DNA of 46,926 bases, taken from positions 1-46,926 of the IMG/VR virus record IMGVR_UViG_3300025949_000003. The stretch is one strand, 5' to 3'. Both the position numbers and the translations under genes were made by a program. This DNA is from a virus. Positions 1-46,926 of the stretch are shown piece after piece. The notes beneath the pieces are model-generated. The model saw only the letters and a program-made list of their open reading frames with translations. It had not been told where the DNA came from and searched no databases. Positions within the stretch are counted from its first letter, which is position 1. Each line of letters opens with the position of its first letter.

Positions 1-127
1 CTGCTCAGACTCGCCGAAAAGAGTTGGTCGCTGGACAAAAGAAAGGACTCGCGGCACTGCTCCAACAGAACTCTGGCTTCAAGCCCACGAAGGAGACTAA
101 GCCAGAATACTTCGACACCCCGATTGA
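1..127. repeat. terminal direct repeat, left copy
   Basis: Bases 1-127 are identical to 46800-46926. The repeated stretch lies inside one open frame that reads through the junction. An overlap of exactly 127 is what a de Bruijn assembler run with k=127 leaves on a circular contig, so this is more likely an assembly overlap of a circular or circularly permuted genome than a packaged terminal repeat. Confidence 0.95.
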
Positions 128-170
128 TGATGGCGACGGGGATAACCCGGTCCCAGGATTGAGGCTCTGA
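1..170 (+). CDS. C-terminal end of RepA/DnaB-like AAA ATPase (continues from right edge)
   Basis: This is the last 56 residues of the ATPase gene that begins at 45647. Joining position 46799 to position 1 keeps one frame and ends in TGA at 168-170. The joined protein is 440 aa. The tail is Gln/Lys-rich and then acidic (DDGDGD) with no catalytic motif. The stop overlaps the ATG of the resolvase gene (TGATG), so the two are probably translationally coupled. Confidence 0.85.
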   Translation, partial: AQTRRKELVAGQKKGLAALLQQNSGFKPTKETKPEYFDTPIDDGDGDNPVPGLRL

Positions 171-721
171 TGCGCACGTGGGAAACAATTCCTTTGACGG
201 CAAGCCAAAGGCTTGCATTGCATGTTCTCCAAGAACACGGAATCAAGAAAGCAAGCGACCCTGGTGACGCGTTTCATTACATTGCATTCGATCCGGGCAG
301 AGTTACCGGATGGGCAGCATTCCGTTCCAACGGAGAGCCCTTCGAGATGGGCCACATTCCAGATTGGGGACCTGGTATTGCCAAATTCATAAAGGGACTG
401 CATTTTGCAGAAGATGCTGTACCCTTCCCGAAGGTCATCATCTACGAAACATTCCAGGTTCGCGGTCGAGGCCAGCAAACAGATGACAACATGGTTCGCA
501 CAATGGCAGCCGTCAAGGTTATCAAGAATTGGGCTGCTGCAATAGGGGCCGAGCTCGTTGCTCAGCAAGCAGCCATTCTTCCCATCGCAGTGAAGTTTTC
601 CGGAATGGAAATGCCGAGGGATCACTCCAAGTCGCACCAGATCAGCGCATTCAATCACGGCTGGTATAAGCTGACTCAGAGTGGCATTGTGATCCCTCGG
701 ATCAAGTGGCCTGAAGGCTAA
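170..721 (+). CDS. RuvC-like Holliday junction resolvase
   Basis: A 183-residue protein with an RNase H-like, RuvC-type nuclease pattern. The first acidic residue is D41 in FDPGRVTGWA, the second E93 in VIIYETF, and a late D151-H152 with K154 in DHSKSH sits where RuvC families place their last acidic residues. RuvC-fold resolvases cut four-way junctions; phages use them to clear branched DNA before packaging. It overlaps the RepA-like ATPase stop and is the last gene of the replication module. It meets the WhiB-like gene tail to tail with a 4-base overlap. The fold call is fairly firm; the exact substrate is inferred. Confidence 0.75.
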   Translation: MRTWETIPLTASQRLALHVLQEHGIKKASDPGDAFHYIAFDPGRVTGWAAFRSNGEPFEMGHIPDWGPGIAKFIKGLHFAEDAVPFPKVIIYETFQVRGRGQQTDDNMVRTMAAVKVIKNWAAAIGAELVAQQAAILPIAVKFSGMEMPRDHSKSHQISAFNHGWYKLTQSGIVIPRIKWPEG

Positions 722-1026
722 GCCGCCTGCGGCCAATCCCGCATTAATTCCGGATGGAAAACTCCGGCTCGGGATGCCAGCTGGATAAGCTGAGGACGAA
801 TGCGCTGACTCATTGGATAGCGCTCCTTTTCGCTGAAGCCTCCCCAAACTCCAGTCTCGCCGTAAATGATGGCATGCATCAGGCATTCCTGACGTACGGG
901 GCAGCGCAGTTGGCATACCCTCTTCGCCTCTTTGACGTCATAGTCGTCTTTCGGGCGACAATACAGGTTCGGATCTTCCGCACCCAAACAGGCCGCTTCT
1001 CGCGTCCAGTCGAAGTAGTCCCGCAT
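718..1026 (-). CDS. WhiB-like iron-sulfur transcription regulator
   Basis: A 102-residue protein with the WhiB cysteine cluster: C13, C38, C42 and C48 (plus C23), followed by the GVWGG turn at 59-63 and a basic C-terminus. WhiB-like proteins bind a 4Fe-4S cluster, partner with the primary sigma factor and are confined to actinobacteria and their phages, so this is the best host clue in the window. The spacing between the middle cysteines is CX3C (VCQLRC), where the family usually has CX2C. It is read leftward, divergent from the gene at 1145. No strong ribosome-binding site is visible upstream. Confidence 0.88.
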   Translation of the reverse strand: MRDYFDWTREAACLGAEDPNLYCRPKDDYDVKEAKRVCQLRCPVRQECLMHAIIYGETGVWGGFSEKERYPMSQRIRPQLIQLASRAGVFHPELMRDWPQAA

Positions 1027-1144
1027 GCAGAGATTATGGTTGACCTGCGACGTAGCTCACAAGGACAGGACTATCCGCACGCCAGTTCTGTGCTGTATCA
1101 TCCCTTTTAGGCATCCGGTAAACCGGACACGAAAGGGAATGGGC
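1027..1144. promoter_or_regulatory. divergent intergenic region
   Basis: These 118 bases separate the starts of the leftward WhiB-like gene and the rightward gene at 1145, so they should hold promoters for both. A TATCAT hexamer near 1096 is a possible -10 for the rightward gene; I see no convincing -35. Confidence 0.35.
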
Positions 1145-1384
1145 ATGTCAGGGCAGCGTCAACGGGTGAGCAAAGTAAAGCGTGGTCTGTTCGCTTGCAC
1201 TAAAGTCAAGCATTACACGCGTTCCAGTGCACAGCAGCACATCCAGGAAATCAGAAACAAGAATGGAGGCAATCGGGGTTCGGCGCGATTGAGGGTCATT
1301 CCGTGCCCGTCCTGCACCAGAAGTGAAAAGCGAGACGTCTTTCACGTCGGTCATAATGATGGAAAGAAAGGGGTGCAAAGATGA
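1145..1384 (+). CDS. small basic protein with Cys-X2-Cys / His motif
   Basis: A 79-residue protein starting MSGQRQRVSK. It is strongly basic and has CPSC followed by FHVGH near the C-terminus, a pattern common in short actinophage proteins of unknown role that probably bind one zinc. I chose the ATG at 1145, not 1139, because AAAGGG at 1133-1137 then sits 7 bases upstream. The next gene starts inside its stop codon (ATGA). No function can be assigned. Confidence 0.65.
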   Translation: MSGQRQRVSKVKRGLFACTKVKHYTRSSAQQHIQEIRNKNGGNRGSARLRVIPCPSCTRSEKRDVFHVGHNDGKKGVQR

Positions 1385-1692
1385 CCAGCATTTTCGATGG
1401 TTTACCGACTCCCGAAGAATTGGCAGAAGAACTCGGACCGACGTGGGAGGGAATCGCCGACCTCTTCAAGGAGGTAATCGGTGGAGTAAACGATGCGCTC
1501 AAGAATGAGAAGGCTTCCCATGCTGAGCTCATCGAATGGCTCACTCGTCTAGTAACCGGGTCCAACAGGATCGTGCAAGATCTGATCGAAGAAGGGAGAA
1601 GGATGAAACCACGGCAGAACTTCATGCCCGCGCTCATTCACGCACAAGAGGATGCGCTGTATGAGATGAACATTCTGGAGTGGCGCAAGTAG
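1381..1692 (+). CDS. hypothetical helical protein
   Basis: A 103-residue protein beginning MTSIFDGLPTPEELAEELG, largely predicted helix with heptad-like Leu/Ile spacing, no cysteines and no membrane segment. It overlaps the previous gene by ATGA and is followed 13 bases later by a strong terminator hairpin, so the two genes form a short operon. I do not recognise a family. Confidence 0.7.
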   Translation: MTSIFDGLPTPEELAEELGPTWEGIADLFKEVIGGVNDALKNEKASHAELIEWLTRLVTGSNRIVQDLIEEGRRMKPRQNFMPALIHAQEDALYEMNILEWRK

Positions 1693-1705
1693 CTCCAGGC
1701 ACAAA

Positions 1706-1747
1706 AAAGCCCCGTCGGCCACATTCCGACGGGGCTTTGTTCTTTTC
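1706..1747 (+). terminator. rho-independent terminator
   Basis: Perfect 13-bp stem, AAAGCCCCGTCGG at 1706-1718 pairing with 1726-1738, 7-base loop, then a T-rich tail (GTTCTTTTC). It ends the 1145-1692 operon. The A-run on the other side may let it act leftward too. Confidence 0.9.
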
Positions 1748-1768
1748 AATTTCAAAACGGGAAAGCCT

Positions 1769-2128
1769 GTGGCACGGGAGAGCAAACCGGCGCAGCCGAT
1801 AGACCTATCCATTTCGCAAGAGTTGTATGATTCTTGTAAAGTGGCGCTTGATCAGATAGTTGCACTGGCGGAAGAAAGACCATTAGCCGCAGTTAAGCTG
1901 AGCCTGAAGCTCCAGCTTGCATTACGTCAGATAGAGCGTAACGCAGCGCTAAAGGCCAACGATGGCGGAAAGGGCGTCTCCTGGAAAAGGATAGGAGAAG
2001 CTCTCGGCTTCGGTCATACATGGGCGTGGGAAAGGTACAAGACTCAACCCAATCGCATTCTCACACGGTTAGCGAAAGAGGCCAAATCCGAAATGGAAAA
2101 TCAGCCAAACGGCAATAAGGCTGAATGA
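1769..2128 (+). CDS. helix-turn-helix DNA-binding protein
   Basis: A 119-residue protein with GTG start. The N-terminal 75 residues are helical. A helix-turn-helix occupies about residues 73-98 (SWKRIGEALGFGHTWAWERY), similar to the small HTH proteins of actinobacteria that pair a helical dimerisation region with a sigma-region-4-like reader. It starts 22 bases after a terminator, so it must have its own promoter, and its last 60 bases overlap the convergent membrane-protein gene. A regulator is likely; its target is unknown. Confidence 0.65.
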   Translation: MARESKPAQPIDLSISQELYDSCKVALDQIVALAEERPLAAVKLSLKLQLALRQIERNAALKANDGGKGVSWKRIGEALGFGHTWAWERYKTQPNRILTRLAKEAKSEMENQPNGNKAE

Positions 2129-2320
2129 CCCAAAGAACAATAGATGGCCGGCCGACCATTCGTAGAGTGGTTGGCCGGTTCTAAACCTCTCCAGGCGCCA
2201 CACTGCGGCGGAAAGCGTTCTTTCCGGATGGCCAGTCGCTAGCTGGTATATTTCCATTGTGAGAAAGCTCCCAATGGAGAGAATGAACCAGGCAAGCCAG
2301 AACTTATCAATTAGACGCAA
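2069..2320 (-). CDS. small membrane protein, two TM segments
   Basis: An 83-residue leftward protein with two hydrophobic segments (FWLAWFILSIGSFL and LLFFGSFSLIAVWLIF) around a polar loop containing TLSAAVWRLERFR. Two-TM proteins of this style are common near phage lysis genes, so a holin or accessory lysis role is possible but unproven. I chose the TTG at 2320 because it has GGAG six bases upstream; the TTG at 2332 has none. It overlaps the rightward HTH gene by 60 bases and starts back to back with the rightward gene at 2332. Confidence 0.55.
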   Translation of the reverse strand: MRLIDKFWLAWFILSIGSFLTMEIYQLATGHPERTLSAAVWRLERFRTGQPLYEWSAGHLLFFGSFSLIAVWLIFHFGFGLFR

Positions 2321-2334
2321 AGGGGGCTCCAATG
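2318..2334. promoter_or_regulatory. shared two-strand ribosome-binding site, copy 1
   Basis: AAGGGGGCTCCAATG. Read rightward, GGGGG precedes the ATG at 2332. Read leftward, the same bases give GGAG six bases before a TTG start at 2320. One short near-palindrome therefore serves as ribosome-binding site on both strands. A closely related copy is at 2879-2895. Confidence 0.55.
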
Positions 2335-2592
2335 AGGCACATCGCGGAAGTGGCGAGTGTTTATGACTACGGTGACACCATCATAAACGAGGGTGACCTC
2401 TTCGACAAAGAAGCTGCGAATGCCGAGTTTAACGGATACACGGTGAATGTTTACCAATTCGGACCGGCAGTTTTGATTATGGTCGAAGAGAAAGAACCTA
2501 AGCTCCGAAAGATCTGGCGAATCTTTTGCTGCGAGACTCACGCAAGCAGGTTCTTGAATGCGCTAGGTGAGGCTAATCCCCAACCGAAGTAA
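2332..2592 (+). CDS. hypothetical protein
   Basis: An 86-residue rightward protein, MRHIAEVASVYDYGD onward, preceded by a strong GGGGG ribosome-binding site. It has a CC pair near the C-terminus (IFCCETHASRF) and otherwise looks like a small alpha/beta cytoplasmic protein. It converges with the membrane-protein gene at 2573-2881 with a 20-base overlap. No family is recognised. Confidence 0.65.
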   Translation: MRHIAEVASVYDYGDTIINEGDLFDKEAANAEFNGYTVNVYQFGPAVLIMVEEKEPKLRKIWRIFCCETHASRFLNALGEANPQPK

Positions 2593-2881
2593 TGTCGGGA
2601 TGGTCATTCCGAATCACCGCAGCATGCTCCGCAGCTTCCTTTGCGGCACGGCTAGATTGGCTGGCGCTCAATGCCCCATAGTTGGTCGCAAAGTTAGCGT
2701 AAAGTGAAATGAGGGTCACGTAGAAAAGGGAATACTTGGCCCAATCATTCTGGTCAGTCCAGAATTCAATAGAGGCGGCAATCATGTTTATCAGCCAGAA
2801 GTAGGTGAAGAACTTATTGAACTTGATCTGGAATGCCGGATCATTCTCGAACCGGTTCTGAAGGCTTTTTAACTTACGCAA
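2573..2881 (-). CDS. small membrane protein, two TM segments
   Basis: A 102-residue leftward protein that starts MRKLKSLQNRF from TTG, with GGAG six bases upstream. Two hydrophobic segments (FFTYFWLINMIAASIEFW and YSLFYVTLISLYANFATN) are followed by an Ala-rich soluble tail. Small actinophage membrane proteins ending in a YANxATxYGA-type segment are familiar to me near lysis genes. With the 2069-2320 protein it may form the holin side of lysis downstream of the two lysins. The role is inferred. Confidence 0.6.
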   Translation of the reverse strand: MRKLKSLQNRFENDPAFQIKFNKFFTYFWLINMIAASIEFWTDQNDWAKYSLFYVTLISLYANFATNYGALSASQSSRAAKEAAEHAAVIRNDHPDITSVGD

Positions 2882-2895
2882 GGAGGGCTCCAATG
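2879..2895. promoter_or_regulatory. shared two-strand ribosome-binding site, copy 2
   Basis: AAGGAGGGCTCCAATG contains GGAGGGCTCC, which reads GGAG on both strands. Rightward it lies 5 bases before ATG 2893; leftward it lies 6 bases before TTG 2881. The arrangement and about 20 bases of sequence match the copy at 2318-2334. Confidence 0.6.
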
Positions 2896-3573
2896 AAGTT
2901 CAACGACGGCGACCGAGTAAAGCACGAGATCTACGGGGAGGGAACCATTACTGGCCACTGGAGACATGAATACAATCCGCATATGCTCTGGCACGTCCGT
3001 TTTGACGACCCGGGCATTGACGATGACATTCTCGAAGAACCGACGCTAGAGCTCATTCCTCAAGAATGCTTCTGGTGTCATCACGGAAAGGGATATCACT
3101 ACGATGAGTCCATTGCGGACGTGTCGCAGATGCCGTGCAACGCAACGGACGGAGAAGGCGAAGGCCGGACCTCTTGTCTTTGCTATGGATGGTGCACAAC
3201 AAAGGAAGAAGCCGACACCATAACGGAAGGAATGGTGAACCAGATCTTCATCTTCCCGAATGGCAATGTCGCAGTCACTGACAAGAAGGGCCAGCAAATG
3301 CCCGGGTATCAGGGCAGCTGGATTAACTTCGACTACATTCGCAAGCTGGCGAGTATTGCCTTTCGCGACAACGCGAGGATCATCGGTAGAATGCCGGACG
3401 ATCATCTCGGCCGACTGATGAACACGTTGAGCGAAGGGAAAGGGAGTCGGCAAAAGCGCCCCAACCGGCTCAAGTGCAGCAATTGTGACCATATCCAGTA
3501 TTACCATGAGAATGACATCTGCATGGTCCGAGATTGCGAGTGCGAGAAGTTCACAAGGAGTGAGAATGGCTAG
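2893..3573 (+). CDS. zinc-knuckle protein with two Cys/His modules
   Basis: A 226-residue protein; the start is fixed by AGGAGGG at 2881-2887. The N-terminal part (about 1-55) looks like a small beta-barrel domain (FNDGDRVKHEIYGEGTITG). Two Cys/His modules follow, one at CFWCHHGKGYH and one near the C-terminus (CSNCDHIQYYH, then CMVRDCECEKF). The modules share a C-X2-C-X-H-Xn-H-Xn-C-Xn-C-X-C plan with the next gene. Such modules probably bind zinc; the ligand or partner is unknown. The next gene starts inside its last codons. Confidence 0.7.
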   Translation: MKFNDGDRVKHEIYGEGTITGHWRHEYNPHMLWHVRFDDPGIDDDILEEPTLELIPQECFWCHHGKGYHYDESIADVSQMPCNATDGEGEGRTSCLCYGWCTTKEEADTITEGMVNQIFIFPNGNVAVTDKKGQQMPGYQGSWINFDYIRKLASIAFRDNARIIGRMPDDHLGRLMNTLSEGKGSRQKRPNRLKCSNCDHIQYYHENDICMVRDCECEKFTRSENG

Positions 3574-4321
3574 CGAGGAAGAGCGCATTACCAGACTGGA
3601 AGAAAAGGTGGCAAACCTGGAGGAACTGACGAGCGTTCTTGCGAACCGCGAATTCAAGCTTCCCGAATCCGATGAAGGTCACCCCATCATTCGTCCGATG
3701 ACGGGCTTTGACGTCTTCGAGATGTCGGCAGATGACGACATGGCCAGCAAGTGCGTGAATTGCCCACACATCAAGGGCAGGCATTACCGAGGTGGAAAGC
3801 CATATTGTGTTCCCGCTGAGGGGGAATGCAGTTGTTCCGGCTTCGCTGAGAGGTTTCGAATCGTAGAGGCGAAATCCTGTGCGGGCTGCGGTCATTCCGA
3901 AGTTATGCACGTGAATGATGGGCTCGGCTGCATCGACCACAGTCATGAGAACGCCAGTCGGTGCTGTTGTCCGGAATTCACCACGGTCGAACAATCCCCG
4001 TCATATTCACAATCGGTTCAATCCGAACCACGGCCCCAGTATGAGGAGCGTCCAGCATCATTCCATTCCCGATGTAAATTCCAACATGTCCATACTGCTG
4101 GAGACCTGCTGGCTCGTATGGTGAATACATCAGAATTAGGTCGCCAGGTAGTGCCTGCGAAAGACTGGGCACGACTTTCCCGGCTTTTGCTTGCTCTGTG
4201 GATGTGCGGGGCAACTGAATGCCAAGACGCCCGTACACTTGTTGCACGAGCCCTGAGCAGTCCACTCCTTGAGTCAGTGAATTCCCTCCGTACACATACG
4301 GAGTCCCAAGAGCCATCTTAG
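3566..4321 (+). CDS. coiled-coil / zinc-knuckle protein with long antisense tail
   Basis: A 251-residue frame starting at ATG 3566 after AAGGAGTGAGA. A short coiled coil (EEERITRLEEKVANLEEL) leads to two Cys/His modules (CVNCPHIKGRHY...C and CAGCGHSEVMH...CCCPEF), each matching those in the preceding gene. After about residue 140 the recognisable part stops and the frame runs on for about 110 residues opposite the end of the NlpC/P60 gene, a 344-base convergent overlap. The tail may be read-through of a lost stop codon rather than a functional domain. Confidence 0.6.
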   Translation: MASEEERITRLEEKVANLEELTSVLANREFKLPESDEGHPIIRPMTGFDVFEMSADDDMASKCVNCPHIKGRHYRGGKPYCVPAEGECSCSGFAERFRIVEAKSCAGCGHSEVMHVNDGLGCIDHSHENASRCCCPEFTTVEQSPSYSQSVQSEPRPQYEERPASFHSRCKFQHVHTAGDLLARMVNTSELGRQVVPAKDWARLSRLLLALWMCGATECQDARTLVARALSSPLLESVNSLRTHTESQEPS

Positions 4322-4898
4322 CGACAGCAACAGCCCGAGCGCCGATATTCGCATTCGGGTCAGCGCCCGTCGGGATTAACTGGCCCATTAGGCCAATGTT
4401 GAATCCCGACGAGGCGCTGTTTTGCGTTTGGGCCTGAATGCCTTGGATGGTGCTTTGCAGCCAGCTGTCATTCGCAGCGCTATTCTTCTGGAACTGGTTA
4501 GCCATGCTTTGGAACTGGCTATTCCAGTAATTCTGCTCATCTTGCGTCGCAGCAGTCGTGGCATCGGCTCCCTGCTGCGTAATGGCACCTATTCGGTTAT
4601 TGAAGTCCGCGAGACGCGCTGCGCTTGGGTCTGCTGCATTGCTTGTAGCGTTTTGCTGAAGCGTTCCCCCAACGCTATATGGTTGGAGAGCAGACGCAAG
4701 TTGAGCCGAATTAGAAAGCTGTTGGCTGTTGTAAGTGGACTGACCCTGAGCCACTTCATTCTGCGCGACTGCTCCTGGGTCTGCCGCGCTCGTTCCAGCG
4801 CTTCCGCCAAACGGGTTATATCCGCCATAGTTATTCCCTGGGGTAGTCGTTAACTTTCCATTGTAAGCGGCCAACAATGCCGCTGCTGGCCCAGGCAT
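3978..4898 (-). CDS. NlpC/P60 peptidoglycan hydrolase
   Basis: A 306-residue leftward protein. Residues 1-185 are Gln/Ala/Ser-rich and helical, resembling the adjacent internal virion proteins. Residues 186-306 are an NlpC/P60 domain with catalytic C214 (GVDCSGLV), H271 (GHVGIYIG) and H286 (DAPHTG). These enzymes cut peptide stems of peptidoglycan. The virion-like N-terminus suggests a particle-borne entry enzyme, though a lysis role cannot be excluded. It follows the DUF1906 lysin gene by two bases and is the last strongly supported gene of the late operon. Confidence 0.88.
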   Translation of the reverse strand: MPGPAAALLAAYNGKLTTTPGNNYGGYNPFGGSAGTSAADPGAVAQNEVAQGQSTYNSQQLSNSAQLASALQPYSVGGTLQQNATSNAADPSAARLADFNNRIGAITQQGADATTAATQDEQNYWNSQFQSMANQFQKNSAANDSWLQSTIQGIQAQTQNSASSGFNIGLMGQLIPTGADPNANIGARAVAVAKMALGTPYVYGGNSLTQGVDCSGLVQQVYGRLGIQLPRTSTEQAKAGKVVPSLSQALPGDLILMYSPYEPAGLQQYGHVGIYIGNGMMLDAPHTGAVVRIEPIVNMTGIVRPW

Positions 4899-4900
4899 TC

Positions 4901-5785
4901 CTAGCTCACAACATGAAAGCTGTGATTGGCGCCAAGCTTGGAAAGCGTCGTCATTCCAGGGATACCGTCGGCATCATGGCCGCGGTATCCGCACTTGCCC
5001 TGCCAGCCTGCATAAGCATCCTTAGTCGGCGTATCCCAACGGCCAGCAACAAAGCTGCCCTTGTGCAGAAAGCCTTCTGCAATAAGAGCATTCTGAATAA
5101 TCTCGACCTGACCGCTATTCGTAGTCTCCCCAGCGGGTCGCTTGGGATCCTCATTCGTGCACATTACGATAATCCACAGGTGAACTGTCGGCTCGGGAGA
5201 TGGCATTGACGGCGTCCAATTATACCGCCACTGCCCAAAGTCGCCAGTTGCATTCGCGTCTCGATCGAATGCGTCGTTGATGTAACCAGTCTGAGTGATG
5301 TTGAATTCACCCGGGTTTCCGGCGCCACCACTCCAACCTACTGACATGGTCCGGAAGGTGAAGTCAATCAGTTCAGCATGCTTCAATGCGCGCAGGACGC
5401 CAGTCGAACCATAGCATCCACGACGCATTCCCCCGAGAACGTTACTGATTCCCGAAAAGTACTCGTGCAGATTGTAGTCATTCGGATCGACATCCTTGTC
5501 GACGGCAAAGAAGAATGGTCGCGTCAATGGCATTCCCACCATCTGCCCCTGATTCAGGGCACGATGCGCATTCTCGATCCCTTTATTGTAGCCGCCCATG
5601 TAGTCATTGACACCATCTTCGTAGATGGAGAAGATATCAAATCCATTCGTGCCAAGGTCTACAACTTCACCGCGAGTGAGGTTCTTGCTTGGATACTGCG
5701 AGAAGTAGCGCCCGACAAAGCTAAGCCCCATCGATCGCATCTGACTTGACGTAACAACCCGACTGGCGTCTGCTCCATTAGACAT
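4901..5785 (-). CDS. DUF1906-type glycoside-hydrolase-like lysin with peptidoglycan-binding domain
   Basis: A 294-residue protein. The first about 200 residues resemble the DUF1906 (Rv2525c-like, TIM-barrel glycoside-hydrolase-like) family, with an early GRYFSQYPSKNLT segment, a GFDIFSIYED strand and an FFAVDKDVDP strand rich in acidic residues. The C-terminal 75 residues look like a peptidoglycan-binding repeat (DTPTKDAYAGWQ). It is the best endolysin candidate. Its ATG overlaps the stop of the 1397-aa gene (TAATG). No signal peptide is visible, so export would need a holin or another route. Confidence 0.8.
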   Translation of the reverse strand: MSNGADASRVVTSSQMRSMGLSFVGRYFSQYPSKNLTRGEVVDLGTNGFDIFSIYEDGVNDYMGGYNKGIENAHRALNQGQMVGMPLTRPFFFAVDKDVDPNDYNLHEYFSGISNVLGGMRRGCYGSTGVLRALKHAELIDFTFRTMSVGWSGGAGNPGEFNITQTGYINDAFDRDANATGDFGQWRYNWTPSMPSPEPTVHLWIIVMCTNEDPKRPAGETTNSGQVEIIQNALIAEGFLHKGSFVAGRWDTPTKDAYAGWQGKCGYRGHDADGIPGMTTLSKLGANHSFHVVS

Positions 5786-8700
5786 TACTTGCCTCCATTA
5801 AGGTTGTCCAAGAATGCTTTAAGATTGGCACGGTTATTCTTGCGCGCCAGAGTCTGCTTTTGATGCAGCTCGTATTGGGCTTCCTTTACATATTGTGCCG
5901 TATTCGTCAACTTAAGACCTGTGAGAAAGTTAGTAATGTTCTGCGCATTCCCGACGCCTTGAGTGGCCTGCTTAGGAGTGCCAATGTTCGTCAGCCGCTG
6001 AGCCAATCCAAGCGCAGGAAGAGCCTCGCTCGCGGCGTATTCCGCCGGATTGGCAATGGGGACTCCTGTGTCAAGGTGCTGACCCTGCATCAATTCAATC
6101 GGGTCTTTGACGAGCGGATTGAGGCCACTGAGAATGCCCTCGTTCGGATGGTTGCCATAAGTCTGCAAGAGGTCAATCGGCGGAATAGAAAGCGAGGAGG
6201 TCACATATCCACCCTGACCTCCGGTCAGCTTATCTAGAATGCCACCCGGTGCGCCAACGGGCCCAATGCCGGAATCGGTAATCCATGAAGGAAAGAGCTG
6301 ATCACTGGGGAATTGCTGACCGGGATTGACATTCTCGGCGCGCCCAAAATTGAGAGTGCTCGTAGTGACCGGGTAGACAAGGAATTTACCCGGCCTAGCA
6401 AGCATGCCTTCAATAGAAAAAGGGATGGCCTTGCGAGTCCATGAATAGAATGGAATGACACGCCGCAAGACTGTCCGCTCAAAATCGGTGAGATCCATTC
6501 CATCTGGGTGGTATTTACGGACCTGTTTGCCCGCCGTATCGAAAATGGTGGCAAGATCTCCACGGCCATTGCGAACTTCGTGAATGAACTGAGCCAATCG
6601 GGTGAAGTGGTCCATTCCCTGAACCCAGGCATGAGCGGCGGCATTGACCTTTCCGCCGAGGGGTTGGAATTTGCTGAGTCCACCAAGTCCACCATTCGCA
6701 TCGTTGTAGATATCCTCCATGTGCTCAACGCTCTGGAGAATGCCTTGATTGTGTGCAGCCATGTAAAGCTGCGCGGCGGTCAGTTTCTTTCCATCAGCGG
6801 TCTGAGCAATGACTTTCTTACCATCCACCGGGGCGTAACGCGAAAGCTCACCTGGCAAGTCTTGCATGCTGTTGAATAGAGGCTGTAAGCCTTCAAGCCC
6901 TTTGTAATTGGTATGAAACGCTCGCATGACCTGGAGAGCCTTGCTGTAATTCCGGACGTCGTTGACTCCAGCGATCCAGTTATTGTAGATGTCACCGATC
7001 CCATTGTGGATGGCGTGACTCGGGGAATAGATAGTAACGCCAGTCTTCCACATCCGAAGAATGTTATCCATGGAGCGAAGAAGGGCCATTTGTTGGGGCT
7101 TTGGCGCGTATAGATCGCGGACCACACGAGGGATCTGCTCGGCAATTTCAGAATGGAAATAGACTCCCTTAGTGAATGGAAGGTCTTTAATCCCGACATT
7201 TCGCTCTGCATCCGCGCCAGCTCGGCCGAAGCGGCTAATGATGTCATCGAAAATTGCTTTCTTTGCTGCCGCATTCCAAACGGCTGTATTGATCCGTGCC
7301 AGCTCCTTAACAGGGTCTCCTGCAAATTTGTGGCTTTCCCAACTGTTGAGCCAATCGGTTCCATTGCCATAAGGAATCTCCTTGCCCAGCATGTTCTTTA
7401 CAGTTTTATTCGTTAGCCTGACCTGAGAGCCCATTCGCTTCAGTTCGGCGTTAATGCCATACTTCCCATCCATCATCAATCCAGCTCGCATGGCGACGGT
7501 ATTGCCATTTCGAGCAGCCTCGGGAATCTTGCTGGAGGAAAGCAGGTTCTCCATGAAAGTGCGGATTTCCTGCGCAGCCCTCATTGTCACCGGATTGCCA
7601 GTTCCGATAAAGACGCCCTGGGCAATACGAACAGCTTCATTCCGTTGCTCATTCGTGAGTCCCTTGAATGCGTGAGTCAAGGAACGGCTCATTAATGCGG
7701 CATTCGTGCGGGCTGTCGCCTGCCTTGCTCGGACGATCGGCCGGAGGTCGTGCTGGCCGTACCAGGTGGCCATACGCCCCAGGAAACCGGTCTCAGCGCG
7801 AGCCTCAGGGCCGATCAGGGTTCCGAGGTGTGAGGGGGCTGGAACGATGTCGATCTTGTCAGAGAGGCTCCTAGACACCGCCCTACCAAGATCATCAGCA
7901 ATGGCTTTGTAGTTATCCGGAATGGTTCCGGTAGTGACAATGTCACGAAGTGCCTTTCCGGCGGACTGCATTGCTCCAGCCGCAGCACTGTGCTGATTCG
8001 TGATAATGGCATTGTAGATCTGGCGTCCAGCTTTTCCAGCACGTGTCGAGCCAGTGTTCATCACAATGGATTGCTCGACCTGCTTCGCATTCTGGGCACT
8101 TGCCAAGTGCTTTACCGGATCGCTCAATGTCGGATCATGAAATATCTGGTTCACCTTGAGCGCCGCATCATTGATGACAGGCTTCATTGCCTCCGCATCG
8201 CTGACAGCTTTCTGGGCCTTCGCAATGGCGCCCGCTGTAGTACCATTCACAAAGTGATTCAGAATGTGATTGGGATATTTGCTGAGTTTATCAGGGAATT
8301 CAGAATGGTTAAGTACGGCATCGGTAATGCGAGCTGGTGTTCCATCCCCACTGACTGCCTTAATACCTTGTCCGGCAAGTGTATCTTCAATGTGAGCAAC
8401 GACTTTAAGGGTTCGTTGATTAATACCGCGAATGTTTGCAGCTCCCCCAGACGTAATTCCTGCGAGACGACCTCTAACGGTATTCCATACCATTGATTGA
8501 GCGAGATCATTATAGGTTCCAGTTGGCTTAAATCCATTGACCCCAGATATGCGATCCTTTGCCATCTGCACGACGTCATCGTGAATGGCTTGCTCTGCTC
8601 CGCTAAGCGGCTTCGACAATGCTCCTGCACGCTTAATGCTGTTGAGAGCTTGGGTCTGGCGAATGGTCGCCAAGTTTGCAGCTGCATCGGGATTCTGGGG

Positions 8701-9978
8701 ATGAACACTGTCAAGAACTTCTTTCGCGGTGGGGGCGAGAATAGAACTCAGCTTGAAATGAGGATCGCTTATTCCTTTGAGCTCCGAGGAGCGAGCAATC
8801 TTCCGCGCCGCCGTGAATGGCTTAGAGTTGCGGACTGCATCCTCAAGCGCTGTTTTGAAGTCCGCTCCATTCTGGACGTCTTTAACAACCTGAACCGCCC
8901 TTTGTGGATCAACTCCATTCTTGACGGCTTCCGCGATCCAATTCCGATTCCTTTCCAGTCCAGCCCTCACTGATGGGGCAATCTCGGTGAGGGCATTATT
9001 TGCAACAGCGCGCGCTGCGTCAGTCCCACTCCCCCCGATACCCATCATGGAATGCAGGCCACGAGCAGCATTCTTACCTTCTTCAGTAAGACTGGTCGCC
9101 CTTAGCGCATTCCCGTTCGAAAGCGCCTCCTGGTCAATGTTGACGTGCGGATGCTCGGCCGTGATGACGGCCGGTGAGCCAATTTTCGTGTGGAGAATGT
9201 CGGGGATGGACTTGGCATTCTTGAGCGCTTGTGGGTTGATGTCCAGTAATGGATTGCTCGGCGGCGCGGCCGGAATAGCCTTAGGCGTCGACGGAATAGC
9301 TGCCGCTTTCTCAGCTTCACTTGCAACACTTCCACCTCGACCGAACGCTTTGCGGGAAAGGTCTCCGATCGTCGGAATGGGGGCACCGAGACCACGAGCC
9401 CACTGGATTGGCTTAGCTGCATTCAGGGGGTCGGCGACAATGTTAAGGGCCACTGCTCCAACTTTGTCACCAGTGGAGAGAGGTCCACCCTGACCGGGCG
9501 TATAGCCAGCGGGAGACCCAGTTGCCTTCTTTTGCGCATTAATATCCTTTCCCTGTTGAATGACATCCGCCCAGGTCCGCTTTTCCGTTCCAGAAAGTCC
9601 ATGAATGACACCTGTGCCAAGTCCTTTGATTGCGCCACCAATTCCAGCGAAAGGATTGCTCCAGGATTCGCCAGCTTGAGAAGCGGCGTCCTGAGCTTCA
9701 TAAGCTGCATCAGCTACCGCGTAAAGCGGTCGACTGACAACGTCGAGAATGCGGGAGATAACCGACTTTCCCTGCTGAGTTGGCTTTGGGGAATAGCTCC
9801 CCTGAGAATTATTAAAACCAAGACCACTCGTCAAAAGGTGCTGCGCGAGAGCATTTGTGGCAGGATTGATAGTCCCCAGCGGCTGAATAGTTCGCCCCGG
9901 GAACAGGGTCGGATTCTGCTTTTCCAGCTTAGAACTCGCCGCTTGAAGCTGAGCGAGAAACTGAGGACTAAGAGTCAT
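5785..9978 (-). CDS. large internal virion-type protein (1397 aa)
   Basis: The largest gene in the window. The first 200 residues are Gly/Pro/Ala-rich with a glycine-rich hydrophobic stretch (AGIGGAIKGLGTGVIHGL). Long helical regions follow to about 1200, and the end is compact with FYSWTRKAIPF and a Pro-rich tail. Size, composition and position among virion genes fit an internal or ejection protein of a podovirus, or a large polyvalent-type protein. I see no lytic transglycosylase motif and no tape-measure hydrophobic blocks. It is coupled to its neighbours on both sides by TAATG overlaps. Confidence 0.75.
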   Translation of the reverse strand: MTLSPQFLAQLQAASSKLEKQNPTLFPGRTIQPLGTINPATNALAQHLLTSGLGFNNSQGSYSPKPTQQGKSVISRILDVVSRPLYAVADAAYEAQDAASQAGESWSNPFAGIGGAIKGLGTGVIHGLSGTEKRTWADVIQQGKDINAQKKATGSPAGYTPGQGGPLSTGDKVGAVALNIVADPLNAAKPIQWARGLGAPIPTIGDLSRKAFGRGGSVASEAEKAAAIPSTPKAIPAAPPSNPLLDINPQALKNAKSIPDILHTKIGSPAVITAEHPHVNIDQEALSNGNALRATSLTEEGKNAARGLHSMMGIGGSGTDAARAVANNALTEIAPSVRAGLERNRNWIAEAVKNGVDPQRAVQVVKDVQNGADFKTALEDAVRNSKPFTAARKIARSSELKGISDPHFKLSSILAPTAKEVLDSVHPQNPDAAANLATIRQTQALNSIKRAGALSKPLSGAEQAIHDDVVQMAKDRISGVNGFKPTGTYNDLAQSMVWNTVRGRLAGITSGGAANIRGINQRTLKVVAHIEDTLAGQGIKAVSGDGTPARITDAVLNHSEFPDKLSKYPNHILNHFVNGTTAGAIAKAQKAVSDAEAMKPVINDAALKVNQIFHDPTLSDPVKHLASAQNAKQVEQSIVMNTGSTRAGKAGRQIYNAIITNQHSAAAGAMQSAGKALRDIVTTGTIPDNYKAIADDLGRAVSRSLSDKIDIVPAPSHLGTLIGPEARAETGFLGRMATWYGQHDLRPIVRARQATARTNAALMSRSLTHAFKGLTNEQRNEAVRIAQGVFIGTGNPVTMRAAQEIRTFMENLLSSSKIPEAARNGNTVAMRAGLMMDGKYGINAELKRMGSQVRLTNKTVKNMLGKEIPYGNGTDWLNSWESHKFAGDPVKELARINTAVWNAAAKKAIFDDIISRFGRAGADAERNVGIKDLPFTKGVYFHSEIAEQIPRVVRDLYAPKPQQMALLRSMDNILRMWKTGVTIYSPSHAIHNGIGDIYNNWIAGVNDVRNYSKALQVMRAFHTNYKGLEGLQPLFNSMQDLPGELSRYAPVDGKKVIAQTADGKKLTAAQLYMAAHNQGILQSVEHMEDIYNDANGGLGGLSKFQPLGGKVNAAAHAWVQGMDHFTRLAQFIHEVRNGRGDLATIFDTAGKQVRKYHPDGMDLTDFERTVLRRVIPFYSWTRKAIPFSIEGMLARPGKFLVYPVTTSTLNFGRAENVNPGQQFPSDQLFPSWITDSGIGPVGAPGGILDKLTGGQGGYVTSSLSIPPIDLLQTYGNHPNEGILSGLNPLVKDPIELMQGQHLDTGVPIANPAEYAASEALPALGLAQRLTNIGTPKQATQGVGNAQNITNFLTGLKLTNTAQYVKEAQYELHQKQTLARKNNRANLKAFLDNLNGGK

Positions 9979-11351
9979 TACTGAAATTTACCTAACTTGA
10001 TAGCCAGCGCGTTGTAAAGCTCCTCAAGAGCACTTTGTGGAATGCCGGGGATCATGCTCATGGCATCCTGTTGAAGTAATGGCCAAGCGGTCTCTAGCGT
10101 TGGAGAGCCAATTCCGCCAGGCCCAGAGAGCTTCGCATAATCTGGAGAGGTTGCAAAGGTCTGAAAGATATTCTCCAGTGCCCCAGGATCATTCAGGCTA
10201 GCGTTGTCCTGGAAATACTGCGGAACCCCGCTAATCCCCTTATACTTCGTAGCAGAAGGTGCTTTCGGAGCTGTCCCGAAAATGCCTGGATTGGTAAGCT
10301 TTTCCAGTTCCGCCATTTTCATTGTCTGGTCAATGAGGTCGGATTGTTGCTTATTCAGGCTTCCGCTTGCCTGATTTTGCAGCTGCGCCAGAATGGATTG
10401 CGCTGCTGCCCCTTCCTGACCCCTGTATCCAGCAATCTGCTGGTTAATGCTATTCTCCAGCTGCAAAAGCTGCTGAGCTAAGCTTGCTTGGAGATTGGCA
10501 CCTTGCGTCGGAGCAATGGCAGAAGCCCGCTGCATGAAGTCGGCTTGCCCTTGCCCTTCAAGACGCATTGCATCATTCAAGGCCTGGCCATTTGTTCCAG
10601 CTTGGTTCTTCAAGTATTGTTCATCACTCTGCATTTGCTGAGTACTTTGCGGCAGAGCAGCTTGAATGCCTAGCTTCTGAAGCTCCGCTTCCTGAGCAGC
10701 TTGAGCATTCTGGTAATTCGATTGGATCTGATTCTGGAGGGTGGCGTAATTCTGTCGAGACTGGTCTTCTTGCTGGTTGAATTGATTGGTAATAACTGGC
10801 ATCTGCGCAGCAAGGGCTTTGCCCAGCGAATTATATAGACCCCCGATTTGAGTCGACGCCTGAGCCTCATTCGTCTTCGCCATTCCGAGATTCTGCTGAA
10901 GCTGTTGAATGAGCGGGTCGTATTTCAGTGATGCCTGCTGATTGGCTTGCTTTGTCAGATCACCAACCGAAGGGCCAGCACCCAGCGCAGCAAGCTGAGA
11001 GTAAAGCCCATTCATGATATCCTGGCCCGGATTGTCAGGAGAGGAAGGTCCCTGACTTACTGGAATGCCGTCACCAGGAATAACAGTTCCAGGAGGACCA
11101 GCATCCGGCGGGCCAGCTGGAAAGTCGTATCCAGAACCCGCTGGAGTGTATTGCGTCTGCGGCAACGGAAGACTATCCGCTGGCGGCATTCCATTGACGG
11201 ACCTCGTGTTGAGGAAGTCCATCAGACTCTGTCCAGGCTGCTGCGTGGCCAGTGGGTTATAATTTAGGAATGGGTACTGATTGCCAGAATTGAATGGAGA
11301 GCCAGGAGCGGTTGTTCCCCCTCCCCCGCCCGGTGTCGTAATAGCTACCAT
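9978..11351 (-). CDS. Gln/Ala-rich coiled-coil virion protein
   Basis: A 457-residue protein. The N-terminal 110 residues are Gly/Pro-rich and disordered. Residues about 120-340 are very rich in Gln and Ala with long coiled-coil character, and the end is globular. Composition matches the N-terminal half of the NlpC/P60 protein and the next gene, so all three are probably internal or tail-associated virion proteins. AGGGAAG lies 6 bases before the ATG. Its TAA overlaps the start of the 1397-aa gene. Confidence 0.7.
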   Translation of the reverse strand: MVAITTPGGGGGTTAPGSPFNSGNQYPFLNYNPLATQQPGQSLMDFLNTRSVNGMPPADSLPLPQTQYTPAGSGYDFPAGPPDAGPPGTVIPGDGIPVSQGPSSPDNPGQDIMNGLYSQLAALGAGPSVGDLTKQANQQASLKYDPLIQQLQQNLGMAKTNEAQASTQIGGLYNSLGKALAAQMPVITNQFNQQEDQSRQNYATLQNQIQSNYQNAQAAQEAELQKLGIQAALPQSTQQMQSDEQYLKNQAGTNGQALNDAMRLEGQGQADFMQRASAIAPTQGANLQASLAQQLLQLENSINQQIAGYRGQEGAAAQSILAQLQNQASGSLNKQQSDLIDQTMKMAELEKLTNPGIFGTAPKAPSATKYKGISGVPQYFQDNASLNDPGALENIFQTFATSPDYAKLSGPGGIGSPTLETAWPLLQQDAMSMIPGIPQSALEELYNALAIKLGKFQ

Positions 11352-11352
11352 T

Positions 11353-12018
11353 CTAGAACTTCCCTAATGCTGCGGCACGCCTTGCAGCGGCCTGCTGAAC
11401 AGCTTGAGCCTTTGCGTTAAGCTCGTTGGAAATGAACTGCTCATATGCGAGCTGAGCGCTATCCCTGGAGTTTTGTAATCCGCCCAAGAGGTTTGTTATC
11501 TGCTGCTGATTGGCGTCATTGTATTGCCCGAGCTGATTCGCATAGATCCCCGAATAGAGAATTCCGCGCGCAGCAGCAGTATCGCGCATGTTAAGGCGAT
11601 CCTGTACGGCCTGCTTATCGAGCGCCCTTTGCTTTGCATCGTAATCCGCCTGAGTCTGGGAAGCCTGCAAGTTTCGCTGCGCATTATACTGGTCGTATTG
11701 ACGCATCAAATCAGAAAGCTGGGACTGATAGGTTGTATCAGTTCCCAGGTACTTATCCAGGTCAGCATTCCCGGTCCCCCCAGAAAGCGGGTTATTCGTA
11801 TTAACGCCGGAAGGCGGAACCGGATTGGCAGCTGGAGGAACTCCCGGCCTCTGGTCTGGAGTAGTAGGAAGACTCGGGAGCGCAACTGGAATGTTTGGCG
11901 GCTGATCGGGATTCCTCAGCGAATCTGGCGTCACCATTCCGAGGCGACGGGCCGCAGCATTCGCAATTGCCGCATTCGGGGTTGCAGCAAACTGTGTCGG
12001 ATCGCTAACTACTGCCAA
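11353..12018 (-). CDS. Gln/Ala-rich coiled-coil virion protein
   Basis: A 221-residue protein with TTG start; GGAGG lies 5 bases upstream and decides this start. The first 100 residues are Pro/Asn-rich and contain AAIANAAARRLG, loosely like the AIxRR motif of neighbouring small proteins. The rest is a Gln-rich coiled coil ending QQAAARRAAALGKF. It overlaps the 85-aa gene by 14 bases. Probably structural, located next to the internal virion proteins. Confidence 0.65.
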   Translation of the reverse strand: MAVVSDPTQFAATPNAAIANAAARRLGMVTPDSLRNPDQPPNIPVALPSLPTTPDQRPGVPPAANPVPPSGVNTNNPLSGGTGNADLDKYLGTDTTYQSQLSDLMRQYDQYNAQRNLQASQTQADYDAKQRALDKQAVQDRLNMRDTAAARGILYSGIYANQLGQYNDANQQQITNLLGGLQNSRDSAQLAYEQFISNELNAKAQAVQQAAARRAAALGKF

Positions 12019-12262
12019 TGGGACCTCCCCCTCCCGGAATGCTCATAAGGTTTGCCATTGCTGGATCCCCCTTAACTCCTGTCTTCATTCTTCGAAGGAT
12101 CGCATTCTGGCGCGCTTTAATTTGCAAGTTGCGCTCGCGATATCCTTCGAGATTGGTCGTAGGCCCCAAATTCGGGGAGCCCTGAGTGCCGTATTTCTTG
12201 TCACCGGCTGCAAAGCGATTGAAGCCAGGAGACCGCGCATTGTCCTGTGGCGTTGGGATCAT
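12005..12262 (-). CDS. small disordered virion-region protein with AIxRR motif
   Basis: An 85-residue basic, Gly/Pro/Asn-rich protein. Residues 53-59 are NAILRRM, one of five copies of the [NGA]AIxRR[ML] motif in small proteins of the late operon. Its ATG overlaps the stop of the upstream tail gene (TAATG). No family is recognised; virion association is inferred from position. Confidence 0.65.
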   Translation of the reverse strand: MIPTPQDNARSPGFNRFAAGDKKYGTQGSPNLGPTTNLEGYRERNLQIKARQNAILRRMKTGVKGDPAMANLMSIPGGGGPIGSS

Positions 12263-13833
12263 TAGTTAGACCCCTCGGTGACGACCTGCTTGACTTCCAT
12301 TACATTCACGATCCCGAAAAGCTTTGCTGGTCCAGTTACTAATGTACCATCCGTCGTCAATTGAATGGCAAAATTCACCTGGCGATAGCGAAGCGACTTT
12401 GCGAACTTCACGAAATGCTGCGCAAGACTGCCAGGGCTACCCCAAGTCGTCACAATGCCAGGAACGGCGAGAATGGGCTGGCCCCAAGTGTTCAGCTGGC
12501 TCCAGGTATACTGCTTTGCTTGAGACCATGTAACGGAGAAGTTTGTTACAATGGGAGTGACTGTTCCTGTTACAGCATTCGAGGTGAGAACTGTCGCTCC
12601 CCACCAATGCATCTTCTTATAGCGCTGACCGAATGAGAAGATTCGATAGCGACGACCGTAAGCGGAATCGAAGTTCTTCGTCAGCATGGTGCACGTAATA
12701 ACTGTGCTTTCCGTCGTAGACGCGTCGTATCCATTCTGCATCTTGAACGTCTTGGTATCTTGGTTGAGGCAACTCCCACCGTAATAGACGTCCAAGTTGT
12801 AGATATTCCCAGAACTGCTTGGCCAGCGAACCAGGGGACCAAACCATTGCTCGTTATTCGTCACGCTGAACTGGAATTCGGTCCATGTTCGAGTGCGGAG
12901 CCCGAAAGAATAGACTTTCCGATAGTACCGGAATAGAAGTCGGTCTCCCCAAAGCGTGAGAAAGAAGTTCATCGCATAGGTTGTACTCGTCGGCACGCTG
13001 TTGTCGTATACCGGTGGAACCTTAATGTTTATCTTGGTCCAGTGATAGTTGACAATCTCGTAAACCGAGTTGCGATGGAATACAAAAATCGAGTTCTCGA
13101 ATGGAACTACACAGTTATTCGCGGACACCCCGACAATGTTGTTAACCTTCTTAATGGAACTCGCCGACGGAACGCTGTCGAACGCCATTACGTAAGTGCT
13201 ATCCTCTTTGAATAGCATGATGTTGTCATTGAACGTAACAAGGTCGACAAGCTTTCTACCGTCACCGGGAGAGATGTCAACGAATGTCGAGTCTGCGCCA
13301 GTCCACGTCCCCGGGTCAGCTGTAGCGCTATACTGAAGTCGCGAAGCATTACTCGTGGCATTTATCCCTGGCACAATCCAGGCACGCTCTTTGTATACCA
13401 TTGCTGCGCTAGCGCCTGGCAATGTCGCGAGAACGGTAAGAGTGGTCCCATCCCATGATGCGCCCTGAGGTCCGGTATTTACTTTCGGGAAAAACCAGAC
13501 CTTATTGTTATACTGAATGGCGCAGTCAGAAGAAACCGAAGCACTGAGTAATGTCCACGCCCCCCCGGTGCTCTGATAGATTCCCTGATTGCTCGACCCA
13601 ATGAGATAGGTCGTTCCATTCAGGACGGCAAGTAATAGCACTTTCATGTTGCTTGTCGAGCTCGGCGCCGTAGACTGGTTCATTACAATCGGCGGACGGC
13701 TGACCAGTGAGCCATCCAATCCAACTTCAAAGTTGATACAGCTTGCCATCTCCGTGTCGGCAATGGCTCCAGGGTCGCTGAAGAGATTGATCCCCCCGAT
13801 GAATGGACCAAGCCGCATTTCCTGTCCGGGCAT
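12262..13833 (-). CDS. tail/stabilisation protein (T7 gp12-like tube B or P22 gp10-like)
   Basis: A 523-residue beta-rich protein. Its start, with GPFIGGINLFSDPGAIADTEM followed by GSLVSRPP, is typical of podovirus stabilisation/tail tubular B proteins, which often open with a pattern like G(I/L)N...P..i.d.e...a.N. Regular Trp/Tyr-rich repeats follow, consistent with a beta-propeller-like body. ATG 13833 overlaps the stop of the connector gene (TGATG); a GTG nine bases earlier is less likely. Assignment is by pattern and order. Confidence 0.6.
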   Translation of the reverse strand: MPGQEMRLGPFIGGINLFSDPGAIADTEMASCINFEVGLDGSLVSRPPIVMNQSTAPSSTSNMKVLLLAVLNGTTYLIGSSNQGIYQSTGGAWTLLSASVSSDCAIQYNNKVWFFPKVNTGPQGASWDGTTLTVLATLPGASAAMVYKERAWIVPGINATSNASRLQYSATADPGTWTGADSTFVDISPGDGRKLVDLVTFNDNIMLFKEDSTYVMAFDSVPSASSIKKVNNIVGVSANNCVVPFENSIFVFHRNSVYEIVNYHWTKINIKVPPVYDNSVPTSTTYAMNFFLTLWGDRLLFRYYRKVYSFGLRTRTWTEFQFSVTNNEQWFGPLVRWPSSSGNIYNLDVYYGGSCLNQDTKTFKMQNGYDASTTESTVITCTMLTKNFDSAYGRRYRIFSFGQRYKKMHWWGATVLTSNAVTGTVTPIVTNFSVTWSQAKQYTWSQLNTWGQPILAVPGIVTTWGSPGSLAQHFVKFAKSLRYRQVNFAIQLTTDGTLVTGPAKLFGIVNVMEVKQVVTEGSN

Positions 13834-14528
13834 CAGAACCACCCCGGAAAGAACTCAACCTGGTCCTCGGCCTTAACAGTCAAGGAAGGGTAGACTTCTC
13901 GGGTTGCCCAGTTATCTCTTTCCTTAAGTTGGTTGACTCCAGTTTGGAATTGCTGTCGCTTTTGCTGTCCAGCGCCGAAGTTTTCATCGAGTTCATAAGC
14001 CATTGACAGGCAATATTCAACGATGTGATTGTGATAGCCGTTAGGAAATTCGAGATTGTCAGTATCATTGACAACATCGACAGGATTACGAAGGTAATAA
14101 ATCGTAAAGCTGGTTGGGCTACCATTAGAGAAAGTAGAGCTTTCAGACGGAACAGGAAAGACCGTAAGCTGCCCGTTCCAAACGTAATAGACAAGAGGGT
14201 CTCCCTGAGAGTAATTGGCGGGATTGAGCAGCCCGTCAATATACTCGTTAAAATCGTTCGGTGTCATCCCCTTCATATGAATGCCGTTGAACTTAACCAT
14301 TCGAAGGAGGCGACAGTCTGTCGGCAATGGATATGTGCCAACCCCAGCCTGGACAGGCGTGGTTGCTGTCTGTTGCAAGAGATCGTCATTCTGGTTGGCA
14401 ATCTCACGCTGAGCATCATTCACCCATCGAATGATGTCAGCGTCTTGGATCTGAATTCCAGCATCGTCACCGAATGTCCGCTTAACCCGAGTCTTAACGT
14501 CCCCTAAGTTCACTGAAGTCCACCCCAT
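13833..14528 (-). CDS. head-tail connector / tail tubular A-like protein
   Basis: A 231-residue protein, MGWTSVNLGDVKTRVKRTFGD onward. Its helical N-terminus with DIIRWVNDAQREIA resembles the gp4/gp11-type connector family of podoviruses, followed by a beta section and a helical C-terminus. ATG 14528 is inside the previous gene (35-base overlap). A frame extension upstream is possible but is covered by that gene. The pairing with the downstream stabilisation protein supports the call. Confidence 0.6.
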   Translation of the reverse strand: MGWTSVNLGDVKTRVKRTFGDDAGIQIQDADIIRWVNDAQREIANQNDDLLQQTATTPVQAGVGTYPLPTDCRLLRMVKFNGIHMKGMTPNDFNEYIDGLLNPANYSQGDPLVYYVWNGQLTVFPVPSESSTFSNGSPTSFTIYYLRNPVDVVNDTDNLEFPNGYHNHIVEYCLSMAYELDENFGAGQQKRQQFQTGVNQLKERDNWATREVYPSLTVKAEDQVEFFPGWF

Positions 14529-14952
14529 TGTACTTGTAATGGATTTTGGGGCTGCGCAGCACCGAAGCCGCAATGAGCCCGGCCTCCATTCGCGCTTCTT
14601 GCTCTTCCTTCATTCTCAGAGCTTCAGTCGCCTTATTCAGGGCGTCCACCTTGTTGAGGACATTCCCATGAGCATTATCCACATTGATAATGTGAGCGAG
14701 AAGTCGCTCATCCGCATCGTCGAAAAAGCCAACGGTATAGGCAGGACGGCCTGGCATTCTGTGAACCACAGCCCAAGGCTTCGTATCCAGCGGCCCACGA
14801 GAACCCGGGGGTATAAAGTGTAGCTCCAGATATGGATCATAAGCTCTCAGCAATTCATCAATCCGGCGGTGCTTTTCTGTGATAGGCGCGTCCTTCAAAG
14901 GGACGTGAATGCTGCCATTCGGGTCAAGGAGAATAGCTCCATTACCGTCCAT
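14494..14952 (-). CDS. hypothetical virion-region protein
   Basis: A 152-residue protein. An alpha/beta part includes PWAVVHRMPGRPAYTVGFFDD, then a helical region with a KVDALNKATEALRMKEEQEARME coiled coil (shown here only as a description of its heptads) and an end FSELRGR. Its start lies at the stop of the downstream-located beta protein gene and it overlaps the connector gene. I cannot name a family; a head- or tail-associated role is inferred from position. Confidence 0.6.
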   Translation of the reverse strand: MDGNGAILLDPNGSIHVPLKDAPITEKHRRIDELLRAYDPYLELHFIPPGSRGPLDTKPWAVVHRMPGRPAYTVGFFDDADERLLAHIINVDNAHGNVLNKVDALNKATEALRMKEEQEARMEAGLIAASVLRSPKIHYKYNGVDFSELRGR

Positions 14953-15455
14953 CAGACCAACCTTGTAAGACGAAGAGTGGCCTTGTAAATGGATCCAGCC
15001 GAGCCACCCGCTCCACCGACATTCAGGTTCAATGCACCATTCGCCGAGTTAACGAAAAGCGTGTGAACCTGAGACATTTGGTTGGCGACATTGGAAACGG
15101 GGATAGTTGCCAATACGGCAGTTCCATCCTTCAGAACAAAGTTGTCCTGTGCTGTTGCTTCTGCCGTTCCTCCGAAGCCGACAATGATGTCAGCTCGGTA
15201 ATAGGCATAGCTAACAGTCGGAAGAGTGGCAATATTGGTATTGGCTGCCGGAGCAGCTGTTGTCGTCCCGCTATTCGAAACAGTTCCATAGCGGTTTGCT
15301 ATCTGGCTGCTATCCAGAGGAGCTTGATTACCGGTCAGAGCGACCTTAACCCCCTGGCCCATTGACACAGCAAGGTTATTATCGCTAGATGGAACTGCCG
15401 CCAACAGAAAGGCATGTTCAAGGTCGCCAATAGAAACGCTAGGCGGTGCAGTCAT
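14952..15455 (-). CDS. beta-rich virion protein
   Basis: A 167-residue Ala/Thr/Val/Asn-rich protein with no cysteine, with alternating short beta strands and Gly-rich turns (VGGAGGSAGSIYKATLRL). It resembles decoration or fibre-type proteins in composition. GGGAGGG lies about 9 bases before the ATG. It is the first gene after the 15482-15511 terminator, so it either has its own promoter or depends on read-through. Confidence 0.55.
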   Translation of the reverse strand: MTAPPSVSIGDLEHAFLLAAVPSSDNNLAVSMGQGVKVALTGNQAPLDSSQIANRYGTVSNSGTTTAAPAANTNIATLPTVSYAYYRADIIVGFGGTAEATAQDNFVLKDGTAVLATIPVSNVANQMSQVHTLFVNSANGALNLNVGGAGGSAGSIYKATLRLTRLV

Positions 15456-15481
15456 TACAAACCCTCCCGGGGGAAAATAAT

Positions 15482-15511
15482 AAGGCCCAGCCCAGAATTG
15501 GGCTGGGCCTT
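15482..15511 (-). terminator. terminator after the capsid gene pair
   Basis: Perfect 13-bp stem AAGGCCCAGCCCA at 15482-15494 with 15499-15511 and a GAAT loop. Read leftward it is followed by TTATTATTTTCC, so it should end transcripts coming from the capsid gene. Capsid and Acb2-like transcripts may thus be more abundant than those of the tail genes beyond it. Confidence 0.88.
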
Positions 15512-15516
15512 CTTGA

Positions 15517-15729
15517 CTAGCTCTCAGGTGGAACGACTACCGCCTTCACTGCCCACATAAGAGTTTCTTCAAGCTTAGTTTCTGCAATGGACTTTTCGCG
15601 ACCCGGGGGAATGGTGTCCAGGATATCCGCGAATCCAAGTGCTGCGCGGCGAAGTTCTACAACCTTTCGCACGCCTTTCTCGTCAGGCGCATGATGCTCA
15701 AGAGAACGCCGCATCTTTTCACTTGCCAC
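15517..15729 (-). CDS. Acb2/Tad1-like hairpin protein (anti-CBASS candidate)
   Basis: A 70-residue helical protein. The core HHAP at 12-15, then PPGREKSIAETKLEETLMWA at 41-60, matches the Acb2-type hairpin family pattern I know (H-x-P ... cPdsREkSlAltkLEEavMWAn). Acb2 proteins assemble as a hexamer and sequester cyclic di- and trinucleotides, blocking CBASS defence. I chose GTG 15729 because GGAGG lies just upstream and it overlaps the capsid stop (TAGTG); a longer start at 15780 lies inside the capsid gene. Co-expression with capsid is odd for a defence inhibitor. Confidence 0.75.
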   Translation of the reverse strand: MASEKMRRSLEHHAPDEKGVRKVVELRRAALGFADILDTIPPGREKSIAETKLEETLMWAVKAVVVPPES

Positions 15730-16922
15730 TAGCCCTCCGTAATGTCGCCAATCAGGCCCTGGGAATTCCTCTGGTGGCACCCCAGCTGCATGTACTTGTA
15801 GACGGTCGCGTCATAAGCGTCGTAACCGATAACGCGAATGAAACGGCTGCCGTCGCGGTCCATGAATGCCCAGTCTTGCGGACGGTAAACCGTGATCTGG
15901 TTTTCATTCAGGTAGTACATCGTATTCGGGTTGCAGTCGATATCAGCCATGACGGGAATGTCGCCACGGTCAGTCGTGAATGCGAGCCCAGAAAAGCCGC
16001 CCTCGAACTCTTGCGTATTCGTGTAGCGGCGTTGCTGGACAAGCAGGTTGAAGTATGCGCGACGCACTCCAAGGGTGGTCCAGATGACAGTCGTGTCACC
16101 ACCCTTTGTGTAGATGTCGTCCGCTTCCTTAATCATCAGACCTTCGGAAAGAGCACGCTGCGTTCCGCTATTCGTGTTAGTCACGGAAGCCCAAACTGGA
16201 GTCGTCGACGGGTCGATTCCGTAAAGGGCACCCGTCGCAGCGACAATGTTCTGAAGGCCCGTGATTTCACGAGTAACGTTTCCGGTCCGGACGATAATGT
16301 CGCCCGCAACGCCACTGATAGCCGCACCGTCAAACGTAATGGAAGTATTCGGAACGATGGCCGTAATGTTGCGGCCCGTCGCCTTCTGAGTGACACCTGT
16401 CGAGTCGTAGATGTCAATGACCATTCCGATTTCGACGTACGGCATTGTCAACGTAGTCGGAAAGGTGTTGGTAGTCGTATAGGTGCCACTCGCGGTAGCA
16501 AGAGTACCAAGCGACGTCCCGAAGATCTGTCGGTTAAGGTCACGCTTCAGGTCGGTCTGAATGCCATTGATTTCCTGATCCAGAACGGAAGCGAAGGCCT
16601 GTTCATTCGTCTGGGCCAGTTCGAATGTCTGACCAGAAAGCCGAACCGCACCGTACAGATAAGCCAGGCCGACCTGAGCGGCAGCATAGCTCTGGTTCTG
16701 CGCTGTCGGAAGAGCTTCCATTTCCAGACGAGCACCGACACCATTGTTACGCTTAATGTGCGTAGCGAACTTGACGTACTTACCGCCAACAGTCGATTCG
16801 ATATTCTCGGCCGACTGTTCCATTCGCTTTGTGATTCGGTTGTAGTTAGCTAACTGCTCCCGAATCTTCGGCTCGTAGATTTCCTTGAGAATGTTGTTAG
16901 CAGTGGTCATTGTAGCGACCAT
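15729..16922 (-). CDS. major capsid protein (HK97 fold)
   Basis: A 397-residue protein. The N-terminal helix (NNILKEIYEPKIREQLANYN) and the FATHIKRNNGVGARLE E-loop region, followed by Thr/Gly-rich strands and the FTTDRGDIPVMADIDCN segment, fit HK97-fold capsids of phages with separate scaffolds. ATG 16922 has AAGGGTG six bases upstream. It follows the scaffold gene directly and is followed by the Acb2-like gene and a strong terminator, as expected for a highly expressed unit. Confidence 0.85.
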   Translation of the reverse strand: MVATMTTANNILKEIYEPKIREQLANYNRITKRMEQSAENIESTVGGKYVKFATHIKRNNGVGARLEMEALPTAQNQSYAAAQVGLAYLYGAVRLSGQTFELAQTNEQAFASVLDQEINGIQTDLKRDLNRQIFGTSLGTLATASGTYTTTNTFPTTLTMPYVEIGMVIDIYDSTGVTQKATGRNITAIVPNTSITFDGAAISGVAGDIIVRTGNVTREITGLQNIVAATGALYGIDPSTTPVWASVTNTNSGTQRALSEGLMIKEADDIYTKGGDTTVIWTTLGVRRAYFNLLVQQRRYTNTQEFEGGFSGLAFTTDRGDIPVMADIDCNPNTMYYLNENQITVYRPQDWAFMDRDGSRFIRVIGYDAYDATVYKYMQLGCHQRNSQGLIGDITEG

Positions 16923-16927
16923 GAAAA

Positions 16928-17755
16928 TCACCCTTGCTGGTTGGCTGCTTTCATCATGTTAGCCACCAGAGAGAGAGTGTCCTTCTTGCTCAGGCCCGCA
17001 GGATTGATCTGCTGAGAAGGCAATGCACCAGCGCCGCTAATGACATTCGGAGCCTGAGGTCGGTTATGCGACGCCAGGATCTCATTGCGTGCGTTAATGA
17101 ACTGTTGGGCTGCCTGATCCGCAGTCATTCCATTCTGCATGTAAGCCAGAACGTATTGCTCATCAAAGTCTCCATGCTTTGCGCGAGCCGCAGACAATTC
17201 AGCGTCCAAAGCTGCATCGGCCCTGGAATTCTCGGCTGTCTGATTCTGCGCGAGCATGATTTGCGCCATGGTTTCGACTGTCTGTCGAAGCTGGGCAATC
17301 TCAGGGCTATACTGTCCACCCTGGCCAAGTTCATATTCAGCAGCACTCTCGCCCTGCTGGGATTGCGCATTCGGCTGGCCCTGCGGTGTATTCTGCTGTG
17401 GGGCACCCACGGCTGCATTCGCTACATTGTAGCCATACGTTTCAGCGAGAATGTCATAGACACGTCGCGGATCCGTATTGATTGCATCGTAGATACCGTA
17501 AGCCTGCTCAAGAACTTCGCGAGAAACACCCGCTTCCTTGAATGGCTTGAAGTCAGCATATTCACCGTGTACCGCTTCAATGCGCGAGTTAACGCCCTCA
17601 TCCCACTTTCGCAGGTGGGGCTTAACCATTTCATGCATGCCAGGCGGAATGGCCTGAAGAAAGTCACTCCATGCCGGATTATCCGGTTGGACCTCTACTG
17701 TCCCAGGATCGTCACCCTGAGGAATGACACTTTCCGCGCCTGCCGTCTCAGACAT
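16928..17755 (-). CDS. scaffold protein
   Basis: A 275-residue acidic, Gln/Ala-rich helical protein. It has an N-terminal disordered stretch with VEVQPDNPAWSDFLQAIPPG, a central helix, a Gln-rich linker and a C-terminal helix-rich end (KKDTLSLVANMMKAANQQG). Composition, length and position directly before the capsid gene indicate scaffold. ATG 17755 has AAAGGGTG upstream, which is why I reject a start 33 bases earlier. No protease domain is seen. Confidence 0.82.
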   Translation of the reverse strand: MSETAGAESVIPQGDDPGTVEVQPDNPAWSDFLQAIPPGMHEMVKPHLRKWDEGVNSRIEAVHGEYADFKPFKEAGVSREVLEQAYGIYDAINTDPRRVYDILAETYGYNVANAAVGAPQQNTPQGQPNAQSQQGESAAEYELGQGGQYSPEIAQLRQTVETMAQIMLAQNQTAENSRADAALDAELSAARAKHGDFDEQYVLAYMQNGMTADQAAQQFINARNEILASHNRPQAPNVISGAGALPSQQINPAGLSKKDTLSLVANMMKAANQQG

Positions 17756-17841
17756 TCTTTCACCCTTTAAAACCGTGAGCTGTTCCACTATCCAGCAAGG
17801 GATTCGGTCCTGGCTCTATATGAATAAGATTATCTAACCTG
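17756..17841 (-). promoter_or_regulatory. possible promoter before scaffold-capsid
   Basis: The 86 bases upstream of the scaffold gene are AT-richer than their surroundings and, read leftward, contain GATAAT and TATAGA hexamers. A dedicated promoter here would explain the strong terminator behind the capsid pair. No clear -35 is seen, so this is tentative. Confidence 0.3.
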
Positions 17842-18213
17842 TCAATTCGCGGAAGCGTCCCCGCCACCATCGTCACCAGTTCCCGCAATGTCTGCCGTTG
17901 CATCATCAGGAGAGCCGGAATCAGAAGTGAGAGGATTCTTCGACGCTTTCGCGAGCCTTCCGCTTCTTCCGCCGGAGCTCGCGACTTTTTGCATTCTACG
18001 AGTAATGGCACCCTTTCGGTTTGAGGACGCCATTTCCACTGTCGGATGGTTTGTTGTGTCGCGATTCGCTCGATGCATAATCAGCGACTGACGAATGCGT
18101 TCTAATTCGGGTTCAACAGCGTCGCGCTTATCCTGGAGAGCTCCTTTAACCTTTCGATTAACGTCTCCATCGGCTTTCTCGCGAAGCTTTGAACTGGAGC
18201 TTTCGACGCTCAT
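17842..18213 (-). CDS. small charged virion-region protein with AIxRR motif
   Basis: A 123-residue protein. The first half is a charged helix (KLREKADGDVNRKVKGALQD). Residues 68-74 are GAITRRM, followed by a Gly/Ser/Asp-rich disordered tail. It shares the [NGA]AIxRR[ML] motif with four other small proteins of this operon. Its ATG overlaps the stop of the preceding gene (TAATG). Role unknown. Confidence 0.65.
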   Translation of the reverse strand: MSVESSSSKLREKADGDVNRKVKGALQDKRDAVEPELERIRQSLIMHRANRDTTNHPTVEMASSNRKGAITRRMQKVASSGGRSGRLAKASKNPLTSDSGSPDDATADIAGTGDDGGGDASAN

Positions 18214-18413
18214 TACTCCACCTTAGTGAAGAAATAATACTCAGTACCCACCTTATACTTAGCAGCCTCATTCGCATTTGCATGCACTTCCAGATGAGCA
18301 TAAAGACCAGACTTCGGGTCACCCACAGTGTCAAACTTGATAATAAATAAGCTTACACCGTCAATGGAAAGCTGCTCATTCTTGCTGGTGCAAGTTAATC
18401 CATAATTCTGCAC
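18213..18413 (-). CDS. hypothetical small beta-rich protein
   Basis: A 66-residue protein starting from GTG, with GAGGGG eight bases upstream in the tail of the preceding gene. It alternates short strands (SLFIIKFDTV, EYYFFTKVE) and has no Cys pair or membrane segment. Unlike its neighbours it looks folded. It sits between two AIxRR-motif genes in the head operon. No family is recognised. Confidence 0.6.
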   Translation of the reverse strand: MQNYGLTCTSKNEQLSIDGVSLFIIKFDTVGDPKSGLYAHLEVHANANEAAKYKVGTEYYFFTKVE

Positions 18414-18605
18414 TTAAATCCCCTCGAATGAAGTCCGGTTATCGTTGATCTCGTTGGAAAGCTTTCCAGCGTCCATAGCGGCACGCTTGCTCGAACTCTT
18501 CATCCGTCTCGCAATAGCGCCGTTTCGGGAAGCGGGGTTCGCAATAGGGGCAACGATAGGATTCCCCGGGGTTGCTTGGCTCACTGAACTGTTTCCCGGT
18601 CCCAT
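18414..18605 (-). CDS. small disordered protein with AIxRR motif
   Basis: A 63-residue protein rich in Ser, Asn and Pro. Residues 29-35 are GAIARRM, followed by KSSSKRAA. Its start is 3 bases after the stop of the preceding gene. It is the shortest carrier of the repeated motif, which makes it a good reference for the minimal motif context. Confidence 0.6.
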   Translation of the reverse strand: MGPGNSSVSQATPGNPIVAPIANPASRNGAIARRMKSSSKRAAMDAGKLSNEINDNRTSFEGI

Positions 18606-18607
18606 TC

Positions 18608-18961
18608 TTAGAGCCCCTTAAGCTCCGTGCCCCGAGAAGGACTGCCATTGAGCCGCCGAGAAATAGCAGCACTGCGAGCGCCAGTAGGCTTTTCAAGCCC
18701 TCGGATGCTTGCTCCTTTTCCGCCGGACCTTGGGGCATGCCCACCTCCTACACCGGCATTGCCAATAATGGCTTTCATAATAGCACTGGCCATAGGATTG
18801 CCAGTACTTTCCGCTTGTCCATTAGGGTTCAGAGCCGGCCTCGGCATTCCGCTTCCTGCGCTAAGGCCGGGTGGTAATGTGGGATTTGCGCTAATCCCCA
18901 TTCCAACACGATTGGCAGTAACAGCAGCACCCAATCCAGGAGACGCACTAGCCCTAGACAT
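18608..18961 (-). CDS. Gly/Pro-rich small protein with AIxRR motif
   Basis: A 117-residue protein with AGGAGA upstream of ATG 18961. It is Gly/Ala/Pro/Asn-rich and mostly disordered, with one possible helix (NPMASAIMKAIIGNAG). Residues 98-104 are AAISRRL, followed by NGSPSRG. The motif is placed after a low-complexity stretch, as in its neighbours. Probably virion-associated; function unknown. Confidence 0.6.
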   Translation of the reverse strand: MSRASASPGLGAAVTANRVGMGISANPTLPPGLSAGSGMPRPALNPNGQAESTGNPMASAIMKAIIGNAGVGGGHAPRSGGKGASIRGLEKPTGARSAAISRRLNGSPSRGTELKGL

Positions 18962-18996
18962 TCTGCTCTCCTATTCCATAGCCAAGATTATTCGGC

Positions 18997-19218
18997 TCAA
19001 TAACCGGACTCTTGGTTTGCGCCGTTGTCGCCAGGGCTTTTGTATGACCCCTTAGAAAGTCGACGCGCAATGGCGGCATTCTTTGGGGCGTTATTGTTGT
19101 TCCCAGATCCTGGAGTTTTCGCGCCTCCCGAAGCAAGCTTTCCGGCAACTGTCCCACCGGTGTCTCGTTTCTTTGCAGCGGCTGCCTGGATAGCTGCGAA
19201 TCCATTATTGTCAACCAT
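18997..19218 (-). CDS. small disordered protein with AIxRR motif
   Basis: A 73-residue protein, MVDNNGFAAIQAAAAKKRD onward, with Gly/Asn-rich middle (GSGNNNNAPKN) leading directly into AAIARRL at residues 48-54. The ATG is 1 base after the stop of the preceding gene; a 17-codon upstream extension overlaps that gene and has no ribosome-binding site. Same operon and motif as its neighbours. Confidence 0.6.
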   Translation of the reverse strand: MVDNNGFAAIQAAAAKKRDTGGTVAGKLASGGAKTPGSGNNNNAPKNAAIARRLSKGSYKSPGDNGANQESGY

Positions 19219-19219
19219 T

Positions 19220-19465
19220 CTAGATGATCCCCGCATCCTGCTTGAGCTTGGCCGCGTAAACACAGTCATTCAGCGTCATTACATTCAGCTGAGCTTGAGT
19301 GTAACTCTGACTAAGGAGATAGGTCTCCAGGGAGGTCCGGTCATTGTAAGTGGCCGGAGTAGAAAGCTTGGTCGAGTTCGCAACATGTCCAGACGCACCC
19401 GAACGAGTTCTAACAGGGCCGAGGAATGGATTCATCTCCTCGACTTGACCTTGCTTTGCAGTCAT
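19220..19465 (-). CDS. hypothetical head-operon protein
   Basis: An 81-residue protein directly behind the portal gene (ATG one base after the portal stop). The N-terminal half is Ser/Thr-rich, and the C-terminal half is a likely helical pair (SLETYLLSQSYTQAQLNVMT). It lacks the AIxRR motif of the following genes. No family is recognised. Confidence 0.6.
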   Translation of the reverse strand: MTAKQGQVEEMNPFLGPVRTRSGASGHVANSTKLSTPATYNDRTSLETYLLSQSYTQAQLNVMTLNDCVYAAKLKQDAGII

Positions 19466-19466
19466 T

Positions 19467-21623
19467 CTAAGCCGCCTCCATCTGCGTTAAGGGATTCTGC
19501 GTCAATCCGGCGCCTTGAATGGCACCACCCGGAGGTGCGCTTTCTGCTCCTCCTGGATTTCCTTCGCCCGGTCCAGCACCCATTGGCGGCATTGTCTGTG
19601 CTTGCAATGCCCGCTGATGCATCGAAACGTGCTCCTCAAAAAGCTGCTTAACCTCTGGGGAGAGGTTTTCGAATTGCTGGCTTTTCCGGAACTTATTGTG
19701 AGCGTCAATATGAACCGCATGGTTATCCCAAGTATTAACCGGCACAATCGGCGGCGGATTGCCGCCCGGGGGCAATGGCTGCTGAGTATTCGGGTCGTAA
19801 AGACCGATCGGCTGCATTGTATTCGGGTCACGTGCAACGAAAGTCTGGAGATAGCCACTCAGGTTGTCCTGAGTGACTGCTGCCATCTTCAGGTTTTCTC
19901 GACGAGCCTGAGCAATGTCAATCTGGATCTCTTCGTAAAGCTTCTGGACTCCGCCCATTTCCATAAGCTCTAGACCCTTTTGCGGATCGATGAAGCCGAG
20001 CTTCATGAGATCCATTATGAGCGACTGCTTTGCAGCCTTACTCATAGGCAATGCAGAGCCAGACTCGACAATGAGGTCGCTATTCCCACGAAGGTCGCTA
20101 CCCAGTAAGGTCTGAACGTCAAAGCTGCCATCAACACCGACTATCTTTACCGTCCGTGCCGTGTCCCAATACTGGTTCACGTAGGAAAGCACCTTAAAGC
20201 CAACATCTTCAATGGCTTCTTCAAGGTTGTCGAATGCCGTTGCACGCATAGAATCGTCTTGCTCTTGAAGATAGCTAATCGCCGTCGCCGACGTCACTCC
20301 CGGGGGAACTTTTCCCTTGGAAATGTCATGCTGACCACTGATATCCTGAAAGTCATTCTTGATGACTTCCAGTTCATCGATAACATACGTCGGGAGTGGT
20401 GTCAAAGGAATGGGCTGCGGCGGATTGAAGCCAGGCGTGTACAGAATAACCTGGCCCGGTTCAGTAGTAATCATTGCTGGTTCAATACTACCGCGAGGCG
20501 CAATGAGCTGAGGCTTTGCCATCCTATTCTTAGCCTCAATAATCTGACCACGCGTGCGGTTGTATTCCCGTTGCAAAGGAATGAGGTCAGTGACCATTCC
20601 CTCGCCGTAATGGCGACCAGTCGAGATGTAATCTACCTTGGTGAAAGGGAATCGGTTGTGTTGATAGGGCCAGCCTTCCCAGGCTTGAATGATTTGTCCC
20701 CCCACAACCGTAAGCATTCCTCCGTTGGGGAGAAGTTTACTAGCTCCTGGCTTAACCCAAACATCGAGACAGAGGACATTCGCACGTTTAGCGTCAACCG
20801 ACCCGATAAGATTAAGAAAGGAGTCTGATATGATGTCAGCTGCGGCAGCAGTATCCGGGACGATATTGATGTCTCCAATAAGTGGCCCGTACTTAAGCTT
20901 TGCCGCTTCAAGGTCCATTGCCGAGACGTGGATGACATAGGGTTGAGCCTCCAATTCCTCAGCCATGAGATCAGGAACAAGCAAATGGAATGGCGTCAGA
21001 ACGTCAAAGCACATGTCACCCTGCTGGTCGCTATCCCGGTCAACCTCATTCATGTCCCAATAGCACTGAATGTAGGACGTGCCAGTAATGACACTCCAGA
21101 AAGTAGCGCGTCGAATGACCGTCCGCAGCTTCTTTCGGCGATAAATACTTTCCCAGACCTGCTCCCCCGCCTGCGCGGCGAAAAGGTCACGATCATCACT
21201 GCTTGCCGGAATAATGGAAACGCTAGGCTTTGTAGAGGTCAGGACGGCTACCTCTTTGCGAACGGCCGGACGAATCATATTCGTGACTGGCCTTGCGCGA
21301 TAGTACGGGGCAGGAGGAACATAGAGCCTTGTTCCCGCGCCACCAGCACCGGCGGTAGAGCCGACTGGCAAATACATTGCATTTTGCTGCCCGAAAAAGA
21401 AGGCGAGGGCCAAGTACCATTTCCTTTCCTCCTTTGCGCGAGCAGAGCGGCACTTTGTGTACTGCTGCATTACCCAGCTCAGGTACTTCACATGCATGTC
21501 GCCATCACGGCGGAGCTTTCCAAGCAAGTCATTCGTATTGTTGATATGGCTGTCATTCGCCTTCGGTGGAGGAGTCGGGTTCATTGCACCCGGCTTGCTG
21601 ATCTCCAGCGGCATAATGCTCAT
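19467..21623 (-). CDS. portal protein
   Basis: A 718-residue protein, close in length to P22-type portals (about 725 aa). The N-terminal helical part (WVMQQYTKCRSARAKEERKWYLALAFFFGQ, described not quoted in full) and RPVTNMIRPAVRKEVAVLTS, then TFWSVITGTSYIQCYWD and a long stem region, are typical of podovirus portals. The C-terminus is Pro/Gly/Gln-rich. The portal forms the 12-fold packaging vertex. Its start overlaps the previous stop (ATGA) and it lies two small genes downstream of TerL. Confidence 0.82.
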   Translation of the reverse strand: MSIMPLEISKPGAMNPTPPPKANDSHINNTNDLLGKLRRDGDMHVKYLSWVMQQYTKCRSARAKEERKWYLALAFFFGQQNAMYLPVGSTAGAGGAGTRLYVPPAPYYRARPVTNMIRPAVRKEVAVLTSTKPSVSIIPASSDDRDLFAAQAGEQVWESIYRRKKLRTVIRRATFWSVITGTSYIQCYWDMNEVDRDSDQQGDMCFDVLTPFHLLVPDLMAEELEAQPYVIHVSAMDLEAAKLKYGPLIGDINIVPDTAAAADIISDSFLNLIGSVDAKRANVLCLDVWVKPGASKLLPNGGMLTVVGGQIIQAWEGWPYQHNRFPFTKVDYISTGRHYGEGMVTDLIPLQREYNRTRGQIIEAKNRMAKPQLIAPRGSIEPAMITTEPGQVILYTPGFNPPQPIPLTPLPTYVIDELEVIKNDFQDISGQHDISKGKVPPGVTSATAISYLQEQDDSMRATAFDNLEEAIEDVGFKVLSYVNQYWDTARTVKIVGVDGSFDVQTLLGSDLRGNSDLIVESGSALPMSKAAKQSLIMDLMKLGFIDPQKGLELMEMGGVQKLYEEIQIDIAQARRENLKMAAVTQDNLSGYLQTFVARDPNTMQPIGLYDPNTQQPLPPGGNPPPIVPVNTWDNHAVHIDAHNKFRKSQQFENLSPEVKQLFEEHVSMHQRALQAQTMPPMGAGPGEGNPGGAESAPPGGAIQGAGLTQNPLTQMEAA

Positions 21624-22072
21624 TCGTTATCCTCCCTTCCAAACATGTCATTCTGCCCTCCCCCAATGAGATCGCTCAGAAGCGCCGCCGCCTCATTGTC
21701 GTCCTCTTCAAAGATTGTCTCACCATAACCCGGAGTTCCGAAAGCCTGCATTCGCAGCGCTTCCGTGATATCATCTCGGGGGATGTAGTCAGACGAGGTC
21801 GTCAAGAATGGAGCCACCGGAACGACGCTTTGCACTGGCTGGCTTTCCAGATTCTGTTGAGTCACCTGTTGCATTCCCGCGAACATTGGAAAGTCCCTTG
21901 CCGTCATCAGGTTCAGCATTGTCTGGACCCTCCGACTTTCCACTCTCCACAACGTTTCCAGGAACTTCCGGCTCTCCGTGCTCACTCTTATACTGTGCAG
22001 CATGAGCAGGATCGACAGGCTTAAAACAACGGTGATTAGAAAGCATACCAAGAGCAGTGCGGAGGGCGTCAT
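21620..22072 (-). CDS. N-terminally membrane-anchored small head-operon protein
   Basis: A 150-residue protein. Residues 5-27 form one TM segment (LLLVCFLITVVLSLSILLML), followed by a helix with RVQTMLNLMTARDFPMFAGM and an acidic C-terminus (IFEEDDNEAAALL). The LLxLMxARD element is familiar from small actinophage proteins. The first 284 bases overlap, in another frame and the same strand, the end of the next-listed gene. Both frames look protein-like, so this may be an overprinted pair. No ribosome-binding site check is decisive. Confidence 0.55.
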   Translation of the reverse strand: MTPSALLLVCFLITVVLSLSILLMLHSIRVSTESRKFLETLWRVESRRVQTMLNLMTARDFPMFAGMQQVTQQNLESQPVQSVVPVAPFLTTSSDYIPRDDITEALRMQAFGTPGYGETIFEEDDNEAAALLSDLIGGGQNDMFGREDNE

Positions 22073-22376
22073 TCTCGACCTTCAATCCGATGTTTTCAGT
22101 TTCAGCCGCAACGCCAGCATTCGCAACTTCAGTGTATTGCGCTGGCGAGAGAAAGCCCAGTGTCTTGGCAATCTCGATAAAACAATTCGTGCAGATGTAA
22201 ACAACGCCATACCAATCGAGATCTAAGCCAGTGTCAATGAACTGACGCTTTCCGTCTTCATTGTGCCCAATCCCACAGAATGCGCACTTACTCGGAAGAC
22301 TGTACGGCTGATCCAGAACTCGGAACCGACTGCTTGTCGGAACCCTTATCGTCAGCTTTTCCATTCGCGTCGTCAC
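21789..22376 (-). CDS. zinc-finger-like head-operon protein
   Basis: A 195-residue protein starting from GTG, with GGAGG nine bases upstream; ATG 22364 is an alternative. CAFCGIGH followed about 30 residues later by CTNC suggests one zinc site. A helical segment with VENDALRTALGML comes next, then a Gly/Ser/Glu/Asp-rich disordered tail ending SGGSILDDLV. The tail is encoded over the N-terminus of the membrane-anchored protein in another frame. Role unknown; it lies between TerL and portal. Confidence 0.65.
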   Translation of the reverse strand: MTTRMEKLTIRVPTSSRFRVLDQPYSLPSKCAFCGIGHNEDGKRQFIDTGLDLDWYGVVYICTNCFIEIAKTLGFLSPAQYTEVANAGVAAETENIGLKVENDALRTALGMLSNHRCFKPVDPAHAAQYKSEHGEPEVPGNVVESGKSEGPDNAEPDDGKGLSNVRGNATGDSTESGKPASAKRRSGGSILDDLV

Positions 22377-22776
22377 TCTTCTTTTCCTCCACTACTGGCT
22401 CTTCCTCGCCAAAAAAGTCGGACAGTACCATCTCTGCTGTGCGTGCGATAGCATTCCGCTGACCGAGTCCGGCCGCGCTTGCCATCTTTCTTTCCACAAT
22501 GGCTTTGAACTCATCCATTGCAGCCATCTTGTCCACGGCGCCCGGACCATCGAAGAGAGCTCGGTGCATGTCCTGAATGGAGAGCTCGTGATAGGTCTGG
22601 CAATGGCTGCACGGGAACCACCACGGCAAGAGATTCCGCGCAAACACAACGTCTTCAGGATGACTTCCAACGTAATGGATAGCTTCCCGAACTCGGCTGC
22701 GAATGTAGTCCAGGTCCCCTAGGTGAAAACCCACTGCGTTGTACGTATTGCAATTCGGGGATGTGTAGTTCGACAT
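22288..22776 (-). CDS. hypothetical head-operon protein
   Basis: A 162-residue protein; GGAGG eight bases before ATG 22776 decides this start over a longer one. It has a CSHCQTYH metal-site-like element at about 57-64 and a helical middle with RNAIARTAEM, a weak relative of the AIxRR motif, and ends in an acidic/Lys/Ser-rich disordered tail. It follows TerL by 39 bases. No family is recognised. Confidence 0.65.
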   Translation of the reverse strand: MSNYTSPNCNTYNAVGFHLGDLDYIRSRVREAIHYVGSHPEDVVFARNLLPWWFPCSHCQTYHELSIQDMHRALFDGPGAVDKMAAMDEFKAIVERKMASAAGLGQRNAIARTAEMVLSDFFGEEEPVVEEKKSDDANGKADDKGSDKQSVPSSGSAVQSSE

Positions 22777-22815
22777 TCTTCCTCCTCTAAGTAATGATGG
22801 TATGCTGTGCGTCAA

Positions 22816-24444
22816 CTAGAAAATCCCACCCATGTATTCGTCAATAACTTCCCACTGGGCGCCATTCTGGCTAGCTGGATTGATAACCCACTGATTGCCT
22901 TCGGCGACTCTCTTTTCCCTTGCGAGTCCCTCGTCGTATCGCGGCTGATCGATTGGCTGACCCTTCGGACTGCCAGCGAATTGCTGCTTCCAGGAGTCGT
23001 CTTTCCTTTCCCCTGGCAGCTGAGGCCCGAGATCTGGCATCATTGTAAAGAAGTAGCGCGCGCTATCCGGAGCGTGGTCATCTTTCTTGTGGATAGCATC
23101 CATCTTGTTGTGCTGGTTGGCTACCTTCTTCGAGGTATAGCTTTTCCAGCGAAGCCGCGCAAGCTCCTTGATGAGATACATGCAGTTACCGTAGATAGTC
23201 CACTTCGGCGGGCTGCCATTCACTTCGCGTAGATACTGGTTCATTCGCGAGATACCGGATGCAACGTCATTATTCCCCAGCGTGAAAGGAAGCCCCTGAA
23301 TCTGGTATTCCTGTTGGACGCTGGTACCAGTAGTTTCTTTACGCTGTCCACACGCAGGGTCACAAACATAGATGTCAGGCTTGAAGCCGTGCGCTGCATT
23401 CATTCCATGGATCTTGTCTGCGTGCTGCTGGACTGTCCATTCTCGCTGGTAATGCTCCGCAAACGTAATGACATCGTTATTAGCGTTAACTGCGTGCCAG
23501 AGAACAGCTGTGGGGTTGTTATACCCGGAGTCGAGAGAGCAAAAGACTCGCCATCCTGGCTTCTTGAATTCGCTGATCGGAATGTATCCGGGATCGCCTT
23601 CATACTTTACATGCACCTGTGGATTGAATGTCTTGAAAACCAATCCGCCCATCTGGACGAACTTACCCTCACCACGAGCTTTCCGCTCATCTGGAGTGAG
23701 ACCGCTCAGATAGAGCTGAACCTCATTCTTATTCAGGTGAGGGTTTTCCGCCATGTGAGCTTCGATGACGGTAATGTGGCTTTCCTTCTGACCTTTCGCG
23801 ACGGTGCCTTCGGTCCCCGGAAGATAGATCCTATCGTAGATCCACGTCATTCCTTCGACCGGGGTCATTGTCATCCACCACGGTCCCCCAGTGTCGATGA
23901 GGCGCGCGATGCATTCATCATAGATAGGCTCTGGTGGCTCTTCGTCGAAATGAATGAAGTCCCGCGACGTTCCAGCAAACTTATCCACGTCCTGGTCATA
24001 GGACATGAATTCGACCGTTGAGCCATTCTTGTAGGTTAAAACCTTCAGCTTTTTGTTATAAGCTTTCTCCCATCCCCCTCCGAATAGTTCACTGGCGGGC
24101 GTCCAGCGAGCGTATTCAGGCAGGAGAATCTTTTCAATGCCGTTGGGGTAATCGACGCCAACAACTCGACCGCGAATTGGTCTTTCAGGTGTAGCAATGA
24201 AGGGTGGTTTAGCTGTCGGATGCTTTCCAGTGAGTCGCCAAATTCCTTCAACCACACCCGCCGTCGTCTTTCCGCTTCGGTTACCACCAATGTATAAGCG
24301 TCCTTTTGTCGAGGATCCATGAAAAAGTCCCTGCTTCTTATGCGGAACATATCCGAGAACATTCGGACGTACCGCCGCTGTTCGAAGCCCAGTAATGACC
24401 TGGGTTAGCATGTCGTCAGTAGAAACGACTCGTGGAGTTGCCAT
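22816..24444 (-). CDS. terL: terminase large subunit
   Basis: A 542-residue packaging motor and headful/end nuclease. The ATPase has Walker A GGNRSGKT at 53-60 and Walker B FIHFDEEP at 163-170. The RNase H-like nuclease has D305 (FCSLDSGYNNP), D362 (YVCDPACG) and a late KKDDHAPDSARYFF aspartate cluster. It docks on the portal. ATG 24444 overlaps the stop of the fibre gene (TAATG), an unusual gene order in which fibre-type genes lie between TerS and TerL. Confidence 0.93.
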   Translation of the reverse strand: MATPRVVSTDDMLTQVITGLRTAAVRPNVLGYVPHKKQGLFHGSSTKGRLYIGGNRSGKTTAGVVEGIWRLTGKHPTAKPPFIATPERPIRGRVVGVDYPNGIEKILLPEYARWTPASELFGGGWEKAYNKKLKVLTYKNGSTVEFMSYDQDVDKFAGTSRDFIHFDEEPPEPIYDECIARLIDTGGPWWMTMTPVEGMTWIYDRIYLPGTEGTVAKGQKESHITVIEAHMAENPHLNKNEVQLYLSGLTPDERKARGEGKFVQMGGLVFKTFNPQVHVKYEGDPGYIPISEFKKPGWRVFCSLDSGYNNPTAVLWHAVNANNDVITFAEHYQREWTVQQHADKIHGMNAAHGFKPDIYVCDPACGQRKETTGTSVQQEYQIQGLPFTLGNNDVASGISRMNQYLREVNGSPPKWTIYGNCMYLIKELARLRWKSYTSKKVANQHNKMDAIHKKDDHAPDSARYFFTMMPDLGPQLPGERKDDSWKQQFAGSPKGQPIDQPRYDEGLAREKRVAEGNQWVINPASQNGAQWEVIDEYMGGIF

Positions 24445-25184
24445 TAGGACACCGGCTTTGCTTCATACATGAAATTGGCCTGAAAGCCAGAGGTTGCCGT
24501 CCACGCCCATGGACTGCTGCCATTCCCGCCCCAGTACATGTTGTCGCTCAGAATTTGAACAGCGTTAATCCAGAGGTCTGCTGCGACAACACCACGATAG
24601 GAAGAGGTAGCTTGAAGAGGACTGCCACCTGAACCATTCGAAGCTAGAGCTACACCTATTCCACCCTCATATGAAATCCCTGAAAAACCCGACTGGGCCA
24701 GCAATGGAACGGGCGGCATAGTAAACTGCCAAGAACCAGACCCGAATGTTGTCGTACTCCCAGCAGCGAATGTAATACGGCCAAACACAGCACCACCGAG
24801 CTGCATATAACGGCCGGCCAACAGTCCATTCCCGAGGGATGGCTGAGTTCCGGAAACACAAGACCACGCAATAGTGTAGTTCTTCCAGATTCCCAACGCT
24901 TTCGAGCCCACTCCATCGTGGACATGATCGCCTGCTGCGGATTGGTTATGACGCGGACCTATCGTATGATGCTGTGCTTGTTGCGAGGAGTCGACATCGC
25001 TATTCGCGTGCATTGCATTGATCTGGCTAGGTGGAAAGCGAGACCTTGGAAACGGTATTGGGTCGTCATAGCTAAAGTCATTCTCGCTCTGTCCATCGCG
25101 AAGCCCATGCTCGCTGAGATAATCTGTGTAATAATTGGCCAGATGCCCATCTCCGAGGTCTTGACCGCCATCGCCGCCGCTCAT
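24444..25184 (-). CDS. tail fibre/spike protein with His-rich segment
   Basis: A 246-residue protein. Residues about 70-95 contain QHHTIGPRHNQ and GDHVHDG, similar to HxH metal-binding repeats at tail needle or fibre tips. The C-terminal half is Gly/Ser/Trp-rich beta structure. It is the last of four tandem fibre-type genes before TerL. Receptor binding is the likely role, inferred from composition and position. Confidence 0.6.
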   Translation of the reverse strand: MSGGDGGQDLGDGHLANYYTDYLSEHGLRDGQSENDFSYDDPIPFPRSRFPPSQINAMHANSDVDSSQQAQHHTIGPRHNQSAAGDHVHDGVGSKALGIWKNYTIAWSCVSGTQPSLGNGLLAGRYMQLGGAVFGRITFAAGSTTTFGSGSWQFTMPPVPLLAQSGFSGISYEGGIGVALASNGSGGSPLQATSSYRGVVAADLWINAVQILSDNMYWGGNGSSPWAWTATSGFQANFMYEAKPVS

Positions 25185-25185
25185 T

Positions 25186-25923
25186 CTAATTCGTCACCCC
25201 CGGCGCGCCCATGTCATAGAGGAATGCAGTAGAACCAATGCTATCCGCGCCCCGTCCGATGGTCCTATTCGAAGGCGGAAAGTCCGCTGCGTTCAAATCC
25301 ATTACCGAGCGAAAATAACAAGTGCTCGTTCCAGAACCAGCAGGTGAATTGAAATACATCACCTTGTAATACGGAATGCGCTGGTTGTACTCCGCATCGG
25401 AAATGTACTTATACGCAACATGAATGGCGGACCCGCTTCCGAGACCGGGATTGCTTCCTATTCCAAAGTTGGTCCAAAGTCCAACGTTGTACTGGAATGC
25501 CGTGTTATTGAATGAACCAGTATTCCAAATCCAGCCCTGTTCGATAATCTTGTACGTCTTGCCATTCTTGACGGTAAAGTTATAGTCATGCAGTGAAGCT
25601 TGCTGATGCCCCGAGCCCTGACTCAACGTAATAGTGCGAGCCGCAGTATCTGTCGCCGACGCGACATAGCCAGAACTGGAAGCCTTTCCACTTCCGCCCA
25701 GAAGGTGCCAGAAACCAGTGCTAGACCAGCGACGGATATTCTGCGTGTCGGTTTCGTAAATCCATCGGCCATTCCAGGGATTCGCCGGACGAGTTGCGCT
25801 CGTGCATTGCGTTATCGAAACAATGCCGTCAAAGAATCCAGCATTCTTGGTCACAACGGACGCATCAACAAAGTCTGTGTCTCCCATTAGTGTTGCACCG
25901 ATAACCGGCGAAAGACTGCTCAT
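25186..25923 (-). CDS. tail fibre/spike protein, paralogue
   Basis: A 245-residue protein. Its RPANPWNGRWIYETDTQNI segment matches KPASPYATQWIYQTDINR in the next-listed protein, so the two share a domain. The remainder is beta-rich and Gly/Ser/Tyr-rich, including a stretch around YKVMYFNSPAGSGTSTCYF. Likely a receptor-binding or baseplate-peripheral protein. ATGA overlap with the upstream gene. Confidence 0.6.
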   Translation of the reverse strand: MSSLSPVIGATLMGDTDFVDASVVTKNAGFFDGIVSITQCTSATRPANPWNGRWIYETDTQNIRRWSSTGFWHLLGGSGKASSSGYVASATDTAARTITLSQGSGHQQASLHDYNFTVKNGKTYKIIEQGWIWNTGSFNNTAFQYNVGLWTNFGIGSNPGLGSGSAIHVAYKYISDAEYNQRIPYYKVMYFNSPAGSGTSTCYFRSVMDLNAADFPPSNRTIGRGADSIGSTAFLYDMGAPGVTN

Positions 25924-26630
25924 ACTCGCTCCACGTAAAGAAGAGAGTTGCTTGCGGAAAAGCTAGACGTATTGGCGTTGAATGAGCCGTCGACTTCAAA
26001 GCTCCACCCAACGGAAAGGGTATTACTGCCAGCTGGGGCATTCGCTGTGCCAGTGTTGAAGATGCTATCCATCGCAAAGTCTATCGCAGCGGTTGTCGGG
26101 TTGTAGACAGTGTCGCTCCAGGCGTCCGCGTACTGACTGCCAAGGACCGCTGTTGCAGTCGTCACTGCGCCGGTCAAACTGTAATGGGTATTGATCTTCC
26201 CATTCTGGGTTGGCGCCGTGTTTGAGCCTTTCGTGGACGTGTAAGTGAATGTTCCTTCAACGTGAAGCTTGTAGTTGACATTCGCCTCAAACGTCAAGCC
26301 ATTTAGCTGCGCGATCATATACTTCGTGCCAGTCGCAGCAATGGTCGTCGGATTAGCTGTCGTATTCGAACCTAGGAAAAGGTAGTCATTCGGCAGAATC
26401 GTAATCCAAGCATTCGCAACAGTGTCCCAGATGGCATGACGATTAATGTCAGTCTGGTAAATCCACTGCGTTGCATAAGGTGAGGCTGGCTTTGTCGAGC
26501 TCGTGCAAAACGTCGGCCCGATAGCTGCGTCGATATTCGTCCACGTCGTCGCGAATGCCGGAGGATTGACATTCATCGGGTCGCCATTCGCGGGCTCAGG
26601 TAAAGCGAGCCTCGGCGTTGTCGCTGTCAT
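25920..26630 (-). CDS. tail fibre/spike protein, paralogue
   Basis: A 236-residue protein opening MTATTPRLALPEPANGDP, a familiar start for phage proteins that attach a beta-rich receptor domain to the tail. The shared WIYQTD block lies at about 55-75. The C-terminus has repeated Thr/Ala/Asn strands and ends SLLYVERV. Start and stop overlap both neighbours by ATGA. Confidence 0.6.
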   Translation of the reverse strand: MTATTPRLALPEPANGDPMNVNPPAFATTWTNIDAAIGPTFCTSSTKPASPYATQWIYQTDINRHAIWDTVANAWITILPNDYLFLGSNTTANPTTIAATGTKYMIAQLNGLTFEANVNYKLHVEGTFTYTSTKGSNTAPTQNGKINTHYSLTGAVTTATAVLGSQYADAWSDTVYNPTTAAIDFAMDSIFNTGTANAPAGSNTLSVGWSFEVDGSFNANTSSFSASNSLLYVERV

Positions 26631-27433
26631 GCCATCCCCAATGCTTCAATTCTCAGGTTCATGGAATAGACGACCTCCCACGAGCTATTGATGTCACCGT
26701 TGCTCAAGAATGTCGGCTGCCAGTTGGGGTCAGTCTTTGTCGCAGACATGTAAGCAGCAAAGCCAACGACAGTATTGCTGCCGACATCTGGATTGTAAAA
26801 TAACTCGCAATAATGCGACTGACCAGTTACCTGATAGTTGCCGACATTCTTATCGCTTGTCACAATGGGAGCGGAGAGCCGGACCACTCCAGGCGTTGTC
26901 GGAGTTGGCTGAGTGCCACTGTTCGGGTCGATGAAAAGGTTTAGCTTTCCCTTGAAACCGAGCGACGGTCCTGGTTGACCAGAAGTAAAGCCACCATTCC
27001 AGTATTGGTTGACTTCGCACTGAAAGCGATAAGCCGTCCCTGGAACAAGCGAAAGCGCAGCAATGCCATCCATCGGCACCGACGCGAAAACCTCAGAACT
27101 GCTTGTCACTGGAACACTTTGCACCGATGAGACAGATACACCAGTCTGGCTGTAAAGCTGCTTCTTGTAAGCGAATGCCCCGAGATTGGCCCAACCGCTC
27201 GCAGTCATTACGTAATTCTGTCTGGCGAGGCCAGGATTCAATCCAGACGGCGTGCCATTGTTGATCGTCTGAATGCGACCGTTATAGTTACCCGTTACCG
27301 GCAGAGCATTGAAGCGCTGAGACGGCAGCTCTTTTTCCAGGACGCCGGTAATGTTGTTGTCGTAATAAAGCGTTTCATCAGCCGAGTCTCCAACAGCAGG
27401 AATGAGGAAACCGACACGAGTTGTAGAACTCAC
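26627..27433 (-). CDS. tail fibre/spike protein
   Basis: A 268-residue beta-rich protein with GTG start overlapping the TerS stop (GTGA). It opens with RVGFLIPAVGDSADETLYYD, then Ser/Val/Thr-rich strands and a VPGTAYRFQCEVNQYW segment. It does not carry the WIY(E/Q)TD block, but composition and size match the other three fibre-type proteins and all four overlap end to end, so a multi-part adhesion apparatus is likely. Confidence 0.55.
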   Translation of the reverse strand: MSSTTRVGFLIPAVGDSADETLYYDNNITGVLEKELPSQRFNALPVTGNYNGRIQTINNGTPSGLNPGLARQNYVMTASGWANLGAFAYKKQLYSQTGVSVSSVQSVPVTSSSEVFASVPMDGIAALSLVPGTAYRFQCEVNQYWNGGFTSGQPGPSLGFKGKLNLFIDPNSGTQPTPTTPGVVRLSAPIVTSDKNVGNYQVTGQSHYCELFYNPDVGSNTVVGFAAYMSATKTDPNWQPTFLSNGDINSSWEVVYSMNLRIEALGMA

Positions 27434-28134
27434 TGCTCTATCTCCCCTTGGACTATTCCGGTGATGCTGCCCGTTGCCTGCTGGATATCTGCCGCAATGG
27501 CTTGTAGAACCTTCGGGTCCTGAACATGCTTCTGCACTGCCTCAATGACGTGCACAAGCATTGCTTGCACATTCACGTCCTGGCGCGATCCTGGCGTATG
27601 CCGCCCCGTGATTTCATAGAACAGCTTGATTGCTGTCGTATCGCCATTCGTGGCCGCGTCAATTAGCGCTAGATGAACATCAGGAATGGCTGCTCCAAGC
27701 GCATCCTCAGAACGCTCCCGAAGATAGGCATTGAAGCTCGGGTTTTTCTTCCAGTTCCCGAATGTCGCAGCGCTCACGCCAAAGTCTTGCAGCTTCTTTG
27801 TTAGCGAGCGCTTATCGGCAAGGTTCAGAATGGAATTCGCGACGGCCAACTGCTCTGGCGTAAGCCATTCTCGATTGCTGAGGTTGTAACCTTTCGCATT
27901 GAGCTTAATGGCTGCAACCTGCAAGCGCGGCTTTAGATCAGTTTTCGGAATGCGCGGGAATTCAACCTTCAGCCGATCCAGACTCGGCAGTGAATCCATT
28001 TGGTTGAAGTAGTATTCCACGAAAGCATTGAATTCCGCCGCATCTTTCGCGCGAACTTCATCCGGGGTCATATCCGCTTCGACGAGCTTCGCTATCTCCC
28101 CCATTCGGGGAACGCTACTTCTTTGTGTTGACAT
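27430..28134 (-). CDS. terminase small subunit (HTH type)
   Basis: A 234-residue protein. A helical region with SLTKKLQDFGVSAATFGNWK (a helix-turn-helix) and ALGAAIPDVHLALIDAATNGDTTAIKLFYEITGR (described, not fully quoted) match the phBC6A51-like or P27-like small terminase families I know, where the HTH reads pac/cos DNA. It precedes the fibre genes and TerL. I chose ATG 28134, in the end of the upstream gene; earlier starts lie deeper in that gene. Confidence 0.7.
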   Translation of the reverse strand: MSTQRSSVPRMGEIAKLVEADMTPDEVRAKDAAEFNAFVEYYFNQMDSLPSLDRLKVEFPRIPKTDLKPRLQVAAIKLNAKGYNLSNREWLTPEQLAVANSILNLADKRSLTKKLQDFGVSAATFGNWKKNPSFNAYLRERSEDALGAAIPDVHLALIDAATNGDTTAIKLFYEITGRHTPGSRQDVNVQAMLVHVIEAVQKHVQDPKVLQAIAADIQQATGSITGIVQGEIEQ

Positions 28135-28666
28135 GGCTCTGCTGAATCCTTTGCGCGAAGCTTTGCGCCTGCTCATTGGACATAACGTGCGCTTCAATGA
28201 GGGCGTCGAGAACTTGTGCCGGAATTCTGTGCTGCTCCCCCTTTTCCAGCGCGTACAATGCTGCCGGGTGAATGCAGAACGCCTTGCACCATCCCATCGA
28301 ACTCATTGTCGGCCAGTTATGCAGTCGCCAACGCCGGAATGTCACCTCACCTCGAGGCATTTGCCAAACGCCGTCAATGGGCCGTGGCGCCGCGCGCCGA
28401 AGCATCTTCTGGAATGTGCGATATCCAGCTTGCCATCCACGCGGCAATCCGAGTTCGCGCTCGTAATAGCTGATTACCTTTGACGGAACACGATCAAAGA
28501 TAGCCTGCTCCAAGCGGATGATGTCAGTTGCATTCTCGAGCCCCAGAGCTCGCGCGATATCCGCCTGCCGTCGCCCAGAATTATTTCGCGCCGCAGTAAA
28601 TGGATTCAAGTGCCGCATTGTCGGATCAGGCTCATTCTGCCAGCCGATTCCCTTTTCCTCTTCCAC
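28115..28666 (-). CDS. HTH regulator, first gene of the late operon
   Basis: A 183-residue protein starting from GTG; GGGAG five bases upstream decides it. It holds two helix-turn-helix-like parts: RRQADIARALGLENATDIIR near residue 35, and CKAFCIHPAALYALEKGEQ near 130. Both resemble XRE-type readers. As the first leftward gene next to the 28667-29188 regulatory region it may control late transcription, or help TerS recognise DNA. Confidence 0.65.
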   Translation of the reverse strand: MEEEKGIGWQNEPDPTMRHLNPFTAARNNSGRRQADIARALGLENATDIIRLEQAIFDRVPSKVISYYERELGLPRGWQAGYRTFQKMLRRAAPRPIDGVWQMPRGEVTFRRWRLHNWPTMSSMGWCKAFCIHPAALYALEKGEQHRIPAQVLDALIEAHVMSNEQAQSFAQRIQQSHVNTKK

Positions 28667-28785
28667 GATAACTCCCTGACCTGCGGGTTTGCACGACTTG
28701 CGAACTTACTTGCGAGTATGACATGCCTCTGACCTGCTACTCTTGCGAGTTTTGCAAGGCCTCTGATATTGTTTGCAGGCAACAG
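28667..28785. promoter_or_regulatory. repeat-rich control region between the two main operons
   Basis: Holds CTGACCTGC at 28676-28684 and 28729-28737, each followed by a TTTGCA or TTGCGA hexamer, three TTGCGA words, and ACTTACTTGCGAGTATGA at 28704-28721. The same words recur at 34092-34236. They read as promoter plus operator modules pointing rightward. Read leftward, CATACT may be a -10 for the late operon. Regulator unknown; the HTH protein at 28115 is a candidate. Confidence 0.55.
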
Positions 28786-28876
28786 AAAAGGCCTTCCCTG
28801 CATTCGCCCGCGCAAAGCAATGTCCCGTCCACACCACGGGGCTTTACATGCACAATGAACGCAAGGAAGGCCTTTT
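28786..28876. ncRNA. large structured hairpin RNA / bidirectional terminator
   Basis: AAAAGGCCTTCC at 28786-28797 pairs perfectly with 28865-28876 and the stem continues, with two mismatches, for about 8 more positions to 28805/28857. The apex has its own two-part hairpin (AAAGC/GCTTT and CCCGT/ACGGG around CCACACC). The right side ends in TTTTT, and the left side read leftward ends TTTTCTG. It could be a small RNA, an attenuator, or a two-way terminator. Confidence 0.6.
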
Positions 28877-28967
28877 TGCCATTCCGAGATTTTCAGGCGG
28901 TCTACCTAGCTATCTGTTCCCGGAGCGGCTTTCGCTTCGCACCACCAATGCTCCGCGAAATCACCCA

Positions 28968-28987
28968 CCTAGTAACTAGGATATATT
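28968..28987. promoter_or_regulatory. palindrome next to a TATATT box
   Basis: CCTAGTAACTAGG (28968-28980) is a 13-base palindrome abutting ATATATT. It looks like an operator over a -10 box for the rightward early genes. There is no matching -35. Apart from this I see nothing gene-like between 28877 and 29188. Confidence 0.35.
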
Positions 28988-29188
28988 ACGTGTCTATTCG
29001 GGTCGGTCAGTGGAACCCTTTTCCCAAAAATTTTCCTGGGGGACGATGGTACCGAAATTCAAAAGCTGACCGGAAAGCCTGACAAGATCGTTTTCCCCTG
29101 CATTCACACCATGAGATGATGCTGTCCTCTCCGCGACGCACGACTGACCGAAATGAATGACACAACCAAAGCGAAAGGACCAAAGGGA

Positions 29189-29362
29189 ATGGCACACATC
29201 GCGCGACGGTTCACAGTAATGGACGCTGAGCACTTGATTCATCGGCACTTCGACGACATAAGTGCAGCCATTCAGTTCGCATTCATTGCGGGCGATCGAA
29301 TGGGCATTCCGTATTTCGTTATCGACAAGACGACAAAGCGAATCGTTCGCGCATTCATCTAG
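29189..29362 (+). CDS. small early hypothetical protein
   Basis: A 57-residue protein (MAHIARRFTVMDAEHLIHRH onward) with AAAGGA ten bases upstream; an ATG at 29153 has no ribosome-binding site. Compact alpha/beta pattern, ending VIDKTTKRIVRAFI. First gene of the rightward early region. No family is recognised. Confidence 0.55.
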   Translation: MAHIARRFTVMDAEHLIHRHFDDISAAIQFAFIAGDRMGIPYFVIDKTTKRIVRAFI

Positions 29363-29431
29363 CGTCGGGAAAAACTCAGCAAAGCAAAACACACGAAAAC
29401 ACAAGCCACGCCACGAAACGAGGTCAGAACA

Positions 29432-29776
29432 ATGAGCACCATTCGCGAAGTGCTATTCAAGGTTGAGCGCGACAACACCGCAATGGGTGAGAGTGTCGTT
29501 CTGTACGCCTCAACGTCATTCGAGAGCGCACAAAGGAAGGCTGCGCTTATCGCGCAGACCACGAACGAAGCCATTGTCATCATCAGCTACGCAGACAGCG
29601 ATCATTTCGATTTCGGTTTCGGGTGGCTCGGCGACATTGCGCCGTGCCTAGTGTGGCGCACTGTCTATGATTGGCAGACTGGCATGTCATGGGAAACAAA
29701 CATGACCTATGCCGAGCAATGCCACGCGGACGCAATGGCGGAGTGGCGTGACGAATGCGCCGCAGCTGCGTCCTAG
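29432..29776 (+). CDS. early hypothetical protein
   Basis: A 114-residue acidic alpha/beta protein with GAGGT seven bases before ATG 29432. It is Trp/Tyr-rich in the middle (GWLGDIAPCLVWRTVYDW) and ends in an Ala-rich helix. An A-rich 69-base leader separates it from the previous gene. A 116-base spacer with a GC-rich imperfect hairpin (about 29805-29840) follows. Function unknown. Confidence 0.6.
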   Translation: MSTIREVLFKVERDNTAMGESVVLYASTSFESAQRKAALIAQTTNEAIVIISYADSDHFDFGFGWLGDIAPCLVWRTVYDWQTGMSWETNMTYAEQCHADAMAEWRDECAAAAS

Positions 29777-29892
29777 ATTGACTGATTCGTGAATGGCATG
29801 CATCGCGCGCTGGGTGGACGCGCGTGCGGTGCGCGTCATTGACGGGTCAGAATGGCTCGCCAGCCACAACCATTCCAGAGGAGTCGGTTTCC

Positions 29893-30363
29893 ATGTCACG
29901 CAGTACCATCAATCTCGTCGACACATTGGTCATTCACCCGAGCGTTCGCGTTCCCGAGCATTGTGCCGTGTGCGCGATGTGGAATGACCCGTGCACCGGT
30001 GAGCCGATCTATCGCGCCGCAACGCATTTCGCGCAATGGGAAGACGCGCAAGGTCCCGACAATTACATCGGCATTTGTAATGGTTGCCGAATGAGCGGTT
30101 TCACCTACATCGGCACCATTGACGAATTCAAGGCGTGCCAGTTGCGTGCAATGGGCAAAGCTGAATACGAGATCTACGGCAACAGCGGTGGGACGCAATA
30201 TCAGTGCTCATCGCGCGCCGATGCTTGTGCCCGCATTCGATCGATGATTGGGCACGGCATTTCTATTCGCGCGGTCTATCAGCGCAGCGCCACAAATGGT
30301 CGTCTGCGCAAGCTCGATAAGCTCGACCAGGCCCGCATCGTCATCGAAGCAATGGAGGCGTGA
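29893..30363 (+). CDS. early hypothetical Cys-rich protein
   Basis: A 156-residue protein. CAVCAMWNDPCTGEPIY and, 40 residues on, CNGC indicate one zinc site, followed by a helical C-terminus rich in Arg (IRSMIGHGISIRAVYQR). AGAGGAG lies nine bases before ATG 29893; the upstream extension has no support. The leader GGAGTCGGTTTCC resembles the one before the gene at 30690. Possible RNA/DNA-binding protein; unproven. Confidence 0.62.
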   Translation: MSRSTINLVDTLVIHPSVRVPEHCAVCAMWNDPCTGEPIYRAATHFAQWEDAQGPDNYIGICNGCRMSGFTYIGTIDEFKACQLRAMGKAEYEIYGNSGGTQYQCSSRADACARIRSMIGHGISIRAVYQRSATNGRLRKLDKLDQARIVIEAMEA

Positions 30364-30366
30364 ACA

Positions 30367-30570
30367 ATGGGCCACTCGCGAGCGCGCAAGCGCGCCAAGC
30401 ATCGCGCATTCAAGGACGGGATTAACGTTCCCGGATTTGAGACGTGGCGATACAACGGACTGCCGGACAATCCTGTTATAGCGCAATACAAGCGCAAGTG
30501 CAGAATGCTTGGCCACTACGGCATTCTCGGCGAGCTTGAATTGCGGGTGCGCAAGCGCAAGTCCGTCTGA
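30367..30570 (+). CDS. small basic early protein
   Basis: A 67-residue, strongly basic protein (MGHSRARKRAKHRAFKDG, ending RVRKRKSV) with GGAGG upstream. Probably nucleic-acid binding given its charge. It follows the Cys-rich gene by three bases and is followed by a hairpin spacer. Confidence 0.6.
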   Translation: MGHSRARKRAKHRAFKDGINVPGFETWRYNGLPDNPVIAQYKRKCRMLGHYGILGELELRVRKRKSV

Positions 30571-30576
30571 TGAATG

Positions 30577-30628
30577 CAATGCACAAACGCCATGGTGCGG
30601 ATGGAACGCGCTGCGCGCTTGTGCATTG
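30577..30628 (+). terminator. hairpin in the spacer after the basic-protein gene
   Basis: CAATGCACAA (30577-30586) pairs perfectly with 30619-30628, loop 32 bases with GC-rich inner structure. There is no T-run, so it may be an RNA-processing or attenuation element rather than a terminator. It begins just behind a stop codon. Confidence 0.4.
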
Positions 30629-30689
30629 TGTTGATCGCGCGAGAAACGCCCGGTCATTCCTGCAATCCCGAAAGGAATCGGTTTTCACA

Positions 30690-30908
30690 ATGTCCAAGCT
30701 CACTGTCGCCGAACTCATTGGCGAGACACCCGAAATGCTGCGCGCATGCGGGGAAGTCTTGAAGTACAACGCAATGTTGCATCACTACGCGCAAAAGGCA
30801 TTCCAGGATCCCCGCTGGGAGAACAGTGCTGACTATTGCAAAGGCGCCCTGGAGGGCGCTAGGGAAAACGTCGCGCGAATGATGGGCGTCTGCGACGGTG
30901 CTCAGTGA
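30690..30908 (+). CDS. small helical early protein
   Basis: A 72-residue protein (MSKLTVAELIGETPEMLRAC onward), helical, with two Cys. The leader GGAATCGGTTTTCACA resembles that before 29893. I prefer ATG 30690; the frame upstream crosses the hairpin and looks noncoding. The next gene starts at its stop (GTGA). Confidence 0.58.
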   Translation: MSKLTVAELIGETPEMLRACGEVLKYNAMLHHYAQKAFQDPRWENSADYCKGALEGARENVARMMGVCDGAQ

Positions 30909-31096
30909 ACGCGCTCGATCGCTCATTCCAGGACTGGTATGCCGACCGTGATCCCAGCACACCGAATTCGTGGTGGAATGGCGATCACGAATGCGACATC
31001 ACATGCGACTGCGCCATTGAGGCAATGGCCACGGCGATCGCGAATGACTCACTCGTCATTGACGACGAATCAGAGGCGACGAATGTCGCACGATGA
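30905..31096 (+). CDS. small acidic early protein
   Basis: A 63-residue protein with GTG start overlapping the previous stop. It has CDITCDC in the middle and is otherwise acidic. It overlaps the next gene by 14 bases. No ribosome-binding site beyond coupling. No family is recognised. Confidence 0.5.
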   Translation: MNALDRSFQDWYADRDPSTPNSWWNGDHECDITCDCAIEAMATAIANDSLVIDDESEATNVAR

Positions 31097-31562
31097 ATTC
31101 GAGCGAGCCATCACTCACACTGCCTACGCCCCGGTTGCCCGAATGATGGGTTATACCGTGTCGGGAATGCTGGAACTCTGCAAAGTCTCAGCCGAATTCG
31201 GAATGTGGCGCACATTCGGCGTCACCCGCAAAGGCGTCCAGATCGACGGAAAGCCTGGACCACATCGCGTCGCGGTCATGATTGACCCGAAGACTGGACG
31301 TTATGTCTTCAGCGTGGGGCCGAATGCATTCCAGCTGACTGCAAGCGCACGAGAAGCGGAGCGCATTCGTCGTGAGATTGCGCAAGCTGTCGTGAATGCA
31401 GTCAACAGCAGTCGCGACAAGGAAACGAGAATGGTCATTGCTGCTGCGCAGCGGAGCACTGAAGGAGAGGAGCCACGGAAAGCGCAGGTCACGGACGCCA
31501 CAGGAGCCCCTGAGACCTTGATCATCTGGCCGGTGGCGCCGAGAGACCCAAGAGGGATTTGA
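31083..31562 (+). CDS. early hypothetical protein
   Basis: A 159-residue protein, MSHDEFERAITHTAYAPVAR onward. A helix-rich N-terminus precedes beta strands (GPHRVAVMIDPKTGRYVFSV) and a long Arg/Ala helix. GAATG is unusually frequent along this gene. ATG 31083 lies inside the previous gene. Function unknown. Confidence 0.6.
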   Translation: MSHDEFERAITHTAYAPVARMMGYTVSGMLELCKVSAEFGMWRTFGVTRKGVQIDGKPGPHRVAVMIDPKTGRYVFSVGPNAFQLTASAREAERIRREIAQAVVNAVNSSRDKETRMVIAAAQRSTEGEEPRKAQVTDATGAPETLIIWPVAPRDPRGI

Positions 31563-31575
31563 TCTTGTTAGCGTG

Positions 31576-31649
31576 CGTCTCAGAGCTGCTCACGGGCATG
31601 GCTGACTGGCTGGCTCGCATCTCTGAGACGTGCGGTGACCATGATCACC
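31576..31649 (+). promoter_or_regulatory. hairpin and 16-base palindrome in a noncoding stretch
   Basis: CGTCTCAGAG (31576-31585) pairs perfectly with 31621-31630; directly after it GGTGACCATGATCACC (31634-31649) is a palindrome with one mismatched pair. The stretch 31563-31814 holds these and the promoter below, and I see no convincing gene in it. Confidence 0.5.
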
Positions 31650-31727
31650 TGGAATGGCTAGTCATTCGAAGCGCACGAGTGGAAAACGTGCACGTCAGAG
31701 GCCCATTCCAACGCCTAGTTCTTCGGC

Positions 31728-31756
31728 TTGCATTCGCTTTGGAGCTTTGCTAGGCT
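31728..31756 (+). promoter_or_regulatory. sigma-70-type promoter for the 397-aa gene
   Basis: TTGCAT (31728-31733), exactly 17 bases, then TAGGCT (31751-31756). This fits primary-sigma promoters of actinobacteria. It lies 59 bases before the ATG at 31815, and a strong terminator ends the same gene, so the gene is probably a single-gene unit. Confidence 0.55.
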
Positions 31757-31814
31757 CGCGTACGCACCACCACAATCCAGCAAGATCACCAACACGAAAG
31801 GGTAGGTCAAGACA

Positions 31815-33008
31815 ATGGCTCGATTCAGCAAGCGCACTCAGGAGAACGACGACGACAACGTGACGGCTGTTCCGGCAATCGACCCGGACGAAGTCCTGTT
31901 GCCAGGCGAGGAGCCCGAGGAAAGCGCTGAGTCGGAGACTGCCCCGGAAAGTGCGGACGTCGCGCATTCCGACAGCAACACCATTCCTCAGGAGGAAAGC
32001 GAAATGACTGACACCGTGGTCGAGGAAAGCGTTCCGGCCGAGCGTCACACCTACGTGGACGAGAATGGCACGACTCTCGTCGCCACCGATGCGGCGGAAA
32101 GGCTGCTCGCCGAGGTGGAGGGAGAGACTGTCACGATGCTGGAAATCGGGAGCCTTCCCAACGACGCGCGCATTCTCAAGATGCAGCTCGAAATCCTGAA
32201 GGACCTCGCGGACGAGTACAAGGTGCTCCGCAAGGAACTCGCGGATGGCACGTCCGGCAAGGACGAGAAGATTGCGGCATTCCTCGCCGAGAATGAGGAG
32301 ATCTTTGCCGAGATCGAGGGCAAGAACGTCGACCTCAAGAATGCGCTTGCCGAAGCGCAGGAAGCTCGCGACGCTGCCATTGCAGCTGCGAATAAGGCTG
32401 AGGCTGACTTGCTCGCGCACGTCGAGGCTGAGCTTTCCAAGACGGCTGGTGGCGTCATGTCCGAAGAGGACATTGCCGCAAAGACCGCCGAGATCAAGAC
32501 AAAGTACGGGGAATACGCCGAGCAGCACAAGGCGGCGAAGTCTTTCCTCGACAACTACCGGGCGCACAAGAATCCGGAAGTCGGGGAAATCAATCAGTAC
32601 GTCACGCACATTGACCGGCCTTCCGGGCGTCCGACCAGTGGCGGTGGCGGAACGCGGAATGCTTCTGATGGTGGTGCCGGTCGTTCCGTTCACGTGAGTG
32701 GCGCATTCTTCTCGCGTGATGGCGGTCAGACGTGGGAGCATTCCACCACCAAGAAGAACACACCCAAGGGCACCATTACTCTGAGCAATCCGGCAAGCCT
32801 CGCGGTGGACTTGGGCCAGGCATTCTCGACCACGGTTTCCAAGGACGACATCATTGACGCCTGGTATTCCGCGTGCGGAAAGACTCGCGAGGGTGACACC
32901 ATGGCGACCAAGGCGAACATGCCCGCCGAGAAGGTGTTCGAGATGGCTTTCAAGGACGGCAGCGGGAATGAGGTCAAGCCCCTGGTCAAGCTGGTCAAGC
33001 GCCAGTAA
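31815..33008 (+). CDS. acidic coiled-coil early protein (397 aa)
   Basis: A Glu/Ala-rich protein of 397 residues. Residues 1-70 are acidic and disordered. Residues about 100-260 form a long coiled coil (KNVDLKNALAEAQEARDAA), then a Gly-rich hinge (GGGGTRNASDGGAGRS). The C-terminal domain has FFSRDGGQTWEHSTTKK and ends VKLVKRQ. Codon choice is more GC-rich in third positions than in the neighbours, suggesting high expression or separate origin. It has its own promoter and terminator. No known family; abundant early protein is the safest reading. Confidence 0.7.
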   Translation: MARFSKRTQENDDDNVTAVPAIDPDEVLLPGEEPEESAESETAPESADVAHSDSNTIPQEESEMTDTVVEESVPAERHTYVDENGTTLVATDAAERLLAEVEGETVTMLEIGSLPNDARILKMQLEILKDLADEYKVLRKELADGTSGKDEKIAAFLAENEEIFAEIEGKNVDLKNALAEAQEARDAAIAAANKAEADLLAHVEAELSKTAGGVMSEEDIAAKTAEIKTKYGEYAEQHKAAKSFLDNYRAHKNPEVGEINQYVTHIDRPSGRPTSGGGGTRNASDGGAGRSVHVSGAFFSRDGGQTWEHSTTKKNTPKGTITLSNPASLAVDLGQAFSTTVSKDDIIDAWYSACGKTREGDTMATKANMPAEKVFEMAFKDGSGNEVKPLVKLVKRQ

Positions 33009-33046
33009 TGACAGGGTGAATGCCCAGCACTGAATGACGGAAACAG

Positions 33047-33079
33047 AAAGCCCCCGGCCGAAATGGTCGGGGGCTTTTT
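33047..33079 (+). terminator. rho-independent terminator
   Basis: AAAGCCCCCGGCC (33047-33059) pairs with GGTCGGGGGCTTT (one G-T pair), loop GAAAT, then a T5 run ending at 33079. It closes the 397-aa gene. Confidence 0.9.
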
Positions 33080-33175
33080 GGCGTTGAGAGACAGGTTCTG
33101 CCGACAGCGTGATTCGATCCTCCCCTTCGGGTTGCGCTGAGTGGAATAAATGTGCGCGCGAAAGGACACGAGGGA

Positions 33176-33574
33176 ATGCAGATCCAAAGGATGTCATTCA
33201 TTCAGCACGACCCGCAAAGCGGAACATCTCAAGTGCTCTTCTTGCTGAGGAGTGGTCACGATCTGGAGCTGGAATGCCAGATACGTGACAGTCGAGACTA
33301 CATCGTTGACGAACCAGTCCAGCTCGCATTCACGCTCAACGACAAGCTTGTGAACCAGCTTGACAGACAGAGCCCTAACAGCGTTGAGAGTTATGACGCC
33401 TGGCGCCGGGTTGTGGCTGAATGCCTCAGCGAACCCGGTTGTATCGTGAATGGCCTCATCGGATTGGCGGCCATTGTCGAGTTCGGAGAGCCATGCTGGC
33501 AGCTCAACGAGAATCTGACCATTGTCGACAGAAATATTCTTCAAGTAACTCAGGTCTATCGGATAAGGGGGTGA
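33176..33574 (+). CDS. early hypothetical protein
   Basis: A 132-residue protein, MQIQRMSFIQHDPQSGTSQV onward, alpha/beta, with a FLLRSGHDLELECQIRD strand pair. AAAGGA lies ten bases upstream and the frame before 33176 has no ribosome-binding site. It and the next gene form a two-gene unit between a terminator and the 33.95-34.3 kb control region. Function unknown. Confidence 0.58.
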   Translation: MQIQRMSFIQHDPQSGTSQVLFLLRSGHDLELECQIRDSRDYIVDEPVQLAFTLNDKLVNQLDRQSPNSVESYDAWRRVVAECLSEPGCIVNGLIGLAAIVEFGEPCWQLNENLTIVDRNILQVTQVYRIRG

Positions 33575-33578
33575 CGTA

Positions 33579-33929
33579 ATGTCCATTCACGAAATCACAC
33601 CGCAGTTTGGCGTTCCGTCGCCAAAACTGAAAATCAACCCGCGCATACTTCGCAGGGGAATTCAACTCCTGCTAAACGACATTGTGCTCGACCGGAACAT
33701 TACAGTCGACATTGTCGTTCGCGACACACTCTCAGCAGAGAACGAATGGCGTGTTTGTATTCCGCCACACGAGCCGGATATCTACCGTGCGGTCAGCAGC
33801 ATTCTCAACTACAAGAATGCCGTCTATTCCGCTCACGTTCGTCGAGGCACAATGCAGCCTCGCGAGTTTGTTGTGAACGTCTGGTGTCGAGCGAATGATG
33901 AAGACGCCATTCGCGGAAGCTTCGATTGA
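33579..33929 (+). CDS. early hypothetical protein
   Basis: A 116-residue protein with a basic helix (RILRRGIQLLLNDIVLD) followed by strands and VYSAHVRRGTM. It starts four bases after the previous stop and ends just before the operator region. No family is recognised. Confidence 0.58.
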   Translation: MSIHEITPQFGVPSPKLKINPRILRRGIQLLLNDIVLDRNITVDIVVRDTLSAENEWRVCIPPHEPDIYRAVSSILNYKNAVYSAHVRRGTMQPREFVVNVWCRANDEDAIRGSFD

Positions 33930-33997
33930 GAAAAGCTCACACGTCATTCTTGCGAGTTTTTCAAGATCAACTCCAATCTGCAACTAATGCAACTGGA

Positions 33998-34027
33998 CCC
34001 CCCGATTCCCTTAAGGGAATCGGGGGG
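33998..34027. terminator. perfect 30-base palindrome, probable terminator
   Basis: CCCCCCGATTCCCTT is followed directly by its exact complement, AAGGGAATCGGGGGG. It would form a very stable hairpin. There is only a weak T-tract, so termination is probable but not certain. It follows the 33176-33929 gene pair. Confidence 0.6.
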
Positions 34028-34091
34028 TGTTCATGTATGGGAACAACTATCGCCATTAGCTGTTGAGTCTTTCACTGAGAATAACATGGGT

Positions 34092-34242
34092 CTGACCTGG
34101 CTTTTTGCACATTCTATTGCAACCATTGCGAACTTTGTTGCACGTTTGATGCGAACCCGATGCGACGTTTGATGCGAAGTTTGCAAGATCAACATACCCC
34201 CTGACCTGCACGTTTGACACTTACTTACGACTATGGTTGAAT
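34092..34242 (+). promoter_or_regulatory. two CTGACCTG promoter-like modules
   Basis: CTGACCTGG (34092-34100) is followed by TTTGCA, and CTGACCTGC (34201-34209) by TTGACA (34214-34219). The second has TTGAAT 17 bases beyond TTGACA. ACTTACTTACGACTATGG at 34219-34236 matches 28704-28721 at 15 of 18 positions. Likely promoters of the 34362 operon under the same control as the 28.7 kb region. Confidence 0.5.
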
Positions 34243-34361
34243 CTTGCCCGGAGAGTTACATTAGTTGGTGCGAAAATTGCATGATCAAACTCTCCGGGAA
34301 TGAGAATGGCAGGCCGCTAGCGAGCGCGAATGGCCTCTATCCATGAGAGGAGGGAATGGAG

Positions 34362-35054
34362 ATGATGAGCGCAACCAAGGGAAAGCGAAAGCTAACCCAC
34401 ACGCAAGCGGCCATTGTCGGCGTCCTTAAGACAGGACCGAAGACGATCGACGAGATTGGCGCCGAGCTTGGACGGGAATACGGGACAGTTTATCGTCCAG
34501 TCAAGGCGTTGCTCGCAATGGACACAATCGAGCCTGATCCAGAGAAGTCGGCATTCAGTCGTGCTGAGGCATTCCGCATCAAGCGGGTTCCGAATGACGG
34601 TGTCGAGTTCTTCGTGAAGGTGGACGGCGAGGAAAGGGCTGTCAGCTTTAACGCCTATCTCGAAACCATTGCGAGGCAGCGCGAATTGCCGGAGATTGCT
34701 ATGGCATGGCGAGCAGTCCCTGAAGCTTTCGCGATGCTTGCTGCATTCGCAGCCGACGAAGTCGAGCAGCCCGGATCTATTACCGAGGGTGATTTGCTGG
34801 ACCCTCTCGCAAAGCTTTCCCGTTACGAAGACATTCTGCAAGAGCAGTACAGTCTCGTGCGGCAAATGCGACAGGACCTGAGACTGTGGAATCCGGCAAT
34901 GCTGAAGAGCTCGACTCTTCTCAAGACGGATCGCACACTGAGCCCGAATGAAGTTCGGGCCTATGCACGTGCCATCGCAGTAAAGTATGACCTTGTCCGG
35001 AATGGCGAGGCCGACAATGAGAGTGAGGAAGAGAATGGCGACAGCGACGAATGA
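34362..35054 (+). CDS. winged-helix DNA-binding protein
   Basis: A 230-residue protein. An N-terminal winged helix (TQAAIVGVLKTGPKTIDEIG, then REYGTVYRPVKALLAMD) is followed by a helical body and an acidic tail (ADNESEEENGDSDE). I prefer ATG 34362 because AGGAGG then has normal spacing; ATG 34356 is too close. It is the first gene behind the operator array, a natural place for a regulator that controls its own synthesis or for an origin-binding protein. Confidence 0.65.
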   Translation: MMSATKGKRKLTHTQAAIVGVLKTGPKTIDEIGAELGREYGTVYRPVKALLAMDTIEPDPEKSAFSRAEAFRIKRVPNDGVEFFVKVDGEERAVSFNAYLETIARQRELPEIAMAWRAVPEAFAMLAAFAADEVEQPGSITEGDLLDPLAKLSRYEDILQEQYSLVRQMRQDLRLWNPAMLKSSTLLKTDRTLSPNEVRAYARAIAVKYDLVRNGEADNESEEENGDSDE

Positions 35055-35412
35055 GGAGTTCACCGCATTCACGCAGGAGGATATCGTCTATGACGACGGG
35101 TGCGCGGAGTGCGAAAAGGAAACCAAGGAGCCCCTGGCATTCGTGAACCGGGAGGACTCGGAGTACGTCATTCACGAAGCGTGCCTTTACAAGCTCAAGC
35201 CGCGTGAGCGCGCTCAGTTCATCACCATCAAGGACGTGCCGAGTGGAAAGCCTAGCGCGTCCGAAAAGGTGGACGCAATGATTGGAGAAAGCCTCGACGA
35301 CGCGGATGAAGAGGAATACGAGCTCAACGAGCCGGTCGAAATGATTATCGAGGAGGTGGAAGTCCCGAAGGGTCAGAAGATCATCAATGTCGAATTCGGT
35401 CCGGCTGACTAG
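35035..35412 (+). CDS. acidic protein with Cys-X2-Cys
   Basis: A 125-residue very acidic protein. CAECEKE near residue 22 and a single later Cys may bind zinc; the C-terminal half is Glu/Asp-rich. The ATG overlaps the previous gene by 20 bases with GAGG seven bases upstream. No family is recognised. Confidence 0.6.
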   Translation: MATATNEEFTAFTQEDIVYDDGCAECEKETKEPLAFVNREDSEYVIHEACLYKLKPRERAQFITIKDVPSGKPSASEKVDAMIGESLDDADEEEYELNEPVEMIIEEVEVPKGQKIINVEFGPAD

Positions 35413-35433
35413 TCACGAAAGGAATAGGATTCA

Positions 35434-35670
35434 ATGACGCTCGACGCAGTGCCCCCGCAGACTCCACAACCCAAGCCTGAACCGAGGCCAGGTCCACATT
35501 CTCCGCAGCCCGATCCCATTCCCGTTCCCAACAAGACGCACGAGCTCGCGCCGCTCCGCTGGGAAATGTCGAAGATGTTCCCGGGAATGGTCTGCCGGAA
35601 GCCGACGGTGCGAATCCGCAGCAATTCTGGCTACGGATACGTTCACAATCACCGATCGGTGGTGGCGTGA
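35434..35670 (+). CDS. proline-rich small protein
   Basis: A 78-residue protein. Residues 6-35 are Pro/Gln/Glu repeats (PPQTPQPKPEPRPGP), followed by a basic, Tyr/His-containing end (SNSGYGYVHNHRSVV). AAAGGA lies upstream. An extended linker-type N-terminus is likely; function unknown. Confidence 0.5.
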   Translation: MTLDAVPPQTPQPKPEPRPGPHSPQPDPIPVPNKTHELAPLRWEMSKMFPGMVCRKPTVRIRSNSGYGYVHNHRSVVA

Positions 35671-36101
35671 TGCCTGACGTTCCCGGCGACCGAATGCGAA
35701 CGGCGCGCGCCGAACTGGTCGTGAACGCAAAGACCGGAGAAGTGCCGAAGAATCGCTATGCGGTTGAGATCGAGATCGATGGAGACTATGTCTTTGTCTT
35801 TCCTCAGACCGTCGTCATAGCTCCCACCCCCGAGATGCAGGCAATGCTGGCCGAGCTCGACGAGGGAAAGACGTTGGTGCTGGCGCGAAAGATGCCCAGC
35901 ACCATTCGCGTCCTGTCGGATGTGTGCAATGCCATCAATGCGCTCAACAAGACAGACAGCCGCATTCGTGAGTACATGCGGCTGTCATTCGAGAATGAGC
36001 CAACCGAGGAGCAAGCAAAGGAGCTCGTCGAAATGCTCGGCACGGTCATCGAAAATCTCGCCGACGTTCAAAACGATCTGACGATAGGCGTAAAGGAATG
36101 A
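35670..36101 (+). CDS. early hypothetical protein
   Basis: A 143-residue protein, MPDVPGDRMRTARAELVVN onward. The N-terminal half has beta strands (YAVEIEIDGDYVFVFP); the C-terminal half is helical with several acidic patches. The ATG overlaps the previous stop region and the next gene overlaps by ATGA. No family is recognised. Confidence 0.6.
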   Translation: MPDVPGDRMRTARAELVVNAKTGEVPKNRYAVEIEIDGDYVFVFPQTVVIAPTPEMQAMLAELDEGKTLVLARKMPSTIRVLSDVCNAINALNKTDSRIREYMRLSFENEPTEEQAKELVEMLGTVIENLADVQNDLTIGVKE

Positions 36102-36388
36102 GTCAGGGCGAGCACATCGTCGCATCCCCCAAGAATGTCGCAGAATTTGTGCACGCGACAGCGCTGTCAATGCAACAATTGTTGACTGACATGAAAGCTT
36201 CCTGGGGCGTAGTCGAGATGAAAGAGTTTGGGGAACTAATGCGCAATCGCCTTGCGCTAACTCCGGACAACCATGAGCTCATCTCTTTCTGCCATGCGAT
36301 TAACCTGGCATGGGCGGAAGCTCGTCAAGCGAAAATGCAAAACGAGCGATTCCCTTCCATGCAAAGCAATCGCTTCCCGTCCACGTAA
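36098..36388 (+). CDS. small helical protein
   Basis: A 96-residue helical protein ending in a short internal repeat (NERFPSMQSNRFPST). It overlaps the previous gene by ATGA and is the last gene before the tRNA-like cluster. Function unknown. Confidence 0.6.
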   Translation: MSQGEHIVASPKNVAEFVHATALSMQQLLTDMKASWGVVEMKEFGELMRNRLALTPDNHELISFCHAINLAWAEARQAKMQNERFPSMQSNRFPST

Positions 36389-36577
36389 AAACTTGCGGTC
36401 GACATTCAGGTAAAAGAACGAATCCGCGCGAAGAATGTTAATGCGTGAGACGTCCAGGGATTAGTTCCACCGCAATTCTTGGCCCCGGCGCTGGGCCTAA
36501 ACCGCAAAGGACTTTCGGTTGGCTTTGCGGTCGAGCTGCGCGAATGTAACGGCATTCTGCGAAGCAAGCGCCACAAT
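36389..36577 (+). other. structured noncoding stretch before the tRNA cluster
   Basis: No gene is supported. GGCCC at 36481 pairs with GGGCC at 36493-36497, and ACCGCAAAG (36501-36509) pairs perfectly with 36523-36531. The word TTGCGGTCGA occurs twice (about 36393 and 36525). It may be a terminator region or part of a processed tRNA precursor. Confidence 0.45.
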
Positions 36578-36647
36578 GGTCGCGTAGCTTAATTGGAAAA
36601 GCGCGTGAGGCTAGCGTATGTTGCGGGTTCGAATCCCGTCGCGACCA
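36578..36647 (+). tRNA. tRNA-like gene with shortened anticodon arm
   Basis: Acceptor GGTCGCG pairs perfectly with CGCGACC (36640-36646), discriminator A. D arm GCTT/AAGC with GG loop, T arm GCGGG-TTCGAAT-CCCGT. Only 20 bases lie between D and T arms instead of about 23. The best 5-bp folding (CGTGA/GTATG) has a mismatch and would expose CTA; a 4-bp alternative leaves a 9-base loop. Anticodon therefore uncertain. Confidence 0.7.
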
Positions 36648-36648
36648 C

Positions 36649-36918
36649 GTGAATGATGAAGAGAAAGCCGCAGAGATCCAAGTCCTGTCCGACGAGATTG
36701 AGAGTATCATCAAGCACTCTCACGTCCCAGCTAGGAATGGTGAGAAGGCAAAGACATTCACAAATGTGGGGGCAGCGAGTTCTGCTGCTGCAAAGCGCTG
36801 CCGTCTAATCATTCGCCTCAAGGAAAACCTTGGCGACAGATACGAGATCCGTGAGCGCAGTCTCACAGCGCTCATGAAGCGGGCGGGGATTGACCTCAAC
36901 AGGAAGGGTGGAGAATGA
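36649..36918 (+). CDS. small protein starting one base after a tRNA
   Basis: An 89-residue protein, first codon GTG at 36649, one base after the tRNA discriminator. There is no ribosome-binding site because upstream sequence is the tRNA acceptor stem. The protein is charged and helical, with IKHSHVPARNGEKAKTF and a basic C-terminus. Processing of the tRNA 3' end would leave an almost leaderless message, which actinobacteria can translate. Identity unknown. Confidence 0.55.
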   Translation: MNDEEKAAEIQVLSDEIESIIKHSHVPARNGEKAKTFTNVGAASSAAAKRCRLIIRLKENLGDRYEIRERSLTALMKRAGIDLNRKGGE

Positions 36919-37001
36919 GCGCCGTCTGTCAGCATGGCCGAATCGGAATGAGTTGCCCCGACTGCCATCCAAAGCCACCGCCACCTCCGCCGAATAAGTA
37001 G
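36915..37001 (+). CDS. tiny Cys/His protein (28 aa)
   Basis: A 28-residue frame: CQHGRIGMSCPDCHP, then six prolines and NK. The spacing C-X-H ... C-X2-C-H could hold one zinc. ATG overlaps the previous stop (ATGA) and GGAAGGGTGG lies upstream. Short zinc proteins of this kind are frequent in actinophages. Small size keeps confidence moderate. Confidence 0.5.
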   Translation: MSAVCQHGRIGMSCPDCHPKPPPPPPNK

Positions 37002-37038
37002 CTTTCCTTAACGGGATGATGACGTGTTCCGTAATGCG

Positions 37039-37115
37039 GCCAAGCAGTGTTCCGGCCTAACGTCGAGTGGGGGCTAGAGTTCTTGCCCAAGTGTCGAGTA
37101 ATGAACGGCTTGGCA
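37039..37115 (+). ncRNA. possible degenerate tRNA-like element
   Basis: GCCAAGC (37039-37045) pairs perfectly with GCTTGGC (37108-37114), which is followed by A. The total length is that of a tRNA. A D-like arm TGTT/AACG with a GG-containing loop fits at 37048-37062. A T arm with TTCGA is missing, so this may be a decayed tRNA or chance. It ends six bases before the next tRNA-like gene. Confidence 0.35.
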
Positions 37116-37121
37116 CGCAAT

Positions 37122-37234
37122 GGTCCCGAAGTGTAAAAGGTTGCACGCAAGCGTTAACTACTTCCTCGTGTTATATCCGCGTTCACGATAATGCGGGGCG
37201 CTTGAAGTTGTCAGTTCGAGTCTGACCGGGGTCA
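37122..37234 (+). tRNA. tRNA-like gene with 40-base insertion in the anticodon loop
   Basis: All standard parts are present: acceptor GGTCCCG with CGGGGTC (7 pairs, two G-T), AA, D arm GTGT/GCAC with AAAAGGTT loop, G26, anticodon stem CAAGC/GCTTG, variable AAGTT, T arm GTCAG-TTCGAGT-CTGAC, discriminator A. The anticodon loop, 37153-37199, is 47 bases instead of 7. It could be an intron or a stable insertion. If the 5' side of the loop carries the anticodon it would be TAA; this is not certain. Confidence 0.65.
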
Positions 37235-37235
37235 C

Positions 37236-37460
37236 GTGACAATAGGATGGCTCATCTTCGATAATTTCGTGCTAGGCAATACTGTTGCTTATCTCGATTC
37301 TAGGGATGGATGGGGATCGGGTAAATGCGTTAAGAAAGGAGCTGAATACATCGAAAGTTACGGCGTTGTTATTGGCCTGATCGTTGGCTTTCTGGTCGAT
37401 CAGGCCATCTGGCCAAGCTATCTTGTGGCCATGCTTCAGAAGTCCGCGCGTCGAGAATAG
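37236..37460 (+). CDS. small membrane-associated protein starting one base after a tRNA-like gene
   Basis: A 74-residue frame from GTG 37236, one base beyond the tRNA-like discriminator, with the same flanking ACGTGA as the gene at 36649. A hydrophobic segment (YGVVIGLIVGFLVDQAIW) lies near the C-terminus. There is no ribosome-binding site. Real only if near-leaderless translation is used; otherwise noncoding. Confidence 0.4.
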   Translation: MTIGWLIFDNFVLGNTVAYLDSRDGWGSGKCVKKGAEYIESYGVVIGLIVGFLVDQAIWPSYLVAMLQKSARRE

Positions 37461-37500
37461 CTCGGCGCGTTTTTCATTTCACTTGGGGTGAAAGGTCAGG

Positions 37501-37740
37501 ATGCCGATCGAAATCAATCGTGTCGAATGCATTGACACTCAGGAGATCATGGAACTTCTGGACCTAAACTTTTCCACGATTTCCTCTTTCCATTCGGAAA
37601 GGTTTCGGCAGAAGCTCAGGGGCAATCCATTCCCCGAGCCCGACTTTGTCATCAACCAGAAATTCTTCTGGAAGACGACACGTATCCACGACATAATCAC
37701 CTGGCGGAATGCGAGGATCAGTGGGAATGCAGGAGAATGA
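37501..37740 (+). CDS. winged-HTH excisionase-like protein
   Basis: A 79-residue protein. The order helix-turn-helix (TQEIMELLDLNFSTISSFHS), then PEPDFVINQKFFW as a wing and a final helix (IHDIITWRNAR), matches AlpA/MerR-like excisionase-type DNA-binding domains. AAAGGTCAGG precedes the ATG. No integrase is present, so it is more probably a regulator or DNA-bending protein than a true excisionase. Confidence 0.65.
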   Translation: MPIEINRVECIDTQEIMELLDLNFSTISSFHSERFRQKLRGNPFPEPDFVINQKFFWKTTRIHDIITWRNARISGNAGE

Positions 37741-37960
37741 AGAAGAGGAGCAGTTCCGTGCGATAGCCATGGGCGAACTCTCCAGCAATCGCGAATGGCA
37801 GCACATCAATCAAGACATGGCAGAACTAGCCATTCGCGCCTACTCGATGATGAAGAAGTATGGCATCGAAAGCCTCAATGGAGTGATGTTCGTCTGCGAA
37901 AGCGACATTCCAGTTTTCACCGTGGAGTTCACTCCGCACGCAAGAGACCACATGAGATAG
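37727..37960 (+). CDS. small acidic protein
   Basis: A 77-residue protein, MQENEEEEQFRAIAMGELSS onward. Acidic helix first, then a strand-rich end (GVMFVCESDIPVFTVEF). It overlaps the HTH gene by 14 bases; ATG 37727 is chosen over 37709. No family is recognised. Confidence 0.55.
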   Translation: MQENEEEEQFRAIAMGELSSNREWQHINQDMAELAIRAYSMMKKYGIESLNGVMFVCESDIPVFTVEFTPHARDHMR

Positions 37961-37961
37961 T

Positions 37962-37990
37962 GTAGCGCTTGCCACCTTCCGCTATACTTG
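37962..37990 (+). promoter_or_regulatory. possible promoter before the 38021 operon
   Basis: TATACT at 37983-37988 is a good -10 box; a -35 about 17 bases upstream (GTGTAG) is weak. It lies 33 bases before ATG 38021, which carries a full AAGGAGGT ribosome-binding site, so a strong start of the helicase operon here is plausible. Confidence 0.4.
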
Positions 37991-38020
37991 TCACTACTAC
38001 GAAGGAGGTTGGTTCCAACA

Positions 38021-38524
38021 ATGATGGCTCGCACTTCGAATGTGACAGGCGTAGATTTCGTGCGCAAAGCTGGAGACATGCATCGAATGGAAAACGTAAC
38101 GTCCGCCAAGGTCGAGGAGATCGTCAAGGTCGTTCGTGCCATTCTCACCGACGAGATAAATCGTAAACCCGGGAAGGGCCACGGGAATTACGTCGGACTG
38201 CACCTCTGGCGTAAAGGCACAATCGTAAATTATGCGGAAAGCTACGAGAGTACTTTCGGCGAGGCGTCGCGTCATTTCCTCACATTCGAGAATGAGGAGG
38301 ATGCGAAATGCTTCCACTTCATTCTCTGCGGAATCCTGATGCTTGGGCTTTCCCGCTGGAATATCGGGGATCGCTGGCCCCAAAAAGTCATCAGCGCGGA
38401 CCTCGACATGATTCCCGACGTAGAGCAGACGCTCACACTGGAAGCCATTCCAGAGGATCCGCCTTCCGTCACGCACTATCACATCGTTCCGGATGTTGCA
38501 GCATTCGACTTTTTCGAGCGCTGA
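38021..38524 (+). CDS. hypothetical protein, first gene of helicase operon
   Basis: A 167-residue protein (MMARTSNVTGVDFVRKAGD onward) with complete AAGGAGGT upstream. A His/Trp-containing strand (HGNYVGLHLWRKGTIVNY) and a hydrophobic CFHFILCGILMLGLS stretch are seen, the latter too short and mixed to be a sure TM segment. Acidic end. Function unknown. Confidence 0.62.
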   Translation: MMARTSNVTGVDFVRKAGDMHRMENVTSAKVEEIVKVVRAILTDEINRKPGKGHGNYVGLHLWRKGTIVNYAESYESTFGEASRHFLTFENEEDAKCFHFILCGILMLGLSRWNIGDRWPQKVISADLDMIPDVEQTLTLEAIPEDPPSVTHYHIVPDVAAFDFFER

Positions 38525-38677
38525 ATGTTCGACACGATAATGCAGTACCTCACCAGTTTCTGTCTGCTCATTTCGGCAGTCATTACTGGCTACCTGCTTG
38601 TCTGTGACGAAATGAAAATCCGTCGCCTCAGAAACGATATCAAAAACACAAACCGCGAAACGGAGAAACGACAGTAA
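38525..38677 (+). CDS. single-TM small protein (50 aa)
   Basis: A 50-residue protein: N-terminal TM segment (FCLLISAVITGYLLVC) followed by a basic tail rich in Arg/Lys/Asn. ATG directly after the previous stop and TAA overlapping the helicase ATG. Too short to be found by length-based gene calling; the tight junctions support it. Role unknown. Confidence 0.55.
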   Translation: MFDTIMQYLTSFCLLISAVITGYLLVCDEMKIRRLRNDIKNTNRETEKRQ

Positions 38678-40734
38678 TGGATCCAATCCACGGCCCCCTG
38701 TTGGGGGACTATGAGCCGGAGTTCTACTCCAATAAGGGGGCCGTGGACGTCCCCGACACTTCGAACATTTCTCTCGAAGAGTCAAAGAAAGAGGAAGTTT
38801 TCGCAGCCATTCAGCGGATGGAGGCTGCTCTCGAAGAGAATTCAGAAAAGCGCGCAGACCTGAAAGAGCAGAGCGACGTTCAGCGCGTGGAGCTAGAATA
38901 CATCAAGCGGATCTATGAGATCACGCGCCAGCGTTCAAGCGCAATGGACCGTGAGGTTCGCAAGAATGGCGATCAAGAGCGAAAGATAAAGGAACGCATC
39001 GAATGGCTGCGTAGCGTGTACGCGGACATTCTCACTCGTGACAGGAAGCAGGAAGACCTCTGGGAAGAGTTCGATCGTTACGATAGGATCGCCCGGAATA
39101 GCATCTGGGGTGAGCGCGCATTCCAGCACCAGATTGATGGGGCGAAGCAAATGGCCTCGGAGAGGCGTGGGATCATCGCTGACGTAATGGGTCTCGGAAA
39201 AACTCTGACCTCCATTATCGTTCTTGCTTTCCTTCAGAGTCATCGGAACCTTATCGTCGCCCCGAATGATGTCGTCTCGAACTTCGCTCGCGAGGTCGGC
39301 AAGTGGGAGCCCGAAAGGAACATGATTGCGCTCGGTGCAATCAAGGACAAGCGGGCTCGGCATCAAGCCTTGAAGCTTTGCGCGCAGATGGACGAATTCA
39401 CCGTCGTCATCAACTATGAAGCTTGGCGACGTGACAAGGAGCTTATCAAGCTTCTCATTGCGCTGAAGTTCGAGACTGTTATTATCGACGAAGCGCACAA
39501 CCTGAAAGACCCGAATAGCGTCAACTTCAAGGGTCTTCGGGAAATTATCTACGCCGAGAATGATGATTGGACTTGCTCTCATTGTGGTGCAAAGTTCAAG
39601 CGGTGGCCGTTCTCGGGAGTCTGCATTAAAGCGGATTGTGCAAAGCAGCTCGGCCGTCAGCCGTGGAATGGTCGCTGCTCGGTTAAGAATGTCTTCCCGA
39701 TGACCGGCACTGCCATTCTCAACGCGCCCGGCGACATCTGGACAATGCTCAACCTGATCGACAATACGGCATTCTACGATCAGACGCAATACTTGCGGAA
39801 GTATTGTCGTCAGGTTGATACGTGGAGCCTCGTGGATACTCAGGTTAAGAAGTGGGTATTCGGTCCAGGCGGAGCTGACATGCTAACGCGAAAGCTTGGG
39901 TCGAAATATCTGCGCAGAACGTTAGACAGTCCTGGCGTTCCGCCGCTTCCGCCGCAAGATATCCAGTACCACACTATTTCCTTCGACGATGCAGAGTACG
40001 AAGGAAAGTACACTGAGCAGCGCAGGGTAATGTCGTGGATTAACAATTACAATGCCATCATGCTGAATGAGGCAGAGGTGTTGACGATCCCCCACATTCT
40101 CGCGATTCTCACACGAACTCGACAGGCCATTACTTGGCCTGGCGGCATTCAACTTCGCGATCCGGAAACCAAGCAAGTCGTCGCAGTCTGCGAAGTCGAA
40201 GAGTCCATTAAGGTGGACTACGCGGAAAAGCTGCTCACTGAGTTCGTCCAGGAAGCCGAGCAGAGGTGCGTGCTTTTCAGTCAGTTTAAGGCTCCATTGC
40301 GGGAGCTGGAGAAGCGGCTCAAGGCAAAGGGCATTCGCTGCGCTATCTACGATGGTGACACTCCGGCTCACATTCGTGACCATGTCGCAAGACAGATGGA
40401 CGCCGGGTTTACCGACAAGAAAGACTGCGAGCTTGATGTTGTTCTCGCCAACTACAAGACTGGTGGTGTCGGCCTCAACTTTACAAATGCCACACAGACC
40501 GTGGTGCTCGATCGGGAATGGAACCCTGGAAAGGAGGATCAGGCATTCGGCCGCACGAACCGGTACGGCCAGACAGAAGGCACGACCGTTCACATCATTG
40601 AGGTTGAGGGAACCATTGACGACGGCATTCGCCACGTCATCGACTTCAAGAAGAACGTCATTAATGGCTTCGAGGAAAAGGTCGAGCGGCTTTCGCTGAT
40701 CGAATACCTCAAGAAGAAGTTTCAGGAGAGCTGA
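38677..40734 (+). CDS. SNF2-family DEAH helicase/ATPase
   Basis: A 685-residue protein. N-terminal coiled coil (about 30-135), then SF2 core: motif I MGLGKT at 171-176, motif II DEAH at 271-274, motif III TGTA at 343-346, and motif VI QAFGRTNRYGQ near 625. Between motifs II and III an insertion carries C300, C303, C316 and C321, a probable zinc site. SNF2 ATPases move on double-stranded DNA; in phages they assist replication or recombination. Central gene of this operon. Confidence 0.88.
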   Translation: MDPIHGPLLGDYEPEFYSNKGAVDVPDTSNISLEESKKEEVFAAIQRMEAALEENSEKRADLKEQSDVQRVELEYIKRIYEITRQRSSAMDREVRKNGDQERKIKERIEWLRSVYADILTRDRKQEDLWEEFDRYDRIARNSIWGERAFQHQIDGAKQMASERRGIIADVMGLGKTLTSIIVLAFLQSHRNLIVAPNDVVSNFAREVGKWEPERNMIALGAIKDKRARHQALKLCAQMDEFTVVINYEAWRRDKELIKLLIALKFETVIIDEAHNLKDPNSVNFKGLREIIYAENDDWTCSHCGAKFKRWPFSGVCIKADCAKQLGRQPWNGRCSVKNVFPMTGTAILNAPGDIWTMLNLIDNTAFYDQTQYLRKYCRQVDTWSLVDTQVKKWVFGPGGADMLTRKLGSKYLRRTLDSPGVPPLPPQDIQYHTISFDDAEYEGKYTEQRRVMSWINNYNAIMLNEAEVLTIPHILAILTRTRQAITWPGGIQLRDPETKQVVAVCEVEESIKVDYAEKLLTEFVQEAEQRCVLFSQFKAPLRELEKRLKAKGIRCAIYDGDTPAHIRDHVARQMDAGFTDKKDCELDVVLANYKTGGVGLNFTNATQTVVLDREWNPGKEDQAFGRTNRYGQTEGTTVHIIEVEGTIDDGIRHVIDFKKNVINGFEEKVERLSLIEYLKKKFQES

Positions 40735-40970
40735 TGGACGAACAGGAAAAACAAGAGCGCTCAGACAAGGCTGACGCTCAGAAGATCTATGATCTTCTGT
40801 TCGAGGGAATGGAGAGGATTCATGAAGCGTACTCCATTCTCTCTCGCTGGAATCCGACGCGAGAGGATCCGCCATTCGTGAGACACAAGACAAAGCCTCT
40901 TGTCGGCCTCATTGAATCGTATGCCAGTGGGTGCAATTCAATGCTCTACGACATTGCGAACAAGCCGTGA
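40734..40970 (+). CDS. small helical protein
   Basis: A 78-residue acidic/helical protein (MDEQEKQERSDKADAQKIYD onward) whose ATG overlaps the helicase TGA. One Cys, no membrane segment. Its coupling to the helicase suggests an accessory role. No family is recognised. Confidence 0.6.
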   Translation: MDEQEKQERSDKADAQKIYDLLFEGMERIHEAYSILSRWNPTREDPPFVRHKTKPLVGLIESYASGCNSMLYDIANKP

Positions 40971-41068
40971 GAGCTGAACTCATCGTCACATTCTTGCTAG
41001 GCGCCGTTGTCGGAGTGATAGCCGTCGGCGCCTACATCATCTCCAAGCTGAAGGATATGTGGTGGTGA
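40967..41068 (+). CDS. single-TM peptide (33 aa)
   Basis: A 33-residue frame with GTG start overlapping the previous stop (GTGA). One TM segment (LIVTFLLGAVVGVIAVGAYI) and a KLKDMWW end. The next membrane protein overlaps its stop. Tiny, but the two-sided overlaps and clean TM profile support it. Confidence 0.5.
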   Translation: MRAELIVTFLLGAVVGVIAVGAYIISKLKDMWW

Positions 41069-41226
41069 AACTTATCCTCGCCGCTATAGCGTTCGGTACC
41101 ATGCTGGTCCAGCAAGGGTATCTGGTCAAGGCAACGGTGAAGAAAGACGAAGACTGGGCCGTGGTATTCTGGCTCGGCATCATCTCACTGACAGCTGTCA
41201 CCTTGGCTTTGACTGCCTCGGTATAA
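41065..41226 (+). CDS. two-TM small protein (53 aa)
   Basis: A 53-residue frame with GTG start: a signal-like hydrophobic N-terminus (LILAAIAFGTMLV), a charged loop (KATVKKDEDW) and a second hydrophobic segment (VVFWLGIISLTAVTLALTA). Layout is holin-like, but it sits among replication genes, far from the lysins. With the 33-aa peptide it forms a pair of tiny membrane proteins. Confidence 0.5.
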   Translation: MKLILAAIAFGTMLVQQGYLVKATVKKDEDWAVVFWLGIISLTAVTLALTASV

Positions 41227-41243
41227 TTGTTTCTGCGACTGAA

Positions 41244-41290
41244 GGCCGGGCGCCAACCATTCATCACGTGGCTGGTGCCCGGCCTCCTAT
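41244..41290 (+). terminator. hairpin, probable terminator
   Basis: GGCCGGGCGCCA (41244-41255) pairs with 41273-41284 (one G-T), loop 17 bases, followed by TCCTATTTC. It separates the membrane-peptide genes from the HNH gene. Confidence 0.6.
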
Positions 41291-41308
41291 TTCGGAGGCG
41301 ACTGGAAA

Positions 41309-41920
41309 ATGTGCTTGGAATGCGCAAGCGGATTTCACAACCTCTGCGAAGGAGGGGGGTGTAAGGAATGTCACGCGACACAAGAGGGCCAGAGTATAGC
41401 GGGCCTCAACCTAACGGAAGGCGGTTTTCGCCCAGTCGGAGACTCACTCTCAAGAGAAGAGAGCGAAACGGAGTCTGGGTTTGGCCAGCAAGAGAGCCAG
41501 TCTGGTTTGAGACGTCGAACGAAAGAACGAACGAAGAATGACATCAACCTCAAGGATCCGCATAGCACCGGGAGAAAGCGAGCAGTCACACTCCACGGAC
41601 ACGCTGACCCGTCGCAACCCTGCGAATGGCAGGGCAAGGCGAACTGCGGCGGTGGACGTTTTCCAATTCTTGGCTGTCTGTCAGGAGTACAGGAGAATCT
41701 ACACCATGGACCGGATAAGAACACCCTCAACAATGAGCGATCGAATATCCACAAGATCTGCTCGCAATGCCACAACCGCTGGCACACACTCAATGACCCG
41801 GACTATCAGTGGGACGGGGTGCACGAACATCATGCGCCTCGTGAGCCCGAGATAGCCGACGTTAAAGAGGACAATAAGCGCTGGAGGAACCGAATCGTTA
41901 AACGTGCTCCGAAGGAGTGA
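41309..41920 (+). CDS. HNH endonuclease-like protein
   Basis: A 203-residue protein. N-terminal Cys cluster (CLECASGFHNLCEGGGCKEC), a disordered Ser/Glu/Arg region, then an HNH-like core: CEWQGKANCGGG, LHHGPDKNTLNNE, NIHKICSQCHNRWH. The paired Cys and His-His fit the zinc-supported HNH of actinophage proteins. Such enzymes may nick DNA for packaging or be homing-like. GGAGG-type site: TCGGAGG lies upstream. It stands alone here, not next to the terminase. Confidence 0.68.
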   Translation: MCLECASGFHNLCEGGGCKECHATQEGQSIAGLNLTEGGFRPVGDSLSREESETESGFGQQESQSGLRRRTKERTKNDINLKDPHSTGRKRAVTLHGHADPSQPCEWQGKANCGGGRFPILGCLSGVQENLHHGPDKNTLNNERSNIHKICSQCHNRWHTLNDPDYQWDGVHEHHAPREPEIADVKEDNKRWRNRIVKRAPKE

Positions 41921-41922
41921 GA

Positions 41923-42081
41923 ATGGACGAGGAAGCAAAGAGGAAACTACGCGAGCTATGGGACCATTGCGAGAAGCTTTCGGAGGAACACGGCTGGCAT
42001 GACCAGGAAGCCGTGGAAGTCCTCAGCTCGGTAATGAACAAGTTTGAGGAGCTATTCACCAAGGAACTCAACGAGGAGTGA
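41923..42081 (+). CDS. small acidic helical protein (52 aa)
   Basis: A 52-residue protein (MDEEAKRKLRELWDHCEKL onward), almost all helix and acidic. AAGGAGTGAGAATGG joins the stop of the HNH gene, the ribosome-binding site and this ATG. The next gene repeats the same junction. No family is recognised. Confidence 0.58.
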   Translation: MDEEAKRKLRELWDHCEKLSEEHGWHDQEAVEVLSSVMNKFEELFTKELNEE

Positions 42082-42083
42082 GA

Positions 42084-42311
42084 ATGGCGAAAAAGGAACC
42101 ATTCGCAGCTGAGACTCAGCAAAAGCCAATCGTGCGGCGCTTGAATCAGCGCTTGCACATCGGTGGCTACCCTGGGGGAAGCGACCTTTTCTGGGAATCA
42201 GATAGGGGTCGTTTCATCAGTCGAGATTCACTCCTGGAAGGCGCCGACATTGTCGAAGTCCACATGACTCGCGAACAGTGGCAGGCCATCCTCAACGACA
42301 AGGACATTTAA
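42084..42311 (+). CDS. small hypothetical protein
   Basis: A 75-residue protein (MAKKEPFAAETQQKPIVRRL onward) with a DLFWESDRGRFISRDSLLEG stretch and EVHMTREQWQ end. GAGGAGTGAGA precedes the ATG. Alpha/beta pattern; function unknown. Confidence 0.58.
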   Translation: MAKKEPFAAETQQKPIVRRLNQRLHIGGYPGGSDLFWESDRGRFISRDSLLEGADIVEVHMTREQWQAILNDKDI

Positions 42312-42313
42312 GA

Positions 42314-42532
42314 ATGAACCACCCTCAGGATTGGGGCGAGGGCCCCATGGCGGAGATAACTGTCGCTGATTTCGTCATCAAGTACGAGGAGGGCGAGACC
42401 ATTCCTGAGATCCTGAAAGACCGAGAACGACAGTTCACGGCGCCCCACATTCGAGTCATCTTTATTGACCGGGATGGAAAGCGCCATATCTTCGTCGGAC
42501 ATCGTGTCCGCTCTCCAGAGCGGAAGTGGTAA
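42314..42532 (+). CDS. small hypothetical protein
   Basis: A 72-residue protein (MNHPQDWGEGPMAEITVADF onward). Strand-turn-strand (IRVIFIDRDGKRHIFVGH) at the C-terminus. ATG 42314 is preferred over M12 because AAGGA lies nine bases before it. Its stop overlaps the next ATG (TAATG). Confidence 0.55.
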   Translation: MNHPQDWGEGPMAEITVADFVIKYEEGETIPEILKDRERQFTAPHIRVIFIDRDGKRHIFVGHRVRSPERKW

Positions 42533-42810
42533 TGTCCACCGGGATATTCAACTGGACGGCGAGAATGGGACCCTGTCTCGAATGGGAAGGCAGTCAGGAA
42601 AGCCCTGTCTGCACTGGTAGTTGTGCTCGGGGCTGGACGCGTGATCCGAAAACAAACCTCTGGCTTTGCGCCAAGTGCCTTAAGCCGACACACGCATACC
42701 TTCGGGAATGTGATAGCTGTGAACAGATCTACCTGCCATCGCCGGAAGCGCTAGAGAAAGCTGAGGCGAATGAAAAGTTCCGGTATACACTCGACCACGA
42801 GGACTGCTGA
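42532..42810 (+). CDS. zinc-ribbon-like protein
   Basis: A 92-residue protein. CTGSCARGW, then CAKC, then CDSC plus a first isolated Cys give enough ligands for two zinc sites or one ribbon. ATG overlaps the previous stop and its TGA overlaps the next ATG. It lies just before the Cas4-like gene; nucleic-acid contact is plausible. Confidence 0.58.
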   Translation: MSTGIFNWTARMGPCLEWEGSQESPVCTGSCARGWTRDPKTNLWLCAKCLKPTHAYLRECDSCEQIYLPSPEALEKAEANEKFRYTLDHEDC

Positions 42811-43082
42811 TGACTGAAAAGCTGACATTCGAGTTCGACGAATTCTCGACGGAAATCTACAAAGTCTGCATGGAGTCCATCAAGGATTTCGGAAAGCTGG
42901 TTCTCAAGTACGTCAAGTCAATGGATCCTGGAACGGACCCATTGAGCGAGGCAGCAATGAAGAGCATGGCTGCCGCCATTGTCGAAGACTTGTTCACGAA
43001 GATTGACGACAAGCTCGACAGTCCAGCCGTCGCCTATCAGATCAAGTTCGCTCTTGAGCAGAGAGTCGACTACATCCAATGA
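42810..43082 (+). CDS. small helical protein
   Basis: A 90-residue acidic helical protein (MTEKLTFEFDEFSTEIYKVC onward, ending EQRVDYIQ). Tight overlaps with both neighbours (TGATG and ATGA). It directly precedes the Cas4-like nuclease, so it could be a small partner. No family is recognised. Confidence 0.58.
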   Translation: MTEKLTFEFDEFSTEIYKVCMESIKDFGKLVLKYVKSMDPGTDPLSEAAMKSMAAAIVEDLFTKIDDKLDSPAVAYQIKFALEQRVDYIQ

Positions 43083-43993
43083 GCGAGCCGTCCCCGGAAA
43101 GCCGTCTCATTTCCGGCAGCGAGGTCTCGACCTGGCAGACCTGCCAAATGAAATGGTTCTTTCAGTTCAAGCTGGCGCGTCAGCCTATCAAGTTGAGTGA
43201 CGCGCTATTCATCGGAACGATGGGTCATGAAGCATTGAGTGCTTTCTACACTGCGCTCAAAGAAGGGTATGACCGGGAAGAGGCAGCCGGGTCAATGACC
43301 AACTTCGTTGTTCGTGAAATGGAAAAGAACAACGAACTCCGAAAGTCGGGTTTCATTACTGGAACCATGGCATCTGAACGCAATCTGCTCATCATGCGGC
43401 TTGCTGGCATTCTTGAGGAGTACGGCGAAACTGTCGCCCAAGAGGATGCTATTAATTACGAAGTCGTCGAGGTCGAGCACATGCACGTCTCGAAAGGCTT
43501 CTTCGCAATGCGGCTTGATGTGCTGTTGCGAGATCGCAGTAATGGTGAGCTTTGCCTGATGGATCACAAGTTCATTCGCGACTTCTATCAGCCCAAGCAG
43601 TTGTCAATGAATTCTCAGCTGCCCCGGTACATGAAGGTCATCATTGGTGACAGAGAGGAGAAGGTTTCCAAAGGATATCTCAACATGCTCCGCACGCGCG
43701 AAGACGCGGTGGAGCGTTTCGGACGCGCTCTCATTCCATACAACGAAGTAGTTGCGGATCGACGAACACGTGACCAGCTCATAGTGGCAAGTGAGATTCG
43801 CGTCAACTGGAATAAGAGCAACCGGGAATGCCTGGATTCGCTGATCCGCACCCTCACCGATTACACATGCAAGTTCTGCGCATTCGCAGAAGCTTGCATG
43901 CTGGGACTTGCCGGTCGAACGGACGACATGAAAGCCGAACTTCGAGCGAACTTCGAAAAGAGCACTTATGGATACAACGGAACACCAGCTTAA
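43079..43993 (+). CDS. Cas4-like PD-(D/E)XK exonuclease
   Basis: A 304-residue protein of the RecB/Cas4 nuclease type. C22 (WQTCQMKWFF) and three C-terminal cysteines (CKFCAFAEAC) would hold an iron-sulfur cluster. H50 (GTMGHEALSAFY), D147 (MRLDVLLRD) and D162-X-K164 (LMDHKF) are the catalytic residues. These enzymes resect DNA ends; in phages they work with single-strand annealing or RecA-like proteins. It overlaps the Sak4-like gene by 26 bases. Confidence 0.85.
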   Translation: MSEPSPESRLISGSEVSTWQTCQMKWFFQFKLARQPIKLSDALFIGTMGHEALSAFYTALKEGYDREEAAGSMTNFVVREMEKNNELRKSGFITGTMASERNLLIMRLAGILEEYGETVAQEDAINYEVVEVEHMHVSKGFFAMRLDVLLRDRSNGELCLMDHKFIRDFYQPKQLSMNSQLPRYMKVIIGDREEKVSKGYLNMLRTREDAVERFGRALIPYNEVVADRRTRDQLIVASEIRVNWNKSNRECLDSLIRTLTDYTCKFCAFAEACMLGLAGRTDDMKAELRANFEKSTYGYNGTPA

Positions 43994-44828
43994 GCTCCGG
44001 CAAAAGCCACTCACAGCATTGAAGCCTGGCGATCGAGCAAAGCTTCTGGCAAGGCTCGAAACGACTGAGATGAACCTGGAGGAGCAAGACGGCTTCTTCC
44101 GTGGTGCTCTATTCTCTGGACCGGGCGGTGGGAAGACCACGTTCGGAGCGCGCATCGGCCACCAGGACAAGCGCACCATTATCTTCGACGGCGAAAACAG
44201 CACAGAGGTTATCAAGCAGTCACCAGATCTGTTGGCTCGCTGGAGAAAGGGCTTGATCAAGGCCTATCCATTCCCGGGCCTTCGCGAGATAACGGAACTC
44301 CTTCCCGCGTACGAGGAAGATCCGATGGTGGACACGGTAATGGTCGACTCGTGGACATCGTGCGCGGCATTCGAAGAGCGGGACATTTTGCGCGAAGTCC
44401 CATTCACTCGTGGATCGGCAGCCCCTGGCGAGGAAAAGGTCCTAAAAGACTTCGGACTCGTTCTCGACAGATTGACGTGGCTGCTCGACGTCGCATTGGC
44501 GACACGGCTGAACTTCGTTCTCATCTGTCACGAAAGGCCACCGACGGAAGAAGAAATCAAAGCCGGGTTCAAGATGCGAACTGTCGCTGGAACGCCCAAC
44601 CAGTCAAAGGTCATCATGAGCCGTCTCAGTAATGTGCTCTATCTGACGGCTGGCTGGGATGACCAGGGAAACCGAACGGGAAAGGTCTACACGCGCCCCA
44701 TTACCGGGCTTGCCGTTAAGGGCTTTCCTGACACATACGCCAAGAATCGTCTCGGCCTACCGCCGAAGATGTCCGATGAGGATGCGTTGAAGGCTATTGC
44801 AGCTTCACGCATAGCAGTCGGCGAGTGA
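43968..44828 (+). CDS. Sak4-like RecA-fold ATPase
   Basis: A 286-residue AAA_24-type protein. Walker A GPGGGKTT at 51-58, Walker B VMVDSWT at 124-130, and a later ICHERPPTEEE loop. Sak4-like ATPases pair complementary single strands with the help of a phage SSB. ATG 43968 lies inside the Cas4-like gene with only a weak ribosome-binding site, implying translational coupling. The next gene is the putative SSB, as in many phages with this pair. Confidence 0.85.
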   Translation: MDTTEHQLKLRQKPLTALKPGDRAKLLARLETTEMNLEEQDGFFRGALFSGPGGGKTTFGARIGHQDKRTIIFDGENSTEVIKQSPDLLARWRKGLIKAYPFPGLREITELLPAYEEDPMVDTVMVDSWTSCAAFEERDILREVPFTRGSAAPGEEKVLKDFGLVLDRLTWLLDVALATRLNFVLICHERPPTEEEIKAGFKMRTVAGTPNQSKVIMSRLSNVLYLTAGWDDQGNRTGKVYTRPITGLAVKGFPDTYAKNRLGLPPKMSDEDALKAIAASRIAVGE

Positions 44829-44831
44829 TGA

Positions 44832-45497
44832 ATGGCACTCAGAGGGCGAGGGCGCCGCCGCTATAATCCATTCGACGACCTGAACGCCGAACCACTATCG
44901 AGCGAGGAAGTAGAAAGCCTACTCGTAAAACACCTCGGCGCAAAACGCATTCCAGATCACGACAAAAGAAAACCCCAACAGTGGGCACCAACACTAGAAG
45001 AGGTAAGAGAAATGGGACTGTTTTCCCACCTGGCCGGTAAGATCGACATCGATTCCATTCCGGTCAATCCCTTCGATTACGACGAGGGGATCTACACCGT
45101 CGCTTTCAAGGGGGCCGCTTTGCGCTCCATTACTGGGCGCGAGGAGGCAGACGAAGTCCTCGACTTCAAGTACCAGATCGTTGACGACGGAACCGAGCTG
45201 GGAAAGAAGTACGACGGAAAGCACATCACCGAGGGAAAGTGGATTCCCTCGGAAAGCTACGCGGACGCCAAGCCGGACAAGGCCGAGGAAATGATGGGCT
45301 TCGCTATCCAGCGCATTGCTCAGCTCGGTTTCGGGGAGGACGCGCGAACGGTGGAAATCGAAGACATCAACGCGGCCTGCACGGATGTTCTTTACCAGTT
45401 GAAGTGGAAGAAGGGCAACAAGGAGGACAGCGGAAAGTTCGTCCAGTGGATCAAGCTCATCAAGAAGGAAGATGAGGACGACCTGTCCGAGCTGTAA
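44832..45497 (+). CDS. putative ssDNA-binding protein
   Basis: A 221-residue protein. A basic N-terminus (MALRGRGRRRYNPFDDL), strand-rich middle (GIYTVAFKGAALRSITG) and highly acidic C-terminal tip (KKEDEDDLSEL), the hallmark of SSB-type partners. Placement right behind the Sak4-like gene supports this more than sequence does. I see no clear OB-fold motif. A hairpin follows, then the tRNA. Confidence 0.6.
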   Translation: MALRGRGRRRYNPFDDLNAEPLSSEEVESLLVKHLGAKRIPDHDKRKPQQWAPTLEEVREMGLFSHLAGKIDIDSIPVNPFDYDEGIYTVAFKGAALRSITGREEADEVLDFKYQIVDDGTELGKKYDGKHITEGKWIPSESYADAKPDKAEEMMGFAIQRIAQLGFGEDARTVEIEDINAACTDVLYQLKWKKGNKEDSGKFVQWIKLIKKEDEDDLSEL

Positions 45498-45507
45498 GAG
45501 AAAAGCC

Positions 45508-45542
45508 CCCGGGAATGGGTTGCCCCCCGGCTCATTCCCGGG
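45508..45542 (+). terminator. hairpin behind the SSB-like gene
   Basis: CCCGGGAATG (45508-45517) pairs perfectly with CATTCCCGGG (45533-45542), loop 15 bases. There is no T-run, and the tRNA starts 4 bases later, so it may shield or process the transcript rather than end it. Confidence 0.5.
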
Positions 45543-45545
45543 TTC

Positions 45546-45620
45546 GCTCTCATAGTCCAATCGGTAGAGGCACCGGGCTTAAACCCCGGTAAAGTGTGGG
45601 TTCGAATCCCACTGGGAGCA
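45546..45620 (+). tRNA. tRNA with anticodon TAA (Leu by anticodon), short variable arm
   Basis: Acceptor GCTCTCA with TGGGAGC (one G-T), D arm GTCC/AGGC (last pair mismatched), anticodon stem CCGGG/CCCGG with loop CTTAAAC, six-base variable region, T arm GTGGG-TTCGAAT-CCCAC, discriminator A; CCA not encoded. The anticodon reads UUA. Leucine tRNAs normally have a long variable arm, absent here. TTA codons do occur in the following ATPase gene. Confidence 0.88.
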
Positions 45621-45646
45621 CTGCACGAAAGGAGCGACGGGAAAAA

Positions 45647-46926
45647 GTGGAAGAGGAACCTTCGACAGAGCTGGCGGTAAGGATCAACAAGAATAACCTT
45701 CCATCAGCGAATGACCTGCTGCTCAGTTATCAGTGGACAGGGCAGGCTGCATCATTCTGGAAGGCGAAGGAGTCCCCTTACGGGGATGAGCCCGAACAAG
45801 CGGCTCAGGCTCTATACGACATGGCCGTACTTTGTCGTGAAATGGGAATGTCCGATGACGAAATCTACGTCGTCATTCAGAAGCTTTCCGAAAAGTGGGA
45901 AATTGTCATTGACGATGGCGAGGCGGATGATGACAATGACATTGTCACCCTCATTCGCCTTGTCCGAGGTAGCGCAGTTCTACCAGCGGTCATTGAAGAC
46001 GACGAAGAGTTAAAGATCTATTCGTGGGGAGATATCCTCACGGGAGATTTCGACGTTGCAGAAATCGTCGAAGGACTCATTGTCGAGAGCGGTGTCTTTT
46101 CCGTCGCCGGTCCTCCGGGCGTTGGAAAGACTCAGCTCGTTAAACAACTTTGCATTGCACTCTGTCTCAACCGTAAAAAGTTCTTAAACTACAAGATTCT
46201 CGCGAAAGAACCTTTGCGCATTCTCTTTCTCTCACTTGAAATGTCAGGTGGCGAGATTAAGTACTTCCTGAAAACGATGCGCAAAGGGTTGACACTCGAA
46301 GAGGAAGAAATGCTCATCGAGAACTTTCACTTTCTCCCACACACAGAACCGCTTTGCTTGAACGTCCCAGAAGATAAACTTAAATACCATAGAATCATGG
46401 AACGCTTCAGACCCGACGGCATTATCATTGACTCATGGTCAATGGCGATGGCTGGAGAAATGAATGCTGACGTCCCTACGCGTGACGCAATGGCATTCGT
46501 TAACCAGCTGAGAAAGCGCTACGGGTGCTTTGTGGGGATCATTACCCACACAAAGAAAGCTCAAGGCGACGCCATTCCAAAGACGATGGATGGCATTTTC
46601 GGAAGTCGCTTTTACAGTTCGAACTTGACGAATGGCATCGTTCTTTGGCCAGTTTCAGACAGAGATCCGGATGAAATGGAACTGATCGACGTAAAGAGTA
46701 GGTTCTCGGCAAAGCGACAACCGCTCCGTATTACCAGAATTTCGAAGGATCTCTCATTCGAGCTTAGCGATGGTGGAACGCCGACAAAGAATGTCTTCGC
46801 TGCTCAGACTCGCCGAAAAGAGTTGGTCGCTGGACAAAAGAAAGGACTCGCGGCACTGCTCCAACAGAACTCTGGCTTCAAGCCCACGAAGGAGACTAAG
46901 CCAGAATACTTCGACACCCCGATTGA
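45647..46926 (+). CDS. RepA/DnaB-like AAA ATPase, N-terminal part (continues at left edge)
   Basis: The frame starts at GTG 45647 (AGGAG twelve bases upstream) and is open at the right edge; with bases 1-170 it makes 440 residues. The core matches AAA_25/RepA-like ring helicases: Walker A GPPGVGKT at 155-162, catalytic E198 in LSLEMS, Walker B IIIDSWS at 259-265, and ITHTKKAQGD as sensor region. The acidic N-terminal about 120 residues are not recognisable. Probably the replicative helicase or its substitute; no primase is fused or nearby. Confidence 0.85.
   Translation, partial: MEEEPSTELAVRINKNNLPSANDLLLSYQWTGQAASFWKAKESPYGDEPEQAAQALYDMAVLCREMGMSDDEIYVVIQKLSEKWEIVIDDGEADDDNDIVTLIRLVRGSAVLPAVIEDDEELKIYSWGDILTGDFDVAEIVEGLIVESGVFSVAGPPGVGKTQLVKQLCIALCLNRKKFLNYKILAKEPLRILFLSLEMSGGEIKYFLKTMRKGLTLEEEEMLIENFHFLPHTEPLCLNVPEDKLKYHRIMERFRPDGIIIDSWSMAMAGEMNADVPTRDAMAFVNQLRKRYGCFVGIITHTKKAQGDAIPKTMDGIFGSRFYSSNLTNGIVLWPVSDRDPDEMELIDVKSRFSAKRQPLRITRISKDLSFELSDGGTPTKNVFAAQTRRKELVAGQKKGLAALLQQNSGFKPTKETKPEYFDTPI
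46800..46926. repeat. terminal direct repeat, right copy
   Basis: Identical to bases 1-127. Joining the ends keeps the ATPase reading frame, which shows that the two ends are the same locus. Confidence 0.95.

Follow-up and report, generated by a model that had tools for sequence, protein, structure and literature searches.

What is a phage tRNA-like gene whose anticodon loop is 47 nt long? The question is raised by positions 37122-37234 of IMG/VR virus record IMGVR_UViG_3300025949_000003, whose 46,926 bases were taken whole and are referred to here as the window. A first-pass annotation had offered three readings of this locus: an unusual intron, a decayed gene, or a tRNA-shaped decoy. Our analysis suggests that the element is probably a maintained, non-decoding tRNA-like RNA, neither intron-bearing nor decayed.

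The virus and its tRNA-like genes

The portal and helicase of the window are 33-40% identical to those of Cellulosimicrobium phage DS1, Arthrobacter phage Jasmine, and Microbacterium phage Shocker, and its lysin-like protein has an Rv2525c-like domain. Isolated relatives of this phage have actinobacterial hosts. An actinobacterial host is therefore likely for this actinophage-like virus, given the portal and helicase matches and the Rv2525c-like domain. A search of GenBank phages for nucleotide relatives gave no match. The + strand of the window has three cloverleafs. They are listed below with their parts and surroundings, where L237 is the sister phage contig IMGVR_UViG_3300025949_000004 (about 22 kb).

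36578-36647, + strand: second tRNA-like cloverleaf; ARAGORN call tRNA-Ser(gct); stable anticodon stem absent
37122-37234, + strand: whole tRNA-like cloverleaf; discriminator A at 37234, CCA not encoded; homologue L237:8401-8509
37122-37128, + strand: 5' strand of the acceptor stem; partner 37227-37233; 7 bp including two G-U
37131-37146, + strand: D arm GTGT-AAAAGGTT-GCAC; 4-bp stem, GG loop, preceded by A8 A9
37148-37152, + strand: 5' strand of the anticodon stem, CAAGC; partner GCTTG at 37200-37204
37153-37199, + strand: 47-nt loop or insert where a 7-nt anticodon loop is expected; unalignable with L237
37155-37173, + strand: predicted hairpin 1 of the insert, UAAC...GUUA (fold prediction)
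37177-37196, + strand: predicted hairpin 2 of the insert, CCGCGUU-CACGAU-AAUGCGG (fold prediction)
37210-37226, + strand: T arm GTCAG-TTCGAGT-CTGAC, 5-bp stem (compared pair by pair with L237)
37236-37460, + strand: orphan 74-aa ORF; GTG start 1 nt past the discriminator; not in L237
37446-37470, + strand: terminator-like hairpin and T run; nearly the same sequence lies directly 3' of the L237 tRNA-like gene
45546-45620, + strand: ordinary tRNA-Leu(taa), the internal control; anticodon arm identical in L237

A cloverleaf with an over-long anticodon loop

Inspection of the sequence placed the acceptor, D, anticodon, variable, and T parts and the discriminator A where the first-pass annotation had put them, and showed that the 47-base loop it had described is real. 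Like a canonical tRNA, the element has stems of 7, 4, 5, and 5 bp and a TTCRA T loop. It lacks a 7-nt anticodon loop with U33, as does its L237 homologue, where the loop is about 43 nt. The anticodon stem can be extended to 7 bp through 37153-37154 and 37198-37199, base 26 is G, and the variable region is AAGTT. In tRNAs, base 8 is almost universally U. Positions 8-9 of the element are AA, and A8 is also found in L237.

Standard searches passed over the element: it was not called by default ARAGORN, was missed by the Rfam tRNA model RF00005 at its gathering threshold, and gave no RF00005 match on 37000-37350 even at an E value of 10. With introns of 0-120 nt allowed, ARAGORN called it as "Pro(cgg), 38-nt intron", one of only 3 genes in the window. 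It was also recovered by our custom scan, whose criteria were a 7-bp acceptor, D and T arms, an anticodon stem, and a long middle. In 40 Markov shuffles of the window ARAGORN called nothing, and the custom scan under these criteria found 0 cloverleafs in 100 shuffles; the cloverleaf therefore exceeds chance expectation. The 403 calls made under the very permissive ARAGORN setting -ps60 were set aside.

Compensatory changes in a sister phage

L237 was found by a scan with a 14-sequence helicase alignment. A single-sequence helicase query of IMG/VR had returned no relative, whereas helicase alignment queries did. The L237 helicase is 86% identical to that of the window, and across much of the 22 kb of L237 most aligned DNA blocks share 72-88% identity. 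Its homologue of the element reads GACCCCG AA GTGT-AAAAGGAC-GCAC G CGAAA-insert in the 5' half and TTTCG AGGTT GTCGG-TTCGAGT-CCGGC CGGGGTC A in the 3' half. Among the 12 loci returned by a T-arm DNA pattern search, none was recognised as a further homologue, and a D-arm pattern run on IMG/VR and 84,980 prokaryote genomes returned the L237 contig again and otherwise unrelated matches.

All 22 cloverleaf pairs in the alignment are formed in both phages: 14 are unchanged, three carry one-sided changes that keep the pair (acceptor pairs 2 and 3 and one T-stem pair), and five differ on both sides. Four of the double-sided changes fall among the six pairs counted in the anticodon stem, the most diverged stem (CAAGCG/CGCTTG in the window, CGAAAC/GTTTCG in L237), and the fifth is in the T stem. 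When the partner strand was slid by 1-3 columns, every register gave 0 double-sided changes. The observed covariation score was reached by 11 of 500 letter shuffles, and we estimate a chance of roughly 0.4% that independent drift of the two strands would restore four Watson-Crick pairs. The D stem and A8 A9 are identical, and the D arm and T loop have hardly changed. The first-pass annotation had looked to covariation of the acceptor, D, and anticodon stems. With this one relative the acceptor and anticodon stems covary, as does the T stem, and the D stem, being unchanged, does not. Covariation thus appears strong for the anticodon stem, yet it is a single comparison of two sequences, because the collections searched held only one close homologue.

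The loop inserts of the two phages could not be aligned. Their predicted arm plan is common to both, with a 7-bp closing stem and two hairpins, and the anticodon arm folds better than dinucleotide shuffles in each (z -2.5 and -3.5). Taken out of the stem, the inserts by themselves are marginal (0.05 and 0.045 as shuffle fractions). A tRNA-like gene is also present in a more distantly related member of the family, contig IMGVR_UViG_3300037483_000122 (loci L013 and L248). The anticodon loop of the L248 gene is a long predicted rod (shuffle fraction 0.004).

The neighbouring cloverleaf and the downstream region

The cloverleaf at 36578-36647 has compensatory changes in its acceptor and T stems relative to L237, as read from the alignment. 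Its D-to-T-arm spacing is 20 nt vs 35 nt in the homologue L237:7997-8082, and neither middle folds better than shuffles. Two adjacent window genes, this one and the 37122-37234 element, thus appear from their sequences to have kept the tRNA body and lost decoding. Abnormal anticodon arms were noticed in several tRNA-likes of the family, namely window 36578-36647, L237:7997-8082, L275:3038-3106, and L055:1757-1823. The sequence C-RTGAATGA stands directly 3' of window 36578-36647 and L237:7997-8082.

In the window, C and then a GTG codon come directly after each of the two odd cloverleafs. After 37122-37234 this codon starts the 74-aa ORF, whose C-terminal half is hydrophobic by eye and for which a search found no relatives. 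A main role of the element as a leader for this ORF was rejected because L237 lacks the ORF. No start codon follows the L237 element directly; it sits about 7-10 nt upstream of its terminator hairpin. In the phage family of the window, an ORF start (at least 40 codons) lies 1-2 nt past 7 of 25 tRNA genes, a count that includes both window cloverleafs and comes from contigs that are not fully independent, compared to only 20 of 822 tRNA genes in the other viral contigs.

Over-long tRNA-like genes in other phages

The first-pass annotation had treated the feature as singular, and IMG/VR proved otherwise. A D-arm/T-arm pattern with an over-long gap matched at least 120 stretches, and in the custom scan of the collected loci at least 109 distinct tRNA-like genes had a long middle, 20 of them class-II-like among the matches listed. 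The remainder comprises at least 89 (about 90) phage tRNA-like genes. As in the window, 24 of the 89 among the matches listed have a 5-bp anticodon stem in the canonical register; shuffled middles gave 0.35 on average and 3 at most. In 23 of the same 89, again among the matches listed, a canonical arm is regained by one excision inside the stem, where 0.6 was expected (maximum 3).

Most of the genes with an insert in the stem share a core of ACG, TA, a 7-bp covarying hairpin, ACAGCAA, GC, a loop, and GCCGT, for which 28 sequences were aligned. In this CAGCAA class, an insert of about 38-48 nt lies within the 5' strand of the anticodon stem; once it is removed, the stem has 5 bp and the anticodon loop is canonical. 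A single phage can have several such genes, and those of isolates are annotated as tRNA-Undet and tRNA-Pseudo. Members of the class are found at the following positions.

Viral contigs: L228:1725-1837, L228:1986-2099, L174:4649-4765, L136:1483-1597, L115:9329-9444, and about 30 more
Isolates: MN695335.1, 220408-220517; MT161459.1, 11731-11844

The CAGCAA insert is possibly an undescribed class of small intron. Like the window element, these genes form a phage tRNA cloverleaf of about 113 nt with an over-long anticodon region. They differ in their insert, which interrupts the 5' strand of the anticodon stem, contains a conserved core, and precedes a canonical anticodon loop. We considered the window element as a member of this class (class B) and rejected it, as its stem is uninterrupted and CAGCAA is absent. 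The class model R1 scored it at 25.4 bits, like other tRNAs there (22.2 for the ordinary Leu tRNA). Neither the canonical-register long loops nor the CAGCAA class was found in the literature searched, which was mostly literature outside subscription.

Other unusual tRNA-likes were seen in the collected loci. L208, L131, and L184 form another apparent family of anticodon-loop inserts, with a motif like CATGGTGAAGGACCAAAYGC, and the anticodon stems of L208 and L131 show compensating differences by eye. In the tRNA-likes of L140, L156, and L135, the loop of an insert hairpin (AAAGG/AATGGA) can pair with downstream CCTTT/TCCATT, by eye a possible covarying pseudoknot. At least 15-20 phage tRNAs, including those in L104, L107, L120, L129, and L161, have a long variable arm and the anticodon loop CTTATAC (UAU), an unusual combination in which class II shape goes with an Ile-type anticodon. 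Three tRNAs of L127 (2224-2380, 3871-4023, and 5005-5159) carry inserts about 80 nt long, and T-arm-like motifs occur in two of these inserts.

Alternative explanations

If the insert were a short anticodon-loop intron removed by some route, a working, Pro-like tRNA would result. ARAGORN fits a 38-nt intron and reads the anticodon CGG, other cuts give TGG or GGG, and the separate CAGCAA class has inserts whose removal does restore canonical arms. We enumerated every contiguous excision that leaves a 5-bp stem and a 7-nt loop. Since the window loop starts with GT, some excisions yield U33 and R37, and several gave U33 with the anticodons GGG, TGG, TAG, and TAA. None of all the contiguous excisions listed for L237 gave U33, and the implied anticodons differ between the two phages. 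The intron reading raised by the first-pass annotation is therefore unsupported, as no excision yields a canonical anticodon arm conserved in both. The element also lacks the core and the insert position of the CAGCAA class, its sequence gave no match to an Rfam group I intron core, and no RNA ligase or RtcB was seen among the window proteins scanned. Because U33 is never restored in L237, while the tRNA-Leu(taa) arm is identical there, decoding constraint appears to be visible for tRNA-Leu(taa) and absent for the 37122-37234 element. We consider an intron here quite improbable.

A decaying tRNA gene, recognizable through recent descent, would account for the RF00005 score below threshold, the replacement of U8 by A8, and the loss of the anticodon region in two neighbouring cloverleafs. 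Decay would be expected to break stems, however, and all of these are paired in both phages, at about 72-88% identity of the alignable DNA, with four double-sided changes in the anticodon stem alone and a D arm and T loop that are nearly unchanged. Given the covariation with the relative in the acceptor, T, and anticodon stems, decay, too, is unlikely, contrary to what the first-pass annotation had allowed. The element could instead punctuate RNA processing, with RNase P and 3' tRNA nuclease excising the cloverleaf, which would release a downstream mRNA that has almost no leader (C-GTG) or set a transcript end. The start codons 1 nt past the discriminator of both odd cloverleafs, the excess of such starts in this family, and the terminator close behind the L237 element all fit this explanation. 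Against it, the downstream ORF and any following start codon are absent in L237, and neither RNase P nor RNase Z requires an anticodon stem preserved by compensatory change. Punctuation may arise as a by-product when tRNA-like genes are placed in compact operons; it is an unlikely account of the element itself and, as far as these sequences suggest, not its conserved role.

Discussion

In the reading that we prefer, a maintained, non-decoding tRNA-like RNA, the cloverleaf stems are maintained through compensatory changes in L237, and the anticodon loop has been swapped for a fast-changing, predicted two-hairpin sequence. Because the acceptor, D, and T parts are intact, and from how tRNA enzymes work, host RNase P, 3' tRNA nuclease, and CCA enzyme should trim the transcript, yielding a stable RNA some 113-116 nt long. 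This RNA would join the tRNA pool yet read no codons. Our preferred function, which is speculative and which we hold with low confidence, is that of a putative decoy that would occupy a host tRNA-acting enzyme, a tRNA-binding or tRNA-cleaving factor, and present no cleavable anticodon loop. The fast change of the distal arm would suit an arms race, or mere freedom from sequence constraint. More tentatively, many kinds of phage might encode such tRNA mimics against host tRNA-acting factors, each maintaining the cloverleaf and replacing the anticodon loop with structured, fast-changing extensions, with the window element as one member; we regard this generalization as doubtful.

Such genes are dropped or mislabelled by standard tRNA finders, so a class of phage RNA may be going uncounted. 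Should they prove to be decoys, they would constitute RNA-based counter-defences to tRNA-targeting immunity; otherwise they would still be a tRNA shape kept without decoding. The conserved insert of about 40 nt in many phage tRNA genes could be a new type of small intron.

Among known systems, the group I introns of bacterial tRNA genes (reviewed in PMC3984707) also lie within the anticodon arm. The insert here differs from them in its length of about 43-47 nt, in giving no group I match, and in not being conserved between sister phages. The phage tRNAs that counter tRNA-cleaving defences are decoding tRNAs whose anticodon-loop bases are substituted or which are supplied in excess (PMC10264068, PMC11555353). 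They too are phage tRNA-like genes with an altered anticodon region, whereas the window element has no decodable loop at all. The YrlA bacterial Y RNAs, partners of Rsr/Ro60, are likewise non-decoding RNAs with a tRNA-like module. No Rsr protein was seen among the window proteins scanned, and the Rfam library, in which the inclusion of YrlA is unconfirmed, gave no YrlA match to the element at an E value of 10. It has been proposed that YrlA may inhibit an anticodon nuclease by competition (PMC7790460). In contrast to YrlA, the tRNA-like module in the window forms a full cloverleaf and has acceptor ends of its own.
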